The notes below the pieces were generated by a model. The model saw only the letters and a program-made list of their open reading frames with translations, had not been told where the DNA came from and did no database searches. Shown one piece after another: positions 1 through 64,000 of a stretch of 64,000 bases of DNA; position 1 is the first letter of the stretch, and each line of letters begins with the position of its first letter. The translations under genes and the position numbers were made by a program. The DNA comes from Zopfochytrium polystomum (taxonomy: Eukaryota > Chytridiomycota > Chytridiomycetes > Chytridiales > Chytridiaceae): positions 124,001-188,000 of the forward strand of contig JAIVFJ010000035.1 of the NCBI GenBank assembly GCA_025765615.1, read 5' to 3'.

Positions 1-196
1 ATTCCAAGTCGAAGTCTCCCCCGCTCCTGTCGATTGAGATGGCGACGCGATCTCCGCCTTGGGAGGCGCCGCCGGGTGCAAGCGCGGCGACCACATCGTC
101 GCCTCGCCGTTCGTGCGCAGCCGCGATGGGGAAGGCCGCCGCGGCAACACACAGGGTAGCCGCAGCCAGAACGACCACCAAACGGCGGAAGATCAT
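1..196 (-). CDS. N-terminus of a secreted or membrane protein (partial)
   Basis: The reverse strand from an ATG at 196-194 reads open to the window edge (65 codons). The first ~28 residues form a textbook signal peptide: start MIFRR, a hydrophobic core of V, L and A (VVVLAAATLCVAAAAFPIAA), then a likely cleavage near AAAHE. The following residues are charged and polar and give no family match. The rest of the gene lies outside the window, so its function is unknown. The stretch upstream of its start (197-2334) is shared with the divergent kinase gene. Confidence 0.6.
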   Translation of the reverse strand, partial: MIFRRLVVVLAAATLCVAAAAFPIAAAHERRGDDVVAALAPGGASQGGDRVAISIDRSGGDFDLE

Positions 197-461
197 GTTT
201 CGATTTCACAGTCAACTCTGGGATCAACGACGTTCTTTTAAATGAGGAACGTGGGGCAGGGTGAGAAATGCCAGCAAGGAGGATGTGAAGGGCTTTATTG
301 GCTCTGGCCGCCAACAAAATCAAGCGAAAAACAGGAAGAATGAAATGTGCTCAGCCTGGAGCAGGAAGATAAAAAAAAAAAAAAAAGCAGTCCTTTTCTT
401 TAGAGGCCACAGAGAATTCAATTTCTGAAGTTTTCAGCGGTTGTGCCAATATCTAGGGTAT

Positions 462-462
<1 letters not shown>

Positions 463-536
<74 letters not shown>
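463..536. repeat. (TG)n microsatellite
   Basis: Near-perfect TG dinucleotide array of about 37 units. Confidence 0.95.
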
Positions 537-540
<4 letters not shown>

Positions 541-1370
541 ATGGTGAAAATTCGGTGGCTTTGACTGTTGAGGCCCGGTCAGGGATTTTCAGAGCGAAGA
601 GGGTCATTTGGACTTCCCAAGGAACGAAGACCATTACCTTGGTTTTCAGCTTGCTTTTTCGGACAGTCGGGCGCACGGACGCCGACATTGCCCTTTCCCG
701 AGTCCACGGAGCATGCCCAAGGCAACGAGCGGGGCGATTTCGACACCGACGCGACCGTCCGGATTACTCACGCGAAAGGCGCAGGGACGAGTTGGAGGAC
801 AGGCAAACACATATTGAGCCGCCGGCTTGGGGGACACGAGGTGGAGCGCAGACAAGGGGCGCAGCGACGACGACGGAGCATTGGGTGGCAGCACAAGCCG
901 CGGGCCAGTCCGCGAAGGAGCGACCGGCAGGGCAAAAGCAGCTGTCCCCTTTCGATTCGGGGCGGCGGCAGCGGGGGTCGGTCCTGCGCACCTTCCCACA
1001 TTGCAGCATACATGCGAAAAGCCACCGCGATGAGACAAAGCGTTGGCGCGGATTTTTCCGCCCATGTCAACGCCGGAGGCGGCAGCGAATGGGACGAGGC
1101 CAGGTGGTGGAAGAGGTTGGGACAGAGTGCTGTTGGAGCACGCCTCGGTGGGTATAACAGCCGATGGGTGACTGTGATGGTGGTCATGACAACGTCGGCG
1201 GTGGCTATAATTGGGGTGATCGTCGTGGTGATCTTCGAGGTGCAATGGTGAGTAGACGACCCCCAAGGCAAGCAGTCGTTGGTGGTGCGAGGTGCCCGTC
1301 GCAGAGGGTGTTGCGAGGTTGGGAAACATTTGCCCCTTTTTGTTTTTTGTTTCTATTTTCGTCACACATT

Positions 1371-1372
<2 letters not shown>

Positions 1373-1404
<32 letters not shown>

Positions 1405-1450
1405 ACACACACTCTCTCTCCTCTCTCACTCTCTCTCTCTCTCTCTCTCC
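1373..1450. repeat. (CT)n microsatellite with interruptions
   Basis: CT dinucleotide tract with short CA and CACT interruptions. Confidence 0.9.
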
Positions 1451-2334
1451 GTCAGTGTTCGGAGAATGTCACTCCCCCCAAAACGCGGAAGACGAGGAAG
1501 ACAAAGCGAGACAAAGAGAGAACGATAGGCTGAGAGAGAGAGGGGAGAGAGAGAAGCAGACAGACAGAAAAATGAGAGAAGACAAAGGGAGCAAAGAAGA
1601 AGACAGGGATGCACACACCTGCAAAGAACCGATCCAAAAAAAAAGGAATCGACCAATGGCGGGTGGTCGCTATTCGTTTCTTCCCCCTTTCAAGTTATTG
1701 AATGGTCGGAAGAAAAAAAAAAAAAAAAAAAAAAAATCAGCGGGTTTTCCTCTCATTCTTTTTTCCCCACTTTTCCCCCTTTTCTTTCCTCTTTAGTTCG
1801 ATACTCTCCTCCAATAGAGGGGCCGGCTCAGTGGCGGTGGGTTGATTTCGAAGGGGATGAGGCGAGCAACGGCAGAGCGAAGCGGTGGTGGGAAAGTGTG
1901 GGAGGTAGAGACTGAGGTTTGGCGGTGAGGCCCTCGGTTTGAGTGGGCCGCCTACACCTGCTTCACATCACCCTTCGCTGCCCCACCCCTGTCCCTTCCA
2001 CCTTCACCAAGCAAGTCGGAATGCCCAGTGCGATCAATCGTGTTACCCACCTCATGCAGCTGCCAGTGACTGACCCCTGCCAGCAGGGTGGTGCATGCGG
2101 ACAACGCACTGGGAGTTGTCTATTCTTGATGATCAGGAACGGCTGCGTCCGGAATCCCCCTCTACCTGCTGCCAACTCCGGAAACGGACTTATTCCCTCA
2201 AAGCTAACACGTTTTTACTTGATTCGCAGGCCTTCGCAGACGCTACCCTCTACACCTACACCTACCTCATTGCCATCAGTCGTCGCCCAGCCGGGCCTTG
2301 ATCGCTCTTCGCTCGTGGTGTTCAGTGTTCCAGC

Positions 2335-7007
<4,673 letters not shown>

Positions 7008-7711
7008 GGCAGGAACCGCCGAGCGCCGAGGGACAGTGCTGATATTTAATTGTCCTGCAAAAATGCGCCTGCCGCCAAATCAACTTCCTCTCTGTTCCAC
7101 TTTCGTCCTTGTTGTTTGTTAACTTGACCCTCTTTCATTTTCCGTTTTCGTTTGAATGAATGAAGCGAAATGCGCCAGCGTAATGGCGTGGCGCTCCATC
7201 GGTCTTTCCACCTATTGTTCTTAGCTCATTTTCTTTAAGCGCTTTTCTTTTTCTTTTATTTCTTTCTCTCTGTTGATCGACCTGTCCTGACCTGCAAGTG
7301 TTTTCTTTTTTTCGTTGAACGTGCTTTTGAGGACTTGCAAGAAAAAAGCTTCTTCTACTTTCGTCTGATGGCGTATTTTTTCAAACCCCGACCCACCGTA
7401 CTCATCCCCCTGGTAGCTCACCCATTTTCTGTTCCCGTTATCTTCTTTTTTCTCTAGTTTCCTCCAATTTTCTCCATCCTTCTCCCCTTTCTACTCTCTT
7501 TCCCGCCAGTGTGCGCCCTCGCGGGGGCCTCCTTTCTGTTTTTTCGCCAAGTCCTATTCCGTTAGTTGCGCAACGTGTTTAGAATTGAACGTCTGCCACG
7601 CGTCCATGGCGCACGACTGACCAATGAACATCCCTCACTAACAACTGTTGACTTCAATCAGTGAAGGGGGCCAAATAACGGTGCCGCTCACGAACGCGAT
7701 GGGGAGATGGG
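7008..7711. other. convergent 3' flank between DYRK and TTI1
   Basis: Contains the 3' UTRs of two convergent genes. It is T/C-rich with no conserved open frame. No further feature is seen. Confidence 0.5.
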
Positions 7712-10700
7712 TTAACCTCCCGCGTTACCGCGCCGGATTTCGCCCATGACCCACCGAGGCATTTCCAGGCGGTTGCAGCCCGGGTTCTGTTTCGCCGGGA
7801 CAAACTCAGCAGCCTGGTTGGCGCTGGCACACGCTTCCTGCTGCCTCTTCAACCACACCAAATCGGCGTCGTGCGCCTGGACGCCCGCAAGGACCGAGGC
7901 CGCGGCCGTGCGGACCAAACCCCGAGGGTCCTCGACGCCCGTCTCGCCGACCTGCACGAACGGCCACACCACGTCGAGGATCTGCTTGAGCTCTCGTACG
8001 CTGAACGCGGGCAGCGCGTCGAGAATCAAAGCCATCATCTCGAGGGCGCACGTCAGAACCCTGGTGCGCGTCCCGTCCGGAACCTGCGGGTCCCACCGGA
8101 CCAGGGTCTGTTGCTGCTGCTGCTGCTGCTGTTGCTGGAGGTGCTGGTGGTGGTGGCGTCGCGCAGCTTTGCTTGCGTGGGGCTCAAACGTTCTCAGGAA
8201 CGAGTCGACCCGCGGCAGCACGTCGTCGACCACGCGGCGCTTCACAAATTCCCTGGCTTCGCTGGCAAACGCCTTGACCGCATCGAGGGCGGCGGCGACG
8301 ACGCGGTGGTCCGGACTGGAGAGGCGGCGGACGACGCCGGGCCAGAGGGCGTGGATTGCTTGGTTGCGCTCGGCGCTGCGGGCGTGCATGAGCGGGATCG
8401 CGCGACGCACGAGGGCGAGCACAAAGGTGGAAAAGTTTGGGTCGTCCGAGGCGAGATAGTGCGGGCACAGCGCTAGAATGCGTTTTGCGATGCTCTCTTC
8501 CCGCGTGGCTTCCGGTGCCTCCACGTCTCTTTCGTTCCCTGCTGCCGCCGGCGATGGTTCCTCAGTCCCATCGCCCTCTTCGTCGCCCTCCTTTCCACCC
8601 GTCTCTTCAGCTGTTTCGGCTTCCTCCATGCGGCGTCGGAAAAAGTCCTCCGGCACCTCTGCCTCCTCGCTGTCGTTCTCGTTGTCGTTACCAGCACTGT
8701 CAGACGCGTCTGGTCCGTGCAGGAGCAGGAACCGCCGGATGGCCTCCGAAAGGTGAAGATTTTGAGAGGATGGCCTGATGTCATTCTCTCCCACGGCCGT
8801 GATCCGTTCAGTTTTTTGTGGAAACGAGAAGCACACCTGCTAGTGTGTCCAGGACGCGAAACAAGGAATAGAGCAATTGTTCGTTGCGCCACGCAGTGCG
8901 GTCGATTGCGTCGAATATTTCATCGATCGTGTCATCGAGAAAAGGAACGATTTTAGGCCCGGCCACGTCCAAAGATGCAATGAGCACATAGGGAGTAAGC
9001 GGGTTTTCCGTTGGATAGCGAAGGCGGTGGCAGACATCATTTACAACGTAGTCGATGTTGGAGACGATCAGCTGCTTCACCGCGTCATCCCCACGATGCC
9101 CGCATGCCAGTGCGATGGAGCAGAGACAGTGCCAAGCGGCCTGGCTCACCGCACGACTCTGGCTGCCCAGCTCCAGTATAATCAGATACAAAGAATCGAT
9201 GAGAAGCTCCTCAAAGTCTCGCTGCAGAGCGAGTGCGATTTCACCGACGCCTTCAAGCACAAGGCACTGCTCTGTGATGTGCAAGCTCTTGTCATCGAGA
9301 TCGAGTGAGTTGTTATCCATGGCTTTCTCAAGGACACTGAGGTACGTTCGAAGGACATCACCCAGCGCATACTTTTCAACGCGAGATAAGGGCTTCACGG
9401 AAGGCATTCGTAATGAGCGCTTCGAGTTTGAATTTGAAGCTTGTCCCGAAACACTCATCCGTATTCCTCGAAGAATCTCGTTTTGAATAAATAAACACGG
9501 TCTTGTGTCAATTATCGTGCTAAGTTGGACGTTCAGACTTGAAAGAAGCTCCAGTTTGTCAGAGTAGATGGCAAATAGGTTTAAAAACCGCTCAAAGTCA
9601 GCCAAGGAGTCGCTATCGGGAAGGTTGCCTATTTCTTTCGTGGAAGTGAGGGAGCCCGTCCGACTGTAAACATCGCCAATTGCTGCGAAAGCCCCCTCGA
9701 CGTTGCGGTCAATAATTAGAGAAAAGTGCAGGGACGAAAACTTCACTGTCGAAAGGACTGCGCGTAGAAATGGTTCCATCTGTGCTGACAAAACCGGACG
9801 ACACGAATCCGACATGAGAGAGAGGTATCCTATGGCACTTCGGATTTGAGTTCTCTTCGAGCTCGCGTCGACGCCACGAAGGGCGGTGGGAATTTTCGAT
9901 AGAGTTTTTCCGAGGTTATCGGTGAGAGCTCGCTTCAGGTCAAAGTGAGACGGCAAGAAAGCCTCGACGTGTCGGAAAAACAGCTCGCACTCTTCTCTTA
10001 TAGAGGCGTCCTCGTCGTCAAAGTAAAATACAAGAGCCTCAAGTAGCAGAGGTAAGCAGATGCTCAGAGAGTGAGCGCAGCCCTCCAACACCTTCACAAT
10101 AAGGTGAAGAAATGAATGCCGGATCTGGGGATTCGGGTGACCGCGGTGAGATAGAATAGTTGCAAACGTAGCGTGCAGCCTTGTCGACGCAGTTTCTAGC
10201 CAGACGTCGGCCTCGGACGAGCTCTTTGGCTCGCTCGCGCTCTGAGCGGCCAAAGCAACCAGAGTAGAGGGAGCTTTTGGAAGAATTTCTTCTTTAAAAC
10301 GAGTGTCGCCGCAAGTGAGCGTTACAATGTCCGAGAGCAATGTGCATGATTGGGTAATAAGACGGTGATTGCTGTTGAGATTATTCACAATGACTTTTAC
10401 AAGGGCCGACGCAATCCCCGGCAAGAACTTTGAGACCATCGCTGGGTTGTTGACCCACTGTATCCACTGTTGGATGCAATCGAGTGCAGCCAGCCGCACC
10501 TGCAGGCTCCTCTCTTCATTGGACAGGTCCAGAAGGACGCTTATCATCTGGGCAAAGTACTCGGGCTTGACCATGCGACGGCGCTCCATTGCTGACTTTC
10601 TCACTCGAATTACTACGGCCGGGTCGGTTGAAACGTCACCATTTGTAGCCGAGACGTCGTCATCGTGGAACAGGCTCTGCAAGGCACTGATCGCTGCCAG

Positions 10701-11349
10701 CTTGAACTCTTCCGAAGTGGACCGATGCTCTTTCCCCGAGGATCTGCGGTTGACGCGTCCATCCTTTAGAAGGAGAGGAAGGAACACCAACAGGTCCATG
10801 AAAACTGATTGTGACACAGGTCGTGAGGGGTCCGCCCCCAGTGTGACGGATACAACATGCAACGCATTTTCAAGCGCATAGATGGAAGAGTTATCGGATC
10901 CAAGGCCCTTCGTCAAAGGGAAGAGAACGTAGTCGGCGAGGATTCCAAGGCCCTTGCGACAGTCACCGTCCGACCGATCAGGGCCGTTTCGGCCGCCATT
11001 GGTGCGTCCGGACAGGTATTCTTCTAGTGCTCGTCGAAGTGCCGCCAAAGGACTGGATGCATTCTGCACCTGCCATACAGGAGGGTCGAGGCAGGCAACG
11101 CAAAGAGGCTTGATCTGCGATGTTGATGGACAAGAAGACGTTGTGTGTTAGTACACTGGAGAAGACCTTGGGGGTCGCGGGCTGCGATCGAGGTTGGCGA
11201 TCGGGGGCTGCGCGGTTCTGCGAGATGAGCTCGATCAGGCAATGACGATCAACAGCACTAACAATTGGGAACAGTCGATCGGCGGCGGCGGCGGCGGCAG
11301 CGACGGTAGCGTCATCCTGGCCCAGCGCTTCGTCGATGGCGGGTGCCAT
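7712..11349 (-). CDS. TTI1: TELO2-interacting protein 1 (TTI1), TTT co-chaperone complex
   Basis: Three exons: 11349-11167, 11114-8835, 8743-7712; phases agree and give about 1164 residues, close to the family's usual ~1100. HEAT-repeat protein throughout. Recognisable TTI1 patterns are the early segment IKPLCVACL, the N-x-DYVVND stretch followed by LRYPTENPLTPYVL, and the C-terminal block with HALWPGVVRRLSSPD and FVKRRVVDDVLPRV. By family, TTI1 with TELO2 and TTI2 recruits Hsp90 to fold PI3K-related kinases (mTOR, ATM, ATR). A polyQ run (about 8108-8133) and an acidic insert lie in the last exon. Larger open frames start upstream at GTG; the first in-frame ATG is at 11349. The 8744-8834 intron uses a weak donor (GTGCTT), chosen because it keeps phase 0 on both sides. 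Confidence 0.85.
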
Positions 11350-11719
11350 TTCAGTTTGAGAGGACAGGCGCACGGCCCGGATCGAACTGCTGCTGCTGCT
11401 GCTGGTGCTTTTCACGACGACCCCAGCGTCCCCACAACAACCTCGCGTCGACCGCTCCCTAGAGGCAGTAATGCGTGTAGATGAAGAACTGGGTTAGGCA
11501 GTCAATCGAGCATGGGCTTTTCTCTTATATTAAAACGACCGTATGTGGAAGAGAATGACGAAGCCATAGAAGGGACTTTGCGGACGGAGGAGGTTAGGAA
11601 ACAAGGTTGGCATTTAGGTTGGCAAGGGGGGATTAGGGTGAAAAGCATGAGGACGACAGGAGGGAACAGGGTGTGATAGTTGAGCTGCGGGTGAAGCAAG
11701 GGGCAAGGGGGCAGAGGGC
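11350..11719. other. intergenic spacer upstream of TTI1
   Basis: Spacer between two tandem minus-strand genes. It must hold the TTI1 promoter and the 3' UTR of the patatin-like gene. No feature is seen in it. Confidence 0.45.
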
Positions 11720-14700
11720 TCAGAAGCCCTTGAAGGCGCAGAGCGTAATGGACCCGCTCGCCTTGAGTCCCTCCAGATAGGTCCGCCCGTCGGCGTCCCC
11801 TTGGCGCCGCGCAAATTCTGTGGCGCTCTCCGGGCCGTCCGCCTTTGGCGTAACCCGCTGTGCCCTGTCCAGGGACGGGCTGGCATTTGCTTCCCCGGGG
11901 ACGCGGGAGACCGTTATTGTTCGGCCGTCGTACTGCGGCAAGCGGTTGGAATAAGAGCCCGCGACGGCGTGGGTGTCCATGTGACGTACTGACTCCTCCA
12001 GTCGGATGGGAGATTCGTGTATTACAGGTTGGTAGCATGAAGCCATGATGGCGTCGATGATACACTGCTTGTTCGGGAGCTTCGTCAAGAGCTCGTTTTC
12101 CATTGATGGAAACCGAGTCACCGAGACGAACAGCCTGCCTGTAAGGTCCGGGGTCGTGATAGGGAGGACTTCATCTAGCTGCGCCCGCAAGAACGCAGCT
12201 GTTGTGGTGAGGGGGCCCAGGAGAGTCGACCTGGACTCGGACTCCCACTGGGCGGCGGCGTCCATGAGGCGATCAAGTCCCGTTTTCCCGAGTCCTAGGG
12301 CCATGACCGCCGCGACGAGAGCGCCCGCACCGCAGCCGAGGTAACGGGAGCCGGCCACTACCCGGTCAGTGAACTCGTCTAAAACGGCTTCGGCCGCCCC
12401 GATGCAGTAAAACAGGTCGAGGCGGAAAGCTTGGGCAAGGGCGGAGTCACCCGCAGCGACGCCGAAAGCGCCCATCCGGCTTGAGCCGAACGAGAACGAG
12501 GGCGGGGACCGCAGCCCGCGGCTCGCGTCCTGCTCCGCCTCCAAACGTTCCTGCCGATTTTCAAATAGGTTGAACGGCCGCGGCCGCGTGGCCGTCCTGT
12601 CGTCGTCAACGTCGTCCTTGGCTGCAACAGGGAGAACGTTGAACCTCTGGAAACTGTCCGCGGACGCGCCCTTGAACACGGGCCGGAGCAAGTCGCCGAC
12701 CTTGCCAGCCAGCTGCTCGCGCGCCTCGCGCGCCGTCGCCACTGGCCGCAACGCCATCGTCGCGCACGCCTTTGCGAACCGCGCCGCGCCGCGGAGCCCC
12801 GCGCCGACCCCGCCAATCAGCCCGCCGCCGCTCGCCGGCCGCGGAACATCCTCCTGCACCGCGCCGGCGCCCGCGCCCGCGCTACTGTCCGCCGCTTCCA
12901 CGGCGGCCGCCGCGTGCCGCCGCCCGGCGGCCTCGGCCGCCTCCTCCCACCACGACGACCCGCGCGCCGGCCCGACCCCCGCAGCCCACCCCAGCGCGTG
13001 CCCTGCGGCGCCCGCAACGGCGTCCCGCGCGACGTACAGCGCGTCGCCGCGCCCCGCCGCGACCCCGACCGCCGGCGCAACGAGCCGGTCGCCGGCCCAC
13101 GCGACCCCGCGCGCCGCCCGCGTCGCGGCCCACACCGCCCCGCCCGCCGCCCACCCCGCCGCCACGGCCCCGACGCGCCCCGCCGCCGCTGCCGCCGCCG
13201 CCACGACCCCGCCGCCGTCCGGAGCGGCCGAGGCGGCCGGCGGCGGCAGCACGCCCAGATCCGCCAGGATGTGGTCCGCGCGCCGCTGGTCGACCACCGA
13301 GCCGGCCGGCGCTGGATCCAGCGCAAACGGCGCCATGCTCGCCGCGCCGGCTGTCTGCCGCCGGCGAGGGAGCACGCCGGCGCGCCAGGCGTGGCGGCGG
13401 AGGATGGCGCCGCCGTCGTCGTCCGAGTTGGAGTCGGAGTCGAAGTGGTCGTGGTGCCAGCTCGGTGCCGGCGGTGCCGAGCTGCGCCTACACGCCTGCG
13501 AGTGGTGGTGTGGTCGAGTGGCGGCTGCTGCTGCCGCCGCCGCGTTAAGCACAATAACGTGTTCCGGCTGAACCGCCGCGCTGGGCGGCACCGAGTGCGC
13601 GAACGCGGTCGGCGGCTGCGGCGGCGGCGGCGGCGCAGGCGTAGTAGCGACGACGGGCAGCACCTCGCCGACGAGGTCCTTCGGCGGCACGTCAATCTGC
13701 AGGGTCGGCTGCTGCTGCTGCTGCTGCTGCTGCTGCGGGAGGCCGTACACGCTGCCGCTCAGCGAGCGGAGCAGCGGCACGGGGGAGGGCAGGGAGGCGA
13801 GGAACGACAGGGTGGGAGGAGCGAGTGGGGCGAGGGAGGCGAGCTGGGCTGGGACGGCGGCGGCGGCGACGGCGGCGATGGACTCGGACAGCCGGCCGAA
13901 CTGCAGGAACGAGCCGGGCGGCGTCGAGGTGGTGCGCAGCGGCTCCACGTCGGTGGAAGGAGCCGTTGTCTCGGTCGCGGGGTGGTGGTTCGCGTCGTCA
14001 TCGTCGTGGCTGCTGGGCGCCCACCCGTCGCCCTCTTCGTTGTTGTCGCCGTCCACGCTGTGCGCCCACCCTCCGCCTCCCTCGCTGCCCCCCACCCCCT
14101 CATCCCCGGCCCCCCCCGCACGGTCGGCGCCACCGTCGACCTCTGCAAACTCGGCCGACTGGGTGCGCCCGAGCAGCACCGAGCCCCAAAAGAGGCTGCC
14201 GGTCGGTCGCGCGTCGCACAGCGCCACCGGCGCGGCCGCGTCGCCGTCGCCGCGGTCCAGCCCGCCGCCGCCCCCCGCGCCGCCCCCGCCGCCCCAAAGA
14301 AGCCCGGAGAGAAGACCAAGGACCGAGACGCTCGTGTCGGCCGCGGCGGTGGTGGACGTCGCGGCACCCGGCGGCGGTGGCGGTGTCGGGTCGTCGTCGG
14401 CGTCGGCGGTGGCGGTGGCGGCCTTGGCGGTGTCGTGTAACGCGTCGGGGTCCCCCCCGTCACCGCCGACGGCGGTAGACGCGCCCCAGGACTCGGTTGA
14501 CCCACCCGCCGACGACGCGGGGCTTGGCGGGCCGGCGGATGCCCCTGTTGCGGTCGCAGTTGCGGCGGTCGAGGTCGCGGTCGTGGTTGAGGTGGAGGTT
14601 ACCAGCACAGGGGCCGAAGCGAGCTTGTCGCGTTGACGTGGCGAGGGGCCGGCGTCGATGGAGGCGGGGCGCGTGGACGTGTCGTCGGCGGCAACCGACG

Positions 14701-14968
14701 CGTCAAACGCGCCGCCGCCGCCGCTGCCGCCGCCGAGGGGCGACGGCGTCAATGACGGCGGGGGTGCCGGGCCGAGAAAGCCGACCAAAGAGGCTAGGCT
14801 CTGGTAGAGGCTTCGTGGTGCGGGTGTGGTCTCGCCCGTCGTCGCCGTCGGCGGCCGCGGCGAGTGCGGGGGCGGCAGCGCGGGCAGGGAAATCGGCGGT
14901 AGCGAAGTTGGGCGCGGCGTCGGCGGCGAAACGCAAGCTTGGAGTGTCGTTGAAGCGTCAGGCGCCAT
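11720..14968 (-). CDS. patatin-like (PNPLA-fold) protein lacking the catalytic Ser and Asp
   Basis: One uninterrupted exon, 1082 residues, start ATG at 14968-14966, very GC-rich. Residues 1-500 are low-complexity Pro/Ala/Ser/Thr/Gly with a polyQ run. The middle is Ala/Gly-rich. The C-terminal ~230 residues resemble PNPLA2/ATGL-type patatins: FYCIGAAEAVLDEF, a strand-turn-helix GCGAGALVAAVMA, a later NRLP segment and DGRTITVSRVPGE, which matches the family's TITVSPFSGE block. The nucleophile motif G-x-S-x-G reads GCGAG, so the serine is Gly880. The DG[GA] aspartate is Ala1003 in AGSYSNRLP. The oxyanion glycines are also absent. Inference: a non-catalytic pseudo-lipase, perhaps regulatory. Family assignment is by pattern only. 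Confidence 0.7.
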   Translation of the reverse strand: MAPDASTTLQACVSPPTPRPTSLPPISLPALPPPHSPRPPTATTGETTPAPRSLYQSLASLVGFLGPAPPPSLTPSPLGGGSGGGGAFDASVAADDTSTRPASIDAGPSPRQRDKLASAPVLVTSTSTTTATSTAATATATGASAGPPSPASSAGGSTESWGASTAVGGDGGDPDALHDTAKAATATADADDDPTPPPPPGAATSTTAAADTSVSVLGLLSGLLWGGGGGAGGGGGLDRGDGDAAAPVALCDARPTGSLFWGSVLLGRTQSAEFAEVDGGADRAGGAGDEGVGGSEGGGGWAHSVDGDNNEEGDGWAPSSHDDDDANHHPATETTAPSTDVEPLRTTSTPPGSFLQFGRLSESIAAVAAAAVPAQLASLAPLAPPTLSFLASLPSPVPLLRSLSGSVYGLPQQQQQQQQQPTLQIDVPPKDLVGEVLPVVATTPAPPPPPQPPTAFAHSVPPSAAVQPEHVIVLNAAAAAAAATRPHHHSQACRRSSAPPAPSWHHDHFDSDSNSDDDGGAILRRHAWRAGVLPRRRQTAGAASMAPFALDPAPAGSVVDQRRADHILADLGVLPPPAASAAPDGGGVVAAAAAAAGRVGAVAAGWAAGGAVWAATRAARGVAWAGDRLVAPAVGVAAGRGDALYVARDAVAGAAGHALGWAAGVGPARGSSWWEEAAEAAGRRHAAAAVEAADSSAGAGAGAVQEDVPRPASGGGLIGGVGAGLRGAARFAKACATMALRPVATAREAREQLAGKVGDLLRPVFKGASADSFQRFNVLPVAAKDDVDDDRTATRPRPFNLFENRQERLEAEQDASRGLRSPPSFSFGSSRMGAFGVAAGDSALAQAFRLDLFYCIGAAEAVLDEFTDRVVAGSRYLGCGAGALVAAVMALGLGKTGLDRLMDAAAQWESESRSTLLGPLTTTAAFLRAQLDEVLPITTPDLTGRLFVSVTRFPSMENELLTKLPNKQCIIDAIMASCYQPVIHESPIRLEESVRHMDTHAVAGSYSNRLPQYDGRTITVSRVPGEANASPSLDRAQRVTPKADGPESATEFARRQGDADGRTYLEGLKASGSITLCAFKGF

Positions 14969-15682
14969 GTTTTTGTGAGAGGTGGGTGGTGTGTGTTTCT
15001 TGTACTAGTGTGCGATACTTGTTTGTGGTGGTTGCGTGAAACTGGGACGAAACTTGACGAATGACGGAAGCGGGTTGGGCTTCTTTGAGGCTTTTTGCCT
15101 TGAGCTTCTCGACTTCTTGGTCTTGAAAAGCAAAAATGGAGGCACAGATGTGCGAGCTCTTTATGCCTAGCCTTGGTTGGGGGTGTTATGTTCGTGGCGC
15201 GAGTTGAGGACTTCTGCGCCGCGGTCTTGGATGGTCGAGGAACTCGTCGTCCAAGGATCCTTGCAGTGGGGTGGGGCTCCGAATGTGCAGAGGCAGAAAC
15301 TTGCTGAGTGCAGGAGAGTTCTTTGCTCTTTCCTTTCTTCCCGTTCCTTCTTTTCCTTTTTTTTTTTTTTTTTTTTTTTCGCGTTCACTATTTATATTGC
15401 ACGAAGACGGGCCTGTCAAGTTTTGTTTTCCTCGTTTATGTTTTTTTTATTTATTTTTTTTTTTTTTTGCTTTTTTTTGTGGTTGCGTCATCTCTCTCTC
15501 CTTCAAACAAACAATCAATCCATTGGGCGTCCGATACGCTAACTTTATTGCTAACTCTCCTGTATTTCACGTGCACCCCCCCTATGCCAGAACAAGACAG
15601 ACAGACGCTCTCACGCGTCGCCGTGACAAAAGGGCGCGCACGCGCCGCACGCGCGACTTACGAGCCCTCCAGCTCCCGCTCG
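14969..15682. other. intergenic spacer with T-runs
   Basis: 5' flank of the patatin-like gene and 3' flank of the next gene. Holds T-runs at about 15358-15380 and 15444-15479. Open frames here are driven by the homopolymers and I see no gene. Confidence 0.5.
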
Positions 15683-18116
15683 TCACAGGTGCGAGACAGC
15701 CGCGAGCGTCGCGACAGCCGACGCCGCAGCAGTCAGCGCCACGAGCAGCACCGTCGCTCCCGCTCCCGCTCCCGGTACTACCGCCAGAGGCCCTCCACCC
15801 GCTGCCGTCGCCACCACGCTCGCGCGCCCCTCGACGACTTTCTTGCTGCTCTCGCGTTCGCGCTCCGCCGCAGCCGCCGCAGCCGCCGCAGCTGCAGTCG
15901 CTTCAAGCTGTTGCTGCAGCTGCTGGCGTCCTTGTTCAAGCCGCTCCTCGAGCCGAGCGTACGCTTCGTCCGCCTGTCGCAGCAGCTGCTGCGACAGCTG
16001 CTCCTGCATCCGCGCAAAGTTCGCGCTCATTGCCTCCTGCATTGCCAAAAGGACCAATCCAGCTCCTGCTTCGCCGACATTGGCTACGGCATCAGCACCA
16101 GCCGCCGGGCCATTTTCAGCAGTCACCGAAACCACTCTTGTGCCGTTTCCGCCCTCGTTGTGGGCCGCTGTCCGCAACCGCTTGGCGATGGGCTGCGTCG
16201 GCTCCCCTCCCGCAGGGCTTGCCCACAGCGCCAACGGCTCTTGGTGGTCATCCCCGTCGCTGAGGCAGCCCACTTCCTCACCCTTCGCAACCTCCTCCTC
16301 GTCCGCGGGTTGATACTCCTCGTTACAATCACTAGGAATCGACGGCATCACAAGATGTGCCCCGTCGGCGTGAGAGTCTCCAAAGGCAGCAGCATCGCCT
16401 CCTCGGTCATTCTGACACACTTCGTTCACATAGAGCTCTACTTTCTTTGGACTCTTGAAAACAAAAGGCGCGTCCTCCTGCCCGCTTGAATCATCCGTGG
16501 TGCCGTCCTTTCCTAGAGATTCGAACTTTCTCTTGCGGGCGCACGTGATTGGCTCTTCTTCCAACGGTTGCGTTTCCGCAGCAACGTCGCCAAACGAATC
16601 CCATCCAACTCCTTCCTCTTCCTCGCCGTGCATTGCCTCGTGCTCAGCGTCGCCCAACTCTGTTAATGGCTGTCCGAGCTCGAACGGAAAAGTCAGCGAG
16701 TCCAAATCGGCATCGACGGCGTTTGGAGACTCTCCACAGTCCACCCTCATCCCGGAGTCACCATAATTCATGTCTTCGCATTCATAGTCCACAACTTCGG
16801 AGGCCGGGTCGACTACACTCATCTCCACTCCCAAAGACTCGTCATCATTATCAGCTTCCGACTCTGTCCTGTTGTCGTCCTCATTCTCAACGGGATCACA
16901 ATGTACTTCGTCTATTATTGTGGCTTGAGAGTCCATAGACACGTCACCGTCCCCAGATTTGGGTTCTGACTCTTGGAAGGCCTGCAGTAAGATGCCATTC
17001 GAAAAAGGCGGGTAGTTTTTTCGAGTCAAAATCGTTGCGTTATGGCGCGAAAATAAGGCCAAGTGATCGGAGCAATGGTCGTGCGAGGCGGCCACTAGGA
17101 GCTTTCCTCACTGAGCCCACAACCAAATTGATTTAAAGAGAAGAAGGAAAAAAAAAACTCACAGTAATGGGCGAATTCGATGCTGCGCGCAGGCGCTTTG
17201 TCCACACGCCAGACACCGAAGACTGAAGAATAACCGCGCCGGGGAGTGCATTCGTGGTCGTCTCGCTTGGCCTGGGAAGCTCTCTGCGATCGGGCTGGTC
17301 GGGAGGTGACAAGGAGCGGTGCCGCGCGGCCAAACAAGATGGCGCGGGTGGCCGCCCCACCCGCGCCACCGAGGAGGAGGAGGGTTCGGACAAGTCGGAT
17401 GGGGCGGGAGACGACGGGGCCAGCAGCAGCAGCGGTGGCGTCCCCGGCGCATCCACCAGCATCTCGTGGATGGGACGGCCAGTCTTCCGGACAAAGAACT
17501 CCTCGTCGTCGTCGTTGCTGTCGTCGTCGTCGTCGCCGTCGTCGACGGTGCTTGTCCGTCTCCTTTCTCCAAGCTTGCTGGACGCATCTGTGGCGATGGC
17601 GGCGAGCACGGTGCGCGGGGACGGCTGGAATGCCGGGACGGAGAAGCAGTCGTCGCGGAGCGACGCCCGGCTTGGTTCGGCAGACGTGCTCAAGTTGCCG
17701 TTTCCGTCGGCGTCGGCGTCGTCATCGGTGTGCTCGCTGCCGGTCGAAAATCCGGGGGGATGGGCCCTGCCGCTGGCGAGGTAGGAGGAAGACTGTGGTG
17801 GTGCTGGTGGTGGTGGTGCTGGCGGGACGGCGACCGAGGAATGGCGCGACACGGTAAGGTCGTCGTGAGGAGGGCGAGTGCTGCGCGGATTGCTGTTGCG
17901 GCGTCGCCGGCGGCGTTGGCGGCTGCTAGCGCTTGCCACCCCCGTGGACGCTTGGAGCAGGAGCGGATCAAAGGAGGAGGAGGAGGACGAAGAAGAAGAA
18001 GAAGAGGAAGAGGGTGGTGCAAAAGAGGCGCGCAGCTCGGGGGGCAACGACGACGACGACGACGGCGATGACGACGAGGAGAGGAAAGCGGCGGCGGCGG
18101 CGGCGGCGTTGGGCAT
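15683..18116 (-). CDS. unrecognised acidic protein, probably tail-anchored
   Basis: Two exons, 18116-17163 and 17101-15683, joined in phase 0 (donor GTGAGT, 61-bp intron); about 790 residues. I do not recognise a family. The N-terminal exon is Ser- and Asp-rich with polySer and polyAsp tracts. The second exon begins LLVAASHDHCSDHLALFSRHN, is strongly acidic, contains a basic patch ARKRKFESLGK, and then an alpha-helical coiled coil (ARMQEQLSQQLLRQADEAYA onward, about 60 residues). The last ~25 residues are hydrophobic (GATVLLVALTAAASAVATLA) and end three residues before the stop, as in tail-anchored membrane proteins. Start ATG 18116 gives MPNAAAA; no better start is seen. The acceptor at 17102 is a choice that avoids an in-frame TGA. 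Confidence 0.6.
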
Positions 18117-18159
18117 ATTTGCTGGTTTTGCAGTGCACGGTAAGCTGTTCTTGACTTTT

Positions 18160-18163
18160 CCTT

Positions 18164-18194
<31 letters not shown>

Positions 18195-18271
18195 CTCCTT
18201 GGCAGATCTCCTCCGGATTGGTTGGTTGGTTGGTTGGTTGTGGTGGGTGGGAGGCACGGTCATTTTGGAGC

Positions 18272-18352
<81 letters not shown>

Positions 18353-18480
18353 GAGAGAGAGACAGAGAGAGAGAGAGAGGGACAGAGAGAGAGAAAAAGA
18401 GAGAGAGAGACAGACAGACAGAGGGTTGATTCATTCGTTGAACAGAAGAACGAAAAAAAAAAAAAAAAAAAAAAAGTACA
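18160..18480. repeat. T-run, (GA)n array and A-run in the 5' flank of the acidic-protein gene
   Basis: A run of about 30 T (18166-18195), four GTTG units, a GA dinucleotide array with GACAGA interruptions (about 18273-18423) and a run of about 23 A (18453-18475). All lie just upstream of the start codon at 18116. Confidence 0.9.
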
Positions 18481-18559
18481 GTGAGCGGCCAGAAACTCCA
18501 CCGGCAAAGCGTGTTGTTGATCGGCACAAAATGTGGCCCAGCAATGGCTAGCCGACTTT

Positions 18560-19560
18560 CACCCCCATTCATCAAGAAACTGTTTCTTGAGGAACAAACA
18601 TTCTGTTTCCTCTACTTGTTTATCTCTTATCACAGAATTAATTATGTCGCTGTGAGACTACACCAAGGTCTCAGTGATAAAGTCTAGGGATTTTATTCGC
18701 AAAAACAAGCGTACCTGTCATAAAACCGCAAGGATCGGGACCCCTATTATTGCTCCCAGTTCTTTAGTTTCCAAGGCATTATCAAAGTGTATTTGCGGCT
18801 AACCCGTCGTTATTATTGGGCCTGCTTTTACTACTTTTGTCTTAACAGTTTCTGTTGCACCAGGGTTTTCTCAACATATTTTCTTTTTCGGTGACTAACG
18901 AAGACTGCCCGACTGCCTAGGGATGGGGTGCCCTGTCTGTCCTGTCGCTATTAACCGCTCCTGTTGTATTTGAGATTAGGTTCCTAAGATAAAAACCCCT
19001 GTATCAGTAGGGATACTTCGTGGACTAGGCAAGTAGTAGGGTTGAAACACCCCCTAGACAACAGCCCAATAAAGTTAGTTTTAGCCTATTATTTGCTTTC
19101 CCTCACTCTAGGGCCCAGATCCCAGGGTCAAAGGAGTGAGTATAGTCTCACATCGCGCAGGAGGAAAGAACTGGAAATTCCCATTTTGCTGCCTGCTGCA
19201 CCACCAACCACAGCCTGTCTCATTGTCCCAGCAGCCGCCACCCCAATCCACCCAATCACAAGAACCGATTGAAGTTAACGAGAAATTTGCTGTACAGCAG
19301 CTGGCCAAGTTGTATGTGAAATCTGAAGGAACTCAAGTGGTTTCTTTGCCATCATCATCTTCTTCTCAAGCAACCAGAGCTGAAATGGGATGGAGTGAGA
19401 AATTTGCAAGAACACAGCAGGCGCAAAAGGCTGAAGAGGCCGACAAGGCTGATGCAGAGGAAACACATTCGGTCAACAACTCTACCAACTCCAACAAACA
19501 AAATCAGCCTAGCTCAAAAGTAGAGACCTTCTTGTTGGGAAGGCGAAAATTCGGCACACT
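18560..19560. other. AT-richer mobile-element debris, no readable gene
   Basis: Base composition drops sharply in GC relative to the flanking genes. Open frames are short and shifted. A longer frame at 19136-19567 (+) encodes Ser/Gln/Ala-rich sequence with a Lys/Glu-rich helix-like stretch (SEKFARTQQAQKAEEADKA). Its position just upstream of the Fanzor remnant suggests it may be the decayed N-terminal part of that gene, but I see no diagnostic motif. Confidence 0.35.
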
Positions 19561-20280
19561 CTCCTGATTGACTCTGTCATTCAATCCGGGCGTGCAATAG
19601 CGCATTCAAAACGCCTGAATCTCCTCCTTCCAACAAATTATCACAAAGCCGCTATGAGCATTGTCTCAAGTGCGGTGAAATTGCTCAGGACGCTACATCT
19701 TTGGAGCCCACGTTGAGGAAACATATCCATAGCAAGTTGGAGGTACTGGAAAATCTATGGAAGGTCTGCCACAGCAGTTCTGTGCCTGGCACTCAGGCCA
19801 ACTTTGCGGCAGCAGAGAAAGTACGTTCTTGACTGGCAAGTTCCATGGGCGACTACGAGACTGCATTGAAACACCAGGTCTGTCACAAGCTGGAAAGCAG
19901 AAAGCAGTGGCTGGAGGGCAAGATACAGAGAAGGTCAACGGCCTTCACGAAACTGCCATATGTTTTCTTCTCTGCTATAATGTAGTCTTCCTTCCCAAGC
20001 TGGAGGTTGGGCGCTTTTGGCAGCGGAAGGACCGCCGAAACCTACTGCAGTTGTCAAGCAAAGCTTTGCTAGCCCGAGGCATGCAAAGTTTCGCGAGGCA
20101 CTTGAGAAAGCAGCAGCATCTCAGACAGCTCAGTCAGGTCAGGTCACAAAGATTATCGAGGTTGGCAAAGCTTTTATGTCCAAACACTGCTCCAAGTGCG
20201 GTGCCGACAATGACCCTGGAGCAAGCGAGACCTTCCATTGCAGTGATTACAAAGTCACTCTGGATTGCGACAGCTGTTAG
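19561..20280 (+). pseudogene. decayed Fanzor (eukaryotic TnpB-like) nuclease, C-terminal half
   Basis: Three frames read in succession resemble the C-terminal part of TnpB/Fanzor proteins. Frame one ends near 19934 with RKQWLEGKIQR. Frame two (19931-20008) gives VNGLHETAICFLLCYNVVFL followed by PKLEV, like the helix and strand that precede the second RuvC acidic residue. Frame three (20017-20280) gives SPRHAKFREALEKAA, then VGKAFMSKHCSKCG at 20158-20202, then GASETFHC, the family's zinc ribbon. The second CxxC pair is eroded (HCSDYK), and the frame stops at DCDSC where the third RuvC aspartate is expected. The copy therefore has at least two frameshifts and a truncated end and cannot be functional. 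Earlier RuvC motifs were not found. Fanzors are RNA-guided nucleases of mobile elements; family assignment is by motif pattern. Confidence 0.65.
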
Positions 20281-20689
20281 GCAGAACTGACTGGTTAGCA
20301 GCAAGAGGCACAAGACGGACCCGAACCTATTGTGACTGTCAGTTATTGTTCTCACAATGCCCATGGGAGAGCCAGCCACCGCCAATGCAGACCTGGGCGC
20401 TGGCTTGCGCTGATGACAAATACTCTGAGTATTAAGCGGAACAGAAACCCAGTGTCAATAGTTTTCCTCTTCCTCTGCTCAAGCAGATAATATAGGAGAG
20501 GTTTTTACCCTGTGCCAGTCACGCTTGCCAAGCAACTATTACAGCATGCATATCATCATCATCATGTATCAATAATTCATAACAGAGTTTTTCTCTTCCT
20601 CTTGAAGTTGGGGAGAAGGACAACCCACAAACACACATCTCCACTTCACTCACTCCTTCCACTCACTCACTCAGAGTAGACTGTTTACA
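20275..20689 (+). repeat. ~415 bp dispersed repeat, copy 1
   Basis: This stretch recurs almost unchanged at 26653-27068. It starts with TGTTAGG at the last codon of the Fanzor remnant and ends with ACTGTTTACA; flanking sequence differs on both sides. It carries a short ATC array (about 20551-20563). On the reverse strand it contains GGTTCGGGTCC (about 20315-20325), which resembles a Pol III B box. It could be the 3' end of the Fanzor element or an independent short element nested in it. Confidence 0.85.
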
Positions 20690-21005
20690 ACAGCGATGCA
20701 GCTTGGAACATCTTTGTGAATGCCGTCAGCAAGATTCTTCAATCTGAAGAATTTGCAAACACGCAGTGCGTGGAGCCTCATGCGGTGGGCATTCAAGCTT
20801 CAAAGTTGCTTTGAATTGTGTGAATGATTGATGGATCTATAGTGTCCGAGATTTGCTTTGAGCCGACTTTATGGAGCTTGTTAGTACTGCTTCATTCTCA
20901 AGTTTGCGGACCTTTTATCTTTCTGTCGTAAACAATCGTGGCTGTGCGGTTCATTCTAGTTTTTTTTTTCTCTTTCCGTCACTCACAGTAAAAAGAGAAA
21001 TCATA
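20690..21005. other. 3' flank of the DDHD gene
   Basis: Unique AT-richer sequence between the repeat and the stop codon of the DDHD gene. No gene is seen. It probably includes that gene's 3' UTR. Confidence 0.4.
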
Positions 21006-24000
21006 TCACTTGTCGCTCCCCCCCAGCGAAGTTTTAACAATGAAATATATCATGTCCTTGTTCGTCCAGTATGTGAAGTGTGCCTTCATCCCTATCAGGT
21101 ACTGGTGGGCAGCGGGGCGTGCATATATGTGTGTGTGTGTGTTAGTGGTGGTTCGTTTTTTTTTTTTTTTTTTTTTGGTGGTTGGTTGGTTAATCAACAC
21201 CCCCCTCCCACCCCACACAAAGAAACACACTCAAACACACACAAACCTGGTTTATCATGTTGTCCATAATAGACTCTGTAAAAAAGTGATCCATTCGACC
21301 GTGGGGAAGGGCCTTGGCCAGCCGCTCCACGTCTGCCTCGGCCTGATCGCGCTCCTGGTCGCTGAGCCTTGGAGGCATCGCCAACTCTCCGTTGCTGCCG
21401 CCCAATCCCTCCCCTCGGCTTCCGGAAGTCCTTCCGACAGGAGGGCCTCCGCGTCGTTCCTCCTCCGCCTCCCGCGCCACCCGCTCTGAGAGGGTGGTCG
21501 GACGGAAGAATATGTCGCGCCCGTCTTCATCCGCGTCCGGCGGAGTGGTGCCGAGGAGCCGTCCCGCGGCACCAACCTCCTCTCCATGGACGATAATTTG
21601 CTCGCTGCCTGCGGAGGACCCCGACGCGCCACCTCGGATATCTTGCCCTTCGGCCTCTCCTTCCCGCTCCACCTCCTCCTCCTCGTCGTCGTCCTCATCG
21701 TCTGCTTCTGCTTCCTCTTCCTCCTCCTCGTCGAAAACGGGCCCGCCAGAAGCAGCCACGGACTCATCTGATCCGCTAAGTGGTGACAACCCTTCGTTCA
21801 GCGGAGAACGGACTCCCAAAGCTTGCCCTTCTTCCGTGTCGAGTACCGCGTCTTCGACAGAAGCACCTTGTTTTGCGCCAACGCAGTCGGCGTTGTACAC
21901 AGTGCTCGATGCGTCCGATTCTCCTCCCTTTACCGATGCGGTTCCGGCCAATTTCACATGGTCAGCATTTACGCGATCCCGCTCGTCCAACGCCTTGTAC
22001 ACAAGTCTCGCTGCCGGCGAGACATCACGCCTGCTTTTTGGATCGGAACCTTTGGAGGGAGCGGGACTCAGACCAGTCCTCTCCACTTCCTTATCGCTGG
22101 GGACAAAGTCGGCCGACAGTGACGGAGCGAACGGAGAAGCTGGCGTTCCCACCGACGAAGGAGCAGGAACGGGGGAGCTGCGTCCGAGCACCGACGAAGA
22201 TGGCCTTGCCAGAATGTTATTTCCTGATGATATTATTTTGGCGACCCAGTGGTTCAAAGATTTGAAGCCTTTGAAAGCAGACACCGCCTTAAAAAGGGTA
22301 CTGCTCGCTGGTGCTGATGGTGACGTTGTTGGCGCAGACACGGGAGAAGTCGGTTGAGAAAGAGTGGCCGCGGCTACTGCGGGTGCTTCGTTTTCGACGC
22401 TACGGCTGGCAGTGACTCCGTCTTCGGACGTGGGTGTGAAAAGGGTAGCGGGCGTGCTTCCCAAACTGGAGGGGGCGGTGGACTGTCGACTGAAGCCAGG
22501 TATCACAAATCCACCACCAGAACCGTTTTGCTGGTTGACTGAGCCACCGGTACTTGTGGCAAAGTTGTATATGGAGAGGCGTGGCCGAATCGTTATTCGC
22601 GAAAAGTAAGTTCGCGAGTCCTTCCAGGTCGTATCAAAAGCGCGCTGAACTCTTTTGCGCATGCGAGCAGTAGTCTTTGAGGGCCGTTGGAGCAGAACTG
22701 GGGGTATATCGGCAAAAGCAGGGTCATAGAACGGCTCCATCCTGTACCCCTGGTAAATCGGATGTCAAAAGGCAGATGGTCCCAAGACAGAGGAGAAAGG
22801 TTGAATTAGGCACCTGGAAATGCGCGAAAAGTGGGCTGGAACCTACCAAAGGGTCGAAAAAGTGGAAAATGTTGAAATATTTCACTCCTTGAGGCAATTT
22901 GTACGAATCTGGGGTCTGACCACGAAAAACAAAGACACCCCCCAGTGGTGATCCCATGCTGAAAAGATAATCTGGTCGAAAATTCAACGTTGGGTACACT
23001 ATTTCGAAATGCGTCTGAGATTGGGGTATTTCGCGGAGAGATTTGATGCGGGTGTGGTTGGGAAATGGATCAACTTCCACGGCGGACGAGTTGAAAGGTG
23101 ATGTAGCCCCGCCTCCACTTTCTGCGTCTTTGAAAACGGGGTTTTCATGCTGGTTGGCCAAAATGTCATAGCAGATGATCCCGCCGAGGGAGTGGCCCAG
23201 CAGAACGACATTGCCGTGGAACCCTGGGTTTTCCTTCATGTACTTTGCGTGCGCGGCATTCAGAAGGTCTGCGACGATGGCAAGGACATGGGCAGCGTGG
23301 AAACACGAGAAGAAAAAAAGGATGTCGGCAAGGATGTCGTTGGTGAGGTGTCTGAAGAGGGGTGTTGTTGGGAGGGAGATTAGGCTCATCCGCTTTGCGG
23401 TCGACTCCATGCTATGGAGCACGGAATGCCATTCAATCGGAACGACGTCAACCTTTGGCGCATTCTCTGGGGCAAACTCTTCAGTGACAACCTCCTTCAC
23501 GCCGTTTTTGAGGTTAGCGATGCTGACGGCATACCGTCCTAGCTGATCACACGGGCGTGGTTATTATTAATTTTTTTTGGCGTTAACAACGAAAAAATAA
23601 ATAAAATAAAAACAAAAAAAAGAGGAAAATGAAAAGAAACTCACCATCCCCACACTGTCAACTTGATTTCCAATGCCGTGAACTACAAACAGAACAATGT
23701 CAGCCGGCCGCGGCGAGTGGCCTCCGGCAGATGGAGGACGGGAGGTTGGCGGTGCAGGGGGAGGAGCACCACCAGGGTCGGCAGGCTGGGCGACAAGAGG
23801 ATCTGATCTGAGGCCGGGGCCAGCGCTCTGAGGAGACGGCGGCTCAGATGCTCTTGTCGGCGACCCCGAAAGGCGGGCATGTTGGTGGTGTCCTCCACGC
23901 GAGCTAGCCCCTGTTACAGACTGTTGCTGCAACTGTTGCTGTGAGGGTGGTGGTGGTGGCGGTGGCGACGGCGGCGACGGGGAGGACAAGTAAGAGGACG

Positions 24001-24779
24001 CCGAGAGAGCAGCTGAAGCTGGGGAGGAAGAGAGAAACGGAGAGAACAGGCGAGAAGACAGAAATGGGTTCTGCCCCTGAGAGCGAGGAGACGCGAGCGG
24101 AAGCGTTGGGCTTTTTTCATGAAGCATCGCCACGGGAGGAAGGAAGGTGTTGTGGTGGCTCGCAGAGGCAAGGCTTGCGGATGGCTGTGCTGTGGGCGAC
24201 TGGTGCTGCTGCTGCTGCTGCTGAGGCGCAGGAGGGCGTGGAGCGAACTTAGGGCGATGCGCAGCGGCGTGGGCAGCATTCCCTACAGTGGGGGGTGCGG
24301 ACCACGAGAATGGGAAAGAAGGGACTGTGGCTACCGCCGAAGCAGCGGTTGTTGCTGTTGCTGCTGATGACGTTGCTGTAGATGTTGAGGAGGAGGAGGA
24401 GGAGGAGGAGGAGGAGGGGGTGGTGGTGGCGGTGGCGGTGTTGGCGGATGTGGCACTGGCGGGTGTGGGCTGGAGCTGCTGCGGCTCTTGTTTCGATGGC
24501 TGCGGAGGCGGCGGTGACGACGGCGCCGCAGACGACGCGATCGGGCTGGGTGATTGTGGTGTTTGTGGAGGGGGGGGCTGCAGCAGCTGCAACAACAGCA
24601 GGCACGGGAGGAGGAGGAAGGGCAGCGGCTGCGACGGGAACGGGTAGCTGCAGCTGCACCGCGACTCCTCCTCCTCGTGCTACTCCTCCTCCTCCTCCTC
24701 CTCCTCCTCCTCCTCCTCCTCCGCTGCCAGCGACGCCATCGCTGCTGCCGTTTGCAGGCGCCGGCGGTGGCTTCATCAT
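21006..24779 (-). CDS. DDHD-domain phospholipase A1 (PA-PLA1 / iPLA1-gamma family)
   Basis: Four exons: 24779-23645, 23542-22847, 22749-21247, 21101-21006; about 1142 residues. Residues 1-330 are low-complexity Pro/Ser/Gln/Ala. Family landmarks follow in order: DIVLFVVHGIGNQVDSVGM at the first exon end; VVPIEWHSVLHS; the lipase motif LLGHSLGGIICYD (nucleophile Ser) near 23200; MGSPLGGVFVFRG; and YFNIFHFFDPL joined across the 22750-22846 intron to GYRMEPFYDP. The DDHD domain ends with RMDHFFTESIMDN, then KAHFTYWTNKDMIYF in the last exon, supplying the metal-type His and Asp. By family it hydrolyses phosphatidic acid or other phospholipids at ER/Golgi membranes. The first exon is one base too long: an 8-C coding run (24570-24577) must be 7 for the ATG at 24779 to reach the domain frame. 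Confidence 0.88.
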
Positions 24780-24848
24780 TGCGCGCGCCGCGTCTGTGGG
24801 AAAAAGTAATTTTTTTTTGTTCTTTTTTTGGTTCATTGTATGTATACA

Positions 24849-24849
<1 letters not shown>

Positions 24850-24880
<31 letters not shown>

Positions 24881-25098
24881 GAGAGAGAGGGAGAGCGAGA
24901 GAGAGAGAGACTGAGCGAGAGAGAGTGTGTGAGGAGAGAGTGTGAGAGAGACAGAGAGAAAGCGACAGAAGGACGGAGGAGGCTGCATGGCCACGAATCC
25001 TTTTTCTCGAATCCATCGCTACGTGGCTGTGGCTCGGTCCCTGTGTCTCTCTCTCTCACTCTCACTCTCTCACTCCTCACACTCTCTCTCGCTCTCTT

Positions 25099-25140
<42 letters not shown>

Positions 25141-25168
25141 CCTCTCTCTCTCTTTCTCTCTCTCTCTT

Positions 25169-25222
<54 letters not shown>
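24850..25222. repeat. inverted (GA)n / (CT)n arrays
   Basis: A GA-rich arm (about 24850-24962) and a CT-rich arm (about 25043-25222) are separated by about 80 bp of unique sequence. The arms share interruptions when one is reverse-complemented (for example GCGAGAGAGAGTGTG followed by AGGAG), so they look like an inverted duplication and could form a hairpin. They lie directly upstream of the DDHD gene start. Confidence 0.8.
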
Positions 25223-25368
25223 CTTGTCTCTTTCTCTGTCTCTGATATTTTCTTTGTGGGGCATGCACAAAAACAACGTTGCATGGTACTCAGTGCGATG
25301 ATCGGTCCGCCCGCCTGCAAAGAAGAAAAAAAGAAAGGTGGGCCGCCGTGCGATCGGGCCTGCGAGCG

Positions 25369-25445
<77 letters not shown>

Positions 25446-25470
25446 GTCTGTCTGTCTGCCTGCCTGCCCT
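25369..25470. repeat. (CTGT)n tetranucleotide array
   Basis: About two dozen CTGT units with one CTAT and, at the end, CTGC variants. Confidence 0.95.
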
Positions 25471-25559
25471 GCTTTGTCTGTCGTCCGCTTCCCCCGTCCC
25501 GCTGCGTCCGTCCGCCCGTGTCGTTTCGCGCCTTCCGTCCGCGAACGTGCGCATTTGAA

Positions 25560-26650
25560 TCTGCCTGTATTTGTGGCAACATGTACATTATACGTACGAG
25601 CAGTGCGGGACGTGAAAAAGGGAAGCTAACCAGCGGAAATAGCAAGAAACAGGATCTGGCCATGTTAACTTAAGTCACATTTGTGAAGCGTTGTTTGGTC
25701 CAGTCACATTGATAGTCCTCACAACTTCTCAGTTGAAAAACTGTGGGGAATACTACTTTTCCTTGAGGTCACAGGCTCAACAGAAACAAAAACAAACAAA
25801 ACAGCAAGGACAACAGAGTGGGAGGGGAAAGTGGCCAGGTTCCAAAATGTTGAATTCACCTTCTCAAGTCATTCAAGCCCTAAGCGAGGAGTAAGGTGTG
25901 GAAGCACCAGGCACTCCCTTGGTTATGCACCTTTGAGCTATTGGGCCTTTCCCGTTGTGTTTCAAGAGTCTTTACCTTTGTGCTTAGCCTTCTAGTCAGT
26001 TTTGTTTGTTGGATTTTGAGAACAGAGAGCGTCCTGTCATTTGATCATTTGCGGGCAGCTGGCTGCTCCTTTGACGCTGGTGATCTATCCGCCAGATTCA
26101 TCCCATCCCTTTGACACCAGCTACGTCCTTTGTTCGGGCACAGTTTTGGCCTTACTTCCGCCAGGGGTAGTGACATCCACAAAGGCTCACAGGTTGGCAG
26201 GTTTAAACTGCAAACCTAAGCTGAACCAGAAAAATCACAGTTAATATAGCAGGCAAACGGTCAGAGGTTCTCCTTGAGCGTTTCACAGTATGCATTGGGG
26301 GCCTCTGGCGTGATTCAATATCCAGTCTGTGATGGCTGGGTTGGAGAGGCCTACGCTGGTTTCTGTCATGGAAAGGGAAGAAACTCGGGTAGTTTAGTAC
26401 AAATCCAAATTCTTAGAGATTACATTTATTGAAGGTTGGGGTTCCAGTTTGTAAAGATAGTTGAGATTAATGAGGCTGCTTCTCCCAGGGCAGCTATTTA
26501 AAGGGAGATTGGCATTTAAAAAAATAGAGAAAAGAAAAAAGAGAAAGAAAACAATGTTTGAAGAAATGAAAGGAAGGAAGAATGAAAAATTGATGACAAA
26601 GCAACACTGACAAGAGAAAAGATAAGAGAAAAGAAATATTTACAAGATTA
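25560..26650. other. AT-rich accessory region, no recognised gene
   Basis: Short broken frames on both strands, and an A/G-rich stretch (26515-26650) immediately before repeat copy 2. I could not match any translated segment to a known family. Likely decayed mobile-element sequence, judging from its neighbours. Confidence 0.4.
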
Positions 26651-26652
26651 TG

Positions 26653-27068
26653 TGTTAGGTGGAACTGAGTGGTTAGCAGCAAGAGGCACAAGATGGACCT
26701 GAACCTATTGTGACTGTCGGTTATTGTTCTCACGAAGCCCATGGGAGAGCGAGCCACTGCCAATGCAGACCTGGGCGCTGGCTTGCGCTGATGACAAATA
26801 CTCTGAGTATTAAGTGGAACAGAAACCCAGTGTCAATAGTTTTCCTCCTCCTCTGCTCAAGCAGATAGTATAGGAGAGGTTTTCACCCTGTGCCAGTCAC
26901 GCTTGCCTAGCAACTATTACAGCATGCATATCATCATCATCATGTATCAATAATTCATAACAGAGTTTTTTCTCTTTCTCTCCAAGTTGGGGAGAAGGAC
27001 CACCCACAAACACACATCTCCACTTCATTCACTCCTTCCACTCACTCACTCAGAGTAGACTGTTTACA
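26653..27068 (+). repeat. ~415 bp dispersed repeat, copy 2
   Basis: Same orientation and near-identical to 20275-20689, with scattered substitutions and one-base indels. It begins with TGTTAGG and ends with TGTTTACA. There is no Fanzor-like coding sequence upstream of this copy. The reverse-strand GGTTCAGGTCC keeps the B-box-like pattern. Confidence 0.85.
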
Positions 27069-27590
27069 TTATGCACACATTTTAACAAGAGGGGGCTCCA
27101 AGTCTAATAGACCCTTGTGTAATCAAGGAGCCAATACTGCTTTCAATATCACAAAGATAATGATACTTATTGCGTGAGTGGCAATGTCTGTAACTGAAAG
27201 AAATTACGCCTGTGGACTATGTACTGCTGAATGATATGAAACTGCTGTGCTTACATGAAAACTAACGTATTGGGGTTTCTGCTTTGTTGCTTTGTTGACT
27301 GTGATGTTGGCTGTGGTGAGAACTATGTCGTGTTTGACTTTATGCAAAATTTTACAACGACAATCACTGCAAAACCGCGACCCCAAGGCCTCACAAGACC
27401 TTCTGCACGCTGCTTACCCTCAAAACTAACAGTGACAAGACTAAAAAATAAGTCTACATTGTGAAAAATTATAAAAATTATGGAAATGACTGAAATTGAT
27501 TCCTCTTAGGTTGTCATCAATGAGGAACATATTACCTTCTGTTCACAAAACTTGATCAGTAACTCTGGTTTCAGGATCTCGCCTACAACG
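27069..27590. other. AT-rich spacer in the accessory region
   Basis: No open frame of note and no recognised motif. It may contain the eroded N-terminal part of the adjacent mariner transposase, but nothing readable remains. Confidence 0.35.
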
Positions 27591-27818
27591 GATTGGCCAG
27601 CCCAAAGCCCTGATCGGAATCTCATTATGAATCTTTGATCAGCTGAAGCATATGGTGTAGCAAGACCGGCCCTCTGGGGTCAAGGCGCTGAAAAACGTGA
27701 TTATAAGAGCATGGGCAGAGCTCGATCCGGATAGTGCAATCTTGGTTGCAAGTATGCTGGCAAGAATGAGAGCTGTGGTGAAGAGCAACGGCGGGCATTC
27801 AGACTTTTGACAGTTTAT
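27591..27818 (+). pseudogene. Tc1/mariner-type transposase, C-terminal remnant
   Basis: The translation begins DWPAQSPDRNLIMNL at 27591, the conserved block around the second catalytic Asp (usual form DWPAQSPDLNPIENLW), with a stop where Trp is expected. After a frame change the sequence resumes as ALKNVIIRAWAELDPDSAIL, then VASMLARMRAVVKSNGGHSD, which is the family's C-terminal end (AW..L....I..L..SM..R...V....G). Only this last third is readable, so the copy is dead. No terminal inverted repeats were identified. Confidence 0.75.
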
Positions 27819-27935
27819 TGTCTCTACGTTCTCATTTTCACATGGTGTCAAGTATTGTCGTGAAATATAGGGCCCTATCTGTGTTGGCAAAATTGTGGCG
27901 ACAATTTTGAGCGATGACACTTGGACCCCCTGTCC

Positions 27936-28176
27936 ACTATGATAATCGCTAGGCAGGCGTGACCAGCACAGGGAAATCTGCTTGGCGGAGGAGAAAGACA
28001 GTTTATTCGAGCTTTCTGTGCCACCATGTATCAAAGGATTTGTCAACAGTGCAAGCCAGCACCCAGGTGTCCATCGGCGATGGCTTTCTCTCCCCATGGG
28101 CATAGCGTAGCACGATAACTGACATTCAGAATCGGTTCACGTCCTCTTGCTGCGAACCAGCCAGTCTCACCAAACA
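27936..28176 (-). repeat. ~415 bp dispersed repeat, copy 3, inverted and diverged
   Basis: Reverse-complement matches to copies 1 and 2 run in order along this stretch: AGGCAGGCGTGACCAGCACAG, ATCTGCTTGGCGGAGG, ATTTGTCAACAGTGCAAGCC, CCCATGGGCAT, ATAACTGACATTCAGAATCG, CTCTTGCTGCGAACCAGCCA. The end corresponding to the copy 1 and 2 ACTGTTTACA terminus is not recognisable. This is an older copy in the opposite orientation. GGTTCACGTCC (about 28133) again preserves the B-box-like motif. Confidence 0.75.
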
Positions 28177-28316
28177 CAATCAAGAGCAATACGCAGCTTA
28201 CACAGCAATTTGAATACCGTTATGTTTTTGAGTAGTATTCCTTTGGTGCGTCGTGTGGTGTTATAAAAAATAAAAAGTAAACAATTAAGAACCAAGTAAA
28301 ATAACAATATCCCCCC

Positions 28317-30917
28317 TCAAAGCACCAAAAAGTCGTCCATGTCGGGCGTGAAGGGCAACGCATTTGTAATGGTCAGACGCAGCCGTTTCGCAGACTCTGC
28401 CGCCGCTGCCGCCGCCTCCGCCGCGCTGACAGTCGCCCTCGCCCTCGCCCTCGCCACCCACTCATAGTCCTCCGCTTCTTCGCCCACGACGCTGTCGCAG
28501 TGGCTTTCCCCACTATCGTCGTCGCTCGACTCGCTGGCTGGTCGCCGTCGCCGCTGCCGCCTGCCCCGCCGGCGCCGCCGCTGCGACGGCTGGTGCACTC
28601 GACGGCCTTTTTTGCCTCGACCAAAAGCCGCCCCATCGTTTTCCTTCGTCGGGCTGCCTCCTCTGCCCCTGCTGCTGCACGATTCCCCATCCGTCTCGCT
28701 CGTGTCGCTGCCTTCAGCCGTTGCCCCCCCCGCCCTGCTCGTCCTTGCTGGCTCCATCCGCCGTCGCTTCCTCTTCCTCTTCCTCCGCAGACTCGTCCGA
28801 CGTTTGTTCTTCGTCGTCCATTTCGGCCTGTTGCCGCCTCGGTCGCTTTCGGCAACTTTGGGACCTCGTCGTCGCACAGCCACTACCTGCTTTGCTACCT
28901 GCTTTGCTTCCACCCCTCTGCTTCCCCTGCCGAGCCACGCCCGCCGCAGCTCGGTTGCGTCCATGTTCCTTAGCCGTGGTGTCTTTTTCCGTGCCGCTGC
29001 TTTGTTTGGCGCAAAGATGCAATAGGTGGGAAAGGGAATAGTTAGGGAGAGAGAGAAAAAAAAAAAGAAAAACAACTCATTGACGAAGCACACAGGTGAC
29101 TTTGAAAAGATGCTACGAGCGCACCCGATATTGTGCCGTGTTGTTGCTGCTGACGAGCAGTCCGACAGAGCAAACCCTTTGTCGTCCTTTTCCTTCTTCT
29201 CCTCCTTTTCAGAGGGCCGAGCCCGCCGTGAAGGATGCGGCAAGTACCTTCGCTGAAGCGGAGTTTGGGCCACGCCGGTCTGGTCGTCGTCGCCCCCATG
29301 TCGCGACAGGCGCCCCGCCCGCGCCGCCCACGGGTGAGAAGACAGCCCAAACCCAAGGTCGTCCTCTGTCTCGTCGTCGAGCGGGAGTGGTTGCGCTCGC
29401 TGCAGTCGAATGGCTTCAGCCCCTCGCTGCATTCGTCCTACGGGCGGAACCGGCGTCGCCTCCACCCAGTCGTCAAGAAACGGCTCGTGCCTCCTGCGAG
29501 TTAGCAGAAAAGGAAGGTAGGCAGCGCATTTTAGAACGAGCAAAAAACGGGAACAAAACGTCGGAAAAGCAGCCTGGACTCTTCTTTCCCGCGCGAACAC
29601 CAGGGAGGGGTCCTCACTAAAAACCTCACTCACCAGCGGGCGTTCGGGACAGGCGTGTGCTCCAGCGAGATCGCAAGCGCGTCCAGCTCGTCCCGCAGCT
29701 CGACGCACTTTACAACCAGCCGTTCCTCGTCGTCCTCGTCGTCCTCGTCGTCGTCGTCTTCGTCGTCACCATTCTCCCCTTCGCCACCATTTGCAAACAG
29801 ACCGCTGCTGCTACTGCGGCCGTCACCGCCACGACGCATTTGCACGGCGCCGCGGTTAGGCCCAAGCGCCGCAAATCCGTCGCCGTCGCCGAAGCCCACG
29901 CTGCTCAGACTGCTCTCAAAAACCCGGACAATCCGTTTCAGCGTGGAGTGCGCCATGAAGCGCTCGCCAAGGGCGCTGAGCACGTGCACGGCGGGGTAAA
30001 ACTTGAGCACGCTCGCCGGGGCGGCGGCGCCACTTACGCGACGGGGGGGCCCGCAGCAACACAGCGACTCAATGGCGGCGACGCAGTGCGGCAGCAGGCT
30101 GCTCAGCACGTCGAGCGCGGCGTCCACGAGCCGCGACTGCGGCTGCGTCAGCCCACGCATCTCCAGCGCGTGGCCCGGGCCGGCGGCCGCCGCCGCCGCG
30201 TTCACGTCCATCAGGGAGCGCACGTAGTGGTACAACCCGACCAGCAGCAGCGGCGCGTAGGCCTCCCTCTGCGACGCCGTCGCCTGGATCGAAGCCAAAA
30301 TCACTGTCCCGGCCGCCGCCGGCTTGCTGCTGCTGCCAGTAATGCTGCTGCCACCGCTGGCGGAACTCGCCGCCGCAGCGGCAATCTGCGCAAACGACTT
30401 CCACGCCATTCGCAGCGCGATCGAGCATGGGCGGAACGCGCGGCAGTCGCACGCCGGGTGGCAGACGAGGACGGCCTTGACCCACTCGACAAAGCGCGGG
30501 TCCAGCATGACGGAGCGGAACTGGACGCGCGAAAAGCACATGATCTGCACGGCACGGGCGGCCAGGCGCGCCTTGACGCGGAGGGACGCCTGGCACGTCT
30601 GCAGGTAGAAGCAGTCCTGCAGGTGGCTGCGGCAGTGCGGCCACAGGCACCGAGCCGAGAGAAACGAGTTGAAGCCGAGCGCCAGGCAGCGGTCCGCCGT
30701 CAGGTTTGCCGCCACGTACTCGCTCCACTGCGACACCTTGTTCATTCGCTGCGCGCAGTCAAAACTCCAGAGGTAGTCGTCCAGGCGGTGCACGGGGATC
30801 AGCCGCCACATGTGTTTCATCAAGTCGTACGCCTGTTAAAAAAAAATAAAATAAGATTGTGTCGCAAGCAGGCGATCGCGTGTTTTGCGCAGGATGCTCC
30901 CGATGATGGGCACGCAG

Positions 30918-30949
<32 letters not shown>

Positions 30950-31751
30950 GACTAACCTGCCAGACAGCGTCCGCCTCCAAGCAAATCATCACGAGTCCCT
31001 CAAACACGCACGGCGCCTTCACCTCGGCCTTGCACAGCTCGACCAAGTGCTGCACGAGCGGCAACCCGCGCAGGTACCACGGAATCGCCTCGTACCACTC
31101 GTCGTCGTGCAGACACCCCTCGCGGTCAGACCGCACCGGCGCACTGGCGGCAAGCGCGTTGGCGCTCAGCTGGAGCAGCGACGGGACACGACCCGGCCGC
31201 CGCGCCTCCGCGTCTCCGGCGGCCACGGGCGCCGTCCACAGCCGCTCTAGCGACTCGCGAAAGTACTCATGCAGCGAGGCCGCGTGCTTGACCGAGACGC
31301 CGCCGGTGCTGCCGCCGCCGCCACCGCTGCCGCCGGGTTGCGGGGGCGGCGGCGGCGATGCTGGCGGCGATATGGACGGGGGTGGCGGCGGAGACCAGGC
31401 GGCTGTGGAGAAGGAGGATGGAACGGCGGATCGTGGCGGTTGCCGCCCGCGGGACGTGCGGCCGTAGTGAAGCGGCGGCCGGGCTACCGGCGCGCCGCCA
31501 ATGCCTGTTGCGGCGGCGATCGTCGAAAGCGGTGGATGCAGGGAGGAGGAGGAGGAGGAGGAGAGAGACGCGAGCGAGTCGGAGGTGGAAGCGGAGGCTG
31601 CGGCGCCAGAGGAGGGATGGTCGATGCCGCTGCTGCTGCTGGTGCTGCTGCTGCTGCTCGATGCGGCACGCAGGGCGGCCAGCTTGGACCGCAGCTGCCG
31701 AAGGCGGCGATTCCGGCCGTTGTCGTCTGCATGGTAGGAAGAGGAGGACAT
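28317..31751 (-). CDS. unrecognised conserved-looking protein with basic/acidic C-terminus
   Basis: Four exons: 31751-30957, 30832-29634, 29493-29248, 28996-28317; about 972 residues after allowing for one extra base. I do not recognise the family. Residues 1-150 are Ser/Pro/Gly-rich. The following ~400 residues are well-ordered and helical, rich in Cys, Trp and Leu (WYLRGLPLVQHLVELCKA; AYDLMKHMWRLIPVHRLDDY; a Cys/His-rich ARCLWPHCRSHLQDCFYLQTC). Then come an acidic tract (about 29720-29770) and a C-terminal exon of alternating Arg-rich and Asp/Glu/Ser-rich segments ending TPDMDDFLVL. The basic patches suggest a nuclear protein (inference). The last exon changes frame at an 8-C run (28724-28731); reading 7 restores one frame to the stop at 28317. 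Confidence 0.65.
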
Positions 31752-32562
31752 CTGCTGCTGCTGCTACTGCTATTGCCGCCGCTGATGATGATGATGATGG
31801 TAATGAGTGGGGGGTGCTGCTTGTCCGATATATATTTGTGCGGACCAGTTTGGTGTTCTTCCTTTTTTTTGAATTTTCTGTTTGACCCACGCGGAGTTTG
31901 AAAAAACCTTTTCTTATTGTTTCAATATTGTTTCCTGTCTTTGTTTTTCTTTTTTTTTCTTTTCTTTTAAGAAGAAAGAAGACAAAAAGGAAACAGCGGC
32001 TAAGCGCGCGAACGCGAAAAAGAGACACGCTGACCCTCTCTGCAAAAGAGTAAAAACAAGGTGCGCACACACGGCCTGTTTCGAAAGAGCAAACGGGGAG
32101 GGAAACACGGTAGAAGAAAGAAAGGGAAAAGCAGACAAAAAGGAACAGTTGAAGGTAGGAGGAGAAAGGCGAGGTTTGGGTGGAGAAGAGGCAGGCAGCG
32201 TTGAGACGATACAAAGTAATACGCTGCAGAGGGCATTCGATCGGAGAGCAAAGGGAGTCTGGGTAAGGAGGAGGGTGGGGTGTGGAGTTTAGCTCATTTG
32301 GAGAAACAACAACGGACGGAAAGTTGAGAGAGAGGGGTAAAAACTTTGAAATGAACTTCAGAGAGTGAAGCCGGAAAGGTAAGGCATGGCACTTAAAATG
32401 AGGGTAGGAGGGATTCGTATGGCGCTCCGAACAGCCTAAGCCAATAGATGATGAACACGCATAAAGAGATATTAGAACTAGAGACAAGATTATAAGTGCA
32501 TAATCCAAATTAGCGCCGCTCAACAAAATCTCGCGGGGAAGAAACGAGAGCGGCCCAGCAGC
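31752..32562. other. intergenic spacer between two tandem minus-strand genes
   Basis: 5' flank of the gene at 31751 and 3' flank of the Puf gene. Contains a TGA trinucleotide array (about 31782-31799), T- and A-runs and GA-rich sequence. A long antisense frame crosses it but is not coding-like. Confidence 0.45.
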
Positions 32563-35500
32563 CTAATACTGCGCGAACGAGGGTCCTTTCGCTTGTGGAT
32601 GGCGTCCATCACGACCTGGCGTCTGGTAGGTCGCAGCTAGGGATGTCTGTGGGCTTGGAAGGTAACCGGAACCTCCAGCCTGTGCGGTCGGCCCGGAATT
32701 GTTAAAACCATTATGATACGTGGTATTCTGCAACGCGACGCCGACTCCTCCAACGCGCGCCGCAACGCTGCCCGGCTGGGGCGAATTATGGGGGGAGGGG
32801 TAAAACACAGGTGTGGTGAAGCCTCCCACCGGGTATCCATCCTTGTCCAAAGGAGACCGTGCTTGAGGTGTCAGAGGCGAAACCGCTTCGTCATTGCTAT
32901 TTGGGTCCCTGCCGTCCAAGCCGCCACCGTTGATGTAGGGTCCAAACACAACATTCGAGGGAATAACTGATAGCTCGTCCAGCAAGCGTTTGTAACCCGC
33001 CTGCGTTTCCTTGACGTCAACGCGTGGCAAAACGCTGCGGACGCGGTCTGCAAGAAAAACTCTTTCGTCCGTCGACAAGCACCCAGTCGCGAGAATTTTT
33101 TGTATCACCGTTACTCCATGGACGGAATCGCTCAAAACTTCTCTGAGTGGTAGATCGTCCCTGAAGAAAAGTTCCTTGATGATAACATCTCGCGCGTCCA
33201 ACTCTACCCGCTGATTAACTGTAGGAAAGATATTAGCCGCGAAGAGGGAAACGACTGCACACGTACTGAGTTTAAGGATAGTTGCGGAGGCTAATTTATG
33301 AGTACAAAGAGATGGAACTATTGGCGCCAACTTTGGCGCAAGGACGCGGTATCGGCCCGGAAGTGAGCTCGAGTCCAACAGCCAAGTAATCAAAAGTGCA
33401 CCGTTCGGGTTGGTAACAAGCAGAACAGAGTTCTGTACAATTGAAATGGCTACATGTTTCTGCTGCCGCTTTGTAGTATGTTGGGACTCGAGGCAGGCTC
33501 GCATGGCCCTTGCACCAAAGCGGCCTTGCGCAATGTCCCAGCATTTTGTGTGCATGGCATCAAAGATGAATTGATTGCGTTGCGTTCCTAGCCGCAGGCA
33601 GCATTGAACAACATAGTTTCCGAACTGATCCAAAAGGAGGGGAGGAGTGAAGGGTCGAATTGCAGAAACGACTACGGCCATCTGTGCGGGCGTCTTTGCT
33701 GAGTCAATCATTTTCTGTACGACCCACGTCCCATTTTTGTGAACGCCAATAGTTGCCATGTGCGGTGCAACGGCCTCGAGCAGATGTAGAAGGTGGGTAT
33801 CGGTTCCCTTTTCAATTATTTTTTGCAGCACTACATTGCCAATGTAGTCTGCGAGATGATCAGAACTCAATGCATCAAAAGGAGTGATAATTACCAGTGC
33901 AAAGGTCGACTGTGTCAGCGAATACTTCTTGAAAGTAAGTCTCAACGTCCTTTGCAGAAGGATGGCCTTCCAATCGCTTGCGCATTTCACGAAGTCTGTT
34001 CTGATCGACGCGTCTGTTTGGATTTGGTTCGGGGAGTGGCAGAAGGGTCGGTGCATACGACTCGGCATCAACGGGGGTCGTTGGAGCCGCAGCTTCCTGC
34101 TGCGGTGCCGTTGCGACCGATTTTCCGCTTCCAACGCCATTTCCTTGGCTGTAAGTGCTGGAGTTGGATGAAGATCCGGTCGTCGGGGACGACTGCGATC
34201 GTTCTCGGAGGGTAACTCCGCCCACAGTTTGGGTATTTGGTGGGCCTGCTGATGGGTATTGGGGGGCAGCTGTGAAACCTGTCTTTTGCGGAAATTGCGC
34301 TGGATAGTTTGCCTCTCCCTTCCCTGGAACTTTGGCGTAACCAATCTTCATGACAACTCCTCCAATTTCATGGCCGTTCATTGTTCTCTTGGCCTCGATC
34401 GCATCCTCCAAGCGGTCGAAATTCACAAATCCGCAGTTTTTGTGGGACTGGAAAGGACTCCAGAGTTAAACGAGGAAAATCAAAGGGAACTCAGCAAAAT
34501 GACACTCACGAGGACCCTGGCCGATTCCACCGAGCCGAAAACAGAAAATATTGATTCAAGGTCGGCCGGGTCGGTGTTCGCGGGGATATTCCCGATCCCT
34601 AGGAGCCCTTTAATTTCAAGAGAACTGAAGAGTGAACCAACTCACAGAGAGACTTTGTCGGCTGAACAGCGTAGTGATCGTTGATCGATTCAACTTTCCC
34701 AAAGCCCAGCTTTATCACTGTTGAACCCACCATAACACCGTGCATATCCTCTTTCGCTCGAACAGCATCTTCAACATGCACGAAGTTGACAAAGGCACAC
34801 TCTTTTTCGGGCAAAATTCTCAACGACTCAATCGGTCCGAATGGGCTAAATACGGACAAGAGATCCGCCGGAGAGAGCGAGATATCAAGGTTTCCAACCC
34901 ACACAGAGCGGGAAGAGGTTTGTCCGTCCTGCATTGGATCGGAGTTATAGTAGCCGTCCTAAATATCAAAGTCAGCATCCCTCTGCCCAGAAAAGCGAGT
35001 TACCTCGTCGTGATCCGAGTGATCCAACATTGTTCCTCTGCGAGAACCATCCATTTCAGAGCGATAGTTTCCACCTTCCAGAAAACCAAAAGAAGTTGAC
35101 CGTGGGCGATAAACTGAAGACTCTTGCAGCGGTGGAGCGATATTGTCACCAACATTTACTGAAAATGAACGAAATCGATTTTGAATCAATCCCGCGGACG
35201 GAGAGAGGTTGAATCCGGAATTTTCCAGCTTTGGACTGGTTTGTCCTCGCATGTATGCTTGCATACTTCCAGGAGAAGGGGGTCCAGCCGGTATGACTCC
35301 CACACTTGGAACTTTCGTGTTAATACCGTTATAAACTGACCCGCTGCTGATAGATGTGGTGCGCCGTGAGTTTCCGACACTCGACATGGCAAGTTTTACA
35401 TCTGAGGCTCCGCTGTCGAATTCCTCGTTTCCTGAGTTCAAACTGAAATTCTCAAACGAAGTTCGCATCAGGCGGGTACTGAGGTCCACATTTGGAGGAA

Positions 35501-36098
35501 TCGATCGCCCCTCGTTGCTTCCGGTACTTGACAGAGCAACTCCTTGTAGGGTGGATCTGTAGCCGAGCCCATTCTCGGCAGGAGCTGGTTGCCAATTTGG
35601 GCCGAATAGCGTGGATCCAAAAGCAGAGGAGACATCCGCCGCAGGGAGTGTCAAAGAGCCAGATCGCACCCGACCACCGGTCGTCACCGGGTTCACTGGG
35701 GGCTGCTGTTGGGGGCTGTTGCCAGCTCCACCGACAGACGGGAAGAAGTTGAGGTCGTCCGTCAAGAGCTTTGAGGGAAATGTTGAAAATGTTTCAGCCC
35801 GTGACCTGCGAAGGGACGGTACTCCAGTGTGAAAGGGAAGGGTGTTGGCCTCTTCCGGTGCTTGAGCCATCTTGGAGGTTTCCCTGAAGTACGGCAAAGT
35901 TCCAAATAAAGATTCGTCGTTCGCTCCACCTCGCGACGCCTCCAGTAGTCTAGTGGGGGGATAGGGAAGGGGAAAAGGGTCGAGCGGATGGGCGACGGTT
36001 GTTAGGAGGGAGAGGGATTCGCTCACAACGCACCTTTTGGGTGATGGGACCGATGATTCAGACGGTGGACCAGATTCTGTCGACGGCTCGTGGCTCAT
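32563..36098 (-). CDS. RRM + Pumilio-repeat RNA-binding protein (Jsn1/Puf1 type)
   Basis: Six exons: 36098-35004, 34958-34646, 34598-34510, 34447-33895, 33848-33267, 33218-32563; phases agree and give about 1095 residues. The N-terminal ~390 residues are Ser/Pro/Asn-rich. Two RNA-recognition motifs follow: SVWVGNLDISLSP with CAFVNFVHVEDAV, and LWIGNIPANTD with NCGFVNFDRLEDAIEAK. A Puf-repeat region starts in exon 5: DYIGNVVLQKIIEKG, HKNGTWVVQKMID, DQFGNYVVQCCLRLG, RFGARAMRACLES, NPNGALLITWLLD, HGVTVIQKILATG. The tail is disordered. RRMs before Puf repeats is the arrangement of yeast Jsn1/Puf2. Such proteins bind 3' UTR elements, often of mRNAs for membrane or mitochondrial proteins, and repress or localise them. 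Start ATG gives MSHEPSTESG. Confidence 0.9.
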
Positions 36099-36533
36099 AA
36101 TATGGGTGTGATCCGATCAATCCGTACGATCGAGCTGGCCTGCTGGGCTTAAACAAACAGTCGTAAGATAAGGGACGAGCAAGCTGTTTAGCGGGAGGCA
36201 CAAATCAGGAGAGGGCAGAAGGCTGCTGCGCAGATCGTAATATGGCACGCATCTGCAAACTTGGGAGGAAGGGGGGACTTGAGTTAAAGGGGTGGGGCAA
36301 GGGGTACCGGGCCAAGAACCTTCCAAGCAAGCGGGAGGCGAGTCGGGAGAGATGAACGTTGGTGCTACAAAATATGTGGCGGGGCGAAGGCTGCTGGGTG
36401 GGAACATTGTTCCTCATCGCAGTCGTCTCGACCCCGCGCAAGAGACCGCGCCCGGCCAACGGCTTCAAAGCAACCCAGGCAGCCAGACGCCTTTGTAGCA
36501 AGCCCCCAACCTTATTCTTTTCTACTTCTCACT

Positions 36534-36569
<36 letters not shown>

Positions 36570-36706
36570 ACGCGAAGTATCACACAGAGACCCACTAGAG
36601 AGGGGCCCGCCACCCACCCGCCCACCCACCCCTCCTCACACGCACATCATACCCAACCCACCTCTCGCCTCTCTCTCGCTCTATCTCTCTCTCTCTCTCT
36701 CTCTCC

Positions 36707-36739
<33 letters not shown>

Positions 36740-36926
36740 GCTCACTCACTCGCTCCCTCGGCTGCTGCCCGGCGGTGGTGGTGGGTGATGGACTGATTGA
36801 TGACTGACCCAAACCAGCTCTCTCTCTCACTCTGTCTGCGTCGCTTTTTTTGGCGTTTTTTCTCTTTCCAATTTTTGGCTGGAAAAAAAATGCCGAAGCA
36901 GTAGTGGACCAAAATTGCACACACAC

Positions 36927-36973
<47 letters not shown>

Positions 36974-37058
36974 CACTGAACCAAAATCTTAAAACATAAG
37001 AAAAGCAGCGAAAACAGGAAAATGGCCAACGATTTTTCTTTTTTTTTTTTTTTTTCCT
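36099..37058. other. intergenic spacer with three microsatellites
   Basis: 5' flank of the Puf gene and 3' flank of PACRGL. Contains (TG)n at about 36535-36568, a CT-rich array at about 36669-36750 and (CA)n at about 36917-36970. No gene is supportable. Confidence 0.55.
36535..36970. repeat. (TG)n, (CT)n and (CA)n microsatellite cluster
   Basis: Three dinucleotide arrays within 440 bp. The first (TG) and the last (CA) are complementary in sequence. Confidence 0.9.
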
Positions 37059-37478
37059 TTAGTTTCCTAACAAAACGTGGGAGGGAATTTTTGCTTTCAG
37101 GATTGCTCGCACCGCCTCGCCGAACCCGCGGTCGACGCCGCCGCCGCCGGAGCCTGGCGCCGATCTGCTATTGCTCGCCCTAAATCCACTGCCAAAGGCC
37201 TTTGCGCACGCCGCCCAGATTTCCTCCTCCTCTTCATCCTCCTCCTCCTCCACTTTATAGTCCCAAGTGGTCCTCCTGCTGGTCCTCGCCGTCGTCGGCG
37301 CACACACGCCGCCCTCGATCCCGTGCAGCGTGGCCGTCACCGCCTCGCGGACGCCCGCGTCGCGCGAGTGCAGCTGGGTCGCGACCGGCGGGAGGAGGCT
37401 GCCCAGGAACGGCAACACGCTGGGCCCAAGGCACTCGGCCAGACGTCGGAGGATGTCGAGGGCCGCCAGAGCGACCGG

Positions 37479-37511
<33 letters not shown>

Positions 37512-38716
37512 TTGGTTTGGCGTTTGTTTGGTTTTGTCTGGGTTAGTTTTTTTGCTTGGCGCTCACCCACACACTTCCTCGCCCACTCATTGCCACCCTC
37601 ACTCAGCCACTGGCTCGCTGACTCACTCACTCACCTTGTGCCTGCTGCCGAGCGCAAAGCGCAGCGGGGCCACCGCCGCTGCCATGAGCGGCTTGATCTT
37701 TGCGCGCGCTCCGTCGGCGCCGATCATGGCCTTAAGCGCCTCGGGCACCAGAAACGCGTGCGGGTGCTCGGTCTCGCGCAGGCCCTCGCAGAGCGTGACA
37801 AACAGGGGGTTGTACTGCAGGTCGCGCGGCTCGGTCGTCCACGAAATCTGTTTTCAGGCGGGGCCGAAGAGAGAAGAAAGAAAAAAAAAATTAAATAGAG
37901 ATCACGACCCAAACCCAAACCAAAGCCAACCACTCGAACCTTGTGCTTCACCGACCCATGAACAAGTCGACTGTGTGAGCGCGCAATTAGAAATTCCCAT
38001 CGGAGAAAGTACGCGGCTGGCACTTGCTCGGGCTTACCATGGGATTCCGCCCTTGTTGTACACTGCACCGTAGGCGCTGTCGGTCGACGACAGACAAATC
38101 AGCAGCTGTCAATCAAAGCGAATGATGCCCAGACCCTTACCCCCCACCTCCTCCCCCCTAACGCATCACTCGCGTGCGCGTGCATTTCCCAACTTCCTTA
38201 CCTCTTTGGCGTGCCCAAGCCCAAAGTTTCCACCGCCTTTGGCGTCAACCGCGACGAAATTTTCCATCCCACGGCCGACGACGTCGCCGAAGCATCCTCG
38301 TCCTCCGCCGCCAGCGCAATCATCGATCCGCCGCCGCCGGCGGCTCTGAACGTGCGCGCGCCGCCGTGCTGCCGCCGCGGCTGCTGCTGGTGCTTTGGCG
38401 GGCGAGTCCTGGGTTCCTGAACGAACGCAGCGGTGCTCGCGCGGGTTTCTCCTCTCGCCGGCCGGAGGAGGAGAGGGGGCCGGCTGGCTTCGGGCGCCGA
38501 TCGGTTTCGGGATGGCGCCGCCAGCAAAGAAGCCGCGGCAGCGGCGGGACGGTCTGGTCTCTTTGAAGTCGCGGGGGCTGTGCGTGATGGGACCTCGCGG
38601 GCCGAAGAAGGGTGGTGGCGGAAGGAGGATTGGAAGTGAAGCACGAGGCCCGTTTCGTCGGTAGTCGGCGGCAGCGGGGCGGCCCGTTTCGGCGGAGTAG
38701 TTTGCCGGAGTTGCAT
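37059..38716 (-). CDS. PACRGL: PACRG-like protein (PACRGL), cilium-associated
   Basis: Five exons: 38716-38202, 38076-38038, 37970-37940, 37847-37635, 37478-37059. Spliced, the core reads [24 protein letters not shown], then LQYNPLFVTLCEGLRETEHP, KPLMAAAVAPLRFALGSRHK, VALAALDILRRLAECLG and a C-terminal KAKIPSHVLLGN. This is very close in pattern to animal PACRGL ([42 protein letters not shown]). The fold is an armadillo/HEAT helical repeat. The paralogue PACRG is an inner-junction protein of axonemal doublet microtubules; PACRGL's exact role is less clear. The N-terminal ~170 residues are disordered. The last exon contains an acidic EEEEDEEEEE insert absent from the animal pattern. The exon-5 acceptor follows a long A-run on the coding strand, which is unusual. 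Start ATG MQLRQTT is the furthest upstream in frame. Confidence 0.85.
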
Positions 38717-38778
38717 TCGCTGCTGTGCCTAAACACGCGTGAGCTTGGGAAAGTTGAGGCAGAGAGGATGCGTGTGTG

Positions 38779-38819
<41 letters not shown>

Positions 38820-39060
38820 TGCGTGCGTGTGCGTCAGTGTGATGGTTGCGTGCGTTTACGTGCGTGGAATGCGTTTGCGAGAGCGGGGGTGTTTCGTGTG
38901 CAACGCAGCGAGCGAGCGGGTTGTCGATGCGTGCAAACTTGTCGGAAAAGGCGGTCTGTCTGTTCTTCTTTTTTTGTTTTTTTATTGTTGTTTGTTTTTT
39001 GGCTGATTTTCTTTTGTTTGTTTGAAAGAAAAGAAGAACACGTCAAGTGGGGAGAAGCCC
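38717..39060. promoter_or_regulatory. divergent promoter region PACRGL / AFG2B
   Basis: 344 bp between two diverging start codons, containing a GT dinucleotide array (about 38772-38817). No specific element was identified; the promoter role is inferred from gene orientation. Confidence 0.4.
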
Positions 39061-42950
<3,890 letters not shown>

Positions 42951-43079
42951 TACTTAATAATAAATACAATGTTAATATTAATACATGGATAAATATTTAT
43001 TGACTCGACTGCACCATCTGCTGGCCCACCCTTCCCCCTTGCCGACAACACCCTCGCCCTACGGCCTAGGAAGCGAGCG

Positions 43080-45182
43080 ATGACGCCGATCGGGTCCAGC
43101 AAGTGAGTCGGCCCGTTGGATACGGTGGTGGTGGTGGGTTTGGAGCTATTCTCACCTCCAACGGCTCATCATCCCCCCTCTTCCACGTAGGACCACCACA
43201 ACCGTGTCCGCGCCGGGAAAAGTCCTCTTCGTCGGCGGGTACCTCGTTCTCGACCGCAGCTTCTCGGGCCTCGTCGTCGGCTGCTCCGCCCGCTTCAAGG
43301 TGTCCGTCACCTCCTCCGCCGCCCCTCCGCCGGATCGCCCTTCCGCGCCGCCCACGATCTCGGTCCGCTCCCCTCAGTTTGTCGATGGCGCGTGGGAGTA
43401 CCGCGCCGTGAAAGTTGCGGGATGCGGCTTGCGCGTTGAACCTGAAAGGTGGGGCCCCAACGCGATGATGGGAGGGGCTGGGCTCGGCTGACCGACCAAC
43501 ACTTTCTGTCATAACACAGTGGTTCGGCGAGGAATCGGTACGTGGAGGTGGCGCTGACTCACGCCCTGATCGTGGCACTGGGCCTTACGGAGGAAGATCG
43601 CTTCTGGAGAGCCTTTGGCAGTCATCTCGAAGTACTTATTCTTGGAGACAACGACTTTTACTCGCAGCGGGAACAGGTAAAGCCAGCGTTTCAAAGATTG
43701 GTGACTGAGATAAACACCAAAAAAAAAAAAAAAACAAAAAAAAACAAACACACGCTTCAAGCTCAAAACGCGTGGGCTGCCTGTTTCGACAGCATCCCTC
43801 GCATCGCTGGAGCCCTATTGCAGTACCATGACGACCATCGCCGACGTCCACAAGACCGGCCTCGGCTCCTCAGCGGCCATGATCACGTCGCTGGTCGGCG
43901 CGGTCCTATGCCACTTTGGCGCCGTCCAGCTTTCGCCCGTCGACCAGGGGGTGGCGGCGGCGGCAGCAGCAGCATCATCGTCAACATCATCATCACCACC
44001 ATCACCGTCACCGTCAGAGGGCCTCCGCATCGTCCACAACACGGCGCAGCTCGCGCACTGCTTCGCGCAGGGCAAAGTCGGGTCCGGGTTCGACGTCAGC
44101 GCGGCAGTGTACGGCAGCCACGCGTACCGCCGGTTTTCGCCGCGCGCGATCGACGCGCTGATGGCGCGACTCGGGAGCAGCGGCGGCGGCGAGGTCGTCG
44201 CCGTAGGGGACTTTGTTGCGGCCGTCGCGGCGCCGTGGGACAATGAGGTGCGGCCGTTTCGGCTGCCGCCTCGGTGCAGGCTCATGCTCGGGGATGTGGA
44301 CGCTGGGAGCAATACCCCGAAACTGGTGTCTGGCGTACTTGCGTGGCGGAAGGAGAAGCCCACGGAAGGTGAGCAACAGAGAGAGACTGAGGAGCACGTC
44401 TTTGCACGCATGGCCTGACACCATAGAACTCCCCAGCCGACCCCCTGTGGGCAGATCTTCATAGCTTGAACTGTAAAGTCGAGGGCCTCCTGCGGGAGTT
44501 GGGTCGAGCGGCATCAGAAACACCAGAACAGTATCAGGATGCCGTGAATGCGTGCGGGAACGCACTCTGTTCCGAGGTGTGTGACTGGACTTCTTTGTGA
44601 CCTTATGATTTGCGCTTGGCGGCTTGTTAAAAGATGTTTTGTTTGGCAGTGGACGGCGACGGACGCGCCATTGGTAGCCAAGTTCATATCGGTCTCGGAA
44701 ACCTTTCAGGTGCGTTGTGGTTGTTCTGCTTACGGAGCCGTTTTGCATTCGTCCGCAAATTGTTCTTTATTTTGACTTTTTCTTTTTTTTTCTCTTTCCA
44801 CCTCTCGCACCAACCAAGCGCGTCCGCTCCCTCTTGCGAAAAATGTCGCGGCTGGCTGGCGTGCCGGTGGAGCCCGAGGTGCAGACGCGGCTGCTGGACG
44901 GATGCCAGGCGAGCGCGCCGGGCGTCCTGATGGCGGGAGTCCCGGGTGCCGGCGGCTTTGACGCCGTGTTTGTGGTTGTGGTGGAGCCCGAGGAACAACG
45001 GCGGCAGGCGGCGGGGGAAGCAATGACGAACGCGCAGCTTGTGGAGAGGGTGTGGCAGTCGTGGAGAGACGGCGGCGGTGGGGCGGGGCGGGGCGGGCGG
45101 CGTGGTGGACAACGCGATGCGGGTCGGCCCGTTGCTGAGCGAGGAAAGCAGCGATGGGCTTGTCGTGGTCGAGCGAGTTTAA
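43080..45182 (+). CDS. ERG8: phosphomevalonate kinase (Erg8, GHMP kinase)
   Basis: Seven exons: 43080-43102, 43191-43448, 43520-43676, 43762-44368, 44437-44576, 44650-44709, 44819-45182; about 451 residues. N-terminal VSAPGKVLFVGGYLVLDRSF is the GHMP substrate strand. The ATP loop is KTGLGSSAAMITSLVGA, followed by VHNTAQLAHCFAQGKVGSGF, DVSAAVYGSHAYRRF, MLGDVDAGSNTPKLV and C-terminal PGAGGFDAVFVVVVE. This order matches yeast Erg8. It converts phosphomevalonate to diphosphomevalonate in the mevalonate pathway for sterols and isoprenoids, in the cytosol. The family is used by fungi and plants; animals use an unrelated enzyme. A polyAla/Ser insert sits at about 43951-44010. The last exon is exactly one base too long: a shift within the G-rich run at 45069-45103 is required to reach the family-like end VGPLLSEESSDGLVVVERV and the stop at 45182. 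Confidence 0.92.
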
Positions 45183-45599
45183 CAGATTTTTTCTGCATTT
45201 ATTTTTTGTTTAATTATTATTTTTTTTCTGTTTGGTGTTGCTGGATGCTCTCCTGTCTCTCTCTCTCTCTCTCGCTCTCTCTCCCTGTCTTGCTCTCCCT
45301 CTTCTGTCTCTCTCTCTCTCTCTCTGTCTCTCTCTCCTTCTCCCTCTCTCTCTCATTTTATTCTGATTTTTTGGAAGGTCCTTCCAAAGGCGCCACCACG
45401 GCACCCAGTCCCACTCAATCAAATCAATCGATTGTTCACCAACAATCAACCCATCCAAAGCCCTTTCCCATCCGTCTATCTCATCCGTCGCCCCCTTCTC
45501 CCACCACCCCAGCCCCCCGCCTTCGGCAACAACAACACCACCACCAAAGCACACTCGACTCCCCGTTATCGCTATCTGCAATCACACCACCCGCCCCTG
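45183..45599. other. spacer between ERG8 and the PCNA-like gene
   Basis: Contains a CT-rich array with interruptions (about 45257-45354), then C/A-rich sequence that probably forms the promoter and 5' UTR of the next gene. No open frame of interest. Confidence 0.5.
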
Positions 45600-47306
45600 A
45601 TGGAAGTCGAGGCCGAATTCCACCGCGGCTCCAAACGCGTCCTCGTCGCCCTCCTGCGCGCCGTCAAGGACTTCAACCGCGCAAACTCCCTCTCCCTGCG
45701 CTTCTCGCCCGCAGGCATCTCGGCCCGCTTCGCCTGCGGCCCGCCCTCGGACCCAAAGGCCTGCTTCGTCGGCTTCTCCCTCGCCTCGCTGTCCCAGGCT
45801 GCCGCCGCTGCTGCTGCCGTCGCCGCCGCCGCCGCCGCCGCGCCGCCGTCTGCGGGCGCCGCAGCGGCAGCTTCCTCCCCCTCTGCCCCAAGCCCTTCCT
45901 CAGCCACCGTCACCCCAACGGCCGCCGCTGCCCCGAGTTCCGCAGCTGCACCATCATCGGGGTCGACGGCGGCGACGTCGGCGGTAGGTGACCCGATCTC
46001 GCCGCCCGCCTCCTCGACATCGTCCGCCCCGTCCCCAACGCCGGCCGCAACGAACGGCTCCTCAGCGGCCGCCGCAGCCTTCCTGTCTCCCGCTGCGAGC
46101 CCCTCGCACAAGCCCCTTCCTCACCTCGGCCAGCCGAGCTCGCGGGCGTCCTCCATCGTCGAGACTATCGCACCGACCCAGCGCTCGATCTGGTCCTCGC
46201 TGTTTTCCAAACTCGCGTTGCGCAGCGAGTGCATCATCACGGTCCACCCCACCGCCTTCTTCCACCAGCTCGAGCTCGTTGACGATTTGGACAAGATTAT
46301 CATTCGTGCGGAGAAGGCTGTCGGCGGCGGTATTCCCATCTACGAGCTATACTGCGAGAGCTCAGGTCAGCATGTGCAACCCACCCATCCCCAACAACTG
46401 TTGCGCGGCCCTCTTGCATGGCCACGTCAATGCCAAGACATTGGAAATTATCTGCTTGGGCTTTTTCAGGACTGACATTCCCCCCCCCCCCAGACCTCGG
46501 TAGGAAAGTGCTCTACGAGATGGATACCGCCCCGCGCGTCGAAGCAGTTGCCCTCCCCATTTCTCCTCTCAAGTACAATCTCATTGTTCAGATTGAGACA
46601 ACGGAATTCCAGCGTACTATAGCTGCGCTTCAGGACACGAGCGATAAAGGCGAGTGGGGGAAATGAATGATTCGATTTTCGTGCTGATGCTGATGATAAA
46701 CACCTCCCGTCATGTTTACAGTGCTTGTTACTGGGACAAAGAATTCAATAACGTTTTGCTCCTCTGGACCAACCGGCACTCTGCAAGTTGGCCTTGTGCA
46801 AAAGTCTTCCCAGCCCATCGACAAGGTGAGCTGCCTGCTGGTACATTTCCGAGGCTAACGCGCCCACGCAGCCGCCTAGATTCCGAGTTCTCTCTTACAC
46901 GAGCCCCGTCCGGTTAACTTTCGATGCTCGGTTTCTCCGGGGCTTCACCGTCGCGACGCCACTCGGAACATATGTCACCCTATCATTTCATTCGCAAGCC
47001 CACTACTTGAAAGTGACCTACCCAATCGAAGTGGACATGCCCCTTTTTGCCACGGAGCAGCAAACAGGCCGCTTGGACTCTGTTCGACTTTCAACCAGCG
47101 CAGTACCCGCGCACTTTCCCACAACAGCCACACCGGGCCCGCCCGCACGGTCTACCACCGAAGAGCCCACTAGCCCAGCAGCTTCAGACAGCTCTGGGCC
47201 TTCAAACGCGGCCCTGCATGGAAAGGACAAGGGACCAGATGCCACAGGGCGCGTCCTTGTGGGCCAGCTGGAATACTACCTCATGCCTTCTCTGCCAGAG
47301 CAGTGA
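45600..47306 (+). CDS. divergent PCNA-like sliding clamp with large insertions
   Basis: Four exons: 45600-46365, 46494-46649, 46722-46825, 46872-47306; about 486 residues against ~260 for PCNA. The PCNA order is kept: MEVEAEFHRGSKRVLVALLR and AVKDFNRANSLSLRFSPAGI (first helix and strands); HPTAFFHQLELVDDLDKIIIRAE (PCNA: MSKILKCAGNEDIITLRAE); YNLIVQIETTEFQRTIAALQ; VLVTGTKNSITFCSSGPTG; PVRLTFDARFLRGFTVATPL, close to PCNA's VQLTFALRYLNFFTKATPL; and LEYYLMPSLPE at the C-terminus, close to LKYYLAPKIEE. About 120 residues of Ala/Pro/Ser-rich sequence are inserted after residue ~66 and about 60 before the last strand. True PCNA is far more conserved, so this is probably a paralogue. RAD9, HUS1 and RAD1 fit less well. 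Intron 2 has a GC donor. Confidence 0.75.
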
Positions 47307-47499
47307 CTGTCCCTCCCAATTTTTTTTTTTTTTTTCCTTTTTTTTTGTTGTCTTTTTTGGGCTGGCTTTAGGGAAATGTGGAGTTGAGGGAAGGGGCGGC
47401 GGCACAGGGCACATTCTTTCCTTTTGTTCTTGCACAACCGTGTTTGTTCCTACAGTGTTTCTCTTTTCACCAATTCAAATCATGGTCAGAAGAAATGCA
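47307..47499. other. convergent 3' spacer (PCNA-like / DCAF4)
   Basis: 193 bp with T-runs (47319-47348), serving as 3' flank for both convergent genes. Confidence 0.4.
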
Positions 47500-49963
47500 T
47501 CACCAACAGTCTTCGCCTGTATTGTAACGCGTGTCCCAGTAGTCCAGCACCCCGCCGCCACGAAGATTCCAAACGACCGGCGAGCCGCGGCACATTGATA
47601 TCCGGACAATACCACCCCCGCCGACCTCGCCCTCCTCCTCCTCGCGTCCGCCCGCGCGCGGCGACCGCCGAAGCAAACCGAGCCGCTTCCCCGTCCGCAA
47701 GCACCACAAGCGCAGCGGCTCCTTCCCGCGCTCGGACGTCAGCACAACGTCCGACCCGGGCAGCACCGCCGCCGCACCCGGTCCCAGGACGCCGCCACCA
47801 CCGCCCCCGCCCGTTCCGCCCGCGCCGCCGCCACCCACGCGCACGATGCACGCGCCGCCGCCGCCCGCAGCCTCCGCCGTCGCCGAGGCCGAGGCCGCCG
47901 CCGCCATCCGCACGTCCCACAGGCCCACAGACCCGTCCGCATGGGTCGACAAAGCGTGGTGCGGCCTGGTCTCGGGCCACGGCAGCGAAATGTGGCAGAC
48001 GGACGACGGCGGCGGCGACAACGACGACGCGCCCGCAGCGTCCAGGACCAGCGCGCTGCCCCGGCCCGTGCGCGGGTCGACGGTTTCGATGCGGCCGCTG
48101 CGCGTGCCGTTGAAGAGGCTTGTTGCCTGGGTGTTGGTGTGTGTTGTTGAAGACGGGAAGGTTGTGAGCGTGAGGGTATCGCGTCCCCCCAACAAAAGGC
48201 AAGAACAAAAAAAAAAAAAAAAAAAAAGAAATCGCGGCCGCACGTTCGCATCCCAAGACTGGCAAAACACGTCGCTCTGGCACGCCAGGTTGTACCGCCG
48301 CGACACGGGGGTGCGGCGCAGGTTCGACAGCACAAACACGCGGCCGCGCTCCGCGCCGCCCGAGCCCCAGTCGCCACGGATCGCCGCGCTCCACATGCTG
48401 CAGCGCGGCGCGTCGAGGCGGTACGCCAGGTTCAGCAGCGCGATGCCGGGCGGCGGATGCCGCCACCGGCGCGCCGGGCCGTCGTCGTCGGAGCCGTCGT
48501 CGTCGTTGTTGTGGTCGTCGCCGTCAAAGCCGTCGGGATTTGTGTTGTAGCGGTACAGCTGAATGGATCCTGCGACACCAGTGGTGCCGAGGGACGACGA
48601 GCTGGACAGAGGACGGCTTTTTTTTTTAAAAAAATGGTTCTCTTTTCGCGAAGGAGAAAAAAGAAAGGAAAACACAAAAAACATTGCGCGCTTACATGAG
48701 AAAGCAGGTGTGCCCCAGGGAAGTATCGAGACGAACACTCGAGACCTACGGTAGTTTGGTCGTTAGGCGAAACTTGCTTGAAGCCCAATCTTATTCCTCT
48801 TTTCTACCTTGGATGATTCAGTAACCTCAAAGGGCACAGCGACGCGCGGTGGAGCGTTGTGCACGGTGGACAGGCTGCTCAACAGCAAGGTTCTTCCCGT
48901 CGCTACGCAAAGCTGTTTAGTGGACGCATCCACCTGGGAAAGATGATATCAGCAGTTGCTGTTTTGCTTCTTTCAGAAACTGAAAGATGAAACCCTACCT
49001 CGAATGTATCGATATCGGCGATTGCGTCGGATACCGTAACCGACCCTAATTGCCGAAAAAGAAAGGCGGCAGACTCCCATGAACGTCCGGATTCCACGAC
49101 TCGGCCGCGAGTCCACCCAACCCCACGCTGCCGGTCGGTCAAATACTTGTGTAGTGGTTTCCGAAACTGGACCGCCTTGCTTTTGTAAAATGAAAACGGC
49201 GACTTAACACACCAGTCAATTCCCTTGAAATATCTGGAGTCTTGCCTCTGTCGCTTTTTTGGTCACCAGAAGCTGCTTTGATTGAACAACATCCTTTGTG
49301 AACGCAGAGCCTGGAGTGGCTTTCGAGGTGGCCATGATCTTAAAGTACCGTTTTTTCTCGGCATCCTGCGGTGTATGAAAGAGTTAAGTTGAAAGTTTGT
49401 GCCAGCTTCGGGATGAATTGTGCGCTCCCCACGTAAAAGTATCCCGGAATCTGCATGACGGCGGCAGCTGCTTCGGACTGTGAGGACGACCTCGGTGGCG
49501 GGGAGGCCTGGCCGGCGAGCTGGTGGGCCGGCGACGGCTCCTGCGGGGCAATTTGGGGGCGGCGCGTTCGAAAGTCGGCGGCAGTGCTGCTGCCAAATGT
49601 TGCGCCGTCCCCGCCGCGCAGCCGTCTTCTCGTTTGCAACGTGGCGGCGCTGCCCCGCTCCGCAAAGCCGTCGTCGCCGGTGGCGGGTCGGCGGGGGTGC
49701 TGGGGATGGTGACGATGCGGCGGTCCGCGGCCACCCCGCCCGGAATAGCCATGCCAGTGTGGCCGCCTGCTACTGGTGCTGCTGCTACTTTCGCCGGTGG
49801 TGGTGGTACTGTTGCTGCTTGTTGTGGAGGTGTTGGTGTGCGAGTAATTATCAGAGGGGGCCTGTCCGTGGTTGTGATGGTTAGGTTGGTCCTGACGCCG
49901 GCTCCAACCGCCGCGGCCGCCACGAACTTGTCGAGCGGACCCGTCTCTGCGATCGTCGCGCAT
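47500..49963 (-). CDS. DCAF4: DCAF4 (DDB1- and CUL4-associated factor 4), WD-repeat protein
   Basis: Start ATG 49963 (MRDDRRDGSARQ); a basic, Arg/Gly/Ser-rich N-terminus as in animal DCAF4. Exon 1 (49963-49433) ends MQIPGYFY and exon 2 (49365-49267) begins DAEKKRYFKIM; together they match the DCAF4 hallmark LPGFYFDPEKKRYFRL. Further exons at 48933-48808 and 48776-48696. Later landmarks are MWSAAIRGDWG, SLFNGTRSGRIETVDPRTGR (DCAF4: LLFNGCRSGEIFAIDLRCG), HADGSVGLWDVRM and PLRLWCLRTGKRL, consistent with WD blades. DCAF proteins are substrate receptors for CUL4-DDB1 ubiquitin ligases. The exon structure around 49000-49265 and 48570-48695 is unclear: the frames do not join cleanly by canonical sites, so another small indel is possible. 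The WD region contains a Gly/Ala-rich insertion. Confidence 0.8.
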
Positions 49964-50027
49964 CTTTCCTCCTTGCGTGTTGTTGTTGTCTGACAAGGTC
50001 TGGCAGCAAGCGTCTACTCAACCCTGA
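49964..50027. promoter_or_regulatory. bidirectional promoter, DCAF4 / PYM1
   Basis: Only 64 bp separate the two diverging ATG codons, so the promoters must overlap each other or the coding starts. No TATA-like element was identified. Inferred from geometry. Confidence 0.5.
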
Positions 50028-50702
50028 ATGTCGAGCCACCAGCAGCTGCAAGAGCTGCAGCAGCCCACGATCATCCCGGCCTCGCGCCGGCCGGACGGCT
50101 CGCTGCGCAAGGAGATCCGCGTACGACCGGGATACACGCCGCCAGAGGAGATGCAGCGTTACACCAATCCCATCGGCAGAGCCCTGCAGCAGGCGCAGAC
50201 GCGAAGCGGAGGTGCCGGAACCATTCCCGGCATGCCAACGAAGAAGGTTGCGCCCAGGAAGGCGGGCGGCGGCGGCGGCGGCGGCGGTGACAGGAGCGGC
50301 AGCGGCGGCAGCAGCAAGAAGAGCAAAATGCCAAAGCCCGGCGAAGATGGGACGAGCGGGGCCGCTGTTGACGAAAAGGCCAAAAGCACGGCGGCGACTG
50401 GATCACAGCCTCAGCCCTCTGCGAAACCTTCACCAGCGCCGTCGGCACCAGCAACCTCCACCGCCGAGACCGCCAAGTCGACGCCCGCCACCGCAGAGGA
50501 AACCGGCGAGGCAGGCCCAGTGGATCTTTCAAAGAAGCTGAAGGCGGCGCAAAAGAAGCTGCGACAGATCGATGATATTGCCACACGAGATCCTGCCACG
50601 CTGCAACCAGAACAAATCGAGAAACTCTCCAGGCGGGACGCCGTTGTGGAGAATATTCAGAAGCTGGAGAAGGCTATCGCCCTTCTTTCCGTTTCAAACT
50701 AA
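50028..50702 (+). CDS. PYM1: PYM1 (partner of Y14 and Mago), exon-junction-complex recycling factor
   Basis: Single exon, 224 residues, close to the family's ~200. The N-terminal Mago-Y14-binding motif is clear: IIPASRRPDGSLRKEIRVRP then GYTPPEE (animal PYM: [24 protein letters not shown]). The middle is a Gly-, Ser- and Lys-rich linker. The C-terminal helical region DLSKKLKAAQKKLRQIDDIA, then LQPEQIEKLSRRDAVVENIQKLE, corresponds to the ribosome-binding part of PYM. It binds 40S subunits and strips exon junction complexes from translated mRNAs in the cytoplasm. Its presence implies a functional EJC, in keeping with the intron-rich genes here. Shares a 64-bp divergent promoter with DCAF4; its stop lies 26 bp from that of TMEM242 on the other strand. 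Confidence 0.92.
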   Translation: MSSHQQLQELQQPTIIPASRRPDGSLRKEIRVRPGYTPPEEMQRYTNPIGRALQQAQTRSGGAGTIPGMPTKKVAPRKAGGGGGGGGDRSGSGGSSKKSKMPKPGEDGTSGAAVDEKAKSTAATGSQPQPSAKPSPAPSAPATSTAETAKSTPATAEETGEAGPVDLSKKLKAAQKKLRQIDDIATRDPATLQPEQIEKLSRRDAVVENIQKLEKAIALLSVSN

Positions 50703-50728
50703 ATATGCGTCCGTAGTTACAAACAAAT

Positions 50729-51519
50729 TTAATACGTGGTTTTGGAAAGGGGGCCAAGCTCCTTCTTCAATCGCTCCCGAATCATATGGTGGACACTATC
50801 TTTCGAATACGGATCCTCCTCGTCTTTGCTCAGCTCCTCCCTCAACTCTCGCATGAACTCCACACTGCCGTCGTCCTCTCCTTTCTCCTCCGCCTCACTA
50901 TGGTTTCCCTGGAGCGCTGGGAACTGCTTCAAAGAGAGCTCACGCGCTTTCAAAGAAAATTCTTGAAGCTGATATAGCATTCAACGGGCGCACGTTAGTT
51001 CATAGTCAGTTGATTGGGTTGCGGAAAACTCAACAGTGTTGACTTTCATGGCGCTCGCGATAAGCATGGTGGCGCCGACCGATCCGGTTACCGCGAGCCC
51101 GGTTCCATACATGAAGGCCCGACCTGCAAACAGATACGCCGCCAGTTTCGGATTTGCTGCGCGAACCTCGGGGCGTTCAAACAGCTCCACGATCTTGAGC
51201 TCCATTCGACCTGTAGGTCAGGGCATCAGCTTTCGGATCCTTCAGGCACTTTGCATCGAAGGCTGGAGACCCGCTTCACATCAAAGGCAAAAGAACAGTA
51301 TCCGTTCCCCCACCTTTGGTCCGCTGTCTTATGGTGAAGACCATGACTCCAAATGCAGAGAGGGAGGCTGCGCCAACGATGTACCTAGACGCCCGATTTG
51401 ATGAGGTTTAGATTTCGAGCGCGACGCCGCACGATCCGGTGCAATGCGCCGAGGCTGGTCGAGTTGGTCCATCTTCGGGCGCAGTACGAAGGCGCTCACT
51501 TGTTCCACGACGGATCCAT
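50729..51519 (-). CDS. TMEM242: TMEM242-like mitochondrial membrane protein
   Basis: Four exons: 51519-51500, 51384-51314, 51210-51035, 50968-50729; phases agree and give 168 residues. The protein begins MDPSWNKYIVGAASL. Two membrane segments are visible: YIVGAASLSAFGVMVFTI and AFMYGTGLAVTGSVGATML. They are followed by AMKVNTLQEFSLKARELF-type sequence (TMEM242: LGVHSMNDFRSKMQSIFP) and an acidic, Lys-rich tail. By family, TMEM242 assists assembly of the ATP synthase c-ring and complex I in the inner mitochondrial membrane. The tail is longer than in animals. The first exon is only 20 bp; it was chosen because ATG GAT CCG... AA joined to G TAC gives a continuous frame with a strong GTGAGC donor. 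Confidence 0.75.
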
Positions 51520-51610
51520 GGCGAATCTGCACCTGACAAGGACGATCTGAAACTTCTTTTAGGCGTGACAATTTTAGCAAGTGGGCTTTCCTTCGTCTAC
51601 GCGACCCGGC
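51520..51610. promoter_or_regulatory. bidirectional promoter, TMEM242 / dynein heavy chain
   Basis: 91 bp between diverging ATG codons. The promoter role is inferred from geometry. A GAAACTTC-type sequence and a TTTTAG stretch are present but no defined element was recognised. Confidence 0.4.
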
Positions 51611-54600
51611 ATGGATCCTCCGACCGAAAACGTAGAGTATCTCGTCGTTTTGAATTGGCATTGAACGTGCTCCTATAACACAAGCTCTCATTATTCATTG
51701 TTTTCGGATGTTTTAGGAGGACCAGCCCATGCTGGCAGAGCTGGACAAGCTGGGACTGCCGCCGCTGCTTAAAAAGTTCTCCTGGACTCGAGCTGCCCCA
51801 TTTAAGGAGGAACGACATCATCGCGCCGTCTCAGACTCGATCGCAAACAACTACACTCCGTCCGCATCAGATTTATCAACGAAAAGTGTTCTGAAGAGAC
51901 CCTTGCACCAATTTCAGTTCCAAGGTAATTTTCCCCTCCAAGCTTCCCTCCCACAAATTAGATTCGAAGCAGAGAGTGTCATGAATTCTAATTGAGTCTC
52001 CAGATCACGGTAGAGCTAAGCGTCAAAATGTTTCCACCCGAAAGTAAGGTTCCATTATCACTAGGAAGCACTGACGTGGCTTTTTCTTGCTCACATCGAT
52101 TCGCACGCAAGGCTCAACGCAGACCGACCTTGCGTTGGTATGAACGAATCGGAGAGTCGTCCGCTGTCACCCATATCCCGCATAATCAGTGATTACGATT
52201 CAGCCTTCATGTTCCCGGAGTCTCAAAATCAGAAACAGCCAAGTATCGTGCTTGACCCCTACGAGCTAGACTCGGTAAATGCAGCGATGTTACTCACACC
52301 TGAGCAGCGGTATTGGTATTACGTCAAGCGGGGCATTGTCGCTGACGCTGTTGCACCCATTGACGCGCAAACGATACGCGCTTTGGAACACTACATCCCA
52401 CCGCGGCTTCTGGCTACCGACGTGCTCCAGGACAAGTGCCACGAGATGATTCGAGAAATTGAATTGGAATATGAGACAGCCTTAAAAAGGGCGATTGTTG
52501 ACTACATCCTACTGGACAAGAAAGAGCAAGAACGTCTCTCGATTCCCCCGCTTCCTCCACCGTACGTGCCCAGAACCGCGAGGGCCCCGGTTCCGTGGCA
52601 CGACGATATGAAAAAAGTAAGGGCGTTCATATCCGAAAACCTGTACATTACAAACCCTGTCATGCTGCGGCTATTGAGACTGTACGAGGGGTTCGAAAAG
52701 AGCAGAATAGTGGATATGTCGATCTTCACACCATCAGTCCTGCCGATGAGCATTGAGGACTTTCAGACGGTTCTTCGCAATCACTGTCAAGCATTCAAAT
52801 CGAAATTAATGCAAGAGTTAGTGTCAAACTTTATCCAATTGGGGGGGAATACTTTCGTTTCGTTCCTCAGTGTCTTGCTTATTTCCAACGCAGATGGCTT
52901 CCTGCTGCCTCGACGATGCTCTTTGAAATGAAGGATCAGTGGTACTCGATTGCGACAGACTGTCCGGATCCTGACGTCGGCTTTCGGAGACTGGACGCCT
53001 TTTTCAAGTCAGTATCCGCCCTCATGTCGAACCAACTGTGGTCATTGGTGGAGGCTTCGGTGACCGAGTTCGAGAGCTTCTTTGCCCAGTTCGCAAATGC
53101 GGCATCCGACACCTCTCTCTTTGTCGTCCGCCTTGTGATTTCGGGAGCCCAAATACGTTTTGAACCGCCACTTGGCGACCTTGAAACACTTGTCGTTTCA
53201 GTACTAGAAGACATTGTCGCAGCAGCACAGGAAATCCCGCGGATCGAAACCAAACTGTTTACCTCACTTGCTAATGAGGTTTTGCACATCAGTTCAATGT
53301 CTATTGATGACGATCGTATCGCCGACGGCAAGTTCATAAGAAGTTTGATGTCGAAAAACTCCATCGCGCCGCAGAAGCATCTAATGTCATACGATAAGTA
53401 CAAGTCGTTGCTGTCCCACAAGGCAGAAAAGAGAATCGAGGACTTTTTGAGGGAAAAGCACGATTTGGATGACTATGAAGCAGTTAAGTTGACGAGATTA
53501 TTCTCACCGGAAAGAGACCTTTCCCAGCAGATAATACCTTGATCTTAACTCTCCTCATATTGTAGGAAATTAAAAAACTGCTCAAGATAATCGAGGAGAT
53601 TGCCACCAGCCCTTCAATCATTCGATTTAGCATGATTTATCTGGAGTGCGACGTCTTGAAGAACGAGCTCACTCAAAAGGCAAACGTCTTAGTCCAAAGA
53701 CTTGTCGATCAAGTTGCCGACATTAATCGGAAAAGCAATTTGAGGTAATGCCCTCTGTGAAGCTCCTCATTCTTTGCAGTTTATGCATCCTCCCACAGCA
53801 TTTGCGAGTCCTACGAAAAAATATCTGCGAAGTGCATGAAGCTGCCCGCTGATACTGAGGAGCTTGTCGAGCTGATGAAGTACGTGGAGACAGCAAAGGC
53901 GAAAGATACAGTCGCGCTCAAAGACGACATAACGAAGGGCAAAAAACGTTTGGACTTCCTGTTGCAGTATGCGTTTCTATCGGAGGAAGACATTAAGCTC
54001 AATGGTGTTACTTTTACTTGGCCTGCACGTATCTTGCCAATTTTTGAGCTCTCCAAGAAGCGAATGCTGCAAAAGAAATCGAAGGCCCAAGACGACTTGA
54101 AACTGAAAATTCAAGCAACCACTGACGAGCTGGAAGAATGTTACGAGCAGGCAGCCAAGTTCCAGGTGATTATTGCTCCGTGTCCATTATGGGCCTTAAG
54201 AAGTTGCTCACAATTGTTCGTAGGACTTTGGCATAATGAGTGAAATGGCAGAGTACCTCAAGAAAATTAAAAAACTTGAAGGAACCATCGAGGAGCTGTC
54301 AACCACCATTCAGCAGATAAATCGAGAAGAGGAGCTTTTGGAGTGGGATCGGACGCCGTTTGCAAAAGCGCAGCAGACTGTTGAGCTCTTGGACCCCTAC
54401 AAAAAGCTCTGGGAGACGGCAAGCGCGTTCCAAACAGAGTACTCGAAGTGGATGAACGGACCGTTCAACGAGCTCCACGCAGAGGGCGTTGATGAGGCCG
54501 TCGGAAACATGTGGCGAACAACGTTTAAGCTGACCAAAACTTTTAATGACCAACCTGTTCCCCGAAAAGTTGCGGAGCAAGTCAAAAATAAGCTGGACAA

Positions 54601-57600
54601 GTTCAAAACCCATCTGCCTCTGATATCCGTACTTCGAAACCCTGGTCTACGTGAGCGCCATTGGACGCTCATGGAGGAGATAGTTGGACAGTCTATTCTT
54701 CCGGATGATAGCACGTCTTTGGCCAAGATTTTGGATATGAACTTAACACAATATATTCAGCAGTTTGAGACGATATCTGATGCCGCGTCAAAAGAGTTCT
54801 CACTTCAAAAAACCCTCCAAAAGATGAAAGACGAGTGGGAGCCTCTGATCTTTAATTGCATTGACTACAAGGAAACGGGAACGAAGATTCTTTCAGCTGT
54901 TGAAGAAGTTCAAGCTTTGCTGGATGATCAGATTGTGAAAGTCCAGACCATGCGGGGCTCTCCTTTCGTTAAACCTATCGAGGAGGAGGTCAAAGTTTGG
55001 GAGACGACTTTGATTACTATTCAAGACATCCTCGACGCTTGGCTGAAAGTGCAGGCGACCTGGTTGTACTTGGAGCCTATTTTCACCTCCGAGGACATTA
55101 TGGCGCAAATGCCGACCGAAGGCAAAAAGTTCCGCACTGTCGATAAAACCTGGCGCGAAGTTATGGCGCTCACAGCAGAAAATCCAAAGATCCTAGTTGT
55201 GGCTCAAATAAATGGGCTCCTGGCTCGAATGCAGGAAAGCGATGTGCTTCTCGAAGAAATTCAAAAAGGGCTGAACGATTACTTGGAGAAGAAGCGTTTG
55301 TTCTTCCCGCGATTCTTTTTCCTATCCAACGATGAGCTTCTCGAGATCCTGGCAGAGACGAAGGACCCGCTTCGTGTGCAGCCCCACTTGAAGAAGTGCT
55401 TTGAGGGTATTGCCAGCCTCACATTTCAGGACAATACTCGTATCATTGCAATGTGCTCCAGCGAAAACGAGCGTGTGCGCTTGAAGGAAGTCATTGAGCC
55501 TGCTGCAGCGAAAGGGGCGGTGGAGAAGTGGTTGCTGCAAGTAGAAAAGGTGATGCAGTCGTCCGTTCACCAGCAAGTATGCAACGCCCTCAAATCGTAC
55601 GTTGAGACGCCGCGTGAGAAATGGGTCCTTGAATGGCCTGGTCAAGTTGTTATTTGTGTAAGCCAAATTTTCTGGACCCGCGAAGTAGCTGAGGCTATCC
55701 GAACGGGTGGGCCACGCGGTTTGCGAGACTATAAGAATCTTTGCACTCGCCAGCTTGAAACAACAGTATCGCTCGTACGCGGCGAACTCACACCTATGGC
55801 TCGAATGACGCTGTCCGCGCTTGTTGTGATTGATGTTCATGCTCGAGACGTCGTCGGCGAGCTTGAGAAAGCCGGCATCGCGAATGAAAACGAATTCGGC
55901 TGGCTCTCTCAACTTCGCTATTACTGGGAGTCCGAAGATGTCTACGTTCGCATGATCAACGCAACGCTCAAATACGGCTACGAGTACCTCGGAAACTCCC
56001 CTCGTCTTGTCATTACACCACTCACTGATCGGTGTTACCGAACGCTGATTGGAGCATTGGATTTGAATCTCGGTGGAGCTCCTGAAGGCCCGGCAGGAAC
56101 CGGAAAGACAGAATCGGTTAAAGACCTTGCCAAAGCAATCGCAAAACAGTGCGTCGTCTTCAACTGCTCAGACGGTCTAGATTACATAGCAATGGGCAAA
56201 TTCTTCAAAGGACTCGCATCGTCCGGCGCTTGGGCCTGCTTTGATGAATTCAATCGTATCGACTTGGAAGTCCTTTCTGTCGTTGCGCAGCAGGTTTTGA
56301 CCATTCAGCGCGCGGTGGCCGCAAAATTAGATCGATTCGTCTTTGAAGGAACAAATATGTCACTTAACCGTGGGTGCTCTGTTTTCATCACAATGAACCC
56401 TGGTTATGCCGGTCGCAGTGAACTGCCAGACAATCTGAAAGCACTGTTCAGGCCAGTAGCAATGATGGTAATGTGTTGAAACACGATTTGGGCATCACTA
56501 AGCTTTATAACCCCAGGTACCAGACTACGCCCTCATTGCAGAAATTTCGCTCTATTCCTTTGGTTTTGTTGAAGCTAGGACTCTCGCCAGAAAAATTGTT
56601 GCGACATACAAACTGTGCTCGGAGCAATTATCGTCGCAAGACCATTATGACTACGGTATGAGGGCAGTAAAAGCAGTTCTAACTGCTGCCGGGAACTTGA
56701 AACTTCGATATCCCGGAGAAAACGAGCATATTATCATGCTTCGATCCATTAATGATGTCAACTTAGCCAAGTTCCTTTCCCAGGATATCCCTTTGTTTAA
56801 GGCCATTTCTGCGGACTTATTTCCCAAAGTTGTGCTACCAACTCCGGACTATCGCAACCTTCTTGGTGCTATAAACGACAACCTCGCGAAAATGAATCTG
56901 CAGCCTGTGGATACTTTCTTGGAAAAAATTATTCAGACTTACGAGATGATGTGTATCCGCCACGGGTATATGATTGTCGGACAACCATGGTCCGGAAAGA
57001 CTACAGTATACCGTGTCTTGGGATCGGCGCTTAGCGATTTGTGCGACAAGGGCCTTAATGAGAAGAAAGTGGAGTACAGAGTTTTGAACCCTAAATCAAT
57101 AACAATGGGTCAGCTATACGGTCAGTTCGACCCGGTCACCCACGAATGGACCGATGGTGTTTTGGCGAATACGTTCAGAGCTTTCGCTAGTCAAGGAACC
57201 ATTGAGCGAAAATGGGTGATATTTGACGGTCCAGTCGATGCAATTTGGATCGAAAATATGAACACTGTTCTGGACGACAACAAGAAGCTTTGCCTTACTA
57301 GCGGCGAGATTATGTCCATGACTTCGACCATGAGCATTCAGTTTGAGGTTGGGGACTTGGCGGTGGCTTCCCCGGCAACAGTGTCTCGTTGCGGAATGAT
57401 TTATATGGAGCCAAACGGGCTGGGTTGGCGGCCCATCATCACGTCGTGGGTAAAGACCCTCCCATCATCGATGCGGCAGGAATCAAAATCACTTATTGAG
57501 GCTCTTTTCGATTGGATAGTCCCGCCCTGTCTACAGTTTGTCAGAGTTGAGTGCAGAGAATTCGTGACGACTTCGGAAATAAACATGGCGGTCGCTCTAA

Positions 57601-60600
57601 TGAATCTAATGTCATGCCAAATCGACGAGTTCAGCGGTGGCGAAGAAATTGCCGCAAATGTCGCTACCGTTTGGTTGACATCGATTTTCATTTTTTCGGC
57701 GGTATGGTCCCTTGGTGGAACTATCGACGGTGACTCGCGCAAAAAGTTTGACGTCTACTTGCGAAGACTTCTGGAGGGGCAGGAAAATGAAAACCCGATT
57801 CCTAATGGCATTCGTATAGATAAGCCAATCCCTGGGTCCGCCTCTATCTACGATTTCGTTTTTGAAAAGGACAGAAAGTTTGGGGGTACTTGGAAATTGT
57901 GGACAGAGACGATTGAAAAGTTCGACATTCCGGCAAAAACCAAGTTTAACGCCATAACAGTGCCCACAGTTGACACTGCTCGATATACGTACCTTCTAGA
58001 CTTGTGTATCACACACAATAAGCAAATTCTATTTGTCGGCCCGACCGGAACCGGGAAGAGTGTCTACATCAACAACAAGCTCCTGAAAGGACTTCCACAG
58101 TCGAAATATACCCCAGTTTTCATAAACTTTTCTGCACAAACAAGCGCCAACCAAACTCAGGAGATTATTCTTGGAAAGCTGGACAAGCGTCGAAAAGGTG
58201 TTTTTGGGCCTCCACATGGACTCAAAGCAGTAATTTTCGTTGATGACTTAAATATGCCAGCTCGCGAAAAGTATGGCGCTCAACCGCCAATAGAGCTTCT
58301 TCGGCAGTGGATGGACCATCAGCAGTGGTACGACTTGAAAGATACTTCGAGTATGCAGTTGGTAGACATTCAATTTGTGGCAGCCATGGGCCCGCCTGGA
58401 GGAGGTCGCAACGCCATCACCAACAGATTTTTGAGGCATTTCACGACCATAGGAATCGCTAACTTCGAAGAAGCAACGCTGAAACAGATTTTTACGACAA
58501 TTGTCGACTGGCACTTTACGTCGTGCGGCTTCAATCCACAAGTTTCGTCGACCAAGAATGGTCTTGTTGCGGGAACTCTCGAAGTCTATACGAGTGCCAT
58601 CGCCAGCCTTTTGCCCACCCCGCGAAAATCCCACTATCTGTTCAATTTACGGGATTTTGCCAGGGTTGTTCAAGGTCTCCTGCTCGCTGCCCCGGACAAG
58701 TTCACGGACCCCTCCAAAATGATACGACTGTGGGCTCACGAAGTTTACCGTGTCTTTTATGACCGCCTTGTGGACGACTCCGACCGGTCCTGGTTCTTTT
58801 CCACAATTCAAGACCTGAGCTCCAGGCACTTTGGGGTCCGCTTTACCGACGTTTTCGGCCATCTCGACTCAAACAAGGACGGGAAAGTTGAAGATGACGA
58901 CATGCGCTCTTTGATGTTTGGCGATTTTATCCTTCCAAACGCAGCAGTCAAATTTTACGACGAGGTCCTAGACATTGGCGCTGCGTCTGAAATTATAAAG
59001 GGACAATTGGATGAGTACAATCAGATATCGAAGGCTCCCATGAACCTTGTAATTTTCAGATTCGCGATCGAACATGTGTCGAGGATTTCACGTATCCTGA
59101 AGCAACCCGCTGGCCACGCTCTGTTGGTTGGAGTTGGCGGTTCTGGTCGTCAATCTTTGACCAAACTTGCTGCTTACATGGCAGAATGCCAACTGTTCCA
59201 GGTAGAAATCTCGAAAAGCTACGGAATGAACGAGTGGAGGGACGACTTGAAAAAGATTCTGATTAAAGCCGGAGCGGAGGGAAGCATGTCCGTTTTTCTC
59301 TTCAGCGATACGCAACTTCAGCTGGAAAGTTTCCTTGAAGACATTAACAATATGCTCAACACGGGCGAAGTCCCGAATATATTCCCGCCAGACGAAAAAG
59401 CAGCGGTCATTGAGCGCGTGCGAGCTGCATTAAGCAAGGACAACCCTAAGTTCGAGGCAACTCCTGCAGCGCTGTACAGCCAGTTTATTGCTCGGTGTAA
59501 GGAGAACCTTCACATTGTTCTTTGCATGTCCCCAATCGGAGACGCATTCCGCAACCGACTTCGAATGTTTCCTAGTTTGGTGAACTGCTGCACGATTGAT
59601 TGGTTCCAAGTGTGGCCAGAGGACGCACTGCAGATTGTTGCCATGAAATTCCTGGAAGAAGTGGAGCTCGCGCCGGAGATTCGCTCAAGCGTTGTGACGA
59701 TGTGCAAGGAGTTTCACACGGGCACTCGGATACTCTCCGAAAAGTTCTTCGAGGGCCTTAGGCGGCACAATTATGTGACGCCAACAAGCTACTTGGAACT
59801 TATTCAAACATATAAAACACTTCTGGACGTGAAAAGGAAAGAAATTAACGCTTTGAAATCCCGGTACGAGGTTGGATTGGAGCAGCTGGCATCAGCGGCT
59901 GCTCAAGTTGGAACAATGCAGAAAGAACTGCACGCTCTTCAGCCCCAGCTGATCGAGACACAAAAAGAAACCGATCAGATTATGCAAGTTATTTCGCGAG
60001 AATCAGTTGAGGTCGAAAAGAAGCGAGCAATGGTGAAAGTCGACGAGGCTGTGGCAAACAAAAAAGCTTCCGAGGCAAAGGCAATGAAGGATGAGTGTGA
60101 AGCTGATTTGGCTGAAGCGATACCGGCACTGGAAAGTGCTCTTGAAGCTTTGGACACGTTAAAACCAGCCGACATTACCGTCGTCAAGTCAATGAAAAAT
60201 CCTCCTGGTGCCGTCAAACTCGTCATGGAGGCTATTTGCATTATGAAAGGCATCAAACCTTCGCGAATTAAGGATCCAGGCGGGTCTGGAAAGATGGTTG
60301 AAGACTACTGGGGCCCTGCACAGAAAATGCTTGGCGACTCCCACTTTTTGCAAAGCTTAAAGTCCTACGACAAAGACAACATTGATTCCAAGATCATTGA
60401 AAAAATTCGGAAAAAACTATTCGAACAACCCCGATTTCGATCCCAATATCGTTAAAAACTCCTCCAGTGCCGCTGAAGGGTTGTGCAAGTGGGTTCGAGC
60501 TTTGGACAAGTACGAAGTGGTCGCCAAAGTTGTCGCGCCAAAGAAGGAGTCTCTTGCTAAAGCCGAAGGGGAGCTGTCTGTGGAAATGGCGAAATTGACT

Positions 60601-63600
60601 GCCAAGCGAGCAGAATTGAAGGAGGTCGAGGATAAAATGGAGGCACTGGAGAGTCAGTTTAGAGCGATGACGCAAAAGAAAGCCGACCTTGAACAGCAAG
60701 TCGACCTGTGTGGGAAAAAGCTCATTCGTGCTGAAAAACTCATTGGGGGACTTGGAGGTGAAAAAGACCGATGGAGTGAAGCTGCGCGAACGCTGACTAT
60801 TACGTACAACAATTTGATCGGAGACGTTCTATTGGCATCCGCTGTTATAGCCTATCTTGGTGCGTTTACATCATCTTACCGCCAAATGTGCCTTTCGGAC
60901 TGGAACGAAAAGTGCGTTTCTTTCAAGATACCATGTTCGGGGAGCTTTTCGCTGGTTGGGACGCTGGGCGACCCCATCCAACTTCGGGCTTGGAATCTCG
61001 CCGGGTTGCCTAATGATAGTTTCTCGCGAGACAACGGAATTATTTCGACTAAAACGCGTCGCTGGCCCCTGTTCATTGACCCACAGGGCCAAGCAAATAA
61101 GTGGGTCAAGAATATGGAGAAGCAAAATCGATTGGCTGTCATAAAGCTCTCCGACTCCGATTACACAAGAACCCTGGAAAATGCAATCCAGTTCGGAACA
61201 CCGGTCTTGCTTGAAAATATCAATGAAGAAGTTGACTCTGTCTTAGAACCTTTGCTAACAAAGCAAATATTCAAGCAGAGTGGTGTTCTGTGCATTAAAT
61301 TGGGTGAGGCAATCATTGAGTACTCACCCGACTTCCGATTTTATATCACTACGAAACTTCGAAACCCGCACTACCTACCGGAGTTGTCGACAAAAGTGAC
61401 GATTGTGAACTTCATGATTACGCTTGAAGGATTGGAAGACCAACTGCTTGGCATTGTTGCGGCAAAGGAGAGGCCTGAGCTCGAGGAGGAAAAAAACCGG
61501 CTCGTTCTCGCATCCGCTTCCAACAAGAAGCAACTGAAAGAGATCGAAGATAAAATTTTGCACATTCTATCCAGCAGTCAAGGCAACTTGCTTGAAGACT
61601 CTACAGCAATCGATGCGCTGACGAGCTCAAAAGTTCTGGCCAATGACATTGCCCAGAAACAGCAGATTGCCGAAGAGACGGAAAAGCAAATTGACATTAC
61701 TCGTCAGGGATACAAGCCTATCGCAACTCACTCCTCGATTCTGTACTTCGTCATTGCAGATCTTGCAAATGTAAGATTGAACGGACTCGCACGATCTTTA
61801 ACTAAAAATCACCTTTTAGATTGAACCTATGTACCAGTATTCGCTTGTGTGGTTCGTGAATCTGTTCCTACAGTCCATTGCCGATTCCGAAAAATCCGAT
61901 GATCTTGCCACTCGTATTGAGAATCTACGCGGCCACTTCACGTACTCTTTGTATATCAATGTCTGCCGATCCCTCTTTAAAAAGGACAAGCTGCTGTTTT
62001 CCTTTCTTCTCTGCATCGGCTTAATGAAAGGGCGTGGCGAAATCGACCTGGACGAGTGGATGTTCCTTCTTACAGGAGGTGTCGGAGTAGACCCGAATCC
62101 GCCCCCGAATCCAGACCCCAAATGGCTCAGTGAGAAATCCTGGGGAGAAATCCTACGATTTTCTGCGCTTGCTTCCTTCACTCAGTTCTCCAGTGACTTC
62201 AAGGCGCATCTTGCAGAGTGGAAAGCTATCTATGACTCAACGGAGCCTCATGCAGAAACGTACCCAGGCGGATGGGACGAGAGACTTTCCAAGTTCCAAA
62301 AGCTGATAGTTCTTCGTATGATTCGACCGGATAAGCTCGTTCCTGGTGTCATGGAATTTGTAAAAGGGAAGATGGGTGTGAAGTTCATTGAACCGCCAAA
62401 CTTCGATTTAGTAGCGCCTTTTGCGGACTCGAACAACTGTGCACCTCTCATTTTTATTCTTTCTCCTGGTGTTGATCCGATGGCCAGGTAAGGCATCATC
62501 CACTGTGAATCTTACAACTCACATTGTTCTTTTGGCGTGCAGTCTGCTGAAATTTGCCGAGAGCAAAGGCTTTGCCGGAAATAAGTGCACGAGTATATCA
62601 CTAGGACAAGGGCAGGGTCCGATAGCTGCCGGAATGATACGCCAGGGTATCAAAGCCGGTCATTGGGTTGTACTTCAAAATTGTCATCTAGCGGTCAGCT
62701 GGCTGCCGTCCTTGGAAAAGATCTGCGAAGATTTAACACCAGAAACTACGCATACGGACTTCCGACTGTGGCTGACCAGCTACCCTTCGGACAAGTTCCC
62801 TGTTACCCTGCTACAGAATGGCGTGAAAATGACGAATGAGCCACCAGCTGGACTGAGGGCCAATTTACTTCGATCATACATGAGCGACCCCATCTCAGAT
62901 GAATCCTTTTTCAAGGGAGTCAGAAAGTCGAACGAGGCGACGTGGGAGAAGATGCTCTTCGGATTGTGTTTCTTCCACGGATTGATCCAAGAGCGAAGAA
63001 ACTTTGGGCCATTGGGATGGAACACACCGTATGAATTCAACGAATCAGATCTACGAATGAGTGTCAGACAACTTCAGAAGGTGAGTTTGCCGCGTCCTTC
63101 CCTTTGAGCATAATGTAATCAATTGCTTCAAAGTTCCTCAACGAGTACGACGAGGTGCCTTGGAAGGCCCTCATCTACCTTGCAGGAGAATGCAACTACG
63201 GTGGACGTGTTACCGATGACCGTGACCGACGAACGTTGATGTCTCTTCTTTCTATCTTTTACATCCCCGACATCCTCTCTGACACCTATCGACTCTCCTC
63301 TTCGGGGCTTTACTTCGCACCGCCGAAAGGCTCGTACGACAGCTACCTTCTATACATCAAATCTCTGCCTATGACCGCGCATCCAGAAGTATTCGGAATG
63401 CACGAAAACGCCGACATTGCCAAAGATTTGAACGAAACGAACCAGCTCATCGCGTCCGTCGTCCTGACCCAAGCCCGCGTATCGTCGTCCGGCGCCGGTG
63501 GCAAATCTGCGGACGAAATGACCCGCGAAATCGCCCAGGGTATTCTAGGAACCTTGCCGGAGGATTTCGATCTCGCTTTCGTCCAGAAGCAGTTCCCCGT

Positions 63601-63996
63601 CCTGTATGAGGAAAGCATGAACACGGTCCTCTATCAAGAATGCGTTCGTTTCAACAGGCTTCTAAAGATTGTTAGAGAGAGTCTCCAAAACGTCATCAAA
63701 GCGCTAAAAGGGCTTGTGGTGATGAGCAAGGAGCTGGAGGAGTTGGTATCAAGCTTGACCCTAAACAGAATACCAGACATGTGGGCTGGGAAGTCGTACC
63801 CATCTTTGAAGCCTCTGGTAGGAACGCAAGCCTGTCTGCGGAAACCGTCGCTTACAAACTTTTCACTTTCACAAGGGGGCATATGTGTCTGATTTTGTTG
63901 CACGGCTTCGCTTCCTGCAGGCTTGGATCGACAAAACATCAGCACCAGCTGTATTCTGGATTTCAGGGTTTTTCTTCACCCAGTCGTTCCTCACAG
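51611..63996 (+). CDS. DNAH7: axonemal inner-arm dynein heavy chain, DNAH7 type (3' end missing)
   Basis: Thirteen exons: 51611-51631, 51717-51924, 52004-52043, 52112-52816, 52894-53482, 53566-53744, 53799-54165, 54224-56467, 56517-61770, 61820-62487, 62543-63080, 63134-63817, 63921-63996; the C-terminal end lies beyond the window. In order: N-terminal tail; linker; AAA1 P-loop [17 protein letters not shown] near 56090; AAA2 GQPWSGKTT near 56980; AAA3 [13 protein letters not shown] near 58040; an EF-hand-like loop [20 protein letters not shown] near 58867; AAA4 [18 protein letters not shown] near 59130; stalk coiled coils (about 59830-60740); AAA5, AAA6 and C-terminal domain. The EF-hand before AAA4 and the segment DDSDRSW fit the DNAH7 group of single-headed dyneins. 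It moves doublet microtubules in the cilium. One extra A at 60411-60416 breaks the frame in the stalk. Confidence 0.95.
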
Positions 63997-64000
63997 GTGA

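Follow-up and report, generated by a model that had tools for sequence, protein, structure and literature searches.

Our analysis of a 64,000-nucleotide stretch of the Zopfochytrium polystomum genome (the window; C35:124001-188000 in a genome of 80.16 Mb and 761 contigs) very probably uncovers a long-dead and apparently non-viral chytrid transposon with terminal inverted repeats (TIRs), which carried the gene for a Fanzor-type RNA-guided nuclease as its 3' part. What is left of that gene is, going by its sequence, the decayed 3' half of a Fanzor-type (TnpB-like) nuclease gene, and it extends Fanzor elements to a genome of the Chytridiales. The remnant belongs to the Fanzor type; RNA-guided cutting would be a trait expected from its family. 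An earlier note on this DNA had named a Fanzor remnant and placed it at 19561 to 20280. The name has held, with a match over cut-off to the TNB zinc ribbon (PF07282) for the read-through, mimivirus L79 as best solved relative, the Ealt-C4 signature whole in a sister copy and RuvC-I not found. The extent has not, as the feature runs from about 18478 to 20989 and 19561-19650 is high-copy repeat outside the gene (Table 1).

Table 1. Parts of the dead Fanzor element, in positions of the window
Feature	Position	Strand	Evidence
Whole TIR Fanzor element, dead, with three nested insertions	18478..20989 (left border approximate)	+	5' part aligns to L054:4143-4320; 3' end CACTCACAGT common to sister copies
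5' terminal region, left TIR very degenerate (ACAGTGAGCGG...)	18478..18650	+	alignment to L054 5' end
Nested insertion 1: 502-bp repeat TGTGAGACTA...TAGTCTCACA, TCGC on both sides, solo-LTR-like or MITE-like	18651..19152	+	85-100% pieces in L053, L056, L057, L058, L061
5' (N-terminal) part of the element, inside a 151-aa open frame (19112-19567)	19153..19473	+	73-86% matches elsewhere
Nested insertion 2: high-copy repeat of ~176 bp, tRNA-SINE-like by eye	19474..19650	+	at least 32 matches, 76-82%
Fanzor 3' half: linker helices, RuvC-II helix/strand, KFREALEKAA helix, zinc ribbon, RuvC-III start	19651..20274	+	profile scores; 82-87% identity to sister copies
Nested insertion 3: solo LTR, 415 bp, TG...CA	20275..20689	+	duplication ACAGC at 20270-20274 and 20690-20694
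Remainder of RuvC-III and C-terminus, DAAWNIFVNAVSKILQSEE...	20690..20800	+	sister loci L051, L053, L054, L055 uninterrupted here
3' non-coding region, common to sister copies	20801..20966	+	sister alignment; no convincing RNA fold
Right TIR, reads ACTGTGAGTGACGG... on the - strand	20967..20989	+	pattern search

In support of this identification, frame translations of the plus strand give LHETAICFLLCYNVVFLPKL, KFREALEKAA and AFMSKHCSKCG in the place and order that the note had claimed. They do so in two frames rather than in three successive ones, LHETAICFLLCYNVVFLPKL lying in 19733-20290 and KFREALEKAA sharing 19981-20280 with the AFMSKHCSKCG zinc ribbon, and the reading is broken by an in-frame stop near 19.83 kb and by frameshifts near 19.93 kb (an extra one) and 20.04 kb. 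The second zinc pair is indeed eroded (HCSDY, its last Cys turned into Tyr), the Glu ahead of the ribbon has become Lys (VGKAF versus VGEAF in L048, L053, L054 and L055) and the first Thr of TS has become Met. RuvC-III, held to be missing, is in fact interrupted: LDCDS is followed by a 415-bp solo LTR and, from 20690, by DAAWNIFVNAVSKILQSEE. The copy is dead, as the note had it, with stop, frameshifts, lost Glu and Cys and an LTR-split RuvC-III, and it does not make a functional nuclease today. We take the 415-bp repeat for a solo LTR because of its TG...CA ends and its 5-bp duplications, which are perfect in 9 of the 14 distinct full-length copies among the loci examined. Since full-length copies of the LTR are 92.8-95.0% identical to that of the window (one is 85.8%), as compared to 84-88% among sister Fanzor copies, its insertion was probably the younger event. 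A second solo LTR of the same family occupies 26653-27068 of the window, with the duplication TTATG.

Profile scores point the same way. The bare frame 19981-20277, whose figures do not depend on any choice of frame, matches PF07282 with an E of 1.8e-4 (22.1 bits, under the 26.3-bit cut-off); the window read-through, joined across the LTR, reaches 1.4e-7 (32.0 bits, over the cut-off), a score that depends on frame choice because the rows of our family alignment A1, this read-through included, were typed by hand. Among these hand-typed rows, seven of eight match PF07282 at E<=0.1 (best E 6.8e-13), and the one that does not is probably the 59-aa row that is out of frame before the ribbon. Could a different zinc-ribbon protein, ribosomal eL43/L40e or a generic Zn ribbon, simply mimic TnpB here? 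The bare frame does match Zn_Ribbon_1 (E 0.019) and L40e (E 0.0083), and eL43/L37a chains come up with a mixed profile (A2), their E values going from 0.017 upward. With the read-through at 1.4e-7 for PF07282 against 0.022-0.037 for two other matches, and with a match to L79 that already sets in at the RuvC-II strand, well ahead of the ribbon, we regard such mimicry as very improbable. The profile comparison that the note had proposed came out in favour of the nuclease: a PF07282 match that crosses the frames lies over the cut-off and the rival zinc-ribbon families score worse. Against the PDB, the A1 profile has the mimivirus TnpB-like protein L79 (9b0l) on top, in an alignment that spans the RuvC-II strand to RuvC-III, and Cas12f and TnpB chains come next.

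Signature residues speak for a Fanzor within this wider group. According to PMC10711439, two features separate Fanzors from most TnpBs, a DPG motif at RuvC1 and, in RuvC2, a Glu that precedes the zinc finger by six residues. The Ealt-C4 pattern taken from there, ExxxxxxCxxCx(12,18)CxxCx(4,8)D, fits the sister copy at C170:49 kb (L054, the same as L006/L033/L038) unchanged (EAFTSKRCSKC...CSECKVTLDCD). It finds no match in the window and none in 15 shuffled windows; the alternative Glu is present also in L048, L053 and L055. Where the canonical RuvC-II Glu is concerned, the Glu of PKLEV stands opposite Asn in L79, in an alignment to L79 only. For RuvC-III, the motif given in PMC3627910 is x(5,50)-RD after the ribbon. 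Our family has LD-x-[DN]-[SG] in seven of the eight aligned rows that reach RuvC-III, followed by NAA in six of eight, and RD itself is divided: Arg occurs in L049/L048 (LDRN) and the second Asp together with Cys or His (LDCD, LDHD), and none of the rows has both. Besides DRN in L048/L049, the variants are DCD, DCN, DHD, DNN or NHN. Loss of Arg codons that contain CpG would be expected, as observed/expected CpG is 0.30-0.62 in the copies measured. RuvC-I with its DPG is absent from every family copy read, the region itself not being present in them, and a genome search with PF01385 gave four places only, all in the IS607 group described below and none in the window family. Full Fanzor membership is thus left unproved because RuvC-I was found in no copy read.

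Carriage of the gene by a eukaryotic transposable element is seen in conserved ends, multiple copies and an equal order of units, with both TIRs in no copy read. The order of units is the same in the window and in C170, and we let the unit extend over about 18478-20989 because the bases between the shared parts are the three insertions. At the right, a 22-bp TIR pattern has 31 genome matches (up to 3 mismatches) and its backward control none; the inverted counterpart ACTGTGAGTGACGAGGGAGAAC of the right end CACTCACAGT is found at L054:4143 and shares a locus with the Fanzor half of L054 (C170:49 kb). Only the right TIR of the window was found: a pattern search that allowed up to 6 edits gave no left one, and one end of the window copy does not align to the other. 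We therefore draw the left border from the homology between the 5' part and L054; among the copies read, none keeps both TIRs. The homology to L054 has a local score of 35; none of 300 block shuffles exceeds 20, the best other plus-strand place in the window (88-base steps) scores 17, and the BLAST alignment covers 18493-18597 at 65%. The part at 19153-19473 is common to at least seven other places at 73-86% (C732, C170, C127, C42, C118, C89, C95), five of which (C170, C127, C732, C42, C95) also carry part of the 5' region.

As for the insertions, the 502-bp repeat has no other full-length copy among the loci examined. The search that detected the repeat of about 176 bp gave at least 41 matches, 32 of them to 19474-19650 (40 of 102 candidates scored). 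By eye this repeat seems tRNA-SINE-like, with a presumed box A/B resemblance; ARAGORN called no tRNA in the window, and Rfam at gathering thresholds had no matches within it.

The 3' half, made up of the coding end and the 3' non-coding region, is repeated in the genome, with 46 DNA matches at 31 places by our own grouping, in which the query itself, the window and apparent duplicates are included (31 of 31 candidates scored). C120, C153 and the end of C5 (L048, L049, L050) are one locus, near-identical at 98.5% or more over 5-8 kb through either segmental duplication or uncollapsed haplotypes, and C6/C717 as well as C136/C42, with equal match scores, are apparent duplicates. Sister copies are 84-88% identical to one another and 82-87% to the window copy. 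Every copy read is broken, that is shortened, frameshifted or stopped: the longest stop-free family frame (297 aa, C153) has its middle out of phase, and L055, open over 136 aa, is a partial piece with internal deletions. Observed/expected CpG of 0.30-0.62 in six copies (window, L049, L051, L053, L054, L055), compared to 1.03 for the whole window, suggests a methylation-like decay of the copies measured. Their GC content is 43-51%, that of locus L006 (the C170 copy) 53% and that of the window 55%. Outside this genome we found no relatives, the single match among 125 candidate proteins being the fungus's own gene model and a second search giving 0 of 28. The model, DFJ73DRAFT_765507, a hypothetical protein of Zopfochytrium polystomum, matches a sister copy and is hereby indicated to be a piece of a Fanzor pseudogene. 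Two side observations concern single loci. A short segment of the 3' region, L053:4606-4650, appears inverted relative to sister copies (inverted arms; minus-strand matches). L059 (C439:4.7-5.4 kb) and L068 (C40:257 kb) are distant decayed relatives with the motifs KRRVNGLHK and RRTVNGLSLHK, L059 carrying a YRCRQCSAVMDRD ribbon end, and on these motifs they may possibly form a second dead Fanzor-like family.

What kind of transposon carried the gene is a matter of its 5' half and its ends. It may have been Tc1/mariner-like, its 5' half being the remnant of a transposase with a helix-turn-helix and its 3' half a Fanzor passenger, an arrangement published for the mariner elements PGv-1 and PUl-1; this would refine the explanation given above and does not exclude it, and we entertain it tentatively, at clearly less than even chance. 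Fanzor1 in mariner elements has been described (PMC3627910), and the ends of our element are conserved. TA adjoins the right end in three of the six copies that keep CACTCACAG (window, L062, L069), the count leaving out eight other right-end copies whose end is lost or incomplete, and the left end in one of two (window). It is absent from the right ends of L051, L064 and L070 and from the left end of L054, so TA beside some ends suggests a mariner-like transposase only weakly. No transposase was found: the pieces scanned with Pfam have no DDE domain, and a 122-aa stop-free piece of L074 as well as window 19112-19474 match no Pfam family at E<=1. Another candidate, an HTH_OrfB_IS605 domain in the 5' half of L054 (where VWILHPETQMRGLREWLPFNRAADAEQWVF looked alike by eye), was rejected, L054:4370-4495 having no Pfam match at E<=1.

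The helix-turn-helix itself comes from L074 (C170:112470-113070, minus strand), where the 5' half of the element reads as a Q-rich stretch and then a homeodomain-like helix-turn-helix. This joined reading matches PF00046 with an E of 0.011 (16.0 bits, under the 22.9-bit cut-off) and, in the PDB, has homeobox proteins for all 11 of its matches at E<=10 (best E 0.018). We give these scores little weight because two pieces were joined by eye over an intron-like stretch with the homeodomain pattern as a guide, and the longer unjoined piece matched nothing. The link of the L074 part to the nuclease rests on the order of parts in the window, as none of its places, except possibly C89, adjoins a known Fanzor 3' half. 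Our literature search for Fanzor with homeobox or homeodomain found, among the papers listed and going by their listings, no work on such a fusion. In a further reading, which we consider improbable, the element would have arisen when an IS607 Fanzor2 was captured, and it would have combined its Fanzor-type nuclease with a DNA-binding module of homeodomain-like character in the 5' half; if true, this chytrid would hold both ends of the proposed path from Fanzor2 to Fanzor1.

IS607-type relatives are indeed at hand. Across the genome, 14 places match PF07282, each of them over the cut-off: six in the window family (C170, C56, C219, C99, C120, C5), seven in another group (C231, C554, C12, C638, C150, C337, C131) and a remaining one on C190. 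From this other group, L002 (C554:1206-4397) stays open for 605 aa inside the locus (615 aa by genome search), with HTH_OrfB, OrfB_IS605 and TNB all over cut-off; the 605 aa count the whole open frame, the TnpB-like part of which begins near residue 200. A second frame of 219 aa, which carries Resolvase and MerR domains (a serine-recombinase TnpA frame), overlaps it, and by its domains the locus appears to be an IS607-type pair with an apparently uninterrupted Fanzor2-like gene. The complete published Fanzor pattern, DPG included, matches L002, L003 (C12) and L004 (C638), the latter two closely related to each other. PF00239 has three places in the genome and none in the window family. The L002 protein has 255 relatives at E<=1e-5 among 6908 candidates, mostly metagenomic among the matches listed (120 of 255). 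With a GC content of 30-37% (L001-L004, L007, L008; L002 37%), or 40% in the decayed L005, compared to 55% for the window, these AT-rich loci are possibly viral inserts. The expectation of the note that intact relatives may exist elsewhere holds in part: the genome has uninterrupted IS607 Fanzor2-like genes, and of the window family no intact copy was seen. One genome, then, holds one Fanzor family that is dead and another, IS607-type, that is apparently uninterrupted, and for further study the C554 copy has more to offer than the remnant.

This raises a question of class within our explanation, namely whether the nuclease is Fanzor2* instead of Fanzor1, in which case a eukaryotic TIR transposon would have taken up an IS607-type Fanzor2, a course of events published for algae and molluscs. 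L79 as closest solved relative, the IS607 Fanzor2-like genes in the same genome and the fact that C554 was found with the protein of a sister copy (E 2.8e-4, 31% identity) all fit such a capture. However, the comparable sequence amounts to only about 100 decayed residues, the PDB match lists cannot separate Fanzor1 from Fanzor2 because no chain named Fanzor is among them, and a TIR context alone fits Fanzor1 equally. We see Fanzor2* as possible, at less than even chance.

For the TIR element as such, of whichever Fanzor class, the sequences show the C-terminal half of a Fanzor-type protein, many broken copies, decay with loss of CpG and, in the window copy, the later arrival of the solo LTR, the SINE-like repeat and the 502-bp repeat. 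When alive, the protein would have been guided by RNA read from the right end of the element and would have cut DNA, which, to judge from the family, may have helped the element to persist at or return to its site. Precedent comes from SpuFz1 of another chytrid, for which guidance to DNA by an RNA copied from the right end has been shown (PMC10432273). An omega-RNA was not found here: 12 of 15 right-end copies, some not reaching the TIR, have a consensus fold of -3.2 kcal/mol and the reverse strand one of -3.1. A column-shuffle z of -11 was discounted as a signal of RNA structure because it is an artefact of a near-zero control.

Among known systems, L79, which we take to be one of the Mimivirus Fanzor2 proteins, resembles the remnant by a profile match (E 3.9e-10) that spans RuvC-II strand to RuvC-III. 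Table 1 of PMC3627910 places Mimivirus among Fanzor2 families. L79 differs in being viral and 520 aa long, whereas the window family belongs to a TIR element of a chytrid, and no neighbouring IS607 TnpA was seen. SPu-1 with SpuFz1 (Spizellomyces punctatus, Fanzor1) comes close in its chytrid host, a Fanzor gene within a TIR element, many partial or gene-less copies and Gypsy/Ty3 retroelement insertions in some loci. SPu-1 has 17 full-length copies, among them intact 633-aa genes, and TIRs of 30-33 bp (PMC3627910), and a 2023 count gives 19 full-length genes (PMC10432273); in contrast, every copy read here is broken, about 22 bp of the TIR can be recognised, and neither RuvC-I nor an omega-RNA was found. 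Finally, Fanzor2* of Chloropicon and Mercenaria (PMC10711439) is likewise a Fanzor in a non-IS607 cut-and-paste transposon with TIRs, unlike which the window family is dead.
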